Positions 1 to 64,000 of a stretch of DNA of 64,000 bases are shown piece after piece. This DNA is from Nocardia sp. NBC_01730 (GTDB taxonomy: Bacteria > Actinomycetota > Actinomycetes > Mycobacteriales > Mycobacteriaceae). The translations under genes and the position numbers were made by a program. The stretch lies in NCBI RefSeq assembly GCF_035920445.1, contig NZ_CP109162.1, positions 62,001 to 126,000 on the forward strand. The letters run 5' to 3'. The first letter of the stretch is position 1, and the number at the start of each line of letters is the position of its first letter. The notes under the pieces are model-generated. The model made no database searches. It saw only the letters and a program-made list of their open reading frames with translations, and had not been told where the DNA came from.

Positions 1-2139
1 CGCGACTTTCTGCAGAGCAGTCAGTTTTGCCTTGGTAGGGGCGGCCATGTAGTCGTGCACGTACCCCAGTGCGGTGTGGGTGTCGGTTGTGCTGCCGTGC
101 AGAGTGACTGTGCCTGGCATGTGGTGTCGGTAGGAGAGTGCCGCGCGTTCGATCTCGGCGATGGCGGCGGGGGTTTGGGCCGCATTGGTGTAGGCGGCAG
201 CGGCGACGACTGCCGACAGGTTCTTGTCGGCCAGCGAATCGGCCGCACTGTATCGCGTGACTCGGCTGCGGGCCTCCACGGCTCGGTGGACCAGATCGTC
301 GTCGGTGAAACCTGCGCCGCGCAAGGCGGAACTCAGTTGGGAGAGGCTCGCGCCGCGTTGCGTCACCGCCTCCTCGATGGCCGCCGCGGCGCCACGAGCG
401 GTATTGATGCCGCCGCGACCGGCTCGTTCGGCCGCGGTGACGCCGGCACGGGCAGCGTGCACAAGGCTCTGTTTGTCCCGGAAATTGTGTGTGAACAATC
501 CGTCTCGTCCATAGATCGTGGACGAGCCGATCGGGGTGGCTTGGGCTTGCCACAGTTCCCGTTGCGCCCTGTTCTTCATCCTCGAATATGGGTCGAGAGG
601 GTGATCCCGCAGGAACAGCCACGAGGTCAGCGGGCTGGTGTTGATGGAATTGAGTGCGTACATCCCGGCAAGGAGCCCGCCGTGTCCTCCGCCGTGTCCG
701 CCGTGCGGGCTGGTCATGGCGTGCCGGGCACCGGCATAGCCCATTCCCAGGGCGCTACCGCTCGAGCCGTCACGGGCAGAGGTCCCGGCACCTTGGATGG
801 CGAGGCTGAACCTGTTGGTGATCCAGTCGGTGCCGTTGGTGAGATTGGCGCTGAGCCGCCTGAGTTGGACGATGGCGACGACCTCCACGATGGCGCCGAG
901 GACGAGCACGACCATGACTTGGTCATGAGCCTGTGCAAAGAGATTGCCCAGAAACAACGTGTAGACGCCCAGGAAAAGGGTGAAGATCGTCATGCGCGCC
1001 GCCGCGACGAAGCTGTCGACGAGATTGCGGACCAGGAAGGTTTGCGTGGGCCCGTAGACGAATCCGCCTGCGGCGAAACCGAATATGGTCATGAACGCGT
1101 GATAGATCGCATCCAGCGCGGCCCAGATGACCTTCAATCCCAGATAGGTCCCGAAGCACAGCACGATGGTCCCGCAGGCCAGTAGCACCAGCCCGGAGCC
1201 GATCTGCCCCATCCCGGGATGGTCGGCCTCGGCGTAGGCTGCCGAGTCGCCGCAGGTCCGCATGCTGTTCAGCACTCGGGTGTCGTCGCCGGCTCGCACG
1301 CCCGCCGACCACGCGGCGCGGCAGTTGGGCGAGTTGTCGACTACATGTCCGAAGTTCCACACTTGCACCGGGTGCCGTGCGAAGTTGTCGGCCATATCGG
1401 CCTGCATGGTGGCCACCAGCTGATCGGGATCCGGACGCCGGTGACCGTGCAATCCGGCGGCGACCGAGATACCCAGATTGCGGCCCGTGGCCAGCAGGCC
1501 ATCCGACGACAGGACGTCGGCCAGCGGCTCCGCCAGCACGATCGGGCCGAGCAGACCCACCCCGATCATCGTCACGACCTGCATCGCCGCCTTGGCGTGA
1601 TGTCCGCGCACCACGAACCACGCCACGAAGAATCCGCCGATCGAGGCCGCCACCATCAGCACAAGGGGGGTGGCGATCTGTTCGGTGAGGGCATCCGCAA
1701 CCCCGTTCAACGCGCTGCCGAACGGATCCAGCCACCGGAAGCTCATCGCAAAGCCGATCACCCACACCGTCGAGGTCACCAGAACCATGTATCCGATGAA
1801 TTCCAGGCCGAGAACCATTGCCACCGCTGTCTCCAACGGATTCAGCAGACTGCCGTGGCCGGTAGCGAAGAGGTAATCGGTCAACGGCACTCCCGACGAG
1901 TCCCGGATCTCCATCCAGCTCAGAGCCGAGATCCTCGTCCCACCCGCTCTGGTCGTATTGCTCTGCGCTGTCGCTACCGCACCGATACCGCCTGGAAGAA
2001 CAAGCAGCGCGAAGGTCAGGGCCAGGAACCATACGACACGGCGACGACAGCGAGTCGCGGTGGCTCGAGCGTGCAGACGCCGGATGACCTTGCGTAGTTG
2101 CCACCGAGCAGGATCCCGGAATAGATGTTCCCGTACCAT
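1..2139 (-). CDS. Large multipass membrane protein, probable conjugation/type IV secretion component (3' end outside window)
   Basis: The frame is open for 713 codons from an ATG at 2139 to the window edge without a stop, so only the C-terminus is missing. A GGAGG (2147-2151) lies 7 bases before the ATG. A basic N-terminus is followed by a hydrophobic segment at about residues 36-58. Further hydrophobic stretches lie near 104-133, 156-177, 188-208, 313-360, 383-402 and 408-426, then comes a Gly/His-rich linker (about 478-490) and a long hydrophilic Ala/Arg-rich tail. This layout, several helices followed by a large soluble tail, is that of actinobacterial conjugation proteins usually labelled TrbL/VirB6-like. 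The family assignment is inference from layout; I see no decisive motif. An integrase and tRNA at 38-39.5 kb make an integrative conjugative element plausible. Any partner genes would lie left of the window. Confidence 0.6.
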   Translation of the reverse strand, partial: MVREHLFRDPARWQLRKVIRRLHARATATRCRRRVVWFLALTFALLVLPGGIGAVATAQSNTTRAGGTRISALSWMEIRDSSGVPLTDYLFATGHGSLLNPLETAVAMVLGLEFIGYMVLVTSTVWVIGFAMSFRWLDPFGSALNGVADALTEQIATPLVLMVAASIGGFFVAWFVVRGHHAKAAMQVVTMIGVGLLGPIVLAEPLADVLSSDGLLATGRNLGISVAAGLHGHRRPDPDQLVATMQADMADNFARHPVQVWNFGHVVDNSPNCRAAWSAGVRAGDDTRVLNSMRTCGDSAAYAEADHPGMGQIGSGLVLLACGTIVLCFGTYLGLKVIWAALDAIYHAFMTIFGFAAGGFVYGPTQTFLVRNLVDSFVAAARMTIFTLFLGVYTLFLGNLFAQAHDQVMVVLVLGAIVEVVAIVQLRRLSANLTNGTDWITNRFSLAIQGAGTSARDGSSGSALGMGYAGARHAMTSPHGGHGGGHGGLLAGMYALNSINTSPLTSWLFLRDHPLDPYSRMKNRAQRELWQAQATPIGSSTIYGRDGLFTHNFRDKQSLVHAARAGVTAAERAGRGGINTARGAAAAIEEAVTQRGASLSQLSSALRGAGFTDDDLVHRAVEARSRVTRYSAADSLADKNLSAVVAAAAYTNAAQTPAAIAEIERAALSYRHHMPGTVTLHGSTTDTHTALGYVHDYMAAPTKAKLTALQKVA

Positions 2140-2288
2140 GCAATTGCCTCCGTGGTTGCAGCCCGATGTGCTGAGTCGCACCGTCAGCGCGACTGCGTCG
2201 ACACTGTGCGCGGTCGCATCGAGGCATTCGGTGTACTCACGTCGCCGGCCGAGCGTCTACCGCGCACAAGAGGCACATCTTACCTGAC

Positions 2289-2307
2289 TAAGGTCAGGCT
2301 AACCTAA
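2289..2307. promoter_or_regulatory. IdeR/DmdR-type iron box
   Basis: The 19 bases match the palindromic actinobacterial iron-regulator consensus TWAGGTWAGSCTWACCTWA at 18 of 19 positions; only position 7 (C) departs. Known IdeR/DmdR1 sites repress promoters when iron is sufficient. Here the box lies 150 bases before the membrane-protein gene (start 2139, minus) and 233 bases before the hypothetical gene at 2540 (plus). No siderophore or iron-uptake gene is visible, so its target is unclear. Confidence 0.7.
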
Positions 2308-2539
2308 TGTCTGCGCGGAGTCTCCGGCTTCGAGGTCCAGGGGCTCGACGACGAGGGTCAATAAACTCGACGCACAGTAGGAGTGCCGAAGCGTATGCGG
2401 CATCAACCCCGGGAACGGACGGTGGTCGGGGTCGCAGGTAAGTCGGAATGGCATCGAATCGCAGGATTTTTGTGTCAGTCGCCCGGCCTTTGCATCACTA
2501 AGATGACCGGTACGGGTGTACTCGTCGAGGAGGCTGGCG

Positions 2540-3262
2540 ATGACCGACAGCCCACGATCGATCGCCGAAATCGACAAAACGCTCCCATCGGGTGTGGGTC
2601 AGGAGCGATTTTCCGGCTACGGGTTGATGGGGATGCCATTCGCCAGCGGCCACTACTTGGCGTTTCGGCATTTCCCTGCCAGCTCGATCGGTGAAGGGTA
2701 CGACTCGGTGTGGCATCGAGACCCGGTCGGCGAATGGGTGATCTACAGCAGTGTTTCCGCGGAGGCCAGCTGCGCCCGCTATTTCGGCTCGGCGCTCGAA
2801 GACGCACGGGTTGAACACATCTCGGTGACCTGGACGGGTCCGTCCGCGTTAACGGTCGAGGTGCGCGACAGGCTCGTGTGGGATCTCGAGCTGGGACGAT
2901 CGGCGGCGACGGCGGCGATGACGGGTCTCGGTCGCATGCTGCCTGCGGCTTTGTGGCGACGCCCAGGCGTCCTGTCGCTCATGTCGCGGGTTGCGGGTCC
3001 GGCGCTGGGCGTCGGGCGGGTGCGGCTCAGCGGCACTTCCCCGAATGGTCAATGGTTCCGGGCCAGTCCGCGGATGCTGTGGACCGTCGAGAAGAGTGGT
3101 GCACGGATCGATGGAATCGATATCGGTCCTCCGGGGCCGCTGGCCGAGCAGGCGAAGTTGGGTGACTTCTGGCTGCCGCAACGCGGAATGTTCGTCGTGG
3201 GCGAGGCATATTTCGAGCAGTACGATGCGGCGCGCCATCAGGCAGCCCGGCCCGGCTCATGA
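2540..3262 (+). CDS. Conserved-looking hypothetical protein, 240 aa
   Basis: I do not recognise a family. The start is placed at ATG 2540 because GAGGAGG sits 6 bases upstream; an upstream in-frame GTG at 2516 has no such site. The product is soluble-looking apart from a moderately hydrophobic Ala/Gly/Leu-rich stretch near residues 110-150, and is rich in Trp and aromatic residues in its N-terminal half. Base composition and third-position GC are those of a genuine actinobacterial gene. It is isolated: an iron box lies 233 bases upstream, and a decayed small secreted-protein gene follows about 290 bases downstream. No signal peptide is seen. Confidence 0.7.
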   Translation: MTDSPRSIAEIDKTLPSGVGQERFSGYGLMGMPFASGHYLAFRHFPASSIGEGYDSVWHRDPVGEWVIYSSVSAEASCARYFGSALEDARVEHISVTWTGPSALTVEVRDRLVWDLELGRSAATAAMTGLGRMLPAALWRRPGVLSLMSRVAGPALGVGRVRLSGTSPNGQWFRASPRMLWTVEKSGARIDGIDIGPPGPLAEQAKLGDFWLPQRGMFVVGEAYFEQYDAARHQAARPGS

Positions 3263-3551
3263 CGGCCGCGCTCGCTTATCGGGTGGCGTCGGCCTCGAGC
3301 GATTCACGCCGCCGGGAAAAGATTCGTCCGCCGCACATCAGGATCAGCTCGGTTGCCGCAGCTCGAACCGGCTCTCGAGCCGCTTGAGTTTACACTGAAC
3401 CGACACGCCCTTCTCTCGTGCAGTCCGGACTGTTCGCGTGATGGTGGCGACAGGGGGTGCGGGCCTACCATCAGAAGTGTCGGGGAATGTCAACGAACTC
3501 GATAATCGGCGAGTCAGGTCCGTGCGGCGAACTCGCCGTAAGAAGGTGACG

Positions 3552-3784
3552 ATGATGACCGACAAGACGCGCCGAGTCGGCACGTGCCAGTTGCTCGCGA
3601 AGGTCGCGCTCGTTGCGCCGCGATAGCCGTTCCGATGACGGCGGCCGTTCCTGCCATGGCCGCGCCGACGCCCGTACCCGGTGTGATACAGGTTGATCCC
3701 CCTTGGGGCGGCGGTGGCTGGGGTGACGGTGGCGGTTGGGGCGACCGGGGTTGGGGTGGCGGCGGCTCGTTCGGCAGCAGCTGA
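3552..3784 (+). pseudogene. Small Gly/Trp-rich secreted protein gene, frameshifted in its signal peptide
   Basis: Two frames read together give one sensible protein. From ATG 3552 or 3555 (AAGAAGGTGA just upstream) a basic N-terminus and the start of a hydrophobic core run into a TAG at 3624-3626. One base over, the frame continues as the rest of a hydrophobic core, an Ala-x-Ala cleavage-like site (VPAMAAP) and a Gly/Trp/Asp-rich mature part of about 35 residues ending at 3784. The shift falls near 3600-3615. Either the gene is inactivated or one base is missing from the assembly. The repetitive WGGGGWGDGGGWGDRGWGGG-type tail suggests a cell-wall or secreted small protein, function unknown. 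Confidence 0.45.
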
Positions 3785-4148
3785 CCGAACGGATCTGCGC
3801 GGGACAGGGATCGGCCGGCTCGGCCCCGTTCTCGGGTTTCACCTGTCCAGCAGCTGCCCGAGGCGGGTGGGCCTGCTTCGGCTGATCCCCATAGGGCCCG
3901 GTCTCGTGAGGGTGAGCGTTTCGGCGGCGAAACGCTGCGTCAGCCGCGGGCGCTGATCAGCGTCGCGGCACGGGTGCGGTCGATGCCGAGCACCCGCGCG
4001 ATGACCGCGGCCGGATATCGTGTGCTCGGCTGGTCGGCGCGGAGGAGCTGTTCTGGCCGCGCGTCAGGGCCGGACACGTCCCGTCAGCCGATTCTGTATC
4101 GGTCACGCGCCGAATTGCGCCCTGCGAGCCTCGATTCGTGGGTTCGCC
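3785..4148. other. No gene recognised
   Basis: Short open frames on both strands lack ribosome-binding sites and family signatures. This is the space between the Gly-rich pseudogene and the 3' end of the DinB-RidA gene. Confidence 0.5.
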
Positions 4149-5126
4149 CTATTCGGGGACGATCGCTACTGCGTCGATCTCCACGAGCGCGCCTGGGCGA
4201 GCGTGTCCTGCGGTGGAAACGACCGTGATGGCTGTGCGGTGACTTCCCCACACTGATCGCGACGCCGCGTATCCCACCTGTGCGTCGACCCCGTTGACGA
4301 GGTAGATGTTGAGTTTGACGACATGCTCGGGACCGGTACCCGCGGCAGCGAGCACGGTCAGCACGTTTTGCATTGCCTGAGTGGTTTGCGCCTCGATACC
4401 GTCGAGCAGATTTCCGGTGCCATCGGTGCCGAGCTGGCCACCAACGTAGAGCGTCCGGGCAGCGGGTGCGATCACACCCTGCGTGAAGGCCGGGTTGCTG
4501 TGAAGTTCTTCGGGGTCGAGGTGTGTCGTCTTTGCGGTCATGAGCTGCTTCCTCGGGGTGCTGGGTTTCGTGTGCAGGTATAGGTCGCGCAGCAGGCAGA
4601 CCTCGGACAGGTGGTGAATCAGCTCACGGTGGATGTGCAGCACCAGATCGGCCATGGGCAGCTCGGGGAAGGGCTCCTTCGCACCGACCGGGACCCGGAG
4701 CCCGGCCTCGCCGAGGCCGCGCACCCCGGCCAGCCAGACATCGAGCTGGGCCTCGAGCTGGTCGAGCGCGGTCGCCGCGCTGCCGGCGTATTCCCAGGTC
4801 TCGTACGACGCGGCCGGCGCGCCGAAGTGCGCCGCGTTGCGCGCGGCGAGCACGCCGACGATGACGTGACCGAGTCGCCAAGCGATCGTGGTGAAGGCCG
4901 CGGGGACCGGCTCGGGGAAGGCGTAGTCGATCGTGAAGTCCCCGGCACCGAACTGCGCGGGCGTCGTCGAGCTTCCGCGCGGCCGCACGGTCCAGGCGTC
5001 CGGCACCGGCGAACAGAAGTACTCGTCGTCGGTGAGGCCGTCGAGCCGGGCTCGGAGCTGATGGTTCCAGTGGTACTCCCACTGCTCGCGCAGCGTCCGG
5101 TTCCAGTCGAGTTCGTCTGCATCCAT
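4149..5126 (-). CDS. DinB-like domain fused to a RidA (YjgF/UK114) domain, 325 aa
   Basis: Residues 1 to about 190 look like a DinB/YfiT-type four-helix protein, with His in GHVIVGVL and in the HIHRELIHHLSE helix where the family binds metal. Residues about 196-325 form a whole RidA-type domain (YVGGQLGTDGTGNLL, a conserved Arg in HARPGALVEID). RidA proteins hydrolyse reactive enamines/imines; actinobacterial DinB-like proteins are often thiol-dependent or stress-linked. The two are normally separate genes. Inside this frame, ATG (Met196, MTAKTTHLD) is preceded by GAGGAAG, so the RidA part may once have been, or may still be, translated alone. It faces the WYL regulator at 5186 across 59 bases of nested dyads. 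Confidence 0.85.
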   Translation of the reverse strand: MDADELDWNRTLREQWEYHWNHQLRARLDGLTDDEYFCSPVPDAWTVRPRGSSTTPAQFGAGDFTIDYAFPEPVPAAFTTIAWRLGHVIVGVLAARNAAHFGAPAASYETWEYAGSAATALDQLEAQLDVWLAGVRGLGEAGLRVPVGAKEPFPELPMADLVLHIHRELIHHLSEVCLLRDLYLHTKPSTPRKQLMTAKTTHLDPEELHSNPAFTQGVIAPAARTLYVGGQLGTDGTGNLLDGIEAQTTQAMQNVLTVLAAAGTGPEHVVKLNIYLVNGVDAQVGYAASRSVWGSHRTAITVVSTAGHARPGALVEIDAVAIVPE

Positions 5127-5130
5127 GGAA

Positions 5131-5181
5131 CCACCCTGACACTCCTAGCGGACAGGATCGGTCCGCTATCTGGCAGGGTGG
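5131..5181. promoter_or_regulatory. Nested inverted repeats in the DinB-RidA/WYL divergent promoter
   Basis: An inner perfect dyad, AGCGGAC (5147-5153) and GTCCGCT (5161-5167), is enclosed by an outer perfect 8-base dyad, CCACCCTG (5131-5138) and CAGGGTGG (5174-5181), with nearly the same centre. The whole 51-base block fills the space between the two divergent starts. It is the obvious operator for the adjacent WYL-family regulator, which would then control both directions. Confidence 0.65.
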
Positions 5182-5185
5182 CGAC

Positions 5186-6184
5186 GTGGACGTGGCGAGC
5201 GGTGACGAGCGGGGTACGACGGAGCGGGTGCTCACCCTGCTCGGACTGCTGCAGCAGCGACAGGTCTGGACCGGCCCCGAACTCGCCGACCGGCTCGGGG
5301 TCACGCCGCGCACCATACGGCGCGATGTCGATCGGCTGCGCACGCTCGGCTATCCGGTGCATGCCAGCCAGGGTCTCGGCGGCGGCTACCAGCTCGGCCC
5401 GGGGCAGGACCTGCCGCCGCTGCTTCTCGACGACGAGGAGGCGATCGTCACCGCGGTCTCGCTGCTCGTCGGCGTGGGTGGCGCGGTTGCCGGCGTGGGC
5501 GACGCCGCACTCCGGGCGCTGACCAAGCTCGACCGGGTGCTGCCCACCCGGTTACGCCATGAGGTGCGCGCGCTCTCGGGCTCGGTGGAGTCCTTTGGCG
5601 CAGGTCCCGCGCCGGTCGACCCCGAGGTGCTCATGACACTGGCCAGAGCCTGCCGCGACGTAGTCGAAGCGGGCTTCGACTACCCGTCCGGGACCGAGGT
5701 GCGACGGCGGCGAGTCGAGCCCTACCGCCTGGTCGCCTCCGATCGGCGCTGGTACTTTCTCGCCTACGACCTCGATCGTGACGACTGGCGCAGCTTCCGA
5801 GTCGACCGGATGACCGATGTGTCTGCACGGACCTGGCGCTTCCGCCCGCGCGCGGCGCCCGACGCGGCGATGTACGTGCAGGAGGGTGTGGCGAGTCGGG
5901 TCTACCCGCACCAGGCGCGCTTCCTCGTACACGCTTCTGCCGACACTGTGCGCGCGCAGATTCCGGCCTCGGCGGCCGTCGTACGACGACGAGGGAGCGA
6001 GCTCTGCGAGGTGCTCAGCGGCGCTGGCAGCCTCGACTTCGTGCTCATGCACGTGCTCCTGCTGGGGCACGACTTCGAGGTACTCGACCCTCCAGAGCTC
6101 GGGAGGCGCTGCCGTGCGCTGGCGGAGAGACTGCTGTCGGCCGGTGCGACGATCGCACCGGTGCCGGAAAGGGAGGAGCCATGA
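5186..6184 (+). CDS. WYL-domain transcriptional regulator with N-terminal HTH
   Basis: The first about 65 residues form a DeoR/HTH_11-like helix-turn-helix (ELADRLGVTPRTIRRDVDRL), followed by the glycine turn GLGGGYQLG typical of this family. The middle and C-terminal parts match a WYL domain (RRRRVEPYRLVASDRRWYFL and a following FRVDRM). WYL regulators sense nucleotides or other ligands and usually act on a divergent neighbour. GTG 5186 is used as start; GTG 5192 is an alternative. Length (332 aa) is normal. Its close divergent pairing with the DinB-RidA gene and the intervening dyads imply auto- and cross-regulation. Confidence 0.9.
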   Translation: MDVASGDERGTTERVLTLLGLLQQRQVWTGPELADRLGVTPRTIRRDVDRLRTLGYPVHASQGLGGGYQLGPGQDLPPLLLDDEEAIVTAVSLLVGVGGAVAGVGDAALRALTKLDRVLPTRLRHEVRALSGSVESFGAGPAPVDPEVLMTLARACRDVVEAGFDYPSGTEVRRRRVEPYRLVASDRRWYFLAYDLDRDDWRSFRVDRMTDVSARTWRFRPRAAPDAAMYVQEGVASRVYPHQARFLVHASADTVRAQIPASAAVVRRRGSELCEVLSGAGSLDFVLMHVLLLGHDFEVLDPPELGRRCRALAERLLSAGATIAPVPEREEP

Positions 6185-6413
6185 GAGTGACCACGCCAGC
6201 GCCGAGGAGCGCTTGCGCTGTCTGTATGTGGAAAGCGCCGCCGACGGGGTCGGGCACTCCGGAGCCGCACGGACGAACATCCCCCAGTGCGCGAGCGAGC
6301 GGTTGTTCGGCCGCCGGTCCACTCGGATCCGTCGGCGCTTCGGTCAAACCGTCTTCCTCCTTGTTATCGGCACCGGTCGGCTCGCCATTGAGCTCTAGGC
6401 ATCCCACCTACGT

Positions 6414-6449
6414 ATGGTGATATCTCACATAAGCATGGTGACATCTCAC
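6414..6449. promoter_or_regulatory. Two tandem 15-base operator-like repeats at 21-base spacing
   Basis: ATGGTGATATCTCAC (6414-6428) recurs as ATGGTGACATCTCAC (6435-6449), exactly 21 bases on, i.e. two helical turns. Each contains a GTGA-N4-TCAC dyad. They lie 77-148 bases before the promoter at 6526. The rest of 6185-6525 shows no gene. Confidence 0.5.
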
Positions 6450-6525
6450 CAACGCATGCTGTCAGGGGGTCGTCGGAATCGTGGTCGCGGTTGTCGCCGA
6501 TGTAGATCCCTGACCGCCAAGCACT

Positions 6526-6570
6526 TTGACCTACGTTGAACACATGTTTAACATACTGAACATGTGTTCA
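6526..6570 (+). promoter_or_regulatory. Sigma-70-like promoter overlapped by a perfect 12-base inverted repeat
   Basis: TTGACC (6526-6531) and TAACAT (6549-6554) are separated by 17 bases, a good housekeeping promoter. A perfect dyad, TGAACACATGTT (6537-6548) and AACATGTGTTCA (6559-6570), covers the spacer, the -10 element and the expected start point, as a TetR/MarR-type operator would. Transcription would begin about 6561, next to ATG 6562. Confidence 0.65.
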
Positions 6571-7407
6571 TATGGTGATCTGCCTGAACCTGCGAAGATT
6601 CACGTCGACCTCACCGGGGCGCCGCAGACGATGCTCGCGACGCTGTACGCCAGGGCGCTGGATGCCGATGCCGAAACCCCATTCCTGGGTGACACATGGG
6701 CCAAAGACGCGGTACGGCGCATCGACTACGACTGGCCCAGCACCAGCATCACGCCACGCAACGCGTCCGGAGTGACGTTTCGCACGGTCCACTTCGACGC
6801 ATGGGCAGGTGAATTCCTCGCCCTGCACGACCGTGCCACGGTATTGCATCTCGGTTGCGGGCTGGACAGTCGTGTGTTCCGGCTGGACCCCGGCCCCGAA
6901 GTCGAGTGGTATGACGTCGACTACCCCGAGGTGATCGAACTGCACGAACGGCTCTACCCGTCCCGTGAGCACCATCACCGTGTGCCCGCGTCCGTGACGG
7001 ATCCCGCGTGGCTGCAGGCGATTCCAGCCGACCGCCCCGTGCTGCTGATCGCCGAGGGCCTGACCATGTACCTCACCGAAGACGCCGGCGTCGCCCTACT
7101 GCGTCGAACGGTCGAGCACTTTCCCTCCGGTGAGCTGCAATTCGACGCATTCAATGCTCTGGGTATCAAGGCGCAGAAAATCAACGCTGTCGTTCGGCGC
7201 TCAGGGTCGACGCTGCACTGGGCGATCGACGGTCCCGATGACATCGTGTCCGCGGTGCCCGGAATTCGGCAGCTCGCCGCACTATCGGTATTCGACGCTG
7301 ATGCTTTCCATCAGGGGATGTCCGGCGGCTACCAGCTGATGGGGAAGGTCATGTCGCTGGTTCCGGCGGTCCGGATGATCGCCCAGTACCACCGCTACGG
7401 CTTCTGA
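6562..7407 (+). CDS. PPM1/LCMT-family SAM-dependent methyltransferase, 281 aa
   Basis: The protein shows the actinobacterial leucine-carboxyl-methyltransferase-like fold: IHVDLTGAPQTMLATLY at the N-terminus, SAM motif I VLHLGCGLDSRVF, an acidic residue after WYDVDYPEV, and LIAEGLTMYLTE. Such proteins are common in Nocardia and Mycobacterium and often modify natural products or unknown acids. Two earlier in-frame starts exist (TTG 6526, ATG 6544), but these lie within the promoter and operator. I therefore place the start at ATG 6562, which would give a leaderless or near-leaderless mRNA; this is an inference. The gene stands alone. Confidence 0.85.
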   Translation: MCSYGDLPEPAKIHVDLTGAPQTMLATLYARALDADAETPFLGDTWAKDAVRRIDYDWPSTSITPRNASGVTFRTVHFDAWAGEFLALHDRATVLHLGCGLDSRVFRLDPGPEVEWYDVDYPEVIELHERLYPSREHHHRVPASVTDPAWLQAIPADRPVLLIAEGLTMYLTEDAGVALLRRTVEHFPSGELQFDAFNALGIKAQKINAVVRRSGSTLHWAIDGPDDIVSAVPGIRQLAALSVFDADAFHQGMSGGYQLMGKVMSLVPAVRMIAQYHRYGF

Positions 7408-7710
7408 GCCTGGTCGTCTACTTCGGCCGAGCCTCGTGATGTTCTGCGTGCTGACTGCCCGTCGTGTGTCGGTCGATGAGGATCTCGCTGCGGTTGGCGG
7501 AGCCATTCCTGCGTGCGCGAGTCGGCGACGCGGGTGGCGTTGCTGGAGATTCTTTGCTGCGTCGCAGGCCTGGGTCCGCACTGAGCCATCCCGCCAGTTC
7601 GCCTTCCAGCGGCCCGAGGTAAGGCAGGTCGTCCGGTTGTACGGAGGCGGTACCTCGATGGGCACAATCGCGCTACTCGGTTCGACTGACAGAATTGAGG
7701 TTTCTCGGTC
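7408..7710. other. No gene recognised
   Basis: Only short unsupported open frames are present. A GAGG about 10 bases before 7711 belongs to the WXG100-like remnant. Confidence 0.5.
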
Positions 7711-7920
7711 ATGGCTCAAGAGTTGCGGGTCGATATGGACGAGTTGCGGGCGATGACCCCGCGACTTCGCATGGTCGCCGAGACGCTACGGAAGCAGCTG
7801 CGGTCCCTGCAGGCCACGCTCGCCCAGCAGGGCGAGCCCTGGGGCGACGACGAGCCCGGCCCGATGTTCCGCGACAGTTATGAGCCCGAAGCGACGAAAT
7901 CGCCCACGCTCGCCGAATGC
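7711..7920 (+). pseudogene. Truncated WXG100 (ESX-type) protein gene
   Basis: From ATG 7711 about 60 residues resemble actinobacterial WXG100 proteins: a helical N-terminal half (MAQELRVDMDELRAMTPRL), then a turn around Trp in QGEPWGDDEPGP and the start of a second helix. WXG100 proteins are about 100 residues and are exported by type VII secretion. Here the similarity stops near residue 62-68, and the frame runs on to 8427 antisense through the phosphatase gene, giving unlike sequence. The natural 3' half is therefore lost. No ESX ATPase or partner gene is nearby. Confidence 0.5.
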
Positions 7921-7923
7921 ATT

Positions 7924-8709
7924 CTATCGGTGGGTTTCGAGCAGATCGCTGTCCAGGCCGGCAACAGGCGGTCTACCCTCCGCGATCAGTGCGGTGGCGT
8001 TGTCGGTTCCTCCCATCCGCAGTGCGTTGTCCACCAAGGCGTCCGCGGCGAGCCCTGCTGTTGCGTTGTCCGCGAGCGTCGATTTGATCGTGGCGATACC
8101 GAGACGCCTGTGCACACCATCGGTGCACAGCAGCAGCCTGCCGCCGCTCGACCCCGTCGCAGCGTGTCCGATGTCGGACGGACGCGTGGTGCGCGTCGAC
8201 GTGGTGACCATGTGGTCCATCCGAGGGTCGGGCCTACGCCCACGGGCTCGCCAGAACTCCGCGACGGTGTGGTCGGTGGTGATCTGCTGCAATACTCGCC
8301 CGTTCCATCGGTAGGCGCGACAGTCACCGACCCAGGCGATGTCGCATGGCCCGTCGGGCTGGTCCGATGCAGGAAGCACCGCGACGACGAGGACACTGTC
8401 CGCTTCAGGCTGCGGGAATTCACGTAGCAATTCTGTTTGTGCGGCGAGGATTGCGGCTCGCGCTCCAGCGCGGGCGCCAACTCGCGCGGCGACCGCGACA
8501 CAAGCACGCGCCGCTCGCGCGGCCAGCAGATGGTCTCCGACACCGTCGGCGACGACGCAGGCGATGCGACCCGTGCTCGGGTCGCAGACCGCGGCAACCG
8601 CGTCGGCGTTGATAGAGCGCGGTCCACGTCTGCTCACCGAATCCCACGAGGCTCCGGTGGACCGCAGCACCTCACGCGGAGTCAACGCGGTAGTCGTCAT
8701 AGCTTGCAT
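7924..8709 (-). CDS. PP2C-family serine/threonine phosphatase
   Basis: The metal-binding PPM motifs are all visible in order: RRGPRSINADAVAAV near residue 27, VVADGVGDHLLAARAA (the DG motif), WVGDCRAYRW, LLLCTDGVHRRLG and GGTDNATALIAEG. The length (261 aa) fits a bare catalytic domain. Bacterial PP2C enzymes reverse Ser/Thr kinase signalling; no kinase gene is in view. GAGGAGGAATC lies upstream of ATG 8709; a second Met four residues in is an alternative start. The 3' end abuts the truncated WXG100 gene, suggesting a rearrangement right behind its stop. Confidence 0.88.
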   Translation of the reverse strand: MQAMTTTALTPREVLRSTGASWDSVSRRGPRSINADAVAAVCDPSTGRIACVVADGVGDHLLAARAARACVAVAARVGARAGARAAILAAQTELLREFPQPEADSVLVVAVLPASDQPDGPCDIAWVGDCRAYRWNGRVLQQITTDHTVAEFWRARGRRPDPRMDHMVTTSTRTTRPSDIGHAATGSSGGRLLLCTDGVHRRLGIATIKSTLADNATAGLAADALVDNALRMGGTDNATALIAEGRPPVAGLDSDLLETHR

Positions 8710-9039
8710 GTCCTGTGATTCCTCCTCAGCGAAACGTTGAACGGCGCCTTCGACCCGCGGAATGGGTTTCGGGGCACGGTTCCGCGACGTAACTCGGGTG
8801 TACGCATCGTTCGGTACTCACTTCAGCAGGACAACCGCGGTGCCCGATAGGGACAAATGGCCCTAACCGGCGAGACAGGAGGATCTCACCTGTCCGGCCG
8901 GTTGCTGAATTGCGCCACATCGTTGAAGCCCACCGGAACCCCACGTCCGTGACCCTCGTGCCGCCGTGGGCCTGCGCCAACTCCCGGTCGCACACCCGCA
9001 GGCGCCGACAGGAGGGGCGGAACTCGGTCACGGCTGTGG
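8710..9039. other. No convincing gene
   Basis: This is the upstream region of the PP2C gene. Open frames on both strands lack start signals and family features. Confidence 0.45.
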
Positions 9040-9316
9040 GTGGTGTCGGAGACCGGCTCGCCTACTTCGGCGGGGTCGCCGCCCTCCGGTACGGACACCA
9101 GAACGTACAGCCGCGGCTCCTCATCCTGGGGACTGCTCAACACCCTCGCCACCAGCGCCGCCACCGACAACCTCGCCGGGAAAAGCCCCAAGGACCCCAC
9201 CGTCCTCGCAGAAGCCGGCCGCCTTCTTCGCTGTCGGCCTCATCGTCGGCTTCCTCCTCTACCGGCGCGGTACGCCCACCCAGGACCCCGACGCAGTGCC
9301 CGTGGTGCACATGTGA
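9040..9316 (+). pseudogene. Possible small single-helix membrane protein, frameshifted
   Basis: Two overlapping frames join into one plausible product. From GTG 9040 comes a Ser/Thr-rich N-terminus (DTRTYSRGSSSWGLLNTLA). After about 9200 the next frame gives a hydrophobic helix FFAVGLIVGFLLYRRG and a short tail ending at 9316. Neither frame alone makes sense throughout. I cannot name a family; a decayed or mis-assembled small membrane protein is my best reading. Confidence 0.3.
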
Positions 9317-9531
9317 GGTCCCGATCGGAGCAGAGCATCGTGTATGGAACGTCCGTGAACGACCCGGCATGGCCGAAGAAGGTGTCACGGACGATTTCCT
9401 TTGGTACGACCGCAGAGCTACCAGACCATCTATCAAGCGGCTCTACAACGCCGGAAAGCCCAGGCTGACAAGGACTTTGACCAAGAAGATCCGGACACGA
9501 CGCGCGGCGCGCCGTATTCGGCGGAGCGCTG

Positions 9532-9648
9532 ATGCCCGCATTCACACGGTTCCGTCCACCGTCCAGGCTGATCGATGAGCGGCCCGACGACGTCGCGCGG
9601 CGCATCCGGATCGGCGACTGGGATCTCATTGCCGTAGTCGTCGACTAA
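9532..9648 (+). CDS. Short ORF, 38 aa, stop-start coupled to an upstream open frame
   Basis: ATG 9532 overlaps the TGA (9530-9532) of an open frame running from about 9359 that ends in a charged coding-looking stretch (AQADKDFDQEDPDTTRGAPY). The 38-residue product (ending GDWDLIAVVVD) has an even coding-like composition. No family is recognised. It precedes the cysteine desulfurase by 36 bases and could be its small operon partner. The region 9317-9531 probably holds a broken small gene, since its sensible residues switch frame near 9410. Confidence 0.3.
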   Translation: MPAFTRFRPPSRLIDERPDDVARRIRIGDWDLIAVVVD

Positions 9649-9684
9649 GTCGCTTCAGCGGAAGCACCGGAGGGCCGCGGCGGG

Positions 9685-10885
9685 GTGGATGTGGTCCGCC
9701 GTGACTTCCCCATCCTGGGCGAACGAGTGAACGGCTACCCTCTGGTGTGGTTCGACAATGCCGCCATGACGCAGAAGCCACAGGCGGTGATCGACCGGCT
9801 CAGCTACTTCTACGAGCACGAGAACTCCAACACCATCGCGCCGCGCACGAATTGGCTGCACGGTCGACCGATGCATACGAACAGGCGTGTGACACGGTGG
9901 CGCGGTTCATCGGTGCGTCATCGGCCGAGGAGATCGTGTTCGTCCGTGGCTCCACCGAGGCGATCAACCTGGTGGCGCAAACCTGGGGGCGCAAGAACAT
10001 TCACGAGGGCGACGAGATCCTGCTCTCGCATCTCGAGCATCACGCCGATATCGTGCCGTGGCAAATGCTGGGCGCGGTGATCCGGGTGATCCCGGTCGAC
10101 GACTCGGGGCAGTTGCTGATGGGCGAGTACACCAAGCTGTTGTCGGACCGCACGAAACTCGTGTCGGTGACCCACGTGTCGAACACGCTGGGCACGATCA
10201 CGCCGGTGCATCAGATCGTCTCGCAGGCGAATCGAGCGGGGGCGGTGGTGTTGATCGACGGCGCGCAGTCGGCCCAGCATACCCGCGTGGACATGCAGTC
10301 GATGGGTGTGGATTTCTTCGTCTTCTCCGGTCACAAGATCTATGGGCCGACCGGGATCGGTGTCCTGTACGGGAAATCCACTGTGTTGGAGGACACTCCG
10401 CCCTGGCAGGGCGGCGGCAACAGGATCGTCGATGTCACGATCGAACGTTCGACCTTCCAGCCGCCGCCGGGACGGTTCGAAGCAGGCACCGGCAACATCG
10501 CCGACGCCGTGGGGTTGGGTGCGGCGATCGACTACGTGGAACGGCTCGGAATCGAGAACATCGCCCGGTACGAGCATTTCCTGCTGGAGTGCGCGACCGC
10601 GGGACTGGCGAACGTTCCCGGGTTGCACCCGCTCGGTACCGCACCAGAGAAGGCGAGTGTGATCTCGTTCGTACTCGACGGGTACGACCCTCTCGAGGTG
10701 GGTAAGACGCTGAAATCGAAGGGCATCGCGGTACGCGCCGGACATCACTGTGCAAGCCGATCCTGCGGCGGCTCGGTGTAGCGGCCACCGTGCGGCCGTC
10801 GCTGGCGTTCTACAACACCTGTGCGGAGGTGGACCGGATGGTCGCAGTCCTGCACCAACTCGCAGCGGATGCGGGCCGCCGTTGA
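9685..10885 (+). pseudogene. Cysteine desulfurase (SufS/encapsulin-cargo type) split by two single-base losses
   Basis: Three frames read in order give a full PLP-dependent class V aminotransferase-fold enzyme of about 400 residues. Frame one (GTG 9685) gives VRRDFPILGERVNG and FDNAAMTQKPQAVIDR. A missing base at about 9832 moves the frame to HRAAHELAARSTDAYEQ. That frame continues through FVRGSTEAINLV, DGAQSAQH and the PLP lysine in FSGHKIYGPTGIG to RFEAGTGNIADAVGLG. A second missing base at about 10753 in HHCA (the catalytic Cys) restores QP/KPILRRLG-like residues and the C-terminus YNTCAEVD, with stop 10883-10885. Family features resemble desulfurases carried inside family 2 encapsulins, but no shell gene is seen. 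It is either a recent pseudogene or two assembly errors. Confidence 0.8.
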
Positions 10886-11127
10886 ACGAAGACTCGACGA
10901 CATGTAATCGAGTGTTGAGCTGCTGCTCACCCGTCGGCACGCGGTCGACCTGTACCGCCTGGTGACCTGCCACTCCACGTCGTACTGAGGCCAGGATCGG
11001 CATTTTCGCTGATGGCGGTGAGCTGAGCTCACACGATCTGCCCCTGAGGGGTGTTGCAGTGGTTCGTTCGAAATCCGGCCGCCTCGCAAGCCAGTGGAGG
11101 AGCACCGCGTATGTCTGCAACAGCAGC

Positions 11128-11952
11128 TCAGGTCGACGTGCGTCGGCGTGCGGTGACCAAGAGGTACTCCCACTCCATCCGCCCGTTGCCGAGGTCATGC
11201 CGGACAGCGAGATCAGCGAGTTTCCGGTCCAAAACTGCGATGCGGCCGGGCTCGGCGGCGATGGCCTTGTACACGGCGACCGTCGGCCCGTAGTTGGTCT
11301 TGAAGAAGTCGCGGAACTCGATGCCGTCGGCAAAACGATCGATGACCGCTTTCTCGTGCCGTAGCTCCAGATCGGTGACACGATCGCCCAATAGCGACCG
11401 GACATGTGCCTCGTCGCCCCACAGTGGTGGTGGCTGCGCACCGGGCGGGGGCGGCGGAGCGAACGGTTTCATCGCGGCGAACATCTGCCCGATGAACCCG
11501 GTGAGTGTCCAGTTGATAAGCCCGATCGTCCCGCCCCGCTTGGTGACTCGCACCAGTTCGTCCGCGGCGGTCTGATGGAACGGTGCGAACATGACACCTA
11601 CACAGGAGATGACCGCGTCGAACTCCGCGTCGGCGAACGGCAATGCTTCGGCGTCGGCTATCTGCCACTGCAGGTTGACGCCCCGTGCGGCGGCGAGACG
11701 CCGGCCAGCCTCGAACAGCTCCGGGGTGAGGTCACTCGCCACGACGTCGGCACCGGCCTCGGCAGCCGGGATCGCAGCGTTCCCGGATCCGGCCGCGATG
11801 TCGAGCACCCGCTGACCGGGACCGATGCGGCATGCCTGAACGAGGCGTCGGCCCAGTTCGGGGATCACCTCGGTGGCAACGGTGGGGTAGTCGCCGAGTG
11901 CCCACATTGCGCGATGCTTTGCCTTGAGATCGATGGGGCTGGAGTCGGTCAT
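11128..11952 (-). CDS. Class I SAM-dependent methyltransferase (UbiE-like), 274 aa
   Basis: Methyltransferase motif I VLDIAAGSGNAAIPAAEAG is followed by the acidic VVASDLTPELF, then ADAEALPFADAEFDAV (motif II region) and VRVTKRGGTIGLINW (motif III). This is the methyltransf_11/25 pattern. ATG 11952 has GAGGGAGC about 5 bases upstream. Proline-rich PFAPPPPPGAQPPPLWG lies near residue 170. The substrate cannot be told. The 240 bases after its stop (10886-11127), up to the desulfurase stop, hold nothing recognisable. Confidence 0.88.
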   Translation of the reverse strand: MTDSSPIDLKAKHRAMWALGDYPTVATEVIPELGRRLVQACRIGPGQRVLDIAAGSGNAAIPAAEAGADVVASDLTPELFEAGRRLAAARGVNLQWQIADAEALPFADAEFDAVISCVGVMFAPFHQTAADELVRVTKRGGTIGLINWTLTGFIGQMFAAMKPFAPPPPPGAQPPPLWGDEAHVRSLLGDRVTDLELRHEKAVIDRFADGIEFRDFFKTNYGPTVAVYKAIAAEPGRIAVLDRKLADLAVRHDLGNGRMEWEYLLVTARRRTST

Positions 11953-12153
11953 CGGATGCTCCCTCGAATGTAAATGTAGTCGACAAGTACGCCGTGAGAA
12001 TGCCGAAATGGATCGGACGGTCGAGGCTGGAAGTGGCGCTGTGACTGCATCGAACGTCGACTCGAAAAAGATTCCTGGGACTCGAATCAGCGGCTTCCGA
12101 TGACGGACTTGTGTTTTGGCCTCGACGATGTCCGCACGAGTCCGGCGAACAAC

Positions 12154-12240
12154 TCATCTGTCGGTAGCTGGAATCGGCGTGCACCACCACCTTCGAGGAC
12201 GGAACGCCACCGGCAGATCTTCTGTAGTAGTGCAGGTCAT
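12154..12240 (-). CDS. 28-codon ORF with a near-perfect Shine-Dalgarno
   Basis: ATG 12240 is preceded by AAGGAGG (12246-12252) with a 5-base spacer, one of the best ribosome-binding sites in the window. The ORF encodes only 28 residues, with a Trp/Arg/Pro-rich middle (FRPRRWWCTPIP), then TGA. It may be a leader or small peptide, or the 5' end of a gene since disrupted: downstream sequence to 11953 is open in pieces but not recognisable. It is the only supported item between the methyltransferase (11952) and the aldehyde dehydrogenase (12500). Confidence 0.35.
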   Translation of the reverse strand: MTCTTTEDLPVAFRPRRWWCTPIPATDR

Positions 12241-12499
12241 ATGCGCCTCCTTGTAGGCGGGACCGAGTACTACTCCGTCGACGATGGGTGACTCGTCTGT
12301 GTCGACTGCGATGGCGTAGTCGACCGTGGGGCGTATGAGATTCGAGGTCCGATCGGCGATCTTCCGGACGTTTGCCAGCACTTTCCGCTCAAACCGATTG
12401 AATAGTCGCGGGGACCGACATTGCCGGCCCGCGATCCTCCGAACACCGAAATTGGGAATCAATCTATCCATCGGAACGGGTCCGCCACCAGAGCGCCAG

Positions 12500-13933
12500 T
12501 TAGTCGATCTTCGCCATCACATGCTTGACACGGGTGTAGTCCTCCAGCCCGTACATCGACAGATCCTTGCCGTGCCCGGACGACTTGAACCCGCCGTGCG
12601 GCATCTCGGCGATCAGCACGGTGTGGGTGTTGATCCACACGCAGCCGAAGTCGAGCGCGGCCGACACGCGAAGCGCCCTCGATACATCCTTGGTCCACAA
12701 CGAGGACGCCAGCCCGTATTCGACGCCGTTGGCCCATCGGATCGCCTCGTCTTCGTCGATGAAAGACTGCACGGTGATCACCGGGCCGAAGATCTCGTTC
12801 TGGCTCAGCCGGTCAACCTGCCGCAGCCCGCCGATGACCGTCGGCTCGACGTAATACCCGTGATCGCCCTGCCGGTGCCCGCCGACCACGACCGAAGCGT
12901 GATCGGGCACTTCATCGAGGAAGGCGAGCACCCGCTGTAGTTGATCGGCGTTGTTGACCGGTGGCACCCAGGCGTCCTCGTCATCGGCGGCCTTGCCGAA
13001 GGTCGTTGTTGCACTGCTGGCCTGCTCAGCCAGCGCCGCGGTCAAATCATCGGCCACCGACGCGTGACCGAGCACCCGGGTGGCTGCCGTGCAATCCTGC
13101 CCGGCGTTGAAATAGCCCGAGGCCGCGATACCCTCTGCGGCAGCAGCGATATCGGCGTCGGGGAACACGATTGCCGGCGCCTTGCCGCCCAATTCCAGAT
13201 GCGTGCGCTTGAGGCGGCCTCCTGCCGACTCCGCGACCGCACGGCCCGCGGCAACCGAACCGGTGATCGACACCATCTTCGGGGTCGGATGCGCCACCAC
13301 CGCCGCGCCGGTCACACGGTCACCGGTGACCACATTGAGCACGCCTGGCGGCAGGTGCTCGGAGGCCAGTTCGGCCAGCATTACCGTCGTCACCGGGGTG
13401 GTGTCGCTCGGCTTGATCACCACGGTGTTGCCCGCCGCGATCGCGGGAACAAACTTCCAGATTGCCATCATCATCGGGTAATTCCAGGGCGTCACCTGCC
13501 CGATGACGCCGACCGGCTCCCGGCGGATCCACGATGTATGGCCCGCAAGGTACTCGCAGGCCGACTTGCCCTCGAGAACCCGTGCCGCCCCCGCGAAGAA
13601 CCGGGTCTGGTCCAGCATCTGCGGGATCTCTGCGGCCGAGGTGAGGTGGTTCGGCTTGCCGGTGTTGCGGCCCTCGGCCTCGACAAGCGCGTTGGCGGCA
13701 TTCTCCAACTCGTCTGCGAAATCGAGCAGCGCCTTCTGGCGGTGCGACGGCGTCGTACGCTTCCAGTCGCAGAACGCCCTGGCCGCCGCTGCGTACGCGT
13801 TGTCGATATCCTGTTCGTTGGACGCCGGGGCGGTGCCGTACTGATCGCCAGTGGTGGGGTCGACGAGCGCCATCGTCGCACCGCCGACCGAGTCCACGAG
13901 CTTGCCGTCGATGAAGTTCTGGACCACTGTCAT
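12500..13933 (-). CDS. Aldehyde dehydrogenase, gamma-aminobutyraldehyde dehydrogenase-like
   Basis: A full-length NAD(P)-dependent aldehyde dehydrogenase of 477 residues. The N-terminal GKLVDSVGG, the NWKR-like CDWKRTTPSHR, the cofactor region VTPWNYPMMMAIWK and KPSDTTPVTT, the general-base Glu in LELGGKAP, the catalytic Cys in NAGQDCTAATR and the EIFGPV loop are all present. The AGHTSWIRREPVGVIGQ stretch resembles aminobutyraldehyde and betaine-aldehyde dehydrogenases used in polyamine breakdown, but the substrate is inferred. ATG 13933 is chosen over the upstream ATG 13954 because GAGGAGCAGCATC precedes it directly. No transaminase or transporter partner is nearby. Confidence 0.85.
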   Translation of the reverse strand: MTVVQNFIDGKLVDSVGGATMALVDPTTGDQYGTAPASNEQDIDNAYAAAARAFCDWKRTTPSHRQKALLDFADELENAANALVEAEGRNTGKPNHLTSAAEIPQMLDQTRFFAGAARVLEGKSACEYLAGHTSWIRREPVGVIGQVTPWNYPMMMAIWKFVPAIAAGNTVVIKPSDTTPVTTVMLAELASEHLPPGVLNVVTGDRVTGAAVVAHPTPKMVSITGSVAAGRAVAESAGGRLKRTHLELGGKAPAIVFPDADIAAAAEGIAASGYFNAGQDCTAATRVLGHASVADDLTAALAEQASSATTTFGKAADDEDAWVPPVNNADQLQRVLAFLDEVPDHASVVVGGHRQGDHGYYVEPTVIGGLRQVDRLSQNEIFGPVITVQSFIDEDEAIRWANGVEYGLASSLWTKDVSRALRVSAALDFGCVWINTHTVLIAEMPHGGFKSSGHGKDLSMYGLEDYTRVKHVMAKID

Positions 13934-14627
13934 GATGCTGCTCCTCGGTTGCATTGTTCAGTAGACAATCACCTGGCGCGGGGCGTTCGGTCGCCATGGC
14001 ATCTAGTCACCGTCGCCTGCTACTACCTGCTCAGCAGCATTTCGATGCTACTGACACCGAAAAGAATGAGCTTACTCCTTTGTCACCGATGAGGACATGC
14101 CGCGGAGCCATGCCTATTTGCAGTGATCAGCATCATTTCGCTCTCGTTACGACGAATTTTTCCTTCACCACAATGTTTCATTCAATTTCCCGAAAAGCCG
14201 TTGGCAATTTCATCCGCGTTCCACGCATGGAGGCCCCTGCTCTACGGTAATTGTGGACTCGAGCCGCTGCCGACAGTATGACGCGACCCGTTCGTCTTCA
14301 CGGCCTAGTCCCTCTTCGATAGCGGCCATCGGGCTATCCGATGGCCGACCAGCCGCGCGCGAAGCGCCTTGCGGACTTCTATGTGGCAGCGGTTCGTTCA
14401 GCGTCTCGGTACGCCTCGAGCAGCCGTAGCCGTACTTCGGTGATTGTTTCGGAAGCGGGGAACGGAGCGCCAGAGCCGCTCGATGGGACTTGGCCCACCA
14501 CGGCGATGGTGGCGGAGTGCAGTAGCTCGAAGTCGCCCCTTTTTCGAAGCGATATCGTGTTCGGACTGCTGCATCGCACCACCAAGACGCTCCGAAACCC
14601 GGTCCGCACAGGGGAAATGCAGCTGGC
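13934..14627. other. Non-coding stretch, visibly A+T-richer around 14000-14220
   Basis: The first 300 bases before the aldehyde dehydrogenase are clearly less GC-rich than the surroundings and carry no long frame, as expected of a promoter or foreign insertion scar. Between 14379 and 14609 a minus-strand frame of 76 codons ends in a plausible amphipathic helix (EVRLRLLEAYRDAERTAAT), but it has no start signal. Confidence 0.4.
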
Positions 14628-14924
14628 TCAGAAGGCGCTTCCGGTGGACGGCAGGCCATGCGACAGGCGGTGACTACCGCCGCCGCGCCCGCCGCGCCCG
14701 CCGCGCCCGCCGCGCCCGCCGCGGTGAATGGGCTCGCCTTCGCTGGGCGCCGTCTCGGTCGGACCCGCCGTCTCGGTCGGACCCGCGGGCTCGAGCGCCA
14801 GCGGGGCGGCGAGCACGGGGACCGCCAGGGCAGTCGCCGGCGTCAGCGCGAGCGCGGCCGCGATCCCGACGCGCGCCAGCGCGCGGCGGGACCGTCCGTG
14901 GTTGTGGTGCGCGTTCTTGCTCAT
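14628..14924 (-). CDS. Small secreted protein with Gly-Arg repeats, 98 aa
   Basis: ATG 14924 opens a basic N-terminus (GRSRRALARVG), a hydrophobic core rich in Ala and Leu, and a probable signal-peptidase site around ALAVPVLAAP. The mature part is a Pro/Thr/Glu segment with a duplicated GPTETA, then a run of GGR triplets, then a short His/Ser tail. The two-Arg motif before the hydrophobic core could suit either Sec or Tat export. Both repeat blocks are DNA tandem repeats, so length is likely variable between strains. Function unknown. Confidence 0.6.
   Translation of the reverse strand: MSKNAHHNHGRSRRALARVGIAAALALTPATALAVPVLAAPLALEPAGPTETAGPTETAPSEGEPIHRGGRGGRGGRGGRGGGSHRLSHGLPSTGSAF
14682..14784. 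repeat. Two tandem repeats in one small gene: four 9-mers and two 18-mers
   Basis: GCCGCGCCC is repeated four times without change at 14682-14717 (the Gly-Arg run), followed by a partial copy. An 18-base unit is present twice, perfectly, at 14749-14766 and 14767-14784 (the GPTETA duplication). All units are multiples of three, so slippage changes length without breaking the frame. Confidence 0.85.
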
Positions 14925-15335
14925 GGGTGCTTCCTCACTCGAGGCGTAACGCCCGGTCGATGACCGCTCGAGCGTCCGCCCGGGATTCGTGTGGGCGGGG
15001 AATCTGGTCTGACAGCGGCCATCGTACCGGTTAGGTCACGGGCCGTGATCCGAAATCTGGTGCGCTACTGACTATCCCGGCCCTGCACTCATCACCTGGC
15101 CTCGGCCCCGTGTGCCGCCCTCTCGTCAATCTGTTGCTTGCCTTCGGTGCACATGGCAAGCATGTGTAGATCGTCGAGCCTCAGTACACTGCCGATCGCC
15201 ATCATGTCGGATTCTCGTTCGACGAAGTGAACCTGAGACCCGACACGGGCCGCGGGCGCAAGCTGCCCCACTTCAGGTACGGGGCACAGCATCCGTGAGT
15301 GACTGCGCCCGCCGCCCGCGCCGTTCGAGCGACGG
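14925..15335. other. Mostly empty; one doubtful 66-codon minus frame
   Basis: The minus frame 15292-15092 has acceptable coding composition (HFVERESDMMAIGSVLRLDD) but no ribosome-binding site and no family match that I recognise. Nothing else is supported here. Confidence 0.35.
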
Positions 15336-16319
15336 TCAGAACCAGCCTTTGCGTTTCGCCCAGATGAGCAGGCACGTCGATATCGCGAGCATCACGAGCA
15401 GGGCCAGGGCTAGCCAGATCCATCGGGTTCGTTCGTTCACGATCACGTTCATGCCGAGAATGGACGACAGAGCCGTGATCGGCAGCGTGACGGCCGCGAT
15501 GACGGCGAGTCGCTCGGCCGCGATGGTCATCTTGGTGTTCGTGCGTGCCTGATAGAACTCGATCGTGCCCTGCAGATAATCCTTTTGGCTGTCGGCCATC
15601 ACCATCAGGTGGTCGAACTGATCGACTGCGTCGAGCAGTAGCTGCTGACCCGTGCCGGTGCCGAACGCCTCGATGGTGACCATCCGGCCGTATAGTGCGT
15701 GGCTCAGCGCGGCCATGGTGCGGACCGTCAGCAGGCCGTGCCGGGCCCGAAACATCTCGTCGAGGAAGGTTTCCGGATCGCCGAGATGTCCGGCGGTGAC
15801 TTGCTGCTCGAGCTTCCAGACTTCCTTGGTCACCTCGGCGGTGTAGGTCCGCATTCGCGCGGTCAGCGCGGCGAGCAGGGCGTGGGACAGTTCGAATGCG
15901 TTGGCGCGCTGGAGCCTGCCCGATTCCAGTCGGCCCAGCACAGCGTTCACCTCGACCATCGCGGTCGATTGATCGATCGCTGGATTCAGCGGTCCGTGCA
16001 CCGTCACGAGGTAACGGTCGCCGATGAACTGGTCGAGTTCGACGTAGTGCACGTGCCCGTGTGTCCCCGGCTGCGGCGCGTGCAGCACCAAAAACATGTG
16101 GTCCGCGTACCGGTGCACCTTGGGCACCTGGTTGCGGTTCATCGAGTCCCGGATGGCGAGGGGATGAAATCCGAAGACGTCGGTCAACGCGTGGGCGGCC
16201 TGATCGTCCCAGGTCGGGACGTCTACCCAGACCAGTCCGTCAGGCCGGTCGAGCAACCCCTTCAGGTCGGTAGCCGGATATGCACGCACACCGTCGTCGG
16301 AGATGAACCGGACGTCCAT
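15336..16319 (-). CDS. corA: CorA-family divalent metal transporter
   Basis: The C-terminus has the CorA hallmark: a long helix, TM1 with the GMN motif (ALSSILGMNVIVNERTRW), then TM2 (IWLALALLVMLAISTCLLIW) and a basic KRKGWF end facing the cytoplasm. The N-terminal about 230 residues form the expected soluble funnel domain, including HPLAIRDSMNRNQVPKV. CorA proteins are pentameric Mg2+/Co2+/Ni2+ channels. ATG 16319 is preceded by GAGGAGG; the longer frame to 16445 would add an unlike leader. At 327 residues the length is normal. Confidence 0.92.
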   Translation of the reverse strand: MDVRFISDDGVRAYPATDLKGLLDRPDGLVWVDVPTWDDQAAHALTDVFGFHPLAIRDSMNRNQVPKVHRYADHMFLVLHAPQPGTHGHVHYVELDQFIGDRYLVTVHGPLNPAIDQSTAMVEVNAVLGRLESGRLQRANAFELSHALLAALTARMRTYTAEVTKEVWKLEQQVTAGHLGDPETFLDEMFRARHGLLTVRTMAALSHALYGRMVTIEAFGTGTGQQLLLDAVDQFDHLMVMADSQKDYLQGTIEFYQARTNTKMTIAAERLAVIAAVTLPITALSSILGMNVIVNERTRWIWLALALLVMLAISTCLLIWAKRKGWF

Positions 16320-16797
16320 GTCGGCCTCCTCACGCGATGAATCGTCTCCTCCGTGATAGCACCAGAGCCTTGCCGACGGGGGTGACTCGTCGAATCCGGG
16401 CGAGATGGTCCGGTACGAAACCCATCTGGCCGCCGCCGCGTCCACCGCGCTGCGCCGCCACCCATCGCCATCCGGAGCTGATCATGCTCGATCCGGACTA
16501 TCGAGGCCTTCGTGTTCGGCCATGGCGCAAGTCGGGTGTGGACAATAGCGGCGCATTCGCTGATCGAGCTGTTCTTGATGTTATTTTGCGGTTCGCCGCG
16601 CGATTATTGACAGAATCTCTACGGCGGTGAGCCGCATTCTGCGCGTGCGTCATGGGCTGGCCTGGCGTGGTTTCGCCGGTGGCGACGACCCGGTTTCGAA
16701 TCGGCTCGGTTCCCGCTGAAAATTTGACGAAACCTTGTCGTGTACGACATTAATCCTTGACGGAATCCATACAGCCGAACTCATAGGCTAGCGAATT
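16320..16797. other. No gene recognised
   Basis: Space between the divergently oriented corA and the membrane protein gene. It becomes A+T-richer after about 16540, consistent with promoters, but I see no clear -35/-10 pair. Confidence 0.45.
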
Positions 16798-17643
16798 GTG
16801 CGGCCTACTCCCTGGCAGAAAAGAGAAGCTCCACATGAGCAGGTCGACTCATCCGGTGGGGTGTCGCGACGTCGATGGGATGACGCACGGCCGCGGGCAG
16901 TGCTCGGCGGAAAGCGGCTGCAGAGCGCGCTCGGCGGAAAGTGGGGTTACCTTTGCGCTGCGGTCGGCTGCATCATTACATTCGTCCTGTTGTTCCAACC
17001 ATGGCTGACCACAGACACCGGCGGGACCGACGGTTCGATTCACGTGAACGCCTTCGGGCGGCTCCACGTGACTACCTCCTTGGTAGAGCTCTGGGCGCAA
17101 TCACCACCGCCCGCCTCGACGGTCAGCGGGGTGTGGGGCATCCTCACCAGCGTCGCGATCGTCGTTGTGGTCTGCAGCGTTGCGGTCAATAGCATGGTCC
17201 GCACCGAGGCGCTCGTTCGCGTGGCGACCGTCGCCACGGTCCTCGTTGCGGTTTTCACGATCGCCACCGTGGTCCACCTCCGCAGTAGAGGCGACGAACT
17301 GACCCAAATGGTCTCGTTCGGGACGGCCCGAGATCCGGGCACGCAAGTCGGATTGCTGCTCCGCTGGGCTCGGGGCCATGGCACCTATCCGGTACCAGGG
17401 CTTCGCACGGTTTCCTGGGCCACCGCCAGTCTCACTTGGTATGCGTTCCTCGCCGGCGCGATTTCGCTGGCTTCGGCTATGGCCGCTGTCACTCAGTGGA
17501 TGAATGGACGCAAGAGTCGCCCACACCGACAGAGTCTCGAACTCTCCCGCAGCCGATCCACCATCAGTGCTTCGCCGGCTCCCCGGACCTCGTCGGTCTG
17601 GACCGGCGAGCCGGTTCGAAGGCGGGGTATTCGCTCAGGATAA
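16798..17643 (+). CDS. Four-helix membrane protein, unknown function
   Basis: Four hydrophobic segments are visible: WGYLCAAVGCIITFVLLF, GILTSVAIVVVVCSVAV, VATVATVLVAVFTIATVV and WYAFLAGAISLASAMAAV. The loops after the first and third are the longest and probably external; the C-terminal tail is basic and Ser-rich. The start is uncertain: GTG 16798 gives the longest frame and GTG 16861 is possible. It precedes the prenyltransferase-terpene synthase fusion on the same strand with a 333-base gap, so co-function is only a suggestion. I recognise no family. Confidence 0.6.
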   Translation: MRPTPWQKREAPHEQVDSSGGVSRRRWDDARPRAVLGGKRLQSALGGKWGYLCAAVGCIITFVLLFQPWLTTDTGGTDGSIHVNAFGRLHVTTSLVELWAQSPPPASTVSGVWGILTSVAIVVVVCSVAVNSMVRTEALVRVATVATVLVAVFTIATVVHLRSRGDELTQMVSFGTARDPGTQVGLLLRWARGHGTYPVPGLRTVSWATASLTWYAFLAGAISLASAMAAVTQWMNGRKSRPHRQSLELSRSRSTISASPAPRTSSVWTGEPVRRRGIRSG

Positions 17644-17976
17644 GCGCGGGCACCTACGCGGTGTTCTCCGATCCATCGCGTGCCGGTGAGCGGGCGTTCG
17701 CGGCAACACCGAGCTTCCGTGCTGCGGCGGACGCGCCGACTCCCATGGATGGCAAAGCGTCTTTCCACGCTGAGTGGACATGCCCGTCGCCGAAGAGCAG
17801 CCACTGAATGCCAGTCTGAGGTACACCCCAAAGCAGCGCCGGGTCGCGCGATCCTTACCGCTGTGACGGTGACGTCAAAATGGGCCGATACCAACATTTT
17901 TCGCGTGCGGGTGGTATCAAATTTCACTGATCAACGGTGTGTAGATGACCCGACGTACCCAATCAGGAGCGAGCGC
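17644..17976. other. Leader region of the terpene synthase fusion
   Basis: No gene is supported. The last 120 bases are A+T-richer and contain a TGACGTCA palindrome at 17870-17877, so the promoter of the fusion gene probably lies here. Confidence 0.4.
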
Positions 17977-19983
17977 GTGTCAGGTGAAATCGATTCGGCT
18001 GTCTTCCCGCATCTGGAGGCGGACCTGGACCGCGTCCGTGACGTTCTCGGACCCGTACGGTTCGAGGACAGGCCAGAGCTGACCGCACTCACCGACGAAG
18101 GGCCTGACACCTCTCGCCGGCTGGTCCGGCCCATGTTGACGTTGCTGTCGTTCTACCTGCTCACCGATCCAGCGGCCCCGGCCGACGACCGTACCGTGCG
18201 CGCCGCTGCTGGGGTGGAGTTGCTGCATCTGGGCTCGCTCTACCACGACGACGTCATCGATCACGCCTACCAGCGCCGAGGCCGCCCCAACGCCAACGCA
18301 GTATGGGGATCGCACATGGCCGTACTGGGTGGAGACGCCGTGACGACCGAGGGCATGCGCATACTGATCGAACTCGGCCAGTGCGAAGGGCTCGCGGGGA
18401 CGACCGCGGGTGCGCAGATGTGCGCGGGCATGGTGATCGAAGCCGCCGACCTCTACGTGGCCTCCCGCAGCGAGCAGTCCTACCTCGACGCGATCGACGG
18501 CAAAACGGCGGCGCTGCTCTCGCTGGCATGTCGGGTGGGCGCGATGCAAGCAGGACGACCCGAGGGTGAAGAAGAGGCGGTGGCCCTGTTCGGTCGCTAC
18601 TTCGGGCTTGCCTACCAGCTGTATGACGACATCCTCGATCTGACCTCGACCGCCGAAGAAATGGGCAAGCCCGTCAACGCGGATCTGCGCGAGGGCATCT
18701 ACACCCTTCCCGTGATCCGCGCGGCTGCCCGCGACCGGGACCTTGCCAACCTGCTGCGTGGCAGAATGACGCGTGAGCAAGCCGCACGTGCCCACGAACT
18801 CGTCATCGCCTCCGGCGCCGTGGACGAAGCACAAGCGGTGGCCGAGGAATTCATGGACGAGGCCGCTGGTCAACTCGCCGCCCTGCCCGTTGACCCACGC
18901 GTCCGCCACGCGATCACCGCCTACGCCCGGTCCATACTCGACCGGCGAACTCCTGGTACCGCGGTCTCCCGGCAGTCGACGCGGCCATCTCGAGCCCACG
19001 GTGATGGACTCCCGCCGCAGCTCACGCAATGGGTGCGGAACTGGCTGGTGGACACCGGCCTTGCCCGCACCCCGGCCGAGGCCGACTACCACCGGTGGAT
19101 AGGAGCGGTCCAGCTCCCGGCACAGATCTTCGCCCCGGCGGACACGGCCCGTGAACAGACCGCCTTCGGTATGACCGTGCTGGCCCTTGTGTGGGACGAC
19201 CTCTTCGAGGATCCGCAGCTGAGGGACCCGGAAGCCGTGACCGCGCTGAGGCGTGGTCTGGTGGCAATGCTGCGCCAGGACCCGCGGACACCGTCGAGGC
19301 CGGGCGCGATCCCGACGGCGTGGGCGAGTCTATGGCCGCGCGTGTGCCAGGGCCGCAGCACCCGCTGGCAGGAGCGGTTCCGCGACCACATCGAGGAGTG
19401 GTTCGAAGCCGCCGAACGCGAAGCGCACCATCGCATCAACGGCTACATCCCCTCCACGGCCGACTGCCTGTCGCTGCGGATGGCGATCGGTGCGCTCGAG
19501 CTCAACATCGCCTGCGTGGAGGTGCGCCAGGACCGGGAACTGCCATCGATGCTGCGCAGACACCCCGTGATCCGCCGTCTCGAGGAACTGGCCTTCTCAA
19601 TGGCTCTCGCGGAGAACGACCTCGCAGGGTTGGATCAGGACGAGGCAGACCAAGTCCCCTACAACCTGGTCAGGGCAATCCGTCACGAGACCGGCTGCAC
19701 CCGCCGCGAAGCCATCGAGCAGGTGCAGCGCCAAGTGGCCGAGCAACGCGCCCAGATCGACGAGATGATCCGCTACCTCCCCGCCCTCTTCCGCATGATC
19801 CCCGGCCTGTCTGGCCACGGAAAGGAATACGTACCGATCTTCGAGATGATGACAAACGTGGTGCACCGAGCACCTCAGACCGATCGGTACACGCAAACCT
19901 CAGCTTCCGCAGCACCGGACTTGGAACGCTTGCGCCGTGAGATCTACCTCCCGGCCGACGAACCGGCGCCTACCGCGCCGTAA
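17977..19983 (+). CDS. Bifunctional isoprenyl diphosphate synthase - class I terpene synthase fusion, 668 aa
   Basis: GTG 17977 follows AGGAG by 8 bases. Residues 1 to about 325 are an all-alpha trans-prenyltransferase: first Asp-rich motif LYHDDVIDHAYQRRGRP (Asp91-Asp95), DGKTA, second Asp-rich motif YQLYDDILD (Asp217-Asp221), then a typical C-terminal helix bundle. A Ser/Arg-rich linker (about 325-345) leads to residues 346-668, which read as a bacterial terpene cyclase: VWDDLFED (Asp407-Asp412), Arg501 (SLRMAIGA) exactly 46 residues before the NSE-like NDLAGLDQD (Asn547...Asp555), and Arg637-Tyr638 about 83 residues after it. These spacings match the pyrophosphate sensor and RY pair of known cyclases. 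The NSE motif is altered (Gly for Ser/Thr, Asp for Glu). Predicted role: make a polyprenyl diphosphate and cyclise it. Product and chain length are unknown. Confidence 0.88.
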   Translation: MSGEIDSAVFPHLEADLDRVRDVLGPVRFEDRPELTALTDEGPDTSRRLVRPMLTLLSFYLLTDPAAPADDRTVRAAAGVELLHLGSLYHDDVIDHAYQRRGRPNANAVWGSHMAVLGGDAVTTEGMRILIELGQCEGLAGTTAGAQMCAGMVIEAADLYVASRSEQSYLDAIDGKTAALLSLACRVGAMQAGRPEGEEEAVALFGRYFGLAYQLYDDILDLTSTAEEMGKPVNADLREGIYTLPVIRAAARDRDLANLLRGRMTREQAARAHELVIASGAVDEAQAVAEEFMDEAAGQLAALPVDPRVRHAITAYARSILDRRTPGTAVSRQSTRPSRAHGDGLPPQLTQWVRNWLVDTGLARTPAEADYHRWIGAVQLPAQIFAPADTAREQTAFGMTVLALVWDDLFEDPQLRDPEAVTALRRGLVAMLRQDPRTPSRPGAIPTAWASLWPRVCQGRSTRWQERFRDHIEEWFEAAEREAHHRINGYIPSTADCLSLRMAIGALELNIACVEVRQDRELPSMLRRHPVIRRLEELAFSMALAENDLAGLDQDEADQVPYNLVRAIRHETGCTRREAIEQVQRQVAEQRAQIDEMIRYLPALFRMIPGLSGHGKEYVPIFEMMTNVVHRAPQTDRYTQTSASAAPDLERLRREIYLPADEPAPTAP

Positions 19984-20274
19984 GCCCCCGCAGCCGGCGA
20001 AACACTGAGGGATGTCGGTAACAACGGGTCGAGTTCGCGGTCATTTCATGCTGCGATATCGAACAGGGTCAGCTCTCGTGGCTGTCGTGAAGCAGTGGCG
20101 CGCAGTTCTTCACGTTCACGGATCGCGCAGGTCGGTCCGATGCCTTGGGTGACCGATTGCGGCGACACCAGCCAGCCGTGACAGCGGCGTTCCCTGTCAA
20201 GTCTGGGTGTTGCGGAACCGGAGTGATGAGGGACCGAGGCGGCGACTGAGCCGCCTGAAATCTCCGTCTGGGCT

Positions 20275-21141
20275 TCAGGATTCCGAGGCCTCCACGTTGT
20301 GCTCGTCTCCGTGTTCGTCCGCGGCGAGCTCCGCGAAGAATTCCGCCAGGGGATCCGCGCAGAGCTCGGTGGGAGCCTCGTCGGCAGTCGAGAAGACTTT
20401 CGGTAGGGCGGCCAGATAGTCGCGGACCGCCGGGGAGAAATTCCTCTCGTCCCGCTCCTCGGAGACGGCTTCGAACCACGCGGTGTTCTCGACCCAGAAC
20501 CGGTACAGGAACCGCTCGAAGTCGTCGGCTACGAGGGTCAGTGCGGAGTTCAGCTGCGCAACGGGCGGCAGGGGTTCGTCGTCGCCGTACCGTTCGCCTG
20601 CGGCGACGACCTGGTGGGTTCCGTCGGACAAAATGTGCAGGTACCACAGAACGCAGTCCTGTGAGTCGGCGAGAATCCGCACGAGGCGGTCACCGTTGCC
20701 GAACGGACCGGGGATCACCGAGGCGCTCACGTCCCAGTAGCAGCCGGTGCACGACGGGACGGCCTGCTGCAACTCGGGTCGGTCGAAGAAGGCGGCGAAA
20801 GCGGCCGGGACCTGGTGCCGCAGTGCTTCCGGCAGAGGGTCGACGCCCATGCTTGCACGGACCTCGCCCGGTACCAGCCAGCTGAACGTGCCGTCGAAAA
20901 GATGATCGGGCAATGCCGGAAGCTCGCCGACCGGGAAGCTGCGGTAGGTGCCGACGCACGGGCGATACAGGCCGAGGTCGGTGCCGATCCAACTCATTCG
21001 GAGATCCATACGGGGCACGGTAACGTCGATCTCCGACACGATCCGGGCCTGGGAACGGCAAGGGTGGTTCTGATCGCGAATCCGGGGCCGCTTCGTCCAG
21101 GGGACCTCGATGCCCACCAGTGATATCGCATCAGTCTTCAT
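20275..21141 (-). CDS. Hypothetical protein, possibly SUKH/SMI1-like
   Basis: The soluble 288-residue product is rich in Trp and acidic residues. The central portion (FSWLVPGEVRASMG, DCVLWYLHILSDGTHQVV) loosely recalls SMI1/KNR4 (SUKH) proteins, many of which are toxin immunity proteins. This is a weak resemblance and I would call it hypothetical. ATG 21141 is chosen because it overlaps the stop of the decayed recombinase upstream (ATGA at 21141-21138), implying translational coupling. Met at 21009 (MDLRMSWIG) is an alternative. The C-terminal 15 residues are strongly acidic. It may be a passenger of the recombinase element. Confidence 0.6.
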   Translation of the reverse strand: MKTDAISLVGIEVPWTKRPRIRDQNHPCRSQARIVSEIDVTVPRMDLRMSWIGTDLGLYRPCVGTYRSFPVGELPALPDHLFDGTFSWLVPGEVRASMGVDPLPEALRHQVPAAFAAFFDRPELQQAVPSCTGCYWDVSASVIPGPFGNGDRLVRILADSQDCVLWYLHILSDGTHQVVAAGERYGDDEPLPPVAQLNSALTLVADDFERFLYRFWVENTAWFEAVSEERDERNFSPAVRDYLAALPKVFSTADEAPTELCADPLAEFFAELAADEHGDEHNVEASES

Positions 21142-22080
21142 GTACCTGGTGACACGATCCGCAACGGCACCCCGTCTGCGGTGTCGGTCTCCATGTCCAG
21201 GAGCTGGTGAATGCCGCCGCGCTGACGAGTGGCGTAGCCCTCGCTGACCAGGGTCCGCAGATGGCCGTATTGGACCGCGAGGGCGACCAGGCCACCGGGT
21301 CGACGGGCGATGTGCCATGCCAACCTTCGCCGGAACCGGGCGGTGCCGATATTGCCGTCAGGATCTGCTGACCCCAGGTTGGCCCACGATCGCGCCGGTG
21401 ATCGGGATATCGAGCGGACAACCTCCGGGATTGGTGTCGCGGTAGTGCTGCCATCGCGGGGTTTTGAGGATGCGGTGAACCTTCTCTCGCGGAGTGCCGG
21501 TGATCGCGGCGATGTAGGTCGCCGCGGCCCTGATCGGAGGGTGGTGTGCGTGGGCAGGGGTTTCCCGGTTGCTTCCAGGTCTTCGAGATAGGCGATCAAC
21601 GCCGGTGGAGCGCCCTCGGGGGTGTCGGTGACGGGTTCTGGGCGACGATGCGCCGCAGCCGCTGTTCCTCTTTCCGGGCAGCGAGGATGTCGTCGGCGAA
21701 CTCTTCGACGAACTCCAACGCCCAGATCAACAGCGGCCCCATGGTGGCCGGGCTGATCGGTTCGGTGGCGTTCTCCCTGGCGGCAGTGGCCGCGGGGTAG
21801 GTAGTCGTCGACCCTTCGATCTCCCAGGACGGGACCCGATGCGCGACCCCGGCGGCAGGTGGGGCGTGAAGGCGCTCAGGTGGGTCAGCGCGGAGAGGTG
21901 GTTCCCGTTGGTGTTGCGCGAGACCTTGCGGGTCTTGACCAGGTAATTTCCGTAGTCGGCGAGGACTTCTGTGGTTGCCTGAGCCAGTCCGGTGATCCCG
22001 CGATCGCTGAGCCAGGTCGCCGCCCCGAATCCGGTGACCGCAACCGCTGCACCCGAAGCGGCACCGGCTGGGAAGCTGAT
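21138..22080 (-). pseudogene. Decayed tyrosine recombinase (TnpA-type), several frameshifts
   Basis: Pieces in all three minus frames follow in order. At the 5' side is a core-binding domain (WLSDRGITGLAQATTEVLAD, YLVKTRKVSRNTN). Next, one frame over, comes a helical block (MGPLLIWALEFVEEFADDIL). Then come a YIAAITGTPREKVHRIL piece and finally a catalytic-domain-like stretch RFRRRLAWHIARRPGGLVA with VQYGHLRTLVSEGY. At least three shifts and loss of the N-terminus (junction near 22070) make it non-functional. It faces the plus-strand recombinase remnant head to head, both cut at the same place. Confidence 0.65.
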
Positions 22081-22984
22081 CGTGGAAATCCTCATCGCCT
22101 GCGGACTGCGGCTCAAGGACGCCCGCACCCTGCCGTTCGACTGCGTTGTCCGCGATGCCGACAACAATCCCTATTTGGCCTGGCTCAACCGCAAGATGGC
22201 CGATCGCCCAGCGTTCTTCCCGCTCTCGGAAGAGTTGGCCGAGAAGATCCTCACCCAGCAGCGAGCGGTGCTCGACCGGTTCCCCGGGGGATCGCCGTGG
22301 TTGTTCCCGGCGATCCACAGCAACATCGACGGCAGCCGATACGCCAGTGGCACCCGACTGCGTCAGCAGTTGGAGCGATGGCTCGAAGAATTGGACCTCC
22401 TCGATGAGCACGACCGGCCGATCCGGGTCACGTTCCACCAATTCCGGCACACGCTTGGGACCAGGCTGATCAACGCCGATGTCCCGCAACCGGTGGTCCC
22501 GGCGTTGCTCGACCATATGTCCCCGGACATGACCGCGATCTACGCTCGCTTGCACAACGAAACACTGCGTGAGCACTGGCTCAAGGCGGTGAAGGTCAAT
22601 GCCGACGGCGAACCCGCCACGATCACTGCCGATCATCCACTCGCCGACGCGGCTTGGGCGAAGCTGAGCATGGTCCGCGCGAAAGTGACTCTGCCGAACG
22701 GATACTGCGGCGCCCCGGTCCAAACCGACTGCGAATACGCCAACCCGTGTCTGGACTGCCGATTCTTCATCACCACCACCGAATTCCTCGGCCAGCGTCG
22801 CCGCCAACGCGACGACACCGCGCGCATGATCGCCGATGCCGAAGCCGCCGGGCACAGGAGGGTCGCCGAGAAGAATACTCGCACCCTGATCAAGCTCGAC
22901 ACCATTGTCGGAGCACTCGAATCCGTGCGGGACGGCCGGATCGTGGCCGGAGGAAGGGTCGAAGAACTCGATGCCGCTGGCTGA
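22073..22984 (+). pseudogene. 5'-truncated tyrosine recombinase (TnpB-type), catalytic half intact
   Basis: Homology-like sequence begins abruptly at LIVEILIACGLRLKDARTL after the junction near 22073; the 27 codons before it are antisense to the other recombinase. The catalytic signature is present: the first Arg in CGLRLKDAR, HQFRHTLGTRL and LDHMSPDMTAIYARL. A Cys cluster near the end (GYCGAP, CEYANPCLDC) is shared in position with the other recombinases in this window. The usual several-hundred-residue N-terminal part is missing. Its stop overlaps the start of the next small gene by 14 bases, so it once led an operon. Confidence 0.75.
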
Positions 22985-23357
22985 CAACACCCGGTTCCTG
23001 CTCGAAGCCACCCAACGGCGCAGCGAGGACGCACGCAAACGAGCCGAAGCCGCGATCACGACGGCGACCCGCGGCCACCACCGCATCACCGTCGCGGGGA
23101 TCGCCAAGACCGCAGGCGTTTCACGATCCTGGATCTATACACAATCCGACCTCGTTGACGCGATATCCACTCTGCAACAACGGAATCCGACGACGGGTCA
23201 GATGACGCCGACCTCGGCGACAGTGCAGTCGTTGCAGACCAGGCTAGAAGCAGCGAACGAACGCAGCAAACAGTTGCGCCAGCAAGTCACGCAGCTGACC
23301 GCCCAACTCGAAACCGCATACGGCGAAATCCGAGCCCTACGTAACGCTCAGCCGTGA
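22971..23357 (+). CDS. DUF6262/TnpC-like accessory protein of a recombinase element
   Basis: From ATG 22971 the product (128 aa) has a helix-turn-helix-like middle (RITVAGIAKTAGVSRSWIYT) and a long coiled-coil-prone C-terminus (VQSLQTRLEAANERSKQLRQ). Small proteins of this build follow paired tyrosine recombinases in actinobacterial elements, the third gene after TnpA and TnpB types. The 14-base overlap with the recombinase frame supports the start. It is probably a DNA-binding helper; now orphaned, since the recombinase is truncated. Confidence 0.7.
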   Translation: MPLADNTRFLLEATQRRSEDARKRAEAAITTATRGHHRITVAGIAKTAGVSRSWIYTQSDLVDAISTLQQRNPTTGQMTPTSATVQSLQTRLEAANERSKQLRQQVTQLTAQLETAYGEIRALRNAQP

Positions 23358-23658
23358 TGACCCGAGGGGTATCCCGTCTCGTTGAACTTGAGGCAGTCTC
23401 GTAGATCCGAGGTATCCCGCGCGTTGTCTCAGGTATTACGTTCGCGCAGGGACGAGTCCCAACGTTCGGCAATTCCGATTACACGACGCTTCCGATGCGG
23501 AGGTCGGGTGCGACGGTAGTCGGCTTTGAGTTGGAAGCGTTCGCCATGGGATACCCCGCCGCTATTACCTCCGCAGCCGGGCATGACTGACGGCACTGCC
23601 ACCACTGGCTTCGAGTATCCGCACACGCCAGCCTGGTTGCCCCGGTCGCTGCTCGTCT
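23358..23658. other. No gene recognised
   Basis: Tail of the recombinase remnant and space before the convergent LLM oxidoreductase. No terminator or repeat stands out. Confidence 0.45.
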
Positions 23659-24606
23659 TCAGTTGTGTCCGGTTCTGCTCAGTTCGCCGAGCAACGCCCA
23701 GGTTCGCTCCTCGTCGCGTGCCGATCCCAGGGCGGTAAGTGCGAAGATCAGCTCGTCGGCGCCGGCCTCGGCATAGCGAGCTACTGCGTCGGCCATGGTC
23801 TGCTCGTCGCCGATCACGGCCAGTTCCGCCGGGTCGGATATGTTTTCCCGGTCCAGCAGCGCCCGATATGCCGGCATCTCGCCGTATCTGTCCATCTGTT
23901 GCGCCGCGCGGTCGCGTGCGCCTGCCACGTCGGCGGTGACTACGCCACCCACCATGCCGATCACCCGGGGCGTCGGTCGACCGGCTGCCGCGGCGTGTCG
24001 GGCCAGTGTGGGGATTGTGAAGTCCGCCAGCGTGTTCGGGCCGGTGAGCAAAGGGAGGGCGCCGTCAGTGAGCTCGGCCGCGACCCGCAGGGTCAGCGGG
24101 CCGGAGGTGGCCAGCAATATTGGCACCGGCGAGTGGAGTGTCGGCATCATGCTGCGTGCCGGAGACCTGGCCACCAGTGTCTCGTCGGCGTGGTCGACTG
24201 CGCCGGCGTGGAGCAGCTCGTGCAGGGCGGTGAGGTATTCGCGTAGGTATCGGATGCGTGGGTGGGTGTTGCCATAGCCTGCAGCGATCTCTGGCAAGGA
24301 CAAGCCGAGGCCGAGTTCGAATCGGCCTCCGCTGGCCGCCTGTGCTGTTTGCGCCTGCATGGCCAGCGCGTTGGGGTGGCGTGGGTGGACGGGCACGACA
24401 GCAGTGCCGACCGTGATGTCGGGCAGCTCGCGTCCGATCAGCGCGGCGACGGCCAGAGCGTCGTAGTCGAACCGCTGGGTCAGCCAGACCGCGGGCACGC
24501 CGAGTTCGGCCAGCTTGCGGGCCTGGTCGAGCAGGTAGTCGACGGGGTTCACACCGGGGGTGAGCTGTTCGTAGTAGTCGGTGGGCAGGGCAACGCCGAT
24601 TCGCAT
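23659..24606 (-). CDS. LLM-class (luciferase-like) F420-dependent oxidoreductase
   Basis: The 315-residue product has the TIM-barrel luciferase-like pattern: MRIGVALPTDYYEQL at the N-terminus, GVPAVWLTQRFDYDALAVAAL, TVGTAVVPVHPRHPNALAMQ, SGGRFELGLGLS and the C-terminal GADELIFAL. Such actinobacterial enzymes (TIGR03564-like) usually use coenzyme F420; the substrate is unknown. ATG 24606 starts exactly at the family N-terminus, though an upstream open frame continues antisense through the regulator. It is divergent from a TetR regulator 51 bases away with dyad symmetry between, so it is probably that regulator's target. Confidence 0.88.
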   Translation of the reverse strand: MRIGVALPTDYYEQLTPGVNPVDYLLDQARKLAELGVPAVWLTQRFDYDALAVAALIGRELPDITVGTAVVPVHPRHPNALAMQAQTAQAASGGRFELGLGLSLPEIAAGYGNTHPRIRYLREYLTALHELLHAGAVDHADETLVARSPARSMMPTLHSPVPILLATSGPLTLRVAAELTDGALPLLTGPNTLADFTIPTLARHAAAAGRPTPRVIGMVGGVVTADVAGARDRAAQQMDRYGEMPAYRALLDRENISDPAELAVIGDEQTMADAVARYAEAGADELIFALTALGSARDEERTWALLGELSRTGHN

Positions 24607-24612
24607 ATCGAC

Positions 24613-24652
24613 AAATGTACACCAAGTATACTTATCTACCAGGTTTACATTT
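24613..24652. promoter_or_regulatory. Operator-like dyad between LLM oxidoreductase and TetR genes
   Basis: AAATGTACACC (24613-24623) is mirrored by GGTTTACATTT (24642-24652) with one mismatch, and between them lies a perfect 10-base palindrome AAGTATACTT (24624-24633). The block fills the 51-base divergent promoter region. Confidence 0.6.
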
Positions 24653-24657
24653 CCGCT

Positions 24658-25302
24658 ATGCTGCTCGACATGACACCCGAGTTGGGCCTGCGTGAGCGCA
24701 AGAAGCGGCATACCCGCGCAGCCATCTCCGATGCCGCCATCCGGTTGTTCCTGGCCGACGGGTTCGACGCGGTGTCGGTGGTGGAGATCGCAGCTGCCGC
24801 GGAGGTGTCCAAGCGCACCCTGTTCAAGTACTTCCCCTCCAAGGAGGACCTGGTCGTGCACCGGTTCGCCGACCACGTCGACGAGGCGGCCCGTGTGGTG
24901 CGGGACCGGGCGCGCGGGCAGGCGCCGCTGGCCGCGCTGCACGCCGCGTTTCGCGCCGGCCTGGACAACCACGAACCCAGCACAGGCCTGTGTGACGTGC
25001 CCGAGGTGCTGGCCTGCTACCGGTTGGTGCTGGACACCCCGACACTGACCGCGCGGCTCGCCCAGTTCCTCACCAGCGGCGAGGTGGCACTCGCCGAGGC
25101 ACTCGGCCCGCCGGGGGAGTTGGACGCGCGGCTGGCAGCCAGCGCGGTCATCGCGGTGCAGCGCAACCTCAGCGAGGCCAACTGGCGCGCACTGGCCACC
25201 GGCCACACCGCCGCGCAACGGCATCCGGTCGCGGTTACCGAGGCAGAGCGCGCCTTCGACCTGCTGGCCAGCGGTATCGGCGATCGGTTCCAGGTTGCTT
25301 GA
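24658..25302 (+). CDS. TetR-family regulator
   Basis: The N-terminal DNA-binding domain is standard: RERKKRHTRAAISDAAIRLF, then VVEIAAAAEVSKRTLFKYF and PSKEDLVVHRF. The remaining 150 residues are a helical ligand-binding domain (TetR_C-like). ATG 24658 is used; ATG 24670 (MTPELG) is equally likely. It is divergent from the LLM oxidoreductase and probably represses it and itself through the dyad at 24613-24652. Confidence 0.9.
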   Translation: MLLDMTPELGLRERKKRHTRAAISDAAIRLFLADGFDAVSVVEIAAAAEVSKRTLFKYFPSKEDLVVHRFADHVDEAARVVRDRARGQAPLAALHAAFRAGLDNHEPSTGLCDVPEVLACYRLVLDTPTLTARLAQFLTSGEVALAEALGPPGELDARLAASAVIAVQRNLSEANWRALATGHTAAQRHPVAVTEAERAFDLLASGIGDRFQVA

Positions 25303-25340
25303 CCTTGGCCGAACGCTCGGCCGGAGCGATCCCGAGAGTG

Positions 25341-25640
25341 TCAGAACGGCGGCTCGCCATCGCCGCGGTTGCCGCCGAAGGTACCCGCGGCAGCGCCATC
25401 GAACGCAGTCTCCCCGACAGCGGCAAAACCCCACGGATCGTCACTGGTGATACTGCTACCGAAGCCATTATTACCGCTTCCGCCGCCGTTGCTGTTGACC
25501 CGGTTGACCTTCGCGGTCGCGAACGCCAACGAGGCACCAACGTCGTTCGCCTGAACCTCGACCACAGTGCGCTTCTCGCCCTGCTGGGTTTCATACGAGC
25601 GCTGCACCAGCCGCCCCACAACCACGACTGAGCGGTTCGG
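25341..25640 (-). pseudogene. ssb: C-terminal fragment of a single-stranded DNA-binding protein
   Basis: The last about 95 codons of an SSB are clear: VVVVGRLVQRSYETQQGEKR (the L45-loop region), TVVEVQANDVGASLAFATAK, a Gly/Asn-rich linker and a GDGEPPF tip of the kind that recruits partner proteins. The first about 60 residues of the OB fold are missing: upstream of 25640 the frame turns into unlike sequence. A 94-codon frame from GTG 25625 remains open but cannot form a full OB fold. SSB genes are common cargo of conjugative elements. Confidence 0.7.
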
Positions 25641-26037
25641 CAGCGGCCGGTGGCCGTTGAACCACCCGAAAGACCCCAGTCTCCTCGACCGTGGCTTGGT
25701 CGGGTGTGGGGAGTGCCCAGCAGACGGTGGTGGGGCCTGCAGGGGCGGTGGGTGTTCCGGGGCCGCCGGGTGGGATCGCTGTCAGGCGACCGCAGCGCAG
25801 CGGAGGCTTGTCCCGCCCGTGTGGCCCGGGTTCATCGGCGCGGACCCTATCGCGGTCTGCCGCCCTGAGGGCCAGATCGACTCCCACTCCAACCATGCAT
25901 CGGCTTCTGCGCTGGCTCGTGCAGATGCTTCGGATGCGTGGCTGTATCAGGGACCCATGCTGCGACTGGACGGGGCCTGGTTCGGTTCACAGAGATCGGC
26001 GTTCCTACGGACCCTATGGCGCGAACCGGCAGGAATG
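25641..26037. other. No gene recognised
   Basis: Open frames on both strands have no ribosome-binding site or recognisable motif. The 5' half of the ssb gene would be expected here, and I cannot find it. Confidence 0.4.
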
Positions 26038-26071
26038 TGACAGTATGCATTCAAATGAATGTTGACTGTCA
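26038..26071. promoter_or_regulatory. 34-base operator-like inverted repeat before the amidohydrolase-TetR operon
   Basis: TGACAGT (26038-26044) pairs with ACTGTCA (26065-26071), and inner CATTC (26048-26052) pairs with GAATG (26057-26061), about a 4-base centre. It ends 13 bases before ATG 26085 and immediately before the ribosome-binding site. The TetR gene in the same operon is the natural binder. Confidence 0.65.
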
Positions 26072-26084
26072 TATTGGAGGTTCG

Positions 26085-27053
26085 ATGCGCACGATCGCGC
26101 TCGAGGAGCATTTCGCAACCCCCGCGTTCCTGTCCGGGCCAGGGCATGCGATGGCTGAGCAGGCGCGGGCGGCCGGCGGCGGCCGGATCATCGACATGCT
26201 GGGTGATCTCGGTGAGGGTCGGATCGCGGCGATGGATCGGGCTGGAATTGATGTGCAGGTGCTGTCGTTGACCGCGCCCGGGGTCGAGCAGATGGAACCG
26301 AGCGATGCCGTTGTGATGGCCAGGGACACCAACGACTACCTGGCCGAGGCTGTTCGTCGGTATCCCGATCGGTTCGCCGCGTTCGCCACCGTGGCGGCCG
26401 CCGCGCCGGAAACGGCCGCCGAGGAGTTGGAACGGGTGGTGCGTGCATACGGGTTCAAGGGGGTGTTGATCAACGGCCATACCCGCGGTCGCTATCTGGA
26501 CGACGAGTTCTTCTGGCCTATCCTGGAACGGGCCGAGGCACTGGGTGTGCCGATCTATCTGCACCCGACACCACCGCCGCGGGAGGTGATCGAGGCATCT
26601 TATGTCGGAAACTACCCCTCCGAGGTGGCCGATGTCCTCGCGACCAGTGCGTGGGGTTGGCATATCGAGACCGCGACCCACATGCTCCGCATCGTGCTCA
26701 GCGGGGCCTTAGACCGCTATCCCGGATTACAGTTCGTGGTCGGTCACATGGGCGAAGGGCTCTCGTTCATGATGCCGCGATTCGAGCAGATCATGTCCCA
26801 CGTCGTGAAGCTGGAACGTCCGGTCGGCGCCTACTTCTCGGACAATCTGCACTACACGTTCGCCGCGTTCAACTGGACGCCCACGTTCCTCAACCTGCTC
26901 CTGCAGGTCGGCGCCGACCGCATCCTGTTCGCGACCGATCACCCGTACGGCTCGATGGAAAACGCGCGGTCCTTCCTGGATCGACTTCCCGTCAGCCGCT
27001 CCGACAGCGAACGCATCGCGCACGGCAATGCCGAACGCCTGCTGGGGATGTAA
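26085..27053 (+). CDS. Amidohydrolase-family (decarboxylase-like) enzyme
   Basis: The 322-residue protein belongs to the amidohydrolase 2 group that includes gamma-resorcylate and ACMS decarboxylases. The metal-ligand positions are recognisable: Glu and His in IALEEHFATP, His in IYLHPTPPP, His in FVVGHMGEG and Asp in FATDHPYGS. These enzymes decarboxylate or hydrolyse aromatic or cyclic acids using one divalent metal. GGAGG lies 5 bases before ATG 26085, which also matches the family N-terminus. It is followed 3 bases later by a TetR gene, and a strong operator-like dyad precedes it. Confidence 0.88.
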   Translation: MRTIALEEHFATPAFLSGPGHAMAEQARAAGGGRIIDMLGDLGEGRIAAMDRAGIDVQVLSLTAPGVEQMEPSDAVVMARDTNDYLAEAVRRYPDRFAAFATVAAAAPETAAEELERVVRAYGFKGVLINGHTRGRYLDDEFFWPILERAEALGVPIYLHPTPPPREVIEASYVGNYPSEVADVLATSAWGWHIETATHMLRIVLSGALDRYPGLQFVVGHMGEGLSFMMPRFEQIMSHVVKLERPVGAYFSDNLHYTFAAFNWTPTFLNLLLQVGADRILFATDHPYGSMENARSFLDRLPVSRSDSERIAHGNAERLLGM

Positions 27054-27056
27054 CCG

Positions 27057-27641
27057 ATGAGCGGACTGCGGGAGAGGAAGAAAGCGCAGACCCGTCTGGC
27101 GATTCAGTACCACGCGTTGCGACTGTTCCGGAAACACGGGTACGAGAACACGACGGTCAGGCAGATCGCCGACGCCGCGGAGGTATCCGAGAGCACCTTC
27201 TTCCGTTACTTTCCCACCAAGGAAGAAGTTGTTCTCTGGGATGATCTGGATCTCTCGTTCGCCGCGCGGTTCCGGGCGCAGCCGACCGCGCTGGACTCGT
27301 TCGAGGCTATGCGAACGGCCATGCGCGACACCTTCACCGAGCTACCCACGGCGCAACGGCAACATCTGCAGGAGAGAGTCGGACTGATGATGTCCGTACC
27401 GCCGCTACGCGCATCACTGCTGGACCAGCTCATCGGCGCAACCCGCGTGATGTCGGATCTGGTGACCCAGCGGTCAGGCACCGGCTCAGCGGATCCGGCA
27501 GTGTGCGCGGTTGTCGGCGCCATCATCGGTGCGGGATTCTCGGCTGTCATCGCGGCCCAAGACAATCCCGGTGCCGACTTCACCGAACTACTCGATGAAA
27601 CACTGGGACACCTCGCCACCGTCGCCTCGGCACCCCGCTGA
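27057..27641 (+). CDS. TetR-family regulator, co-transcribed with the amidohydrolase
   Basis: Standard TetR DNA-binding domain: LRERKKAQTRLAIQYHALRL, then VRQIADAAEVSESTFFRYF and PTKEEVVLWDD. The C-terminal 140 residues are helical and unassigned. ATG 27057 is 3 bases after the amidohydrolase stop, so the two form an operon. Self-repression through the dyad at 26038-26071 is the simplest model. It ends about 85 bases before the remnant of the older recombinase element. Confidence 0.9.
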   Translation: MSGLRERKKAQTRLAIQYHALRLFRKHGYENTTVRQIADAAEVSESTFFRYFPTKEEVVLWDDLDLSFAARFRAQPTALDSFEAMRTAMRDTFTELPTAQRQHLQERVGLMMSVPPLRASLLDQLIGATRVMSDLVTQRSGTGSADPAVCAVVGAIIGAGFSAVIAAQDNPGADFTELLDETLGHLATVASAPR

Positions 27642-27726
27642 CCGGCCAGCCGCCCGCGACCACGGCTCGGGGCCGACCACATGGAACCCATGTATACGAA
27701 CCGGCATTGGCGGATGTGTTCGGATC

Positions 27727-27951
27727 TCAGCCGTCGGGTGTCGAGATGACCGGGGCTGGGCTGGGGTGGGTGAGGAGTTCGAGCAGGTTGTCTCGTTTGG
27801 CCTCGATGTGGGTGAGGGTGGTTTGCAGTTGGTCGATGTCGCCGAGCCATTGTTGGGTGCGGGTGGTGTCGATGCGTTTGGTGATGTCGGCTTGGATCTC
27901 CTCCAGACGTGGCAGTTGGGCTGGCTCGATCTGCTGGAAGGGGCAGCGCAG
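27727..27951 (-). pseudogene. 3' end of the older recombinase gene, cut off by an inserted element
   Basis: On the minus strand the frame reads LRCPFQQIEPAQLPRLEEI, ITKRIDTTRTQQWLGDIDQL and a short tail to TGA (27729-27727). This corresponds in order and content to the last about 80 residues of the intact recombinase at 29283-31763 (CSLLRPDPAQRARLEEIRDN). The dead recombinase at 32511-34614 stops just before this point (CIHEHAC), so the two pieces look like one gene split by the element at 27952-32510. Confidence 0.7.
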
Positions 27952-28029
27952 GCCCTATTGACTGAACTAACCCCATGATCGGGGCAGGTCGGGGCCACTG
28001 CGGTCGGGCTCGGTGGGTAGCTTGCCCGC

Positions 28030-29286
28030 GTGATCGAATCCGAGGAGAACACCCGCGATCTCGCGGGTCTGGTGGTGCCCCGGTCTGGTCGGTTGATAGC
28101 CACCGGCGAGGAGTCCGAGCCGTATCGGCTGCTGGACAGCCGCGGGGCGGTGGTCGCCCCGGTGGAGGTATTCCTGCGAGAGTTGCTGGCAGCGGGACGG
28201 GCGGCGCCGACGCTGCGCTCATATGGCATGGATCTGTTGCGGTGGTGGCGGTTTCTACAGGCCATCGATGTTGGCTGGGACCGCGCAACTCGGGTCGAGG
28301 CCCGCGATTTCAGTTGCTGGATCCAGCTGACGGTGAAGCAGCGCCGTCGGGTCGATCGTTCCGATGGGGCTGGTTGGGCAAAGCATAGGGCAGCAGAAGT
28401 CAATTCAGTCAGCGGTAAGCCCGCTCCAGGAGACGGATACGCCCCGGCGACCGTGGCGCATTCGGAGACTGTGCTGCGGACTTTCTACGATTTTCACCGC
28501 GATGCCGGAAGTGGGCCGATTCTGAATCCGTTCCCGCTGGATCCGTCGCGGCGGTCCCGTCGGGCGCATGCGCATCGCAATCCGATGGATGGGTGGCCGC
28601 GCGAGCGAGTGGGGCGTTATCGGCCGAAGGTTCGGCATCGGATTCCTCGCGCGATTCCTGATCACCGGTTCAACGAGTTGTTCGCGGCGCTGGGGTCGCA
28701 TCGGGACCGCGCGTTGGTGGCGTTCTGGATCTCGACGGGGGTGCGAGCGTCGGAGCTGCTGGGGCTTCGGCATTGCGACGTCGACCCGGGCCAGCAACTG
28801 ATCACCGTAGTGCGCAAGGGAACTCGCGCTTGCCAGCAGGTGCCGGCGTCGGCGGATGCGTTCGTTTGGCTGCGGTTGTATCAGGAACAACTACACGGCC
28901 AGGTCCCCCAAGGTCGGATCCAGCCGGTGTGGTGGACGCTTCGGCGGCCTCGGCGGCCGTTGAAATATCACGCGGCGCACCGGATGTTCGAGCGCGCCAA
29001 CGCAGTCCTCGGCTCGGACTGGACCTTGCACGATCTCAGGCATTCGGCCGCGGCCAGAATGGCCCGCGACCCGCAGCTGACGTTGAGCGACGTGCAGCTG
29101 GTCATGGGACATGCGCACCTGTCCACCACCGAAATCTACCTGACCCCGAACAGCGACGAGGTGATCGCCGGAGTCCTGGCCCATCATGCCCGCACCGCCG
29201 AACAGCGCGACAAACCGGCGCCACCACCACCGGCGCCCGGTTACGACCCGCAGACGTTGAGCGTGTTGTTCGGAAGGAACCTGTGA
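28030..29286 (+). CDS. Tyrosine recombinase, first gene (TnpA-type)
   Basis: The 418-residue product has an N-terminal SAM-like core-binding domain (TLRSYGMDLLRWWRFLQAID) and a catalytic domain with the expected residues: Arg in WISTGVRASELLGL, HDLRHSAAARM, and GHAHLSTTEIY containing the His and the nucleophile Tyr. GTG 28030 follows the element end by about 60 bases. Its stop overlaps the GTG of the next gene (GTGA). Paired recombinases of this kind act together in Tn554-like transposition. Confidence 0.9.
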   Translation: MIESEENTRDLAGLVVPRSGRLIATGEESEPYRLLDSRGAVVAPVEVFLRELLAAGRAAPTLRSYGMDLLRWWRFLQAIDVGWDRATRVEARDFSCWIQLTVKQRRRVDRSDGAGWAKHRAAEVNSVSGKPAPGDGYAPATVAHSETVLRTFYDFHRDAGSGPILNPFPLDPSRRSRRAHAHRNPMDGWPRERVGRYRPKVRHRIPRAIPDHRFNELFAALGSHRDRALVAFWISTGVRASELLGLRHCDVDPGQQLITVVRKGTRACQQVPASADAFVWLRLYQEQLHGQVPQGRIQPVWWTLRRPRRPLKYHAAHRMFERANAVLGSDWTLHDLRHSAAARMARDPQLTLSDVQLVMGHAHLSTTEIYLTPNSDEVIAGVLAHHARTAEQRDKPAPPPPAPGYDPQTLSVLFGRNL

Positions 29287-31763
29287 ACTCCATCGTCAAG
29301 CACAGCACCCGCAAACCCCTGACCGCCGCTGCGTCGGTAGCCGCCGAGCAGCGGCTGCGCAATGGTCAGCTGCGCACCGAATTTCCGCCACGATCGATCG
29401 AGGGATGGTGGCCGCACACGGCAGCCACGACCGAGCAGGTGCAACAGCGGTTGACGGCCCCACCGTTCGCCCCTACAGCGAAAACCACTCGGGGCGGGCG
29501 ACGACGCGGGGTGGCCAAGATACTGCGCTGGCTGTCGTCGTTCCCAGGTGAGACCTGGCAGGAGCGTTGGCAGGTCAGCGGCGCCGAGGAGCATCCGGGA
29601 GCAGGATGGATCGAGCTGCCGATGGCGTGGCTGGCAGCACACGGCGGAACCACCTCCTACGACTCGACCGATCTGACGTCCGGGCTGCTCATGCTGATCT
29701 GCGGAGATGTGCTCCGCCCCGGCATGGGTTGGATGCTTACCCGCACGCACCGATATCTCACGACGATGATGGCGCAGGTCAGGGATCCGAACGGGTTCGC
29801 CCGGCTGGCAGAACTGGCCGCCGCTGAACCGGCCAGTTCCCGGGCTGACGCGAAGATCTCGGCGACTCGCATCGCCGTGATCCTTGCCTGCAAAGGCGGG
29901 ACCATCGCTGACATCGTCGTCGGTGACTGCGCGGAACTGGTCGACACCATGCGCCGAGTCCAGACCCGCGGCGGACAGAAGAAAGTCGACTTCTATCTCC
30001 GGTTGCGCGCTATGGGCATCTTCGGCGGACACTCGCCGCACAGCATCCGCGCGTTCGGGTTGGCCGGTGGACGGCTGACGATCGAGCAACTGGTCGACCG
30101 CTACCGCATCCAATGCCGACCGATCCGAGACCTGCTCATCGACTACCTGCGTGAACGACAGCCGTCTCTGGACTTCTCCAGCCTCGACACGGTCTCGAGG
30201 ACGCTGGCCGGCCTGTTCTGGGCCCGCATCGAGGCACTGTCCCCCGGCATCGACACTCTGCAGATCCCGACGGAGGTGATGCGCGATTGGAAAGACGGTC
30301 TCGGCACCGTCGAACGCACCACCATCAGCAGCACTGGCGAGCGGATCAAAGTGCCGGTGCCGCGGCTGAGCCTGAAAGACGAACTAATCCGGGTGCGGGC
30401 CCTCTACCTCGACATCGCGCACTGGGCTGTCGAGGACCCCGCTCGTTGGGGGCCGTGGGTCGCGCCCTGCCCGATCACCAGCGCCGAAATTCAGAAGGCC
30501 AAGGAACGCAACCACCGCAAAGCCCGCATGGACCAGCGTACCCGCGAACGGCTGCCCGTCTTGCCTGCCCTCGTGGCCACCGTCAACGACCGGCGTCTCG
30601 CAACGGCTGGGCTCCTGGCTGCAGCACAAGCGGCACAACCCGGAGCGATCATCGACGGAACAGGCGGGAAACTTCGAAACGCCATAGTTCCCAAAGCGAT
30701 CGGGCGATTCATCTGGGCTGAGGAAGTCACGACTGGTAAACGGCGCAACCTGTCCTATGAAGAAGAGGAAGCGTTCTGGGCGTTCGCGACCATCGAGGTC
30801 CTGCGCCTGACCGGCATCCGCTGCGAGGAACTACTCGAACTGTCTCACCACAGCATCACCGAATACCGGCTGCCTAGCACAGGCGAACTCGTCCCGCTGC
30901 TGCAGATTGCACCCTCGAAAACCGACACTGAGCGCCTCCTGCTGGTCAGCCCCGAACTGGCCGACATTCTCAGCACCATCGTCCAACGCTTACGCAACCC
31001 GGACGGCTCCATCCCGCTGGTCGTCTCCTACGACGTCAGGGAGAGAATCTGGAACCCGCCCATGCCGGTGCTGTTCCAGCGCGGGATCGGCAACGAACGC
31101 CGCGCCTTCACCCCAACCGCGATCCGGAAACTGCTCATCAACGCGCTCGCCGCGACCGACCTCACCGACCCCAACGGCGACCCGCTGATCTTCAGCCCTC
31201 ACGATTTCCGGCGGATCTTCGTCACCGACGCCATCATGAACGGCCTGCCACCGCACATCGCACAGGTCATTTGCGGGCACAAAAGCATCGATACAACCAT
31301 GGGCTACAAGGCCGTCTACCCTGCGGAAACCATTGAGGCACACCGAGCCTTCATCGCACGGCGCCGGTCGGTTCGGCCCGGCGAAGAATACCGCACGCCG
31401 ACCAACGAAGAGTGGGATGCGTTCCTGTCTCACTTCGAGAAGCGGAAAGTGTCGGTCGGGACATGCGCGCGGGCATTTTCGACGCCCTGCATTCATGAGC
31501 ACGCATGCGTCCGATGTTCACTCCTGAGACCGGACCCGGCCCAACGAGCCAGGCTCGAAGAGATCCGCGACAACCTCGAAGCCCGCATCGTCGAGGCCAG
31601 ACGCGAGGGCTGGCTCGGCGAAATCGAGGGCCTGCAGGTCAGCTACAGCGGCGTCAACGACAAACTCGCCCAGATCGACGCCACGCTCCAGCGAACCACA
31701 GCAGGGACCGAACTCGGCATCCCCGGATTCGATGCCACTTTCGGAAGGACTGCTGCCCCATAG
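29283..31763 (+). CDS. Tyrosine recombinase, second gene (TnpB-type), 826 aa
   Basis: This is the long partner recombinase: a large N-terminal region of unassigned helical domains, then from about residue 500 a catalytic domain with Arg in RLTGIRCEELLEL, FSPHDFRRIFVTD, and ICGHKSIDTTMGYKAVY. After it comes a Cys/His cluster (TPCIHEHACVRC) and a coiled-coil-like tail (LEEIRDNLEARIVEARREG). GTG 29283 overlaps the upstream stop by 4 bases. It is intact, unlike the equivalents at 22073 and 32511, and provides the template for reading those remnants. Confidence 0.9.
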   Translation: MNSIVKHSTRKPLTAAASVAAEQRLRNGQLRTEFPPRSIEGWWPHTAATTEQVQQRLTAPPFAPTAKTTRGGRRRGVAKILRWLSSFPGETWQERWQVSGAEEHPGAGWIELPMAWLAAHGGTTSYDSTDLTSGLLMLICGDVLRPGMGWMLTRTHRYLTTMMAQVRDPNGFARLAELAAAEPASSRADAKISATRIAVILACKGGTIADIVVGDCAELVDTMRRVQTRGGQKKVDFYLRLRAMGIFGGHSPHSIRAFGLAGGRLTIEQLVDRYRIQCRPIRDLLIDYLRERQPSLDFSSLDTVSRTLAGLFWARIEALSPGIDTLQIPTEVMRDWKDGLGTVERTTISSTGERIKVPVPRLSLKDELIRVRALYLDIAHWAVEDPARWGPWVAPCPITSAEIQKAKERNHRKARMDQRTRERLPVLPALVATVNDRRLATAGLLAAAQAAQPGAIIDGTGGKLRNAIVPKAIGRFIWAEEVTTGKRRNLSYEEEEAFWAFATIEVLRLTGIRCEELLELSHHSITEYRLPSTGELVPLLQIAPSKTDTERLLLVSPELADILSTIVQRLRNPDGSIPLVVSYDVRERIWNPPMPVLFQRGIGNERRAFTPTAIRKLLINALAATDLTDPNGDPLIFSPHDFRRIFVTDAIMNGLPPHIAQVICGHKSIDTTMGYKAVYPAETIEAHRAFIARRRSVRPGEEYRTPTNEEWDAFLSHFEKRKVSVGTCARAFSTPCIHEHACVRCSLLRPDPAQRARLEEIRDNLEARIVEARREGWLGEIEGLQVSYSGVNDKLAQIDATLQRTTAGTELGIPGFDATFGRTAAP

Positions 31764-31844
31764 AAATTAGCTCAGATGCTCCTCAATCCGGCCGCCGCAG
31801 CGTCGGTCAATGGCGATTGATGGTTACGGACTACCCTGCCGGTG

Positions 31845-32495
31845 ATGAGCGCAGACGACTGGTTGACCGATACCCGAATCTCCTACGACACTGTCGCGCT
31901 GAGCTATGCCGACCAGGTGCGCGATGCCTTGGCTGGACACCCATACCTCCGTGCAGCTCTGGCATTGTTCGCGGACAGCGTGCGGGCCGCTGGCGGCGGG
32001 CTCGTAGCCGATGTCGGGTGCGGTCCCGGACACGTTACCGCCTACTTACACGAGCTGGGTGTTGATGCCTTCGGTGTCGATCTCTCCCCTGGGATGATCG
32101 AGGCAGCTCGGCGTGACCACCCTGGACTGCGGTTCGAGGTGGGTTCTATGACGGAGCTGGACTTCCCGGCAGCCTCGATGGCCGGCATGCTGGCTTGGCA
32201 GTCGTTGATCCACGTCCCCGACGACGAGGTCCCGGCCGTGCTGAGGCACTTTCATCGAGTACTGCGTCCCGGCGGACCACTGCAATTACTGTTCCACGTC
32301 GGCACCGAGTCGCAGTTGAAGACCCAAGGCTATGGCGGTCACCCGATGAATGTCCATGTCCACCGTCGGCAGCCGGACCTCATGACGACCTGGCTGCGTG
32401 ATGCCGGATTCAAGGTCGAGGCTCACATGCTGCTCGCCCCGGAAGAGAAAGCTTCGCAAGCAATACTTTTCGCACGTCACCAGCCTTACCAGTAG
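31845..32495 (+). CDS. Class I SAM-dependent methyltransferase, passenger of the recombinase element
   Basis: Motif I VADVGCGPGHVTAYLHELG, the acidic VFGVDLSPGMIEAA (family pattern), SMTELDFPAASMAGMLAW and FHRVLRPGGPLQLLFH are clear. ATG 31845 (or GTG 31842) lies 79 bases after the recombinase stop. Its TAG stop (32493-32495) forms part of the terminal repeat CTGAACTA of the element, so the gene ends exactly at the element border and travels with it. Substrate unknown; an rRNA-, drug- or DNA-modifying role would be typical of element cargo but is not shown. Confidence 0.85.
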   Translation: MSADDWLTDTRISYDTVALSYADQVRDALAGHPYLRAALALFADSVRAAGGGLVADVGCGPGHVTAYLHELGVDAFGVDLSPGMIEAARRDHPGLRFEVGSMTELDFPAASMAGMLAWQSLIHVPDDEVPAVLRHFHRVLRPGGPLQLLFHVGTESQLKTQGYGGHPMNVHVHRRQPDLMTTWLRDAGFKVEAHMLLAPEEKASQAILFARHQPYQ

Positions 32496-32510
32496 TTCAG
32501 AGAAGCAGGC

Positions 32511-34614
32511 GTGCTCGTGGATACAGGGTGTGCCATAGGGGCGGACGCAGCTGCCGAGCTCGATGCGGCGCCGACCGAAATGCTCTGCGAAATCGGCGAG
32601 TTCGGCGGCGGTGGGTGCGCGGTATTCCTCGGTGGGCCGTTCGGCTCGCCTGCGTTGGATGAATTGCTGGTAGCGAGCGAACACTTCGTGGGGATAGATC
32701 GCGGTGTAGCTCATGGTGGTATTGAGGTCTTGGTGTCCGAGCAGTTGGGCCGCGATGTGGACGGGCAGGCCGTTGTTGACCGCGTCGGTGGTGAAAAGAC
32801 GTCGGAAGTCGTGCGGAGTGATCTGCGCGGCGAGTCCGGCGCGTTCGACGGCGTGGCCGAGGTATTCGCGCAGTGTGCCGGAGTTGAAGGTGCGCGGGCG
32901 TCCGGCCAGCCGGTATGAAACAGGTAAGGCATCGGCTGGCTCCAGGAGCGTTCGTGCTCGTCGCGGCAGCTGACCAACGCGATCGCGCCATCGTCGCCGG
33001 CGACGCGCGCGATGACCTTCGCCAGCACGGAGGCGAGCTCGGGGCCTGCCGGGATGACACGCTCGGTGTCGGTCTTGGACGGCGCGATCTGCAGCAGCGG
33101 CACGATGGTGCCGTTGGGTTGACGGTAGGGCTGGATCGAGTGGTGGGGCAGCTCGAGCAGCTCCTCGATGCGGATGCCGGTGTGGCGCAGCACCTCGACC
33201 GTCGCCCAGGACCAGAACGCGTCGTGCTCAGCCGATTCCGGGTAGATGGTCGCGCCGTTGTCGGTCTGCAGCCGCGGGCGACTGCTGGAGCCGTAAGCGG
33301 TAGATGGCCGCGTGTAGGTGCACACCCGTGGACCTCGAACTGTTCGCCGGGTGCGCTGGCGCGGGCTAGGCGCAGTAATTCTGTTGCGGCGTCGTAATGC
33401 TGGCGGACGAGTGTCGGCAACACGGGCGCGAGTTCGCGGATGCGGGCATGGATGCGTGCGGTTTCCGAGCGGCGTTCCCGCGGCAGGACCCGGGCGTCTC
33501 GGCGGGTCACTGGTGACGGCGTGGCCCACCGCTGCGGCTCGTCGGTGGCCCAGTGGTTGATGTCGAGGTAGAAGCATCGCACCGCCAGAACTATCTCACC
33601 GGGTCTCTTGCGGAGCGTGCCGTCCGGCGACGTCATCAGCCGTTGTTTCCATGCTTCGATCTGGGCTCGGGTCAGGTGGTGGGTGTCGATGCCGGGATGG
33701 TGGGCTTCGATATCACCCCAGAACAATCGGCAAAGCCGATGGGCGAGTTGAGTGAACGACGTGTAGTCCATGTCCGGACGCCGCTCGATCAGATATTCGG
33801 TTAGCAGCCAACGCATCGACGCGCTGGCGATCTGATACTGGGCGACGATCTCGACCGGCGTGCGCGGCTTTATGGTGAGCAACGCCTGGAACTCGGCGGG
33901 CCCGTCACTGAACAGGCCGATTGCCCGACCACAGTGGTAGGCCGTGGCGCAGGAGACCGTGTTGTTCGTGCCTTTGGCCTCGATGACCGCGGCGCGATAG
34001 TCCAGCAGATCACCATAGGTCAACTCCGGCAGCGGTTTCCCGGTGCGGATCGACATGCGGCAGAAGTCGATCAATGTGGTGCCGGTCTTTTCGGCCTTGC
34101 GGCCCAGGCTGTGGGAGGCCGCCGCGAGTTGGGTGAACAGCTCGGGTGTCGTGCTCCTCGCGCCAAGTTGACCAGAGCCGTTTGGTCCACACGCTCAGCA
34201 GGAACGCATAGCTCGGTCGGATCGCGCCGCAACACACCATCGCACTCAGCGCGGCGCTGAACTGGTTGCGCTGGTGGTGATTCGACGCGAAATCGTCGAG
34301 CCAGCCGCCTCCGTCGGCGTGCCGGTGGCCAGCCACCGGGCCTGGTCGGTGTCCCCGGGGAACTGATCGACCCAGTCGAACCAGTCGTGCAGCACCGGTG
34401 TGTAGTAGTTGACCGGATTCAGGCGGGCCAGGCTCGCGGGCAGCCGGACGGCGAGTATGCCCAGAGATTGATCGAACAGGCGCCTGCGGTGGGCTGGAGT
34501 GATCGGGTGCTCGTAGAACGGGTGAGCGGGAACGAGGTGACCGCCCGTGGATCCGGCGGTGGTCTTGACCGCTCTTCCGGGAGCGCGGGCGTGGGTGGCG
34601 GTGGAGTCGGTCAT
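32511..34614 (-). pseudogene. Dead TnpB-type recombinase of the older element (frameshifted, 3' end displaced)
   Basis: From ATG 34614 (overlapping the stop of its partner, ATGA) the protein is readable through four frame changes near 34300, 34150, 33320 and 32910. The stretches include NPVNYYTPVLHDWFDWVDQF, FSAALSAMVCCGAIRPSY, IDFCRMSIRTGKPLPELTYG, LRHTGIRIEELLELPHHSI, PHDFRRLFTTDAVNNGLPVH and GHQDLNTTMSYTAIYP. It closes with TPCIHEHAC at the border of the inserted element. Its last 75 codons lie at 27951-27727. It is homologous in layout to the intact gene at 29283. Confidence 0.8.
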
Positions 34615-35897
34615 GCCAGCCCCGGGAACAGCACAGCCATCGCGGCCGGGTCGTATGAAGGATCGGGAGCTGGCTCGGCCGGTGCCGGGCGAGCGTAGTG
34701 CTCGCGCATCTTGCGGACCAGATTATCGATGCGTGCCCGTGCGTGGATTTGGGTGCTTGCGAGGGATCGGTGCCGCATCAATCGTTGGATGTCGGTGATC
34801 AGCAGGTTCGGGTCGTCCATGAGCCGCATCGCGTAGGTGTGTCGCAGGTCGTGGAATGTCACGTTCGCACCGAGCCGCTCGTTGGCGCGGTTGAGTACCT
34901 GACGCAATGCCCAATACGTCGAAGGACGCGTCGGGCGCCGGATCGTCCACCACAGCCCGGTGACCCCCTCGGAACCTAGATGCTCAGTCTCGGCCAGATA
35001 GGTCGCCAACCACAAGAACGCGTCCGGCGGCGCGGGAACCCATTCCAGCTCACGATGGCCTTTGCCTTCGAGCGCGACCAGCTGGCGGCCGATGTCGATG
35101 TCCTCCAACCGCATTCGCAACAACTCATCCGCCCGCGGACCCGAGCTCACCGCGATCGACACGATCGCCCGATTCCGATTGCTCGGCAGAGCCGCGAAGA
35201 AATCGTCGAACACCGCATCCGGCAACGCCCGGGGTGCTTTGGTGCGGGCGCGCTGCCGATATGGAGCCCGCCCATTCGGCGGCGCCGGCTCGATCGGGCT
35301 GCGATGAGACCCCGCCCGATCCATATCGTGACTACGTTGCAGGGGAACAGGATTGACCACCGGACCGAACCCGGTCAGCAGGTGATAGTCATAGAACATC
35401 TTCACCGCCGACAGCGAGTGATTGATCGTCGAGGCCGCATAGCCTTCCGGAAACGTCCGCTTACCAGTCACCGGATTCACCGACCCGGCCAGACTGCCGT
35501 CGCGGCGACGAGCCCGCCGCTGCCGATTCTTCGCGACCCGCGACCACAACACGAAGTCCCGAACATCATGTCGCGCAGCCTAATTCCGCGTCACCTCCAC
35601 TGCGGCGAGGAACCGGAACCAACGCAGCAAGCTCAACAAATACGACCGACAGGTGGTCGCGGGGTAGTCGCACGCTACGAGGTGGCGGACGAACTGGCAC
35701 ATATGCTCATCAACGCGGCCATCGACATCAACCAAGCGGGCAGGCTCCAGCGGATCAGCGGTGACTACCACCGAGCCAACCTGCGCCACCACAAGCGAGT
35801 GCACATCCCGGCTCTCGGCCAGGGTCCAACGATCAACAGACACGAGCGGACAACCTGCCACACCCGGCCGGGAGCCGAATTGCTCGGCCCCCGACAT
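34611..35897 (-). pseudogene. Dead TnpA-type recombinase of the older element (in-frame TAG)
   Basis: From ATG 35897 the N-terminal domain (YPATTCRSYLLSLLRWFRFL) runs to an in-frame TAG at 35582-35580. The same frame then continues as ARHDVRDFVLWSRVAKNR, through SSGPRADELLRMRLEDID, FHDLRHTYAMRLM and MRHRSLASTQIHARARID, to TGA at 34611. The Tyr position appears lost (TQIHAR where TEIY stands in the intact homologue), a second inactivating change. A 313-codon frame from 35552 remains open but lacks the N-terminal domain. Confidence 0.75.
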
Positions 35898-35917
35898 AAT
35901 TCATCCGACCAAGGTCA

Positions 35918-35931
35918 GTTAGTGCAGTCAA
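35918..35931 (-). repeat. Outer end motif of the older recombinase element
   Basis: On the minus strand TTGACTGCACTAAC lies 21 bases before the older recombinase gene. The younger element has TTGACTGAACTAAC (27958-27971) in the same relation to its own first recombinase gene. Thirteen of 14 bases agree, which marks this as the older element's end sequence. Confidence 0.55.
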
Positions 35932-36061
35932 CAGAACCCGTGACTGTGATTACAGTGTCTCCAGACACGTTGTGCTCCTTTATATTTAGACCGTGTCTCG
36001 CATAGATGTGATTTGACTCCAGTGCGTCGGCTCTGGTTGTGCTGCATGATGTTCGATCGAG

Positions 36062-36640
36062 GTGGACGCGCTGTCGAAACATCTTGTACCGGACGAGCGT
36101 TGGGAACTGATGGAGCGGTTCCTGCCGGAGTTTGCTTCGCGTACCCAGGGAGGAGGCCGGGCGCCGGTGAACCAGCGGGCGGTGCTCACGGCGGTGGTGT
36201 ACGTGCTGACCAGTGGATGTGCGTGGCGGATGTTGCCGCCGCCGTTCGGCATCACGGTACCGACGGCGCATAGACGGTTCACCGTATGGACCAAGGCCCT
36301 GAGTATGGCGACGACTACACCGTGCCGTGCTCGACGAGCTCGGCAGCCAGGGCTTGATCGACTGGTCGCGGGCGGTGATCGACGCAGCAAGTGGCAGGGC
36401 GAAAAATAGGGGGCGATATGACCGGGCCGAGCCCGGTGGATCGCGGCAAACCCGGCTCCAAGCTGCACGTGTTGCCGGACCGGGCGGGAATCCCTCTGGC
36501 CGTGGGCATTTCGTCCGCCAGCACCAACGATGGCGAGGAGCTGCGCCCGCTCGTGCGGGCAATCCGGAGAGTCCGGATGACCCCGACCCTGCGCTGGAGC
36601 CAGGAGCGGATCGCGTCAGCTCCGGACGTGGATCAGGGGC
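36062..36640 (+). mobile_element. IS5-family transposase remnant (frameshifted and 3'-truncated)
   Basis: From GTG 36062 the N-terminal IS5-type domain is clear (LVPDERWELMERFLP, AVLTAVVYVLTSGCAWRMLP, VPTAHRRFTVWTKA). A shift near 36300 leads to AVLDELGSQGLIDWSRAVID, and another near 36405 to GPSPVDRGKPGSKLHVLPDR, GIPLAVGISSASTNDGEELR and LVRAIRRV. The sequence then breaks off near 36580-36640, without the C-terminal catalytic half. No right terminal repeat is seen. The break coincides with the 3' end of a foreign-looking glycosyltransferase gene. Confidence 0.75.
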
Positions 36641-37346
36641 GTCTAGTGCGAAGGGACTGCACGGAGGCCTTGACCATCTCCATCTGCTCGAGCTTCAGCT
36701 CGAGGCTGGACCTGCCGTCGCGCGGGACCGTGCAGTTTGCATGATGGAGCATGACCGAGGCGAATTCCGGCCGCTGCGGCATCAATTCCTGATTGCTGAA
36801 TGCCCAGATCTCGCGAGGGAAGACGTCCCAGGACAACCCCTCTCGGGGGCTGGCGTGCAGCAGCGTGTTCATCACCATCTGTTCGTCAAGGTGCTCCGCA
36901 GAATCGGCGGATTCGACGAGTGCGTCATACACCTCACTCCAGAGCTCGAGCACTCCGGGCCCCGGCCTCATGGCGATAAACCCAGTGTTCACCCGCCGCG
37001 CCCCACCCCACTCGCTCTGAAACACGATGTCATGCTCGCGCATGGCGCTCCGGACGGTCTCGTCGCATGGAGCAAAGAACTGGATATCCACGTCGCTCAA
37101 GATGAAGAGGTCTGTCTCGCGGGGCAGTATCTCGCGCACGAGGCCTTCGATTTTGTGCCGGATCAGAGCCTTGAATTCGGTTGTTCCAAAGTTCCCGCCC
37201 TCCCTACCAAGCTCGGGCAGAATGTGCGGAACCACCCGCCAGGGGTCTTGCAGGCTCTTGATGAAGTAGTTCTCAAAGAGGATCTTGTGATAATCGTTGA
37301 CGAACACGTGGACATTGATGGCGGCATCGTGGGTCCTCATTCGCAT
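36633..37346 (-). CDS. Nucleotide-diphospho-sugar transferase-like protein (DxD), low GC
   Basis: The 237-residue product has the build of the nucleotide-diphospho-sugar transferase (GT77-like) group: LFILSDVDIQFFAP carries the DxD metal/nucleotide motif, followed by VFQSEWGGARRVNTGFIAMR, HLDEQMVMNTLL and an HHAN near the C-terminus. Such enzymes transfer a sugar to a glycan or lipid. Codon use and base composition are visibly less GC-rich than the neighbours, and it lies between two IS fragments, so horizontal gain is likely. Start is ATG 37346 or, better spaced from AGGAAGG, ATG 37340. No glycan cluster surrounds it. Confidence 0.75.
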   Translation of the reverse strand: MRMRTHDAAINVHVFVNDYHKILFENYFIKSLQDPWRVVPHILPELGREGGNFGTTEFKALIRHKIEGLVREILPRETDLFILSDVDIQFFAPCDETVRSAMREHDIVFQSEWGGARRVNTGFIAMRPGPGVLELWSEVYDALVESADSAEHLDEQMVMNTLLHASPREGLSWDVFPREIWAFSNQELMPQRPEFASVMLHHANCTVPRDGRSSLELKLEQMEMVKASVQSLRTRRP

Positions 37347-37796
37347 TCCTTCCTGGTCGGGCGCGACAGGTTACTTCGAGTTGTATCCGGCGACGCCCAT
37401 GAACGCCCACGGATCGCCGTAACCGCGAGGAAGGGAAGCGTACCATCGCCATCGGCACAAAACGCAGCGAAAGCTCTTCCACCAGCGGTATTAATCCCAC
37501 TGCTCGGGCCTATTCGGGAACTCGTGGAGATGATTCGTGCCAACCGCGAGAGCAGCGACGCAAATGCGGAGTCGACTCTGCTACAGCTGTGGGATCGGGC
37601 GATGCAGGATCCGGACGCCCTAACCCAGATATTTCGTGCGGCTGAGATGCTGGCCTGATCGGGTTCGGGTTGGTGTTTTGCGGCCGTTCCGGCCGCAAAA
37701 TGGTGTGACGGTGTGGCCCGTTCAGCGGGTTGGCTGCCGGGTTCCAGGGGCCCGGGAGTGGTTGCCCTTTCGGTCTTCGGGGTGGGTTTACGCTGG
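37347..37796. other. No assigned gene; one coding-like plus frame at its centre
   Basis: A plus-strand frame from about 37440 to 37658 (LIPLLGPIRELVEMIRANRE, LLQLWDRAMQDPDALTQIFR) looks helical and coding-like, but has no credible start beyond GTG 37525. It may be the tail of an acquired gene that arrived with the glycosyltransferase. Confidence 0.35.
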
Positions 37797-38225
37797 TCAG
37801 CCTGGTTGCAGGCGGGCCAGGGCGGTGAGGATCAGGTCGGTGTGAGGCCAGTGGGCGGAGAATCGGAGGTAGGTTCTGCGGGCGTGGCGTGCGATGCGGG
37901 CCGCGGCGGAGAACAGGCGCATGCGCAGCCGTTTGGGTTCCCAGCGGCGCGCTTCGTGATCAGCAAGCGCGAGCATCTGCATACAGGCGGTGAGTTCTGT
38001 TGCCAGGCAGACGATCTCGATCCAGATCCGATTCTGGTCGAAGCCTTGCAGCGGCAGGTTGGTCAGCCCGGTGTCCTTCGCGGTGCGGATGCGGTCTTCA
38101 CAGCGGGCGCGGCGGCGGTGGCGCAGCTCCAGGTCCGGGAGCTGACCGGTGCGGGCGTTGGTGGCGAACGCGGTCAACCGCAGACCGTCGCGGTCGGTGG
38201 ACCGCAGTTGCGCGCCGGGGTGCAA
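37797..38225 (-). mobile_element. IS1380-family transposase, C-terminal fragment
   Basis: The 142-codon frame is the C-terminal third of an IS1380-type transposase: ELRHRRRARCEDRIRTAKDT, GLTNLPLQGFDQNRIWIEIV, LATELTACMQMLALADHEAR and the ending HWPHTDLILTALARLQ. The DDE catalytic core upstream is absent: at 38226-38251 the sequence passes straight into the start of the integrase on the other strand. Confidence 0.8.
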
Positions 38226-38250
38226 CAGGCGATTACGGCGTCCTGTGGGC

Positions 38251-39428
38251 GTGCGTCTTTCGTCGGATATCGAGGAACGCTCAGACTACGGTCGGCGGCC
38301 GTTCAAGGCGCGGGTGCGGTGGACCGAACCGGGTACGAAGAAGCGGCCTTCGGTGTCGATGCCGTTCGAGACCCGTGAGGAAGCCGAAGCGTGGATAGCG
38401 CGTCTGGAACGCAAAGCCGCGCAGGGGATCGACCCGAAGACTGCGACGATGCGGTTGGTCGAGTACGGCGATGCGAATATGGACTTGGCGCTGCGCGGCT
38501 TGGAGAAGAAGACCACCGATCCCTATATGGCGGGTTGGCGCAAACGGGTGGTGCCGACGCTGGGGCATCTGCCGGTGGCGATGTTGACCAATGGCGCAGT
38601 GGACCGAGCGGTGGTCGGCTGGATCAGCGACGGTGCCGGGAAATCGACGGTCAAGAACAGTCTCGCGGTCTTGGTTCGGGTGATGGAACAAGCTGTGCGC
38701 GAGGATATTCGGCAATCGAACCCGGCTCGGGTGCGTGGCTGGCAGAAGCTGTATCAGCAGATCGAAGACGAACTCGACGACCCGCGATCGCTGGCACTGT
38801 CCGACTGGTCGGCGTTGGTCACCCTCGCCGATGCCCTGGTGAAACGTTCGGCGGATCGCTATCAGGGCTGGGGCGATGTGGTGATCTTCGCCGCGTGCAC
38901 AGCCTCGCGCATCGGCGAGGTATCCGGCTGCCGGGTCGGTGACATCGACACCAAGACATGGACGTGGGAAGTACGTTGGCAGACAACACCCTCACCGGGC
39001 GGTATGGCCGATAAGGGCACCAAGGGCAACGGGCTCGGTACGTGCCGCTGATCGAAGAAGTTCGGCAACTGGTCACACAGCGCCTCGACATCGTCGGCCG
39101 CGACAACCCGGGCGCGCGATTGTTTCGGGGTCCGCGTGGCGGACGGATCGCTACGGGTGTGTTGCGCGATGCGACCCACTGGGACGAGGTCGTCACGAAG
39201 CTCGGTTACGAGCACCTGCGGCGGCACGATCTCCGGCATACCGGACTCACCTGGATGGCCGATGCCGGGGTGAGCCTGCACGTGCTTCAGAAGATCGCCG
39301 GGCACGCCGATAGCCGAACCACGGAGCGGTACCTGCACCCGGACCGCCGGGAGATCACCGGGGCTGGTGACAAGCTCTCTGAGCACTTGCGGTCCCGTTC
39401 TGGTCCCGCTCTGCGTGTAGTCGGATGA
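38251..39428 (+). pseudogene. int: XerD-type integrase next to tRNA-Pro, one frameshift
   Basis: From GTG 38251 an arm-binding/AP2-like N-terminus (YGRRPFKARVRWTEPG), a core-binding domain (STVKNSLAVLVRVMEQAV) and the first catalytic Arg (FAACTASRIGEVSGCRVGDI) are read. A base missing near 39025 (in the GTKGNG stretch) shifts the frame to YVPLIEEVRQLV, LRRHDLRHTGLTWMAD and KIAGHADSRTTERYLHP, which supply the remaining His, Arg and Tyr. Its stop is 46 bases from the tRNA 3' end, the usual position for the integrase of a tRNA-targeted element. It is either inactivated or mis-assembled by one base. Confidence 0.82.
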
Positions 39429-39430
39429 TG

Positions 39431-39468
39431 AAGAAAGCCCCTCCGGTGCTGGTCGGAGGGGCTTTCTT
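39431..39468 (-). terminator. Perfect 15-bp hairpin between integrase and tRNA-Pro
   Basis: Positions 39431-39445 and 39454-39468 are perfectly complementary (AAGAAAGCCCCTCCG and its mirror) with an 8-base loop. It sits 3 bases beyond the tRNA CCA end and 2 bases after the integrase stop, so it can end transcription from both sides. Confidence 0.85.
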
Positions 39469-39470
39469 GA

Positions 39471-39547
39471 TGGTCGGGCTGACAGGATTTGAACCTGCGA
39501 CCACTTGACCCCCAGTCAAGTGCGCTACCAAACTGCGCCACAGCCCG
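39471..39547 (-). tRNA. tRNA-Pro (anticodon GGG)
   Basis: On the minus strand a 7-bp acceptor stem (CGGGCTG with CAGCCCG) closes the cloverleaf. The D arm contains GGCGCAGTTTGGTAGCGCA, the anticodon arm is CTTGA-CTGGGGG-TCAAG (anticodon GGG), the T arm contains GGTTCAAATCC, and A-CCA is encoded at the 3' end. The 3' end faces the integrase at 38251-39428, so it is the likely attachment site of the element to its left. Confidence 0.93.
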
Positions 39548-39891
39548 ATTGCGTCCGTCGTGCGGGCGCTCGAAGAGATTACCGCACGATCCTGCGAGGG
39601 AGCTAATCGCCTAGTCAGGGCGTGGTGGGGAGGGGTGAGCGGCGAGGGCGCCCGGTCGCGGATGCAGTGCGGGAGAGGCGAATCGTGGTGAACGTCCTCT
39701 CGCCGAGTATGCGGGGCCGGGCGCGGCGCCGAGTTCGGGCGTGCGGGCAGGTCCGCCGAGCTTCTACGCCCGGTATACCCGGGCATGCGGCGTTCGGATG
39801 ACTTAGCATCATCGGTCTCCGGATTCCGTCCTCGGCTACTCCTGTGGGTCACGAGGAACACGGCGTCGTGGATCGGGGCACACCGGGTGGG
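39548..39891. other. No gene recognised
   Basis: Space between tRNA-Pro and the 3' end of the PEBP-like gene; it must hold the tRNA promoter. Short open frames are unsupported. Confidence 0.45.
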
Positions 39892-40566
39892 TCAGCGACG
39901 GAACAGTCCTACGAGGGTGCCGGTTGCTAGAACATGGTTGGAGAGCACGTTGCGGACCTCGTCGCCCGTCGCTGCCTCGCGGCATCCCAGTCGTCGGTCG
40001 ATCGCGTAGAGCCGGAAGAAGTATCTGTGCGGGTCGTCCCCGACCGGTGGGCGCGGGCCGCTCCACCCAACCTCGCCGAAGTCGTTTCGGCTGGCGACAG
40101 CTCCCGGGGGTGTTGCGTCCGCGCTGACTCCGGTCGCGGTCGGCGCCATGCCCGTGAGTACCCAGTGGGTGAACAGCCCGGTCGGGGCGTCCGGGTCCTC
40201 GCAGAGCAGGACGATTTCCTCGGTGCCACTGGGGATTCCGCTCCAGTCGAGCGGTGGAGCGATATTCTCGCCGTCGTAGGAGTGACGCTTCGGGATGAGG
40301 GTGCGGTCGCTGAAGGCGGTGCTGTGCAGTTCGATCGGACTTCCGGATTTCGCGGTGGGCGATTCGCCGGGCGCAGGGTCGCCCCGGCTGGGGTCATGGG
40401 TGCCCGCGGCGCGCTCGGGGTCGCCCGCCGCGGACGGCGGGTGTCGCTGCTGTAGGTCTTCGTTCCCGCCTCGGTGGGCGGGCTGATCGGGCACCCCAGT
40501 GTCGTCGTCCTCCGTGCGCAGGCGGGTTCGGCGCACGTCGTCGCGGTGGCTGCCAGGATCTGGCAT
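39892..40566 (-). CDS. YbhB/YbcL-type (PEBP/Raf kinase inhibitor-like) protein
   Basis: From about residue 75 the protein matches the bacterial PEBP family: LHSTAFSDRTLIPKRHSYDG, NIAPPLDWSGIPSGTEEIVL, LCEDPDAPTGLFTHWVLTGM and GPRPPVGDDPHRYFFRLYAI. The DPDAP and GxRPP ligand-binding motifs are conserved (here GPRPP). The first about 75 residues are an unusual charged, probably disordered extension rich in Asp, Arg and Pro. ATG 40566 has AGGAG 6 bases upstream, which decides the start. Bacterial PEBP function is poorly known. The gene reads toward the tRNA. Confidence 0.88.
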   Translation of the reverse strand: MPDPGSHRDDVRRTRLRTEDDDTGVPDQPAHRGGNEDLQQRHPPSAAGDPERAAGTHDPSRGDPAPGESPTAKSGSPIELHSTAFSDRTLIPKRHSYDGENIAPPLDWSGIPSGTEEIVLLCEDPDAPTGLFTHWVLTGMAPTATGVSADATPPGAVASRNDFGEVGWSGPRPPVGDDPHRYFFRLYAIDRRLGCREAATGDEVRNVLSNHVLATGTLVGLFRR

Positions 40567-40748
40567 GATTGCTCCTGTCGATCGCGGTGTGGACATTTCC
40601 TTTCGCCGCTCCGAGGGGTGGGATTCGGCGGCTGTCCCGGTCACCTGACGGAGCGTCGTCTTCGAGCATTGCCGCGCGGGCTGCGGCCAAACCAGCGGGT
40701 TCCGCCGCGTCTGCAGGTTGGTCAGCGCGGGAGCCCGAGCGGCCGCAG

Positions 40749-40994
40749 CTACTGACCGGACTGGTGGCGTCGTCCGACACGATCGGCGAACTCGACAAGT
40801 GTGAATGTCGGGATCGATCCGGCTGGTCGCCTTGCCGCCGTGGAAGCCAGGCCCCGCAGTTGGTCGCGCCGAGCTCGGAGGCTATTTCGCCAGGTTTGTA
40901 GATCCGTCGGGACTTTCTGGCCTGCGGTGACCGAGATGACTGCGCGACGACGTCGAAGAGTCGCGACTTGCTGTCCGGATTCGGCCGCCGTCAT
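40749..40994 (-). CDS. Doubtful small basic protein, 81 aa
   Basis: The frame from ATG 40994 has coding-like composition (LQTWRNSLRARRDQLRGLAS) and ends after FTLVEFADRVGRRHQ. There is no clear ribosome-binding site and I recognise no family. It is the only candidate in 40567-41074. Confidence 0.3.
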   Translation of the reverse strand: MTAAESGQQVATLRRRRAVISVTAGQKVPTDLQTWRNSLRARRDQLRGLASTAARRPAGSIPTFTLVEFADRVGRRHQSGQ

Positions 40995-41074
40995 CTGCCG
41001 CGTCCATCGGAGGCCGCTTGCGGAACTGGCAGACCGGCTCTCCGGACTCCCCACCGATCGGCGGACCCAATGTT

Positions 41075-42283
41075 CTAGCCGTGGAACTCGGCCGTCGCAA
41101 CGGTCCAGGCGCGGGCTTGGTCGCTGAGGGTGAAGCCGAGTCCTGGACGGTTGGACACGTGCATGCGTCCGTCGCGGGTCTCGAGGTGTTCGTCGAACAG
41201 CGGGTCGAGCCAGTCGAAGTGCTCGACCCATGCTTCGAGCGGGTAGGCGGCGGCCAGGTGCAGATGGATTTCCATCGCGAAGTGCGGAGCGAGCTGGAGG
41301 TGGTTGTGCTTGGCGAGTGCCGCGAGCTCGATGAACTGGGTGAACCCGCCGATGCGGGGTGCGTCGGGCTGGATGATGTCGACCGAGCCCGCCTCGATCA
41401 GCCGGACATGCTCGCCGACGCTGGCCAGCATCTCCCCGGTCGCGATCGAGGTGTCGAGGCTGCGGGCGAGTTGGGCGTGTCCTTCGGCGTCGTAGGCGTC
41501 GAGGGGTTCTTCGATCCAGACGAGGTTGAACTCCTCGAAGATCCGGCCCATCCGCTGTGCGGTGGGGCGATCCCATTGCTGGTTGGCGTCGATCATCAGT
41601 GGCACGTTGTCACCGAGATGCTCGCGAACCGCGGTCACTCTGGCGATGTCGAGTTTCCAGTCGGGCTGACCGACTTTGAGTTTGATGCCGCCGATGCCCT
41701 CTGCGAGCGAACGTGCGGCGTTTTCGATGACCTGTTCGATCGGGGTGTGCAGAAATCCGCCGGAGGTGTTGTAGGTCTTGACCGAGTCGCGGTGGGAGCC
41801 GAGCAATTTCGCCATCGGCAGACCGGCACGCTTGGCTTTGAGATCCCAGAGTGCGATATCCATGGCGGCGATGGCTTGTGTGGCGACCCCGCTGCGGCCC
41901 ACCGAGGCGCCTGCCCACTGGAGTTTGGTCCAGATTTTGCCGATATCGCTGGGATCCTCGCCGATCAGGACGGGCGCGATCTCGTTGGCGTGGGCGAACT
42001 GTGCGGGCCCACCGGCGCGTTTGGAGTAGCTGAATCCGATGCCTTCGTGGCCGCCGTCGGTGTGGATCTCGGCGAAAAGGAACACCACCTCGGTCATCGG
42101 TTTCTGGCGGCCGGCAAGCACTTTCGCATCGCTGATCGGGTTCGAGAGCGGGAGCACGATCGAGGACAGCTTCACATGGGCGATCCGGTCGATCGTTGCC
42201 GCGCCCGCCGCCACTGCCTTCAGTGCTGCGTCGGGTGCCGACAGCGCGCTGGTCGGCTTTGTCGAGAGGGTCGAGGAGGGCAT
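41075..42283 (-). CDS. Mandelate racemase/muconate lactonizing-family dehydratase, hexarate type
   Basis: An enolase-superfamily enzyme of 402 residues. The catalytic and metal residues are visible: KLKVG (Lys-x-Lys), MIDANQQW (Asp), WIEEPLDAYD (Glu), ATGEML, QPDAPRIGG and the general-base His in LAPHFAMEIHLHLAA. The pattern resembles L-talarate/galactarate and glucarate dehydratases, which turn hexarates into 5-keto-4-deoxyglucarate. ATG 42283 is preceded by AGGAG. Its neighbours (2,5-dioxovalerate dehydrogenase, a kdgD remnant and a glucarate-type permease) support the hexarate role; substrate choice is inferred. Confidence 0.85.
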   Translation of the reverse strand: MPSSTLSTKPTSALSAPDAALKAVAAGAATIDRIAHVKLSSIVLPLSNPISDAKVLAGRQKPMTEVVFLFAEIHTDGGHEGIGFSYSKRAGGPAQFAHANEIAPVLIGEDPSDIGKIWTKLQWAGASVGRSGVATQAIAAMDIALWDLKAKRAGLPMAKLLGSHRDSVKTYNTSGGFLHTPIEQVIENAARSLAEGIGGIKLKVGQPDWKLDIARVTAVREHLGDNVPLMIDANQQWDRPTAQRMGRIFEEFNLVWIEEPLDAYDAEGHAQLARSLDTSIATGEMLASVGEHVRLIEAGSVDIIQPDAPRIGGFTQFIELAALAKHNHLQLAPHFAMEIHLHLAAAYPLEAWVEHFDWLDPLFDEHLETRDGRMHVSNRPGLGFTLSDQARAWTVATAEFHG

Positions 42284-42350
42284 GGTGTGCTCCTGGTTGG
42301 TCGGCGTCGATGCCGCGCGATGGCACGAGGGCGCTTGCGGGGGCATGAGA

Positions 42351-43955
42351 CTAGTCGGTTCTGCGCAGCGAGCCGTCGACTCGGCGCCAGATTCCGAGAG
42401 GGTTGTCGGTGCGGAGCTCGACGGGCAGCAGTTCTTCGGGAACGTTCTGGTAGGCGACCGGCCGAAGGAAGCGTTCGATGGCGCGACTTCCCACCGAGGT
42501 GGTCGCCGGCGCCGATGTGGCGGGGAACGGGCCGCCGTGGATCACCGCATGGCCGACCTCTACGCCGGTCGGCCAACCGTTGAACAGCACTCGGCCCGCG
42601 AGCAATTCGAGCTTGTCGACGAGCGGCCGCGCCACCGGGTAGTCGGACGGTGCGGCGTGCACGGTCGCGGTCAACTGACCTTCCAAGTGATCGACTATCC
42701 GCGAGAGCAGCGCCGCGTCATCGACTCGCACAATCACCGAAGCCGGTCCGAACATTTCGTCCTGCAAGCCCTGATCGTCCAGGAAGCGGTCGGCGGTCGT
42801 GACGAACAGTTGCGCGATGCCTCGGTAGGCAAGGGAATCGTCGTCTGAGCCGCGGGCAGCAATGGTGACATTGGTGTCGTCGGTTCGGCGATCGACGCCC
42901 TTCGCGAATGACGCAGCGAGGCCGGGGGAGAGCATCGTAGCGGCCGCGGTAGCGGTAACGGCGTCGGTGGCGGCGCGGATGAAGTCGTCCGCACCCGGGC
43001 CGTCGACGAGGAACAGCAGTCCCGGACTGGTGCACAGCTGCCCGACGCCGGTGTTCATCGATGCGATGTACGCCACGCCGAGTTCGCTGCCATGCTCGGC
43101 GAGCGATCCCGGCAGCACGAAGACCGGATTGATGCTCGACATCTCCGCATAGACCGGGATCGGAACCGGCCGGGCTGCCGCGGCCGACAGCAACGCGAGC
43201 CCACCTTGCCGGGAACCGGTGAAGCCGACGGCACGAACCCGCGGGTCGGTGACCAGGGCGGTGCCGACTTCGTTTCCGGGCCCATGGATCAGGGAGAATG
43301 TTCCTTCAGGAAGCCCGTGGGTGCGGACAGCGTTGCGGACTGCGCGGCCGACCAGCTCGGAAGTGCCCGGGTGGGCAGGGTGTGCTTTGACGATCACCGG
43401 TGCTCCGGCGGCCAGAGCAGAGGCTGTGTCGCCGCCGGCGACGGAGAACGCGAGTGGAAAATTACTGGCCGCGAACACGGCGACCGGTCCGAGCGGAACT
43501 TCGCGTTGACGCAGGTCGGGCTTCGGCACGGGCGTGCGGCCGGGGTCGGCGGTGTCCAGGCGTGCACGGATCCAACCACCCTCGCGCACCACATCGGCAA
43601 ACATCCGCAATTGTCCTGTAGTGCGGGCGGTTTCACCCTGGACGCGGCCGATTGGAATCCCGGTTTCGGCGTGTACCCGCTCGGTCAATACCGAACCGAG
43701 TGCTTCGATTTCCTCGGCGATGGAGTCGAGAAACGCGGCTCGCCGGTCGAGGTCGGTGTGCCGGTAGGTGGCGAACGCCTCCCATGCGAGCGCGGCGGCG
43801 CGGTCGACGTCGGCGGCGGTGGCCTGATGGTAGACGGGCTCGAGGGTGGCTCCCTGTGTCGGATCGGTCGCTTGAAACGCTGCGCCGGTGGCGATGACGT
43901 CGTCGCCGCCGATGAGATTGGCGCCGGTGATCTCGACGGTCGGTGTGATGGTCAT
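42351..43955 (-). CDS. 2,5-dioxovalerate (alpha-ketoglutaric semialdehyde) dehydrogenase
   Basis: A 534-residue aldehyde dehydrogenase of the KGSADH group: N-terminal ITGANLIGG, cofactor loops FAASNFPLAFSVAGGDTASA and KAHPAHPGTSE, VGFTGSRQGG, the general base Glu in YAEMSSINPVF and the catalytic Cys in NTGVGQLCTSPGLLF. It oxidises alpha-ketoglutaric semialdehyde to 2-oxoglutarate, the last step of hexarate breakdown. The ATG follows the kdgD stop directly (TGA-ATG), so the two were co-translated. The MR/MLE dehydratase follows 67 bases downstream. Confidence 0.88.
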   Translation of the reverse strand: MTITPTVEITGANLIGGDDVIATGAAFQATDPTQGATLEPVYHQATAADVDRAAALAWEAFATYRHTDLDRRAAFLDSIAEEIEALGSVLTERVHAETGIPIGRVQGETARTTGQLRMFADVVREGGWIRARLDTADPGRTPVPKPDLRQREVPLGPVAVFAASNFPLAFSVAGGDTASALAAGAPVIVKAHPAHPGTSELVGRAVRNAVRTHGLPEGTFSLIHGPGNEVGTALVTDPRVRAVGFTGSRQGGLALLSAAAARPVPIPVYAEMSSINPVFVLPGSLAEHGSELGVAYIASMNTGVGQLCTSPGLLFLVDGPGADDFIRAATDAVTATAAATMLSPGLAASFAKGVDRRTDDTNVTIAARGSDDDSLAYRGIAQLFVTTADRFLDDQGLQDEMFGPASVIVRVDDAALLSRIVDHLEGQLTATVHAAPSDYPVARPLVDKLELLAGRVLFNGWPTGVEVGHAVIHGGPFPATSAPATTSVGSRAIERFLRPVAYQNVPEELLPVELRTDNPLGIWRRVDGSLRRTD

Positions 43956-44118
43956 TCAGCTCACCTTCTTCACGAGATCGGCCAGTTCGGCGAGTTCGAC
44001 ATCCTCGAGGTCGGTCAAGGGGGACCGGACCGGGCCGGCATCGCGGCCGATGACTTTCATACCGCCTTTGATGATGCTGACCGCGTAGCCCTCCTTGGGA
44101 CCGACTGCTACCAGCGCT
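43956..44118 (-). pseudogene. kdgD: 3' remnant of 5-dehydro-4-deoxyglucarate dehydratase (kdgD)
   Basis: Read on the minus strand, about 53 codons give the C-terminus of KdgD ([40 protein letters not shown]) ending in TGA directly before the dehydrogenase ATG. Upstream of about 44118 the similarity stops. The 250 N-terminal residues, including the Schiff-base Lys, are gone. The middle step of the hexarate pathway is therefore missing here unless a second copy exists elsewhere. Confidence 0.7.
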
Positions 44119-44317
44119 GTATCCGGACTGATCCGTCATTGCCGCGTGCTGCGGATAGACCTGTGCGGCAACCAGCTGATCAATTCCTATTCGGTATCGT
44201 ATGATCCGAAATCGGGCTTGGACTCGCATATATGGGCGTGCGTACAGTCGCTTTTGTTCGCCGTTGTGACTTGAACCACTGCACGCGCGGCACCAAATGC
44301 TTCAAGGAGACCAGTCC

Positions 44318-45703
44318 ATGACTACCGCCCCGACGGTCGCCACACCGACCAGCGCCTCGATCGTGAAGACAGGCAAAGTTCGATACACGATCCTTGCGAT
44401 GATCTTCGCGGTTACCGTGATCAACTACGCCGACCGTGCCACCATCTCGATTGCCGGCGACGCCATTCAGTCCGAGTTCGGAATCAGCTCCATCGCACTC
44501 GGTTACGTTTTCTCGGCCTTCGGCTGGTCATACCTGATCGGGCAGATCCCGGGTGGCTGGCTGCTGGATCGCTACGGCTCCAAGAAGGTCTACGGCTACG
44601 CAGTTCTCACGTGGTCGACCTTCACATTCTTGCAAGGCTTTCTCGGCAACTTCTCGATGGGCACGGCCATCGGGCTGCTCTTCTTCCTGCGGTTCATGGT
44701 CGGTCTCACCGAAGCGCCCGCGTTTCCCGGTAATGCTCGCGTCGTCGCTGCGTGGTTTCCCGCCGAGGAGCGCGGCTTCGCCTCTTCGGTGTTCAACTCC
44801 GCTCAGTACTTCTCGACCATCGTCTTCGCACCACTCATGGGTTGGCTGGTCACAGCCCTTGGTTGGGAACACGTGTTCACCGTGATCGGCGGGATCGGCA
44901 TCCTGTTCGCGTTGATCTGGACCAAGGTCGTCTACAGCCCCAAACAGCACCCCCGCCTGTCCGAAGAAGAACTCGCCTATATCGAGGACGGCGGCGCTCT
45001 GGTCGACATGGACCAGCCCGATGCCGCGCCTCAGGCGGGTGGTGGCGACCAACTGCGCTACATGACGCTGCTGCTGTCCAACCGCATGCTCCTCGGTGTC
45101 TTCTTCGGGCAGTTCTTCATCACCACCATTACCTGGTTCTTCCTGACTTGGTTTCCGGTATATCTCGTCCAGGAACGCGGAATGTCCATTCTCAAAGCGG
45201 GTTTCATCGCGGTGCTTCCCGCCATCTGCGCGTTCGTCGGCGGCCTCGGTGGCGGCGTGGTCTCCGATTTTCTGCTGCGCCGCGGAGTGTCGCTGACCGC
45301 GGCCCGCAAGATCCCGATAATCGTCGGACTGCTGCTCGCCAGCTCGATCATTCTCTGCAACTACGTCGACGCTTCCTGGGTGGTCGTCGCGCTGATGTCA
45401 CTCTCTTTCTTCGGCAAGGGATTCGGCGCTCTCGGATGGGCAGTCATGTCCGATGCCGTGCCCAAGGAAATATCCGGCCTCGGCGGCGGTGTCTTCAACA
45501 CGTTCGGCGCCGTCGCGGCAATTACCACACCGATCATCATCGGTTACCTCGTCGACTCCACCGGTTCCTACGACTGGGCGCTCGTCTTCGTCGGAGGGTG
45601 CGCATTGGCGTCGGTGGTCTCCTACGTGTTCGTCGTCGGGCCCGTCAAACGCCTGCACCTGGCGGAAATGGAAGCCGAAGCCGGGCTTCGGCCGACCGGA
45701 TAG
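44318..45703 (+). CDS. MFS permease, hexarate (glucarate/galactarate) family
   Basis: Twelve predicted membrane helices in 461 residues, with the anion:cation symporter pattern: VTVINYADRATISIAGDAIQ, IPGGWLLDRYGSKKVYG (motif A), FLRFMVGLTEAPAFPGNARV and, in the second half, GWAVMSDAVPKEISGLGGGV. This matches GudP/GarP-type glucarate and galactarate importers. ATG 44318 follows AAGGAG by 8 bases; an upstream ATG-like start at 44297 lacks one. It is divergent from the kdgD remnant, so the deletion that removed kdgD stopped about 200 bases before this gene. Confidence 0.9.
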   Translation: MTTAPTVATPTSASIVKTGKVRYTILAMIFAVTVINYADRATISIAGDAIQSEFGISSIALGYVFSAFGWSYLIGQIPGGWLLDRYGSKKVYGYAVLTWSTFTFLQGFLGNFSMGTAIGLLFFLRFMVGLTEAPAFPGNARVVAAWFPAEERGFASSVFNSAQYFSTIVFAPLMGWLVTALGWEHVFTVIGGIGILFALIWTKVVYSPKQHPRLSEEELAYIEDGGALVDMDQPDAAPQAGGGDQLRYMTLLLSNRMLLGVFFGQFFITTITWFFLTWFPVYLVQERGMSILKAGFIAVLPAICAFVGGLGGGVVSDFLLRRGVSLTAARKIPIIVGLLLASSIILCNYVDASWVVVALMSLSFFGKGFGALGWAVMSDAVPKEISGLGGGVFNTFGAVAAITTPIIIGYLVDSTGSYDWALVFVGGCALASVVSYVFVVGPVKRLHLAEMEAEAGLRPTG

Positions 45704-45726
45704 CAGAACCGACAACCGAACAATCC

Positions 45727-45763
45727 GGTGCCCCGGCGCTCGCGCAGCGAACGTCGGGGCACC
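45727..45763 (+). terminator. Hairpin after the hexarate permease
   Basis: GGTGCCCCGGCG (45727-45738) pairs with CGTCGGGGCACC (45752-45763) with one mismatch, 24 bases after the permease stop. No T-run follows, as is usual in high-GC actinobacteria. Confidence 0.7.
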
Positions 45764-46016
45764 TGCCTGTGGGACCGGCAACACCGCCTACGCACTCGAC
45801 GCCGGGCAACGCCCGGCTGTGGCTGCCTGCATTGGCAGTCGTGGACGTCATGCTGGTCCGCTGACCGTGTCGATCGCACACCAAGGGTGGGGCCGTGCTC
45901 GATGCGGGAGTCGTTCCTGCACGATCGCGTCGAGGGTGTCCTGCACGAGGATCTCGAACCGGCACTGAGCCGATCGATAACCGTCTGACCGACCTGTACC
46001 AGCCGAGGAGCCGAAC

Positions 46017-46283
46017 ATGTTCAGCACAGCCGTCATCTGCCCGACGACGATCCAGGGATGGCTCGTGGGCCGAGTCGCCGACTACACCGAACGTGCACCG
46101 CACCAGGTGGATCCGGCGGTACCGCTCGCCGAGCTCGGCCTCGACTCCGTGTCGGCGGTGAACCTGTGCGGCGAGATCGAGGACCGGTGGTCGCTCGACA
46201 TCGATCCGACGCAGGTCTTCGATTACCCCACCATCGTCGATATCGCCGGCTACCTCGCCGCCGAGTCCGCCCTCGCCGCCTGA
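46017..46283 (+). CDS. Acyl carrier protein domain (PP-binding), relic of a PKS
   Basis: The 88-residue product from ATG 46017 is a phosphopantetheine carrier: VDPAVPLAELGLDSVSAVNL holds the attachment Ser in LGLDSVSA, and DPTQVFDYPTIVDIAGYLAA completes the helix bundle. The stop at 46281-46283 lies one base out of frame with the ketosynthase that follows (TDIAIVGLDCRFP), so the two were probably one polypeptide before a frameshift. As a stand-alone ACP it could fold, but nothing in the cluster could use it. Confidence 0.7.
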   Translation: MFSTAVICPTTIQGWLVGRVADYTERAPHQVDPAVPLAELGLDSVSAVNLCGEIEDRWSLDIDPTQVFDYPTIVDIAGYLAAESALAA

Positions 46284-47594
46284 CCGATATCGCCATCGTC
46301 GGCTTGGACTGCCGATTTCCGCAGGCAACCGATCCAGCTGCGCTGTGGCAGCTGCTGATCGACGGACGAGACGTCATTTCGGAGGTTCCGGCGAATCGCT
46401 GGAACGCCGACGATTTCCACGACCCGGCCGGTGCACCCGGCACGATCAACACCCGCAGCGGCGGGTTCATCGACGATGCGGATGCGTTCGACGCCGAGCT
46501 CTTCGGTATCACCCCGCGCGAGGCGGAGGCGATGGATCCGCAACAGCGGATGCTGCTGCAAACCACCTGGCGTGCCTTCGAGGACGCCACGCTCGACCCG
46601 CGCGCCTAGTCCGGTTCGCGGACCGGAGTTTTCGTCGGCGTGATGGCCAATGAATGGGCCAACCTGCAGATGAGCGACTATGCCGCGATCACACCGCAGC
46701 ACGGCTCGGGCAACGGATACTTCATGACCGCCAACCGGCTGTCCTACCAGTTCGACCTGAAGGGCCCGAGCATGGCGGTCGACACCGCCTGCTCGTCCTC
46801 GCTGGTCGCGATCCACCTCGCCTGTGCCGCACTGGCTTCCGGCGAGTGCGACCAAGCCGTCGCCGGTGGTGTGAACCTCGTGCTGCCCCGGCTGTCGGCG
46901 TGTTCTACACCCGGGCCGGTCTCTCCGCGCCGGATGCCCGGTGCAAACCGTTCAGCGGCAACGCCGACGGAATCGTCCGCGGCGAGGGTGTCGCCGTGAT
47001 CGTGCTGCGGCGCCTGGCCGACGCGCAGGCCGCGGGCCTGCCGATCTACGCGGTGATCAAGGGCAGCGCGGTCAACTCCGATGGGCGGAGCAACGGCATC
47101 ACCGCACCGAACCGGTGGGCGCAGCAGCAGGTGATCGGGGAGGCGTGCGAGCGGGCTGGGGTACGGCCCGAGGACGTCGACTCTGGCCGAGATTGCCCTT
47201 GATGGAACCGATTCCACAGGGGCGCACACGGTTGTTCGCGTGCAGCCGGCCGAGCGCCTTGACCTCGATCATGTCGCCGAGCACCGTTCCGGTGCCGTGC
47301 GCCTCGATGACCCGCGGCCGCGGATGCCGTGGCACCGGAATGGCACGGGCGTTGGACTCGGCGAGCCCATCGTTCCGGCGCGCCCTCGGGAGGGTCGACC
47401 ACACCATGACGGCCCACCTCGGCCGCTCGGTGCGCGACCTGCTGCGCGACGGAAGTATCGACATCGATCGCACCGAACTCGCGCAACCCGCGATCTTCGC
47501 GATGGAGTACGCGCTCGCCGAGGCACTCGCCGAGGCGGGTGTCCGACCCGCATGGCTGATCGGTCACAGCATCGGCGAATTCGCGGCGCAGTAG
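46284..47594 (+). pseudogene. Wrecked type I polyketide synthase (KS and start of AT)
   Basis: The ketosynthase begins TDIAIVGLDCRFP and includes PREAEAMDPQQRMLLQT, an in-frame TAG at 46607-46609, then GVFVGVMANEW and the active-site VDTACSSSLVAIHLA. A shift near 46886 leads to VGVFYTRAGLSAPDARCKPF and GIVRGEGVAVIVLRRLADAQ. The next motif, VIEAHGTGTVLGDMIEVKAL, is on the opposite strand (47183-47307). After it, plus-strand sequence resumes within an acyltransferase: GMARALDSASPSFRRALGRV and the nucleophile motif WLIGHSIGEFAA, then TAG. About 200 residues between KS and AT and everything after GHSIGE are missing. It cannot make a working synthase. Confidence 0.85.
47183..47307 (-). other. Inverted segment of the PKS ketosynthase
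   Basis: This block of about 125 bases, read on the minus strand, encodes the two late KS motifs in order (VIEAHGTGTVLGD with the catalytic His, and GIGSIKGNLGQ), whereas the rest of the KS is on the plus strand. Turning it round would join PEDV to IEAHGTG in frame at the left border. Confidence 0.75.
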
Positions 47595-47676
47595 CGCACC
47601 ATGCAGCGCGGGCAGCCATCAGCTGCCCGCCCGGTGGCCCATCGTGCTCGCGGCTGTCGGTTCGGTGCGCGGTGTC

Positions 47677-48048
47677 TCACTCGGGTGGTTCCGGCGTGCG
47701 TGCATCCTGGGGCACCGAGGCGCCCGCGATGTCGGCGAAGATCCCGAGTCCTTCCTCGTAACGGTCGGAAGGCGGCTTCGGCTGCGAAGGCTCGATCGGA
47801 GTGTCGGGCTCTTCCTCAGCGAGACGCTCGTCGAGTGGCCGCGGATGTCCTTCCTCCCAGGGGGTCATGCCGTACTTCGTTGCCCCGGACCAGTGTTCGG
47901 GCGGATCCATTCCTCGCTCGAGTGGGTCCTCGCACAGTCGGTCTTCGTCGAGGTCCTCGGCGCTGCTGAGCGCCGCCGGGTCGGTCTCGACGGAGTCGGG
48001 GGGCCCGGTGTCCTGGGGTGGGTCGTAGGTGTCATGCGGTTCGCTCAT
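47677..48048 (-). CDS. DUF5709-like acidic protein, 123 aa
   Basis: An acidic, proline-rich soluble protein with the core LERGMDPPEHWSGATKYGMT and PLDERLAEEEPD, which I recognise as typical of an actinobacterial family of unknown function (DUF5709-like). ATG 48048 has GAGAGGGA about 7 bases upstream; the longer frame to 48192 adds an unlike leader. It lies divergently from the SigF-type sigma factor, a setting common for stress-regulon proteins; that link is an inference. Confidence 0.75.
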   Translation of the reverse strand: MSEPHDTYDPPQDTGPPDSVETDPAALSSAEDLDEDRLCEDPLERGMDPPEHWSGATKYGMTPWEEGHPRPLDERLAEEEPDTPIEPSQPKPPSDRYEEGLGIFADIAGASVPQDARTPEPPE

Positions 48049-48361
48049 TGCTGCGTCCCTCTCGTATAGACGATTTCCGATTGCGCGGCACCAGCGCGAA
48101 TTGCTTGTCCGCGGGGCAAGCAGCTGAGATCGCGAGTGCCGAAAACCCGTACGGCGTATGCCGCCTACCCGTAGGCAGTTGCTCGAAACCAATCACGGGA
48201 AGGAGCCGACGGCGGATTCCACTCTCAGCAGGAACGATGGCGCCGAGCTGCAGAAACGCCCCGGCACCGTTCTTGGTCGCCCCGAGTCTTCGGGTTTCGG
48301 CCACTACCGGTCGGGTACCGCGGGTGCATTGGCAAGCTGGTCGGCAGCGAGGAGGTCCTTG

Positions 48362-49201
48362 ATGAGCGAGTCCGCGGCCTGGAAGCGACAGTCCCCACAT
48401 CGGCCCTGCCCCGGGGAGACCTACGACGACATCGAGCCGTGGTTCGAGAAGCTGTCTACCCTCGAAGCCGATGATTCGCACCGGCGACTGGTGCGCGATG
48501 ACATCATCGGGATGTGCTTGCCGCTGGCCGACCATATCGCGCATCGATTCAGTGGCCGCGGCGAGCCGGTGGATGACCTGCTTCAGAGCGCGCGGCTCGG
48601 GTTGGTGCACGCGGTGGACCGCTTCGACGTCTCCTTGGGTGCGCCATTCCTGGGCTTCGCGATTCCGACGATCATGGGCGAGGTCCGTCGCCATTTTCGA
48701 GACCACACGTGGGCGGTCCAGGTGCCGCGGCGCGCGAAAGAGGTACAAGCGCTGATCGGCCCGGCCACCGAAATGCTGTCGCATCGGCTCGGACATGTGC
48801 CCACCGCTCGTGAGATCGCTGCCGAGCTCGACCTCGATCTGGACGAAGTCACCCGAGCGTTCATCGCTCGCAACGCTTACCAGGCGAACTCATTCGATGC
48901 GGTGTTCGGCGACGAGGAGGACGACACGCCACCGTCGGTCCTCGACCGCCTCGGCGCCGACGAACCGTGCTATCGGCTGATGGAAGACGCCATGGCGGTG
49001 CGTCCGTTGATCGCGGCGCTGCCCGACCGTGAACGCCGAGTGCTGATCTGGCGGTTCTTCGAGTCCAAGACCCAGTCCCAGATCGCGGAGTTACTGGGGG
49101 TATCGCAGATGCAGATTTCCCGTATCTTGTCTCGGACGCTGGCCATGCTGCGTCAGCAAGTCTCGGCCGAACCCGCGCGAAGGCCCACCGCAGTTGCCTG
49201 A
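48362..49201 (+). CDS. SigF/SigB-family alternative sigma factor
   Basis: The 279-residue product has sigma regions 2 (GEPVDDLLQSARLGLVHAVD and FLGFAIPTIMGEVRRHFRD), 3 (LGHVPTAREIAAELDLDLDE) and 4 (LPDRERRVLIWRFFESKTQS and IAELLGVSQMQISRILSRTL). No N-terminal region 1.1 is present. This is the general-stress/SigF class. GGAGG stands 6 bases before ATG 48362, which decides the start over earlier in-frame options. No anti-sigma factor (RsbW) or antagonist gene is adjacent, so control must come from elsewhere. A strong terminator follows. Confidence 0.93.
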   Translation: MSESAAWKRQSPHRPCPGETYDDIEPWFEKLSTLEADDSHRRLVRDDIIGMCLPLADHIAHRFSGRGEPVDDLLQSARLGLVHAVDRFDVSLGAPFLGFAIPTIMGEVRRHFRDHTWAVQVPRRAKEVQALIGPATEMLSHRLGHVPTAREIAAELDLDLDEVTRAFIARNAYQANSFDAVFGDEEDDTPPSVLDRLGADEPCYRLMEDAMAVRPLIAALPDRERRVLIWRFFESKTQSQIAELLGVSQMQISRILSRTLAMLRQQVSAEPARRPTAVA

Positions 49202-49212
49202 CGGCACCACCT

Positions 49213-49240
49213 GGGCCGAGCGGGAGTTCCCGCTCGGCCC
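49213..49240 (+). terminator. Hairpin after the sigma factor gene
   Basis: GGGCCGAGCGGGA (49213-49225) and TCCCGCTCGGCCC (49228-49240) are perfect complements, beginning 12 bases after the stop codon. Confidence 0.85.
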
Positions 49241-49299
49241 CACACTCACGCAGTACCCGGGCCCGAACCGCTGAACCAGTCCCTCGGGACCGCCGGCAG

Positions 49300-49494
49300 C
49301 TACATATCCCTTGCCAGCCCGGGTTCGAGCCGATAGTCCCGTTCGAGTTCCTGCAGCAAGATCGCGCGGCGACGTCCTCCGCCACGGGGCTCGATCTCCG
49401 CGTAGGGGACTGGGCCGCGCCGGATCGCCGCGACTTGAATTGCCACGTCGTTGTTGTCGAGTCGGATGAGCTTCGCACCGCGGGTAATCATCAT
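49300..49494 (-). CDS. Small hypothetical protein, 64 aa
   Basis: From ATG 49494 (GGAGAGG 9-15 bases upstream) a short, charged soluble product (MITRGAKLIRLDNNDVAIQV, AILLQELERDYRLEPGLARD) is encoded. Codon use is good. It converges on the sigma factor terminator. I recognise no family. Confidence 0.55.
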   Translation of the reverse strand: MMITRGAKLIRLDNNDVAIQVAAIRRGPVPYAEIEPRGGGRRRAILLQELERDYRLEPGLARDM

Positions 49495-49646
49495 GGTGTG
49501 GAACCTCTCCACTGGTAGGGGTGTTCCCCGGCGCGACTACCCGGTCCAGTTGGCGTCAAACCGGATTGAAAAGGCCTACGCCCGGGTGTCCAGCCTGTTT
49601 GTGTTTCGGCGCGATGAAACGGGTCATTCCGCACCCGGGAACCGGA

Positions 49647-50345
49647 TTACCGACTTCCATGCCCCGCCACTGGTTCGTTGCTTTCATGTGCGGTCAGCAG
49701 CAGGTGGTCGAGTCGTGTCCGAAGTCCTATCTCGTCACGGGCGACTGTGGGTAACCCGGTGATCACCCGGACGGCGAGTGTTCGCAGTTTGGTGTTGGTG
49801 TCTTGGGAGCGCCATTTGAGTACCCGGAACGCCTGCTCGGCGTTGATGCCATAGGCCAGCATGAGTGCTCCCTTGGCCTGCTCGATCACGTCCCGGGCTT
49901 CGACCAACTGCGGCAAGGTGTCGTCGAGAGTTTCCCGGCGACATTCGGCGAGCGTGTCGGTCAGATCGACGTAGTAGCCCCACGTGCCGATGACGTCACC
50001 GTTGTCGTCGGTCATCCGATCGGAGACCACCATAACCTCATGCACGCGACCACCGGTGTCGATGATGCGGTGGCGGCTGGAGAACGGACCGCCGTCTTCG
50101 ACCGAGGTGATCATCGCCTCCAACCGATCGCGATCCTCGGGATGCTTGTGCGAAAGCAGCAGCTCGGTGGTGGGCTCGACCGCATCGGGCTCATAACCGT
50201 GCAGACGCGCGACCTCCGCGGACCACTCCCAGCGCTTGGTCGCGAACCAGAAGCGGAAGCTGCCGATCTCCTGCGGACTACCTACGCCGATCGCACGCTC
50301 GAGTTCCACTACTTCGTCTGTCGAGAGATCGCCGTCGTTCGTCAT
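49647..50345 (-). CDS. PAS-ANTAR protein (RNA-binding antiterminator type)
   Basis: Residues about 25-130 form a PAS domain (FRFWFATKRWEWSAEVARLH, PEDRDRLEAMITSV, RVHEVMVVSDRMTDDNGDVI), and about 145-200 an ANTAR domain (IEQAKGALMLAYGINAEQAF, RVLKWRSQDTNTKLRTLAV). ANTAR proteins bind paired hairpins in target mRNAs to prevent termination; here a PAS sensor would provide the input. The 232-residue layout is common in Nocardia and Mycobacterium. It is isolated, but next to stress genes. Confidence 0.9.
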   Translation of the reverse strand: MTNDGDLSTDEVVELERAIGVGSPQEIGSFRFWFATKRWEWSAEVARLHGYEPDAVEPTTELLLSHKHPEDRDRLEAMITSVEDGGPFSSRHRIIDTGGRVHEVMVVSDRMTDDNGDVIGTWGYYVDLTDTLAECRRETLDDTLPQLVEARDVIEQAKGALMLAYGINAEQAFRVLKWRSQDTNTKLRTLAVRVITGLPTVARDEIGLRTRLDHLLLTAHESNEPVAGHGSR

Positions 50346-50521
50346 GATCCCGAGTATTCACCCGTCGGACCGTACGGTTTGTCGCAATGCGATTCTTTTC
50401 GATCCCTTCCTGAGCTACCCGTGGTAGACCCGACCGACCACCCAGGACAACCATCCGGCCTCGGGCCGGCGGCGTGCGAACATCGCATGACCGGCTTTTC
50501 GCCGACTACGGCGGAAGCCAC

Positions 50522-50764
50522 TCAGGCGCCTCGGAGGCGAATATCGGCATTAAAAATGGCGGCCTTTTCCGCGAGCGCCCGATCGCCTGAGTCGTCCCGC
50601 GTAGTGTCTGCCAGCTCTTCGCGGGTCACGATGATGAGGCCGCCCCCATCATCTGCGCCAGGGGCGATGGAGACGTGTCCCTCGACAAGGACGAGGCGGG
50701 CGGTAGGCCCGGCGCCGAGCAGCCGGCGAAGATCGTCGGTGGTGACTTGGGTGTGCTGTTCCAT
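50522..50764 (-). CDS. Small hypothetical protein, 80 aa
   Basis: ATG 50764 is preceded by GGAGGG about 6 bases upstream. The product (TTDDLRRLLGAGPTARLVLV, GGGLIIVTREELADTTRD) looks like a compact alpha/beta protein and has good codon usage. No family recognised. Confidence 0.55.
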   Translation of the reverse strand: MEQHTQVTTDDLRRLLGAGPTARLVLVEGHVSIAPGADDGGGLIIVTREELADTTRDDSGDRALAEKAAIFNADIRLRGA

Positions 50765-51165
50765 CTTGCGCCCTCCATGGGTCGGCTACCTGGTTATCGA
50801 TTCCTACCCGTTGCGTGCATGGGACTGATTGCCCTGCGTAGTGGACGAGAAACGCCCGCTTTCCTCGTTGCGGGGTGTCTGGCTGCGCCCGGGCGCGCAG
50901 GCCGCGGCGGGGGGAAGACGCTGTCGGTGCGGGTGAGGAGGTGCGTCACCGGGAAGTCATTTACCGACCGATATGTTTGTTCTGCCTTTCCGGTGGTACC
51001 CGCCGTACATATCGGGCCGACAGCGCGGTCGTACCGCCCGGAACCGCGAGAACCCGCGCTGCTCGACGAGACGCCGAAATTCGGTGGCGACACGTCGCGA
51101 ACGGCCGACACCCAGGAACACGAGGGTCCTCCGCGGCATCTGCTCCACCGCAGAGGAACGGCATC

Positions 51166-51393
51166 ATGATCGAGAACCCGAGTGTGCGTACCGCCGATCA
51201 GGAACGAGATCCCGTGGTCTGGCCCGACCCGAGCCCGCTCAGCCCATGGTGGGCCGACGTCATGGCCCATCGGTCCGCCTCGGACCCGAACATCGACTGC
51301 CGACCTGATCCAGAACTGACCACTGGTCATGGCGCGGATCCGCACCGCCGGTCGGCCCGATCACGGCCTCCGACGCCGCAAGGAGTTGGCTGA
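51166..51393 (+). CDS. Small hypothetical protein, 75 aa
   Basis: ATG 51166 follows GAGGAACGGCATC. The first 40 residues (VVWPDPSPLSPWWADVMAHR) look coding; the tail is Arg/Pro-rich and may be out of frame. The flanks (50765-51165 and 51394-51684) hold nothing else that I can support. Confidence 0.4.
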   Translation: MIENPSVRTADQERDPVVWPDPSPLSPWWADVMAHRSASDPNIDCRPDPELTTGHGADPHRRSARSRPPTPQGVG

Positions 51394-51684
51394 GTCGCAG
51401 GTGAATGAGTGGCGCATGCTTGCGGCGCCTCGTCTTCAACGTGGCTTGCGCTTCGTACGGGGTCGTCGCTCCGCTGGTGCGTTCGCCGGGTCTGTCGAAC
51501 ATCGGTCCTCGCGGCGCAGGGTCGCATTCCAAGTTCCGCAGTCCGACTGCCTCTCCTACCCGCGAGCTCTCCTACCCGCGAGCGTGGGCGTGGGCGCGAC
51601 TGCCCTCGCCGCACTCGATGAATTCTCGGCACGAGGAACCGCAAACAGCTGGTGCGAAGACCGCCGAGATGCAACGCTGAAGCG

Positions 51685-53223
51685 GTGACACAACCTCCGG
51701 ATACCCAGGCAGTTCGGCCTGACCCGTCGGCCGACAAGCTGGACGCGGCCGTCTTCAAGGTGGCGGGCGTAGTCGTGCTCGGCGCGATCATGTCCATCCT
51801 CGACATCACCGTCGTCAGCGTCGCGATCCCCACCTTCCAGCGCGAGTTCGACACGAGCTACGCCATCGCGGCGTGGACGATGACGGGCTACACGCTGGCG
51901 CTGGCCAGCGTGATCCCGCTGACCGGCTGGGCCGCCGACCGTTTCGGCACCAAACGCCTGTACATCATGGCGTTGACCTTCTTCGTGCTCGGCTCGGTGC
52001 TGTGCAGCACGGCGTGGAACATCGAGTCGCTCATCGCGTTTCGCGTGATACAGGGCATCGGCGGCGGCATGCTCATGCCGCTCGGCATGACCATCATGAC
52101 GCACGCGGCGGGCCCGCAACGGGTTGGCCGGGTGATGGCGGTGCTTGGTGTTCCGATGCTGCTCGGCCCGATCGGCGGTCCCATCCTGGGCGGCTGGCTG
52201 ATCGAGAACTTCAGTTGGCACTGGATCTTCCTGATCAACGTGCCGATCGGCGCGGTCGCGCTGGTGCTCGCGGTCATCGTGTTCCCCGCCGACAAGCCAG
52301 AGCCGTCGGAATCGTTCGACTTCCTCGGAATGCTGCTGGCCTCACCCGGCCTCGCACTGTTCCTGTTCGGTGTCTCCTCCATCCCGGGCGAGGGGACGGT
52401 TGCGGCGGCGAAGGTACTGATTCCCGCGATTATCGGCGCACTGCTCATGATCGCGTTCGTGTTCCACGCGCTGCGCACCGAGCATCCGCTGATCGATCTG
52501 CACCTGTTCCGCAACCGCGCACTGACCTTCGCGGTGCTCACCATGGTGCTGTTCGCGGTCGCGTTCTTCGGCGCGGGTCTGCTACTGCCGACCTATCTGC
52601 AGCAGGTGCGCGGTGAATCGGCGCTGCAGGCCGGCCTGCTGATCGCGCCGCAGGGCTTGGGCGCGATGCTCACCATGCCGATCGCCGGTCGCCTGGTCGA
52701 CAAGATCGGTCCCGGCAAGATCGTGATCTTCGGTATAGCGCTGATCGCGATCGGTACGGCCTACTTCGTGCAGCTCGACGCGGACAGCTCCTACGTCCTC
52801 CTGCTCACCGCCCTGTTCGTGATGGGTATGGGCATGGGCTGCACGATGATGCCGATCATGACCGCCGCGATCCAGACCCTGACCCACCAGCAGGTCGCCC
52901 GTGGCTCGACGCTGATGAACATTGTCAACCAGACCGCGGGGTCGATCGGCACCGCGACGATGTCGGTCGTACTGACCAACCTGCTGAACAACGAGCCGCT
53001 CGCCCGCCCGGCGATCGCGGCGAACTTCGACCCCTCGCTGGCGAGCAAGCTGCCGCTGGGTGCGGTCGAAGCGGGTCTGCAGCAGGCCGCGCATGCGTTC
53101 AGTCACACCTACATCGTGGCGTTGGTGCTGATCGTGCTCACCTTGGTCCCCGCATTCTTCCTGCCGCGGACCAAGGCGAAGAACCCGGAGGCCGCCAACG
53201 CGGCGCCGGCGATACATGTGTAG
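51685..53223 (+). CDS. DHA2-family MFS multidrug exporter (EmrB/QacA-like)
   Basis: Fourteen hydrophobic helices in 512 residues. Diagnostic stretches are SILDITVVSVAIPTFQREFD (motif D1), WAADRFGTKRLYIMAL (motif A), RVIQGIGGGMLMPLGMTIM, GPILGGWLIENFSWHWIFLI (motif C region) and NQTAGSIGTATMSVVLTNLL. These proton-driven pumps export drugs or natural products. GTG 51685 fits the family N-terminus. It stands alone, without an adjacent same-strand regulator; the TetR gene at 54237 is 1 kb downstream and serves another pair. Confidence 0.92.
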   Translation: MTQPPDTQAVRPDPSADKLDAAVFKVAGVVVLGAIMSILDITVVSVAIPTFQREFDTSYAIAAWTMTGYTLALASVIPLTGWAADRFGTKRLYIMALTFFVLGSVLCSTAWNIESLIAFRVIQGIGGGMLMPLGMTIMTHAAGPQRVGRVMAVLGVPMLLGPIGGPILGGWLIENFSWHWIFLINVPIGAVALVLAVIVFPADKPEPSESFDFLGMLLASPGLALFLFGVSSIPGEGTVAAAKVLIPAIIGALLMIAFVFHALRTEHPLIDLHLFRNRALTFAVLTMVLFAVAFFGAGLLLPTYLQQVRGESALQAGLLIAPQGLGAMLTMPIAGRLVDKIGPGKIVIFGIALIAIGTAYFVQLDADSSYVLLLTALFVMGMGMGCTMMPIMTAAIQTLTHQQVARGSTLMNIVNQTAGSIGTATMSVVLTNLLNNEPLARPAIAANFDPSLASKLPLGAVEAGLQQAAHAFSHTYIVALVLIVLTLVPAFFLPRTKAKNPEAANAAPAIHV

Positions 53224-53426
53224 TTCCGTGGCGTTCCGGGTCTGTCAGTCGAATGCGAACCGGTGCGCATGATGCCTCGTTCATCGGTCGATAACTCGCC
53301 CGTCGGCCCACTCCGACGCGGCAAGTGACCTGCGACGACGACTTTCCGGGTCGCGGCAGGCTCGGCTCGGAGAACGTCGTCGACGGCGTGCGGCGGGCGT
53401 TTTTCGGTCGCATATCGTCTCAGGGA

Positions 53427-54212
53427 TCAGGAACGTGCCTCGTCCAGGAAGCTCAGGACGACCGGGCTCGCGAGGGCGCGGAATTCGTCGAAGTATGCGT
53501 GCCTGGCGCCGGGGATGAGGTGCAGTCGCGCGCCGGGGATGCGTTCGACCAGCAGGGGAGCATTCGCGGTCGGATTGAACCTGTCTTCGGTGCCGTGCAC
53601 TACCAGCGTGGGAATTCGGATATCCGGCAACACATCCCAGGCATCGTGCTTGTTGCTGGCGTAGAGGTGCCTGCGTTTCGCGTAGGCGGGCATGGTGGGA
53701 TCGCCGAGCGTGTTGTGCGGTCCGGACGTGGTCTTCGGCCACGCCGGGCTGTACATCAGTTCCAGCAGAGCCTGTCGCGCGGCGGACGGATCCGGCTGCG
53801 CGAGCGACCTCCTGATCTCAGGCCCGCGCTCGATGCTGTGCCTGCCGCCGGGGGAGGTGCAGCCGAGCACCAGGGTGTGCACCCGATCCGGTTGGCGGGC
53901 CGCGAGCCATTGGGCCACACGTCCGCCCATGGATGTGCCATAGACGGCCGCTCGCTCGACGCCTATCTCGTCGAGCACCGCGACGACATCGTCGGCAAAT
54001 TCCTTTGTGCTGTAGACCTCGTCGGGCTTGTCGCTGTCCCCGGTGCCGCGCCAGTCGAGCGTGATCGTGCGGTGCTCGGCCCGGAAGTCGTCGCGAATGC
54101 CATCCCACCAGTGGTGGTTGTTGGCCTGCCCGGCGAGCAGGACGAGCGGCTCGCCCGCGCCCGCGATCTGATAGGCGAGGCGAACCCCGTCGGAAGCCTT
54201 GGCGAATGGCAC
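53427..54212 (-). CDS. Alpha/beta hydrolase
   Basis: The 261-residue product has the full catalytic set: nucleophile Ser in AVYGTSMGGRVAQ, Asp in VHGTEDRFNP and His in PGARHAYFD, with the oxyanion region VLLAGQANNHHWWDGI near the N-terminus. Esterase or C-C hydrolase type; substrate unknown. GTG 54212 has AGAAAGG upstream. It lies 24 bases after the TetR gene on the same strand, so they form an operon. Confidence 0.9.
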   Translation of the reverse strand: MPFAKASDGVRLAYQIAGAGEPLVLLAGQANNHHWWDGIRDDFRAEHRTITLDWRGTGDSDKPDEVYSTKEFADDVVAVLDEIGVERAAVYGTSMGGRVAQWLAARQPDRVHTLVLGCTSPGGRHSIERGPEIRRSLAQPDPSAARQALLELMYSPAWPKTTSGPHNTLGDPTMPAYAKRRHLYASNKHDAWDVLPDIRIPTLVVHGTEDRFNPTANAPLLVERIPGARLHLIPGARHAYFDEFRALASPVVLSFLDEARS

Positions 54213-54236
54213 GGTATGCGCAATCCTTTCTGCGGG

Positions 54237-54788
54237 TCAGCTGGTCCGGAGGCCGTCGAGCACGAAATTCAGGCATCGGCGCCATGCGATAGGGCCGGTG
54301 GCCTCGCCGAGCAGCGATAGCGCCCACAGGAGGTTGACGACGTCCTCGTCGCTCGCGTCGGCCCGCACCGCGCCCGCCTGCCTGGCGCGTTCGAGAACCG
54401 CTGACAGCTGCGACATGCCACGATGGCACGCCTCGACCAGCTGGGCTGCTGCGGGATGGTCGCCGGTCAACGCCTCGAGCAGTCCGCGATCGGCGGTCAG
54501 CCGGTCGAGCAGATCGCCAACGAACCCGGTGAACGCCACCCACGCGTCCGGCTCGGTCGCCGCTCGCGCGGCGATCTCGTCCAACGCCGCCACCCGCGGC
54601 GGGATCAGCGCGTCGATCAGTGTGTCGCGGGTCGGGAAATGGTTGTACAGCGTCCCGATGCTGACCTCCGCGCGCCGCGCGACCTCTTCCAGGGAGCCGT
54701 CGAGGCCCTGCTCGGTGAACACGTCGGCCGCCTCCCGCAACAGCTTCTCGCGATTGCGGGCCGCGTCCCGGCGCAGCGGTCTGGTCAT
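54237..54788 (-). CDS. TetR-family regulator of the SDR/hydrolase pair
   Basis: The N-terminal domain reads LRRDAARNREKLLREAADVF, EEVARRAEVSIGTLYNHFP and TRDTLIDALI, a clear TetR DNA-binding fold, followed by a TetR_C helical domain. ATG 54788 begins 16 bases from the dyad at 54804. It is divergent from the SDR gene and upstream of the hydrolase, so it probably controls both. Confidence 0.92.
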   Translation of the reverse strand: MTRPLRRDAARNREKLLREAADVFTEQGLDGSLEEVARRAEVSIGTLYNHFPTRDTLIDALIPPRVAALDEIAARAATEPDAWVAFTGFVGDLLDRLTADRGLLEALTGDHPAAAQLVEACHRGMSQLSAVLERARQAGAVRADASDEDVVNLLWALSLLGEATGPIAWRRCLNFVLDGLRTS

Positions 54789-54803
54789 GGCGACATTCTA
54801 CAA

Positions 54804-54862
54804 AATCTGAGGGGCACCTCGAATTCGTGCTACCGTACATAAATCGAGGACCCCCTCAAATT
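54804..54862. promoter_or_regulatory. Large dyad between TetR and SDR genes
   Basis: The 19-base arms 54804-54822 (AATCTGAGGGGCACCTCGA) and 54844-54862 are inverted copies matching at 16 of 19 positions, with 21 bases between. Each arm could be one TetR dimer site, or the arms could form one looped operator. The right arm ends 12 bases before the SDR start. Confidence 0.65.
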
Positions 54863-54873
54863 ATTGGAGAATA

Positions 54874-55593
54874 ATGGTGGACAGCAAAACTGCCCTGATC
54901 GTCGGCGTCGGCCCCGGTCTCGGAATGTCGATGGCACGGCGCTTCGGCCGCGAAGGCTTCCGCGTGGCGCTCGTCTCGCGCAGCGATACCAGGCACGGTG
55001 CGTATCTCGCGGATCTCGCGTTGCGCGGCATCGACGCCAGCGCCCACGTAGCCGACGTCACCGACCGATCACGCCTGAGTGCGATACTCGGCGAGATCCG
55101 CCGCGACGGCGACGTCGCCGTGGCGTACTACGGCCCCGGCCCGGCTCAGCAGCCCGTAGCGATCACCGAAATCGACGTCGCGACAGCGCAATCCGCGTTC
55201 GACTGGGTCTGGCCTGCAATCGATGTGGTGCGCGCAGCGCTGCCCGGCATGCTCGACCGCGGTGACGGCGCACTGCTTTTCGCGGGCGGCCTGTCCAGCG
55301 TCCGCCCGATGCCGATGCTCGGGCACCTCGCGCTGGCGACCGCAGCCCTGCGCAATTACGCTCTCACCCTCAATGCGGCCCTGGCCGAACGCAATGTCTA
55401 CGCGGGCACCCTCACCATCGGCGGCCTCGTCGAACGCGGCGACATCCACGCCATGGTCACCGCCGACCCGGCCCGCTTCGGCAGCCCCGAAGGCCACACC
55501 CTGGACCCCGATCGCCTGGCCGACACCGCCTGGGACATGTATCGCGACCGCGACCACGCCGAGGAAGTCTTCGATGCCTTCGGTAGATCGTGA
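54874..55593 (+). CDS. Short-chain dehydrogenase/reductase-like protein
   Basis: A Rossmann N-terminus with the cofactor loop ALIVGVGPGLGMSMARRFG, ALVSRSD, and AHVADVTDRSRL gives the SDR fold. The usual Tyr-x-x-x-Lys catalytic pair is not apparent: the corresponding region reads MLGHLALATAALRNYALTLN, so activity may be altered or the protein may be a non-catalytic or atypical SDR. ATG 54874 follows TTGGAGA. It is under the dyad at 54804-54862, opposite the TetR-hydrolase operon. Confidence 0.82.
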   Translation: MVDSKTALIVGVGPGLGMSMARRFGREGFRVALVSRSDTRHGAYLADLALRGIDASAHVADVTDRSRLSAILGEIRRDGDVAVAYYGPGPAQQPVAITEIDVATAQSAFDWVWPAIDVVRAALPGMLDRGDGALLFAGGLSSVRPMPMLGHLALATAALRNYALTLNAALAERNVYAGTLTIGGLVERGDIHAMVTADPARFGSPEGHTLDPDRLADTAWDMYRDRDHAEEVFDAFGRS

Positions 55594-55740
55594 GGCGCTC
55601 GGGCAGCGGCTGCCGCGAGATCCGGCGAGACGCCGGGCTCACCAGCCGCCGGCTCGCGAAATCGGAGGCCAGGCACCAGTCCGAGGTCTCGAAGATCGAG
55701 CATGGGAAGACGAAGCCGTCCGATCATGGCATTCGCGTAG
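55575..55740 (+). pseudogene. Remnant of an XRE-family (HTH) regulator
   Basis: Two frames combine into the start of an actinobacterial XRE protein of the DUF5753-associated type: EALGQRL in one frame, then after a single-base shift near 55606 EIRRDAGLTSRRLAKSEARH and SEVSKIEHGKTKPSDHGIR. The sequence stops matching after about 50 residues (TAG at 55738 in one frame). The ligand/effector domain is missing. Confidence 0.55.
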
Positions 55741-55908
55741 CCGCCACACCGAGCGCGCAGGTCGGATCCCGATCTCATGGCTACTCCCAGGGATGGCGGC
55801 GCATCCTCGATCACGACGGCCGGGGACGACGCGGTAAGGAATGATCGGGCAACTGGATCGGCTCTCGCGGTGTCGGGCCTGCCGCATAGCGGATCTCGGG
55901 GCAGGAAC

Positions 55909-56340
55909 TCAGGCGTAGAGGGCGACGAAGCGGTCGAGGGAACGTTCGATGTCACCTTTGACCGCGCGGGCGACCCCGGAGCCGATCGGGCCGAACAGCG
56001 GCTTGCCGCCCAGTTCGATGTCGACGGTGACCTGGGAGCCGGAGCCTTTCGGGGCGACGAGAAGTTGCAGGCCCAGTTTGGTGCCACCCTTGCCCGCGCC
56101 GGTCAAGTGCAGGCGGCGCGGCGGTTCGGCGGCCTGCACGGTCCAGGACACCCGATTGCGCAGGCCCTTCACGGAAGCGATGCCGACCAGCTCGGTGCCG
56201 ACGGTCAGCTCGGCGGGGATGGGACCGCGCCACGCTTCGTGCATGGTCAGCCATTTGTCGAGTTCGGCGAGGTTGGAGGTGTGCGACCAGGCATCCTCGG
56301 GGGAGATCGGGACGTCGACGGAGACCCTCAGCTTTGCCAT
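55909..56340 (-). CDS. SRPBCC-family (polyketide cyclase/START-like) protein
   Basis: The 143-residue product begins MAKLRVSVDVPISPEDAWSH, with NLAELDKWLTMHEAWRG following, as in the actinobacterial type II toxin/START-like SRPBCC proteins. A helix-grip fold with a hydrophobic ligand cavity is expected. ATG 56340 fits the family start. It is single and convergent with the XRE remnant. Ligand and role are unknown. Confidence 0.85.
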   Translation of the reverse strand: MAKLRVSVDVPISPEDAWSHTSNLAELDKWLTMHEAWRGPIPAELTVGTELVGIASVKGLRNRVSWTVQAAEPPRRLHLTGAGKGGTKLGLQLLVAPKGSGSQVTVDIELGGKPLFGPIGSGVARAVKGDIERSLDRFVALYA

Positions 56341-56864
56341 GGGCGCATGGTATCCGGTACCGGCGGTCCCTTCGATGTGCGGGCGGACGGATGTGATCGT
56401 GCCGAGAATGGAGTCGGCCGACGGTATTCGAGTGATAGGCCCGACGCGTTGGACCGTCTCGTCGGGCACCTGCGGAGGCAATCGAATCCATGCGCCGTCA
56501 AGACTCGTTGATAGATCGGTGAACGCCCATTCTGCCTGGGACTTCCCTTGTCGAGGACGTCGGCGCGTGCGGGTGCGGCACCACCTCGGTCGGTGCCCGT
56601 TCGCGCTCCTGACCCTCGCGTAGAGCGACCGGTGATCGGATTCCATTGCAACCCAACATTATTGCGCATTCAGGCCGAGACCTGCGGTGCCGGTCGTCTC
56701 AGTTCGGGGAAGCGTAAAAGTGTCGGTGGGATCGGGAGAGACTTCGTTGAAATACTGCTAATGTGCGAATGGTCGGGTTCTGGTAACCGTTCGGACACAG
56801 TCCGTTCGGTGGGCGATTCAACGCGTAATCGTCTGCCCTGCGGGCACAGTGCGGTAGGCGCGCG
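56341..56864. other. No gene recognised; promoter region of the conservon
   Basis: Divergent space between the SRPBCC gene and cvnA. The part around 56720-56800 is A+T-richer and is the likely promoter zone, but I see no single convincing -35/-10 pair and no long repeat. Confidence 0.45.
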
Positions 56865-58388
56865 GTGAGTGCCGACGCGGGGTTCTGGTCCTCCGACACG
56901 GACCCGACCGACCCGGTCAGTCCATGGTCGGTAGGCGAGGGAAGGCGAGCGAAGCAGGATGGCAGAGAGCCGATTCCTCGAGACATGTCAACGACGAAAG
57001 AACTGATGAATCAAGATATCGCCGTGGTGCTTTCATGGATCCTCGCCGCCGCTCTGGTGATCGCCGTAGCGGGGGCGTTATATGCAGTGCAGTACGCCAA
57101 CGGACAGCGAGACCGGGTCGAGGCTCTAACCAGGGAACAGCGCGCAACGGAGGACACGCTGGAGCGGTTCGCCGCCACCACGCTGCCCGCGGTGGCCGAA
57201 TCGATCCGCCGGTTCGAGTCGCAGGTGCCTCCGGTCGAAGTGCAGGCGGGCATGGAGAATTCGCGGCTCGCACAGTGCCTGCGCTGGATCTCCGAGCGGT
57301 ACGCCGACGATCTGAGCCTGATGCGCTCGGAGACCAGGGAACAGACCAACAACGAAGCGCACCAGGCGATCAAGGCCGCCGAGGAGGCCGCGCGCACCGA
57401 GGTGTCCTCGGCGTCGCGCCAGGCGACCAGCGCCGCGGTCCGCTCGTTCGGTACCTCCGTGGTCAGCCTCGGCGCCGACGTCAGCCAGGTGGTGAGCGCC
57501 GCGTTGCGCGAACACCGCGACGACGAGGTCTACGCGACCCTCACCCGCATCGACCACACCATCCAGCAGATGATCCGCCAGGCGCAGGCGTTCGTCATTG
57601 TGTGTGGTGGCTTGCCCGGTCGGCGCTGGCCGCAGCAATCGCTCACCGACGTCGTCGGCGGCGCAACCGGCCGCGTTCGTGATTACCTGCGCGTGCGCTC
57701 CGGCCAGCTGGACCGGATCGTCATCAGCCGGGCCGTGGAACCGCTCGTACATACGCTGGCCACTCTGCTCGACAATGCGCTGCGCTATTCTCCGCCGATG
57801 TCTTTCGTGGACGTCAGCTTCCAGGAGGGCCACCACGGAGTCACCGTCATCATCGATGACGCGGGCGTGCGGATGAACGCCGAGCAGATGGAAGACGCTC
57901 GGCAGGTGCTCGCGAACGAGCGCCCGGTCGACATCCACCAGCTCGGTCCCGCGCCCAAGGTCGGATTTCCCGGTATCGCCGCGCTGGCCCGCCGCTACGG
58001 CTTCACCGTGTACATCGACGGTCCCAACGTCTACGGCGGCATGCGTGCGATGGTGTACGTCCCCGAGTCCCTGCTGGTCGCCCCGCAGAATGTCGAACCG
58101 TCTGTCGAAGCCGCCAGTCCCGCACAGCCCGAGCCGGAGCCGGTATCGGTGCTGGCCGGAGTGAACGAGCAGCCGAGGGAGGATGAGCGGTCCACCGTGC
58201 ACGAGATTACCAGCGGCGGCCTACCCAAGCGGCGGCGCCGAACTGTCATGTCGGTGTCCGAATCGGCACCGGGGGAACCGCGCACCGAAACCGGACTCGC
58301 CCGCCCTGATATCGCGGCCGCGTGGCAGAGCGGCTCCCAGAGCGGCCGTGCCGCCGCAACAGATCACACCGAAGGGATGACATCCTGA
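56865..58388 (+). CDS. cvnA: Conservon histidine-kinase-like membrane protein CvnA
   Basis: A single membrane helix (about residues 53-75, VVLSWILAAALVIAVAGALY), a short extracytoplasmic or coiled segment, and a GHKL ATPase domain: N-box LATLLDNALRYSPP, G1-like VIIDDAGVRM and G2-like GFPGIAALARRYG. I find no canonical phosphoacceptor His box. The C-terminal about 100 residues are a disordered Pro/Glu-rich tail. GTG 56865 gives the longest frame; ATG 56985 (MSTTKELM) is a reasonable alternative. The gene starts the five-part conservon, in which CvnA, B, C and D form a membrane-associated complex resembling a G-protein-coupled regulator. Confidence 0.92.
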   Translation: MSADAGFWSSDTDPTDPVSPWSVGEGRRAKQDGREPIPRDMSTTKELMNQDIAVVLSWILAAALVIAVAGALYAVQYANGQRDRVEALTREQRATEDTLERFAATTLPAVAESIRRFESQVPPVEVQAGMENSRLAQCLRWISERYADDLSLMRSETREQTNNEAHQAIKAAEEAARTEVSSASRQATSAAVRSFGTSVVSLGADVSQVVSAALREHRDDEVYATLTRIDHTIQQMIRQAQAFVIVCGGLPGRRWPQQSLTDVVGGATGRVRDYLRVRSGQLDRIVISRAVEPLVHTLATLLDNALRYSPPMSFVDVSFQEGHHGVTVIIDDAGVRMNAEQMEDARQVLANERPVDIHQLGPAPKVGFPGIAALARRYGFTVYIDGPNVYGGMRAMVYVPESLLVAPQNVEPSVEAASPAQPEPEPVSVLAGVNEQPREDERSTVHEITSGGLPKRRRRTVMSVSESAPGEPRTETGLARPDIAAAWQSGSQSGRAAATDHTEGMTS

Positions 58389-58813
58389 TGAGCACACCGG
58401 TGACCGACAGCAACAACAAACTGGGCTGGCTACTCGAGGACCTCAGTATTCCCGGTGTCCGGTTCTCGGTCCTGCTGTCGGAGGACGGTCTGCGGATCGC
58501 GCACTCGAGCGGCATCAGCAAGGACGATGCCGAGCGGTTCGCCGCGGCGGCCTCGGGACTGCGGTCGCTCGGCAAGGCGCTCGGTGAGTTCTGCGGCGGC
58601 GCGAACAACGGTGTGCGGCAGAACATGACCGAGTACGACCAGGGAATGATCCTCATCACCGCCGCGGGTGAGGGTGCGTTACTCGGCGTCGCCACCACCA
58701 CCGATATCGATGTGGGTCTCGTCGCGCATCGGATGAACGAGCTTGCCTCGCGGGTCGGGCGCGAACTCGGCAGCCAGCCCCGCAGGAGGCCCGACGGCAG
58801 CGAAGTGCCATGA
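58388..58813 (+). CDS. cvnB: Conservon roadblock/LC7 protein CvnB
   Basis: The 141-residue protein has the roadblock/longin-like pattern: LGWLLEDLSIPGVRFSVLLS, DGLRIAHSSGISKDDAERFA and MILITAAGEGALLGVATTTD. CvnB-type proteins act as partners of the CvnD GTPase. ATG 58388 overlaps the TGA of cvnA by one base, and the 3' end overlaps cvnC by 4 bases, so the genes are translationally coupled. Confidence 0.95.
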   Translation: MSTPVTDSNNKLGWLLEDLSIPGVRFSVLLSEDGLRIAHSSGISKDDAERFAAAASGLRSLGKALGEFCGGANNGVRQNMTEYDQGMILITAAGEGALLGVATTTDIDVGLVAHRMNELASRVGRELGSQPRRRPDGSEVP

Positions 58814-59154
58814 CGAGGTCCCGGCGTGATCCCGATCTGGTGCGCGCCTACGTGCGCACCGGGGGACGTTCGCGTCCCACTCGCGAACTGGACCTGGTCA
58901 CCTTGGCCGTTGCCGCCAAGGATCCGGCGCCCGGTGCGAGCCCCGACGCCCGCCGGGTCCTGACGCTGTGCCGCAGTGCCCTGTCGATCGCCGAGATCGC
59001 CGCCTATCTCGACCTGCCGCCGTCCGTCGTGAAGATCATCGTGGCCGACCTCCTCGACAGCGACCATATGGTCATCCCAACCCCGGCCGAAAACCTGCCG
59101 GAGATCGCCCTGCTGGAGGAGGTACTCAATGGGCTCCGTGCTCTCGCGGTCTGA
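58810..59154 (+). CDS. cvnC: Conservon DUF742 protein CvnC
   Basis: The 114-residue product is a DUF742 protein with a winged-helix-like centre (ALSIAEIAAYLDLPPSVVKI, IVADLLDSDHMVIP). It starts at ATG 58810 within the end of cvnB and overlaps cvnD by 26 bases. Its partner role follows from the conserved cvn gene order. The N-terminus RSRRDPDLVRAYVRTGGRSR is typical. Confidence 0.95.
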   Translation: MTRSRRDPDLVRAYVRTGGRSRPTRELDLVTLAVAAKDPAPGASPDARRVLTLCRSALSIAEIAAYLDLPPSVVKIIVADLLDSDHMVIPTPAENLPEIALLEEVLNGLRALAV

Positions 59155-59734
59155 CAACGCCGTCGATTACGTGCCCGACACCGTGGTCCGGTCGGTGAAG
59201 CTGCTCGTCGCAGGCAACTTCGGTGTCGGAAAGACCACGTTCGTCAACAGCGTCTCGGAGATCAGGCCGCTCCGCACCGAAGAGACCATCACCGAGGCCA
59301 GCGTCGGTGTCGACGACATGGCCGGTTTGCCCGGCAAATCGGAGACGACCGTCGCCATGGACTTCGGCCGCATCACACTCAGCCCGCAACTGGCGCTCTA
59401 CCTGTTCGGCACACCCGGGCAGAAGCGTTTCGTTCCGCTGTGGGAGGAGTTGGCCCGCGGCGCGCTCGGCGCGCTGGTGCTGGTCGACACCCGGCGTATC
59501 GAGAAGTCGGACGAGGTTCTGTCGGTGCTCGAGCAACGTGGCGTGCCGTATTCCGTCGCCGTCAACCAGTTCGAGGGTGCCAGGCGTTACGGCCTCGACG
59601 AAGTCCGCGACGCGCTCGACCTGGAACCCGACACACCGCTGACCACACTCGACGCGCGTGACCGCGGCACGTGTCTGCGCTCACTGATCACACTCGTCGA
59701 ATTCTTGTTCCATCGTCTGGAGTCACGTCTTTGA
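59129..59734 (+). CDS. cvnD: Conservon small GTPase CvnD
   Basis: The 201-residue GTPase has the P-loop GNFGVGKTTFV, switch/G3 region YLFGTPGQKRF and a G4-like VAVNQFEG in place of NKxD, as in other conservon and MglA-like GTPases. It presumably cycles with CvnB as effector or regulator. ATG 59129 lies inside cvnC. Its TGA overlaps the TTG start of the first P450 (TTGA), continuing the coupled operon. Confidence 0.95.
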   Translation: MGSVLSRSDNAVDYVPDTVVRSVKLLVAGNFGVGKTTFVNSVSEIRPLRTEETITEASVGVDDMAGLPGKSETTVAMDFGRITLSPQLALYLFGTPGQKRFVPLWEELARGALGALVLVDTRRIEKSDEVLSVLEQRGVPYSVAVNQFEGARRYGLDEVRDALDLEPDTPLTTLDARDRGTCLRSLITLVEFLFHRLESRL

Positions 59735-59744
59735 CCACGCCACA
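59717..59744 (+). repeat. 28-base direct repeat, copy 1 (end of cvnD / start of P450)
   Basis: The 28 bases starting CTGGAGTCACGTC and ending CCACGCCACA are identical to 62404-62431. Here they cover the last codons of cvnD and the first codons of the first P450. Confidence 0.9.
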
Positions 59745-61005
59745 ATCCCCAACGTTCGTGTCCGATGCCACCACACCCGGAACCTGCCCCGTCGCGCACG
59801 GCTCGCCGATCGACAACAATGGTCCTCGGGTTCTCCTGCATACCCCGGAATTCGCCGCCGACCCACATCGCGCCTACCGCGAGATGCGCCGTCAGCACGG
59901 TTCGCTGGTTCCGATGGAGTTGGCGCCGGATGTGCCCGCGACGTTGGTGATCGGATACCACACCGCGCTGCGAATCCTCAACGATCCCGAGCACTTTCCA
60001 GCCGATCCACGCAGATGGCAGCAGAACATTCCTGACGACTCACCCATCAAACCGATGATGGAGTGGCACCCGAATGCGCTGCGCAACAGCGGGGACGCGC
60101 ATATTCGCTATCGCCAGGCATATACCGCGAGCATCGACGGAATTGATCTGCACGCGCTCCATTCCAAGGTCGAGAAGATCGCCATCCCGCTGATCAACAC
60201 CTTCTGCGCGGACGGTTCGGCGGACTTGGTGACCCAATACGCGTTCCCGCTCGCCTTCGAGATTATCAACCAGATGGTCGGCTGCCCGGCGGAACTGGGG
60301 CAGCGGGTCGCGACCGGCATGGCCGCGCTCTTCGATACGGTCAATGCCGCCTGGGGCATGCAGACGCTCAGCGAGGCGCTGATGGAGCTGACCCAGCTCC
60401 GGCGCGCCCAGCCCGGCGACGATGTCACCTCGCGGCTGGCGCATCACCCGGCCGAACTCGACGACGCGGAGATGCTTTCCCAGCTGATCAGCTTCTACGG
60501 TGCGGGCATCGAGCCGCAGCAGAATCTGATCACCAATACCCTGCTGTTGATGCTCACCGACAAACGGTTCGGTGGCGACGTCCTCGGTGGGAGCTTGTCG
60601 ACCCGCGACGCACTCGACGAGGTGCTGTTCGACGATCCGCCGATGGCGAACTTCTGTACCACCTATCCGCGGCAGCCGATCCTGATCGAGAACACCTGGC
60701 TACCTGCCCATCAACCGATCGTCGTCAGCATGACCGGTTGCAACAACGATCCCGCTATCCGCGGCGGCGACTATACCGGCAATCGCTCGCATCTGGCGTG
60801 GGGCGCCGGGCCGCACGCCTGCCCGGCCAGGTCCGTGGCATACCTGATCGTGCAGGACGCCATCGATCAGCTGCTCGACGCCATCCCCGAGATGCAGCTG
60901 GCCGTGCCTACGGACGAGTTGGTCTGGCGGCCCGGTCCGTTCCACCGGGCGATGGCTGCATTACCGGTCGTTTTCCCGAAGTCTCCGCCATTGAACATGC
61001 CGTAA
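59731..61005 (+). CDS. Conservon-associated cytochrome P450, CYP157-like, lacking the ExxR arginine
   Basis: The 424-residue product aligns by eye with a P450: N-terminal [20 protein letters not shown]-helix region [17 protein letters not shown]-helix [11 protein letters not shown], and a heme loop [18 protein letters not shown] with the Cys ligand. The K-helix, where Glu-x-x-Arg should stand, reads [10 protein letters not shown], with Phe for Arg, and the I-helix lacks the acid-alcohol pair. Streptomyces CYP157 proteins in conservons are known to lack this Arg too. TTG 59731 overlaps the cvnD stop. A regulatory or heme-sensing role within the conservon is possible, but unproven. Confidence 0.88.
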
Positions 61006-61016
61006 AGGAGCGTCCG

Positions 61017-62249
61017 ATGCAGCGTGAACCGATAGCTCTGGACACAACCGGCACCGACATCCAGGGCGAGTCGGTGCGGATCCGTGAGCGGGGGCCGGTC
61101 ACTCTGGTGGAATTACCCGGCGGTGTGCCCGCGTGGTCGGTGACCGACGCTGTCGTGCTCAAGAGCCTGTTGGCCGACCCCCGGGTGTCGAAGGACCCGC
61201 GGCAGCACTGGGCGGCATTTGTGAACGGCGAGATCACGCAGGACTGGCCACTGCACCCCTGGGTGTCGGCGGACAACATGTTCACCGCGTACGGTGCGGA
61301 CCATCGCCGCCTGCGGAAATTGGTTGCGCCGGCGTTCACTCACCGTCGCACCACCGCGCTGCGTCCGCGGATCGAGTCGATCACCGACAACCTGCTGGAC
61401 GAGCTGTCGGCGACCCCGCGGGGTGTAATGGTCGACCTGCGTGAGCGATTCGCATACCCGGTCCCGATCCAGGTCATCACCGAGTTGATGGGCGTGCCGG
61501 ACCACCTGGGCCCCGCTATGCACAAATGTGTCGACGGGTTCTTCGACGGCTCGTTCACGCCCGAGCAAGCCCAAGCCAACTACCTCGAAATGTATCGACT
61601 CGTCAGTGAACTCGTGGCATACCGGCGGGAGAAACCTGGCGATGACATCACCAGCGTGCTGATCGCCACCCGCGACGAGGACGACGGCTCGCAGCTGACC
61701 GAGAAGGAACTCGTCGACACGCTGATGCTGGTCATCAACGCTGGGCACGAGACGACGGTCAACCTGCTCGACCAGGCTGTCTTCGCGCTGCTGACCCGCC
61801 CGCGGCAGCGCGCCGACGTGGTCGAGGGCCGGGTTTCCTGGTCGGATCTGGTGGAGGAATCGCTGCGTTTCGAGGCACCGGTCGCGCATCTGCCCTTGCG
61901 TTACGCCGTCGACGACATCGAGATCGGCGGGATCCACATCCCCAAGGGGGAGGCGATCCTGGCCTCTTACGCAGCCGCCAACCGCGACCCGAAGGTGCAC
62001 GGCGCCACCGCCGACGAGTTCGATGTCACGCGTTCGACCAAGGACCAGCACGTGGCCTTCGGCTATGGTGTCCACCACTGCATCGGCGCCCCGCTGGCTC
62101 GGCTGGAGGCGTCCATCGCCCTCCCGGCTGTCTTTCGGCGCTTCCCGAACCTGCGGTTGGCTGTGGCTCAGTCCGAGCTGGAACCTGTGGTCAGCTTCGT
62201 CTCGAATGGGCACCGGACGCTACCGGTCTACCTGACTGCAGGGGAGTAG
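61017..62249 (+). CDS. Cytochrome P450, CYP154-like, all motifs present
   Basis: A standard 410-residue bacterial P450: [16 protein letters not shown] (C-helix), [16 protein letters not shown] (I-helix with the acid-alcohol pair), [15 protein letters not shown] (ExxR) and [20 protein letters not shown] (heme loop). Such proteins follow CYP157 members in several Streptomyces conservons as CYP154. AAGGAG lies 6 bases before ATG 61017, 11 bases after the previous stop. It presumably hydroxylates a small molecule; substrate unknown. Confidence 0.93.
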
Positions 62250-62403
62250 CCGCACCTCCCAAGGGTTTGTCGCGCCGAGGTGGGTCGTCAGGGCGGTGCA
62301 CGTCGCCATGATCGAGTCCCGACCCCGCCCCGACACTGCTCTCCGACACAAGGGGCACACGCCCGAGTTCACTCAGCACGCCCGTCGTATTCCTGTTCCT
62401 TTC

Positions 62404-62431
62404 CTGGAGTCACGTCTTTGACCACGCCACA
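62404..62431 (+). repeat. 28-base direct repeat, copy 2 (start of third P450)
   Basis: Identical to 59717-59744. It brings along the tail of cvnD, here untranslated, so the duplication of the P450 gene began inside the cvnD 3' end. Confidence 0.9.
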
Positions 62432-63662
62432 GCACCCAACCCAAGCTGGTACCTGCCCCGTCGGGCACGGATCACCGATCGACACCGACATTCCCCGAAT
62501 TGCTTTGTACTCCGAGGAATTCGCCGCCGACCCGCATCATGCCTACCGCGAGATGCGACGCCGTCACGGTTCGCTGGTGCCGGTGGACCTGTCGCCCGGC
62601 ATTCCTGCCACGCTGGTGATCGGCTACCACACCGCAGTGCGAATTCTCAACGATCCTGACCATTTTCCGTCCGACCCGCGCACCTGGCAGCAGAGCGTAC
62701 CCGGCGACTGTCCGATCCTGCCGATGCTGGAGTGGCGCCCGAATGCCTTGCGCAGTGCGGGACTCGAGCACGCGCGCTATCGGCAGGCCAACACGGTCGC
62801 GATCGATGGGATCGATCTGCACGCGCTGCACAGTGCTGTCGAGCAGGTCGCGGTCCCGCTGATCAACACGTTCTGTGGGGACGGCGCGGCCGACCTGATC
62901 AGCCAGTACGCCTTCCCACTGACCTTTGCCGTGCTCAACTCCATACTCGGCTGTCCGCCGGATATCGGGCAGCAGGTGGCCTATGCATTGGCCGCGATGT
63001 TCGAAGGAGTGGACGCCGACAAGATCAACGCGATACTCTCCGGCGCGTTGTTCGATCTGATCAGCCTCAAGCGGGCTGAGCCGGGCGACGACATCGCCAC
63101 GCGACTGCTGGCCCATCCGACCAAGCTCGGGGACGCGGAGCTGATCAATCAACTGGTCACCCTCTATGGCGCGGGAATCGAACCGCTGCAGAACCTGATC
63201 GCCAACGCTCTACTGCTGATGCTCACCGACGACCGGTTCGCCGGCGGAGGCCCTTCGACGCGTGACGCGCTCAACGAGCTGCTGTTCACCGACCCGCCGT
63301 TGGCGAACTTCAGCGTCACCTACCCGAGGCAGCCGACCCTGATCGATGGTGTCTGGTTGCCCGCGCACCAGCCGGTGGTCATCAGCATGTCGGGCTGCAA
63401 CAACGACCCGGCGATCCACGACGGGGAGTACACCGACAACCACTCTCATCTGGCTTGGGGTACCGGGCCGCACGCCTGCCCCGCCAAGTCCGTCGCGTAC
63501 CTGGTCGCGCAGAACGCCATCGATCAGCTGCTCGACGCGCTGCCCGAAATGCGGCTCGCCTGTCCGGCCGACCGCCTGTCCTGGCGGCCGGGGCCTTTCC
63601 ATCGTGCATTGGCGGCTATGCCGGTCGTTTTTCCCAAGTCGCCACCGCTGAATGTCTTTTAA
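62418..63662 (+). CDS. Second CYP157-like P450, paralogue of the one at 59731
   Basis: The 414-residue product is clearly a duplicate of the first conservon P450: TCPVGHGSPIDTDIPRIAL, NPDHFPSDPRTW-like region, YGAGIEPLQNL, LNELLFTDPPLANF and SHLAWGTGPHACPAKSVA. It also lacks Arg in the ExxR position (ELLF). The paralogues have diverged throughout, so the duplication is not recent. Yet the 28-base 5' segment is still identical, perhaps for translation of the TTG start. Start at TTG 62418 is by analogy. A long GTG-started frame from 62280 exists but is not shared. Confidence 0.88.
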   Translation: MTTPQHPTQAGTCPVGHGSPIDTDIPRIALYSEEFAADPHHAYREMRRRHGSLVPVDLSPGIPATLVIGYHTAVRILNDPDHFPSDPRTWQQSVPGDCPILPMLEWRPNALRSAGLEHARYRQANTVAIDGIDLHALHSAVEQVAVPLINTFCGDGAADLISQYAFPLTFAVLNSILGCPPDIGQQVAYALAAMFEGVDADKINAILSGALFDLISLKRAEPGDDIATRLLAHPTKLGDAELINQLVTLYGAGIEPLQNLIANALLLMLTDDRFAGGGPSTRDALNELLFTDPPLANFSVTYPRQPTLIDGVWLPAHQPVVISMSGCNNDPAIHDGEYTDNHSHLAWGTGPHACPAKSVAYLVAQNAIDQLLDALPEMRLACPADRLSWRPGPFHRALAAMPVVFPKSPPLNVF

Positions 63663-63698
63663 GGAAACCCGCGGGGCAAATCAGCCTTGATTCGACTT

Positions 63699-63797
63699 CG
63701 ACCTCGGGTATCGGTTCAGCACCCGAGGTCGATCTGCGACGAAGCCCTCGGTTGGACATTCTTCTTGCGGCAGCGAATTTCACAACCGAGGGCTTCG
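63699..63797 (+). terminator. Two consecutive perfect hairpins after the P450 operon
   Basis: First stem: CGACCTCGGGT (63699-63709) with ACCCGAGGTCG (63721-63731). Second stem: a perfect 15-base inverted repeat, CGAAGCCCTCGGTTG (63740-63754) with its complement at 63783-63797, loop 28 bases. They start 37 bases after the stop. A double terminator is likely; a regulatory RNA structure is an alternative. Confidence 0.65.
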
Positions 63798-63995
63798 ATG
63801 GCCGGTGTACCTGACGTCGATTCGGCCGGTGTCGCGGAGGACCGTCGACGTTCGTGGCGGGGAGTTCTACCGATGTCAGCGTCGGGGATGGATCCGTTCG
63901 AGCTGGCCGACGCATGTGCCGGGCCGCCGATGGAATTGATCGACACCACGTTCACTTCGAGCAAGCTCGGCCGTTACGTCGGCTTCCGAAAATAG
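63798..63995 (+). CDS. Doubtful 65-codon ORF at the right edge
   Basis: From ATG 63798, or ATG 63873 (MSASGMDPFELADAC), a coding-like stretch ends in FTSSKLGRYVGFRK and TAG. It begins right after the second hairpin. No family recognised; it may be a fragment or a frameshifted start of a gene that continues outside the window. Confidence 0.35.
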   Translation: MAGVPDVDSAGVAEDRRRSWRGVLPMSASGMDPFELADACAGPPMELIDTTFTSSKLGRYVGFRK

Positions 63996-64000
63996 ACCGC

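Follow-up and report, generated by a model that had tools for sequence, protein, structure and literature searches.

Fungal chimeras that carry a trans-prenyltransferase and a class I cyclase in one chain (PTTSs) were called unique to fungi in a 2021 survey (PMC8307374, excerpted text). For PaFS, the excerpted report places the cyclase at the N-terminus and the prenyltransferase at the C-terminus, separated by a linker of ∼70 residues, and describes the prenyltransferase domains as forming the core of the oligomer (PMC8190136). Among open-licence PubMed Central papers, no bacterial prenyl synthase–cyclase fusion of such a kind was found. The 64 000-nucleotide stretch of Nocardia sp. NBC_01730 analysed here (the window) was the subject of an original prediction, made from the sequence alone, of a single-gene fusion of a prenyl diphosphate synthase and a class I terpene synthase, in an order opposite to that of the fungal chimeras, that would be a self-sufficient terpene-making enzyme in an actinomycete.

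Domain architecture of the fusion gene

The window holds one intact frame of 668 codons in which PF00348 matches the N-terminal half (E 2e-47, 161.8 bits against a Pfam cut-off of 27), where two DDxxD motifs are present, followed by PF19086 on the C-terminal half (E 9e-34, 117.4 bits against a Pfam cut-off of 23.7), bearing out the proposed single-gene fusion. The prenyltransferase-first order was also correctly predicted, and is the reverse of that in PaFS as its excerpted report describes it. The features of the gene are as follows.

17965..17969, + strand: AGGAG ribosome binding site, 7 bases 5′ of the start codon, kept in the upstream alignment
17977..19983, + strand: fusion gene, prenyl diphosphate synthase–class I terpene synthase, 668 aa (profiles, fold, homologues)
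17977..18942, + strand: N-terminal trans-prenyl diphosphate synthase domain, residues 1–322
18247..18261, + strand: first Asp-rich motif DDVID, residues 91–95 (homologue alignment)
18625..18639, + strand: second Asp-rich motif DDILD, residues 217–221 (homologue alignment)
18943..19011, + strand: inter-domain linker, residues 323–345 (low pLDDT, low identity)
19012..19941, + strand: C-terminal class I terpene synthase domain, residues 346–655
19195..19212, + strand: metal-binding motif 1 DDLFED, residues 407–412 (homologue alignment)
19477..19479, + strand: pyrophosphate sensor Arg501 (homologue alignment)
19615..19641, + strand: NSE-type motif NDLAGLDQD, residues 547–555 (homologue alignment)
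19885..19890, + strand: Arg-Tyr pair 637–638 (homologue alignment)

The class I terpene synthase set is complete (DDxxD/E motif, sensor Arg, NSE motif and RY pair), and fold comparison agrees with Pfam for both domains, the best solved-structure matches of the cyclase domain being sesquiterpene synthases. The original prediction had also proposed a structure prediction of the two halves and their interface; both halves match the expected folds, whereas the placement of the domains relative to each other is without confident prediction (pTM 0.58). In the predicted structure, the linker of ∼23 residues is disordered, with pLDDT <50 at residues 324–344. An assembly or sequencing error that merged two adjacent genes, in favour of which nothing was found, carries a vanishingly small probability and is ruled out by 150 other homologous fusion proteins. 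Frames neighbouring the gene at 20275–21318 (347 aa) and 16798–17643 (281 aa) of the window are without a Pfam match, and three phage-integrase family genes lie downstream of the fusion (window 21992–22984, 28773–31763 and 34611–35552), possibly marking a mobile region.

Conservation of catalytic residues

We aligned 151 fusion homologues from a set of 168 proteins, leaving out P0002 (the window protein again), P0165 and lengths outside 555–760 aa. Asp91 and Asp92 are present in 150/150 homologues with a letter at the position, and Asp217, Asp218 and Asp221, together with Lys176, Gln214 and Lys231, in 151/151. Asp407 and Asp408 of the cyclase domain are likewise found in all 151, the sensor Arg501 is Arg in 150/151, and position 637 is Arg in each of the 149 with a letter there, followed at position 638 by Tyr (123), His (22), Phe (2) or Asn (2). 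The altered NSE triad had originally been taken as a hint of unusual metal binding or product; Gly551 and Asp555 are indeed real, but they are common across the 151 homologues and not peculiar to the window copy. Asn547, Asp548 and Asp555 occur in 151/151, such that the motif ends in Asp throughout, and position 551 is Gly in 97, Ser in 27 and Thr in 27. As the triad is thus family-wide, it says little in favour of unusual metal binding. The linker is 25–28 residues long in 130/151 homologues (residues 321–346 in the window protein), with a mean pairwise identity of 36% in the 151, against 71% for the first domain and 58% for the second.

Lineage and chain length of the prenyl synthase domain

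In a tree that includes six fusions, their prenyl synthase domains form one clade (support 100/99), the sister of which is the stand-alone L022 of Streptomyces chattanoogensis (support 98/100). One such clade, on the prenyl synthase domain tree alone, favours a single fusion event. Beside L022, no cyclase was recognised by eye among the listed open frames. P0154, a prenyl synthase only, was considered as a split ancestor and rejected; it keeps fusion-like sequence beyond the linker before departing from it, and therefore looks truncated, not ancestral. The best NCBIfam model for the first half is the encapsulin cargo model NF041169, at 180.7 bits against a cut-off of 450, and a reading as encapsulin family 2 cargo was set aside on this score, far below cut-off, and on the finding that no cluster besides the ABC pair described below is shared by >4/35 regions.

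The same tree places the fusion domains among the long-chain polyprenyl synthases and away from those of short-chain type. Ahead of the first Asp motif, position −4 is mostly Ser or Ala and position −5 mostly Gly or Ala in the 151 homologues. Small residues before the first Asp motif leave room for a chain >C20, without fixing its length. The long-chain lineage of the prenyl synthase, set against the sesquiterpene-like matches of the cyclase, makes a match in substrate between the two domains no more than presumptive. Both the grouping with long-chain synthases and these small residues speak for an alternative in which one domain only acts on its physiological substrate, the prenyl synthase being a long-chain or an oligomer-holding one and the cyclase being fed from the cell pool, and the oligomer core formed by the prenyltransferase domains in the excerpted account of PaFS (PMC8190136) points the same way. 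However, the Asp motifs, Lys176, Gln214 and Lys231 are invariant or nearly so in the 151 proteins and dN/dS is low (see below), because of which a purely structural prenyl synthase domain is not expected, and we regard this alternative as improbable.

Selection on the two domains

The 45 rows of fusion loci represent 37 distinct sequences. In the Nocardia set, mean pairwise dN/dS is ∼0.22 for the prenyl synthase domain and 0.43 for the cyclase; the exporter ATPase has 0.13 and the permease, with three stop-containing sequences omitted, 0.26. By this measure, the prenyl synthase domain is under purifying selection, and the faster evolution of the cyclase fits either product diversification or relaxed constraint. 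A set of sixteen sites, picked from epi-isozizaene synthase positions and which we take to be those of the cyclase pocket, was compared with the remainder of the domain: over all pairs, dN/dS is 0.94 at these sites and 0.42 elsewhere, and over 16 disjoint pairs 0.52 and 0.29, respectively (33 sequences, without L021, L025, L106, L109 and L110; Nei–Gojobori counts on extant sequences). When random 16-site sets were drawn from the same four helices (87 sites), 4/5000 reached the pocket dN in disjoint pairs. When the set is shifted by −1, the values are 1.12 and 0.65; a shift of +1 yields 0.80 and 0.44, and one of −3 yields 1.06 (all pairs). As one-residue shifts yield similar or higher values, the signal is not specific to one helix face. 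The pocket test leans to product diversification over relaxed constraint, and diversifying selection on the pocket is partly supported only.

Distribution of the fusion

The fusion is present in 34/148 Nocardia genomes, including the host (E up to 1e-100), and in 2/295 Streptomyces genomes, where one match is identical to L019 of Streptomyces sp. CHD11. Phylum-wide, it was found in 1/396 genomes at E up to 1e-60, this being the host itself, and a class-wide search with a Microtetraspora query recovered 4/394 genomes, namely the host and three of one Microtetraspora-like genus (80–81% identity to the query). The Nocardia genomes hold 50 fusion places, among them a 352-residue fragment (G482:C53) and the broken copy of the host; up to 8 candidates were scored per genome for Nocardia, 4 for Streptomyces and 3 phylum-wide and class-wide, and copy numbers may be low. 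Microbispora and Microtetraspora fusions are 43–45% identical to the window protein. Among the matches listed, named fusions are mostly from Nocardia and Streptomyces, and the best 120 of 156 matches mostly bear the database name ‘polyprenyl synthetase family protein’, which is a naming after the N-terminal half only. The proposed actinomycete setting is thus upheld by homologues in Nocardia, Streptomyces and Microbispora/Microtetraspora, and the homologue search put forward with it reveals a multi-copy actinomycete fusion family, often accompanied by an exporter pair that is absent beside the window copy.

An ABC exporter pair beside the fusion

Open-frame clustering around 35 fusion regions identified one recurrent neighbour pair, an ABC ATPase of ∼202 aa and a permease of ∼288 aa, besides which no gene cluster is common to >4/35 of these regions.

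L010:12076-13499 and equivalents; G000:C1:7771939-7772808; convergent or in line with most fusion genes: ATPase and ABC-2 permease pair

PF00005 matches the ATPase with E 1.5e-28, and PF12698 matches the Nocardia niwae permease with 32.8 bits against a cut-off of 31.6; the Streptomyces permease is without a Pfam match. On two ATPases, NCBIfam drrA scores 122.2 and 117.2 bits against a cut-off of 312, and as the best 25 NCBIfam models for each, drrA included, are all under cut-off, the exporter substrate cannot be named. A permease match lies <3 kb from 38/50 Nocardia fusion places (a fragment only at G445:C19), 32 of them convergent just downstream (gap 42–150 bases), 5 codirectional downstream and 1 upstream. 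Counted by Nocardia genome, 33 have both genes, 1 the fusion only, 1 the permease only and 113 neither, with a Fisher p of 1e-30 that is nominal because the genomes are not independent. Two fusion genes flank one exporter pair in four genomes. Both Streptomyces genomes with the fusion among the 295 also have the pair. The Streptomyces copy L021 is without a nearby permease. The three Microtetraspora-like loci encode ATPase, then permease, then fusion on a single strand, so that the linkage survives a change of order at 44–45% fusion identity; their permeases are 37–39% and their ATPases 63–64% identical to those of N. niwae.

The remaining 12/50 Nocardia places, the window copy included, have no nearby permease. 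Neither the window copy nor its closest relatives, L089 and L097, have the pair next to them, and the same holds for four further copies. Among the 50 places, G461 is the one genome that has an unlinked copy but no linked one. In the permease-only genome, the permease match contains a stop and a stand-alone terpene synthase lies ∼1.3 kb from the pair; at one Streptomyces locus, a stand-alone terpene synthase is found beside both pair and fusion. Stand-alone class I terpene synthases adjoin the same exporter pair at L111:11489-12520 and L025:13912-14772. The arrangement of fusion and exporter pair suggests a compact make-and-export terpene cassette.

Relatives of the permease in the wider class

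Permease relatives occur in 25/394 class genomes, and of 28 permease places 20 were taken as regions, the other eight being G1007, the three Microtetraspora-like loci, the host locus and three second copies; contig ends shorten two of the 20 regions. A polyprenyl synthetase is present in 10/20 regions, a count that includes L184, although its prenyl synthase, at a distance of 5 kb from the pair, may have no connection with it. Taking 8 genes per 8.68 Mb, a prenyl synthase is expected in ∼2% of 18-kb regions (nominal p 3e-13), and as the observed frequency is far above this expectation, an exporter for terpenoid products would be the best reading of the ABC pair.

Five regions (L175, L176, L177, L179 and L182) have a frame of 733–850 aa whose C-terminal half is the prenyl synthase. 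A CrtC/AttH-like lipocalin match precedes it in four, above the Pfam cut-off in L177 and L182 and below it in L175 and L176, and the long frame of L179 has no lipocalin match in Pfam. The long lipocalin/prenyl synthase frames, at coordinates around 4.6–12.6 kb, lie directly upstream of the related exporter pair, and their prenyl synthases form a clade separate from the window fusion family, from which it follows that the lipocalin-type fusion is independent. A fusion of squalene/phytoene synthase and cis-prenyltransferase is found next to the pair in two other regions (L186:9382-11373 and L190:9698-11407). Our own cyclase profile detected a class I terpene synthase in 0/20 regions, and as a control nine left-out terpene synthases were each found by models built without them; an isoprenoid enzyme was not seen in the scanned parts of 8/20.

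Sub-threshold scores for all 25 best models of the two ATPases, and the 12/50 places lacking a permease, speak for an alternative in which the fusion is active and the ABC pair is a mere neighbour with some other role, for example self-protection or unrelated lipid transport. We consider this unlikely in view of the 33/1/1/113 genome pattern, the recurrence of the trio in a different order in a distant genus, and the prenyl synthases in half of the wider permease regions.

Copies in the host genome and the upstream element

The host genome, a single contig of 8.68 Mb, contains four fusion copies, one of them broken, plus a remnant. Apart from the window copy, these lie at 2127162, 7772893 and 7925152, the frame of the last breaking near residue 573. 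A fifth, truncated piece with the upstream element lies near 1000169 (L148:5773-6188) beside a frame that by eye is transposase-like, and a separate permease fragment is found at G000:C1:1272710; remnant and fragment suggest that copies have been gained and have decayed. At G000:C1:1808040-1809831, a prenyl synthase gene and a class I terpene synthase gene are adjacent without being fused, and offer a natural comparison for the fusion. Two conserved blocks precede the window copy.

17887..17905, + strand: conserved upstream element GATACCAACATTTTTCGCG, 71 bases 5′ of the start codon (upstream comparison)
17913..17923, + strand: second conserved upstream block GGTATCAAATT (upstream alignment), possibly the −10 side of an ECF-type promoter

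With ≤4 mismatches, the 19-base element is found 61–73 bases upstream of 32/35 fusion genes, L017, L106 and L025 being those without it, a presence that is partly by construction as the pattern was derived from the same upstream regions; 700 shuffled upstreams never came below 5 mismatches. At ≤2 mismatches, the host genome has 4 sites, one each before the remnant, the window copy and two further copies. At the broken copy, the element is matched with 3 mismatches, and a reversed control pattern gave 0 sites. The fusion copies may share regulation through this element.

The same genome raises the question of whether the window copy is an orphan paralogue in decay, with little function left or none. 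An exporter is missing from its surroundings, the frame of one sister copy is broken, a further copy survives as a remnant by a transposase-like frame (by eye), the window copy departs from the family consensus at positions 504 and 506, and its cyclase dN/dS against seven related copies is 0.40–0.98. Against decay, the frame is intact, all catalytic residues, the ribosome site and the upstream element are kept, and the prenyl synthase dN/dS against the same seven copies is 0.18–0.37, such that we assign this possibility a low probability.

DISCUSSION

We consider it likely, from comparative sequence evidence, that the window gene encodes a bifunctional prenyltransferase-then-cyclase terpene synthase, the product of which is probably exported by the adjacent pair in most loci. 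The N-terminal domain would extend DMAPP or a short allylic diphosphate with IPP, and the tethered class I cyclase would ionise and cyclise the product, with possible channelling between the domains. The adjacent DrrA-like ATPase and ABC-2 permease would then probably carry the terpene, or a product derived from it, out of the membrane, and the window copy, without an exporter of its own, could use that beside the copy at G000:C1:7772893. Such an enzyme would need only IPP and DMAPP, in agreement with the self-sufficient terpene production originally proposed.

A broader reading, which we put forward tentatively and hold to be less probable than its converse, is that the members of this actinomycete ABC-2 exporter family are dedicated to terpenes, each being encoded together with a prenyl-building enzyme of its own. 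At least two separate enzyme fusions would have arisen beside it (prenyl synthase with class I cyclase, and CrtC/AttH-like lipocalin with a different prenyl synthase in Streptosporangiaceae-like genomes), with squalene/phytoene synthase–cis-prenyltransferase maybe a third, and the window family would make diverse terpenes of C25 or longer, the product being determined by variable helices in the cyclase pocket and one variable helix in the prenyl synthase. The exporter link provides a concrete test of how terpenes move out of the bacterial membrane and a handle for finding similar gene sets, and a bacterial family with reversed order and short linker allows an independent check on whether terpene synthesis benefits from tethering.

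In comparison with known systems, the N-terminal domain finds its nearest lineage or best family models in the long-chain trans-polyprenyl diphosphate synthases, such as HepT and Rv0562, and in the polyprenyl transferase cargo of family 2 encapsulins; unlike them, the domain is here fused to a cyclase, and its best 25 NCBIfam models are all below cut-off. The C-terminal domain has the same fold and motifs as the bacterial class I synthases of isoafricanol, avermitilol, pentalenene and epi-isozizaene, whereas those are stand-alone by length and the domain here is fused, with an NSE motif ending in Asp and Gly usual at the Ser position. EutB is also a two-domain bacterial terpene cyclase, but its partner, in the excerpted description, is what remains of a reductase, lacking most of the catalytic residues, and not a prenyl synthase. 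The fungal PTTSs, such as the fusicoccadiene synthase PaFS and the triterpene synthases TvTS and MpMS, are alike in joining a trans-prenyltransferase and a class I cyclase in one chain by a flexible linker, and differ from the window family in that the latter has the reversed order, a shorter linker, a bacterial host and an exporter pair. The window family thus has the two domains in one chain of fungal-type PTTSs, and neither their cyclase-first order nor their restriction to Dikarya. It would be expected to carry out the same two reactions, and the exporter linkage is new here. By sequence and fold, the window family combines the same two folds as the fungal chimeras in a separate bacterial lineage, in reversed order and with an exporter partner.
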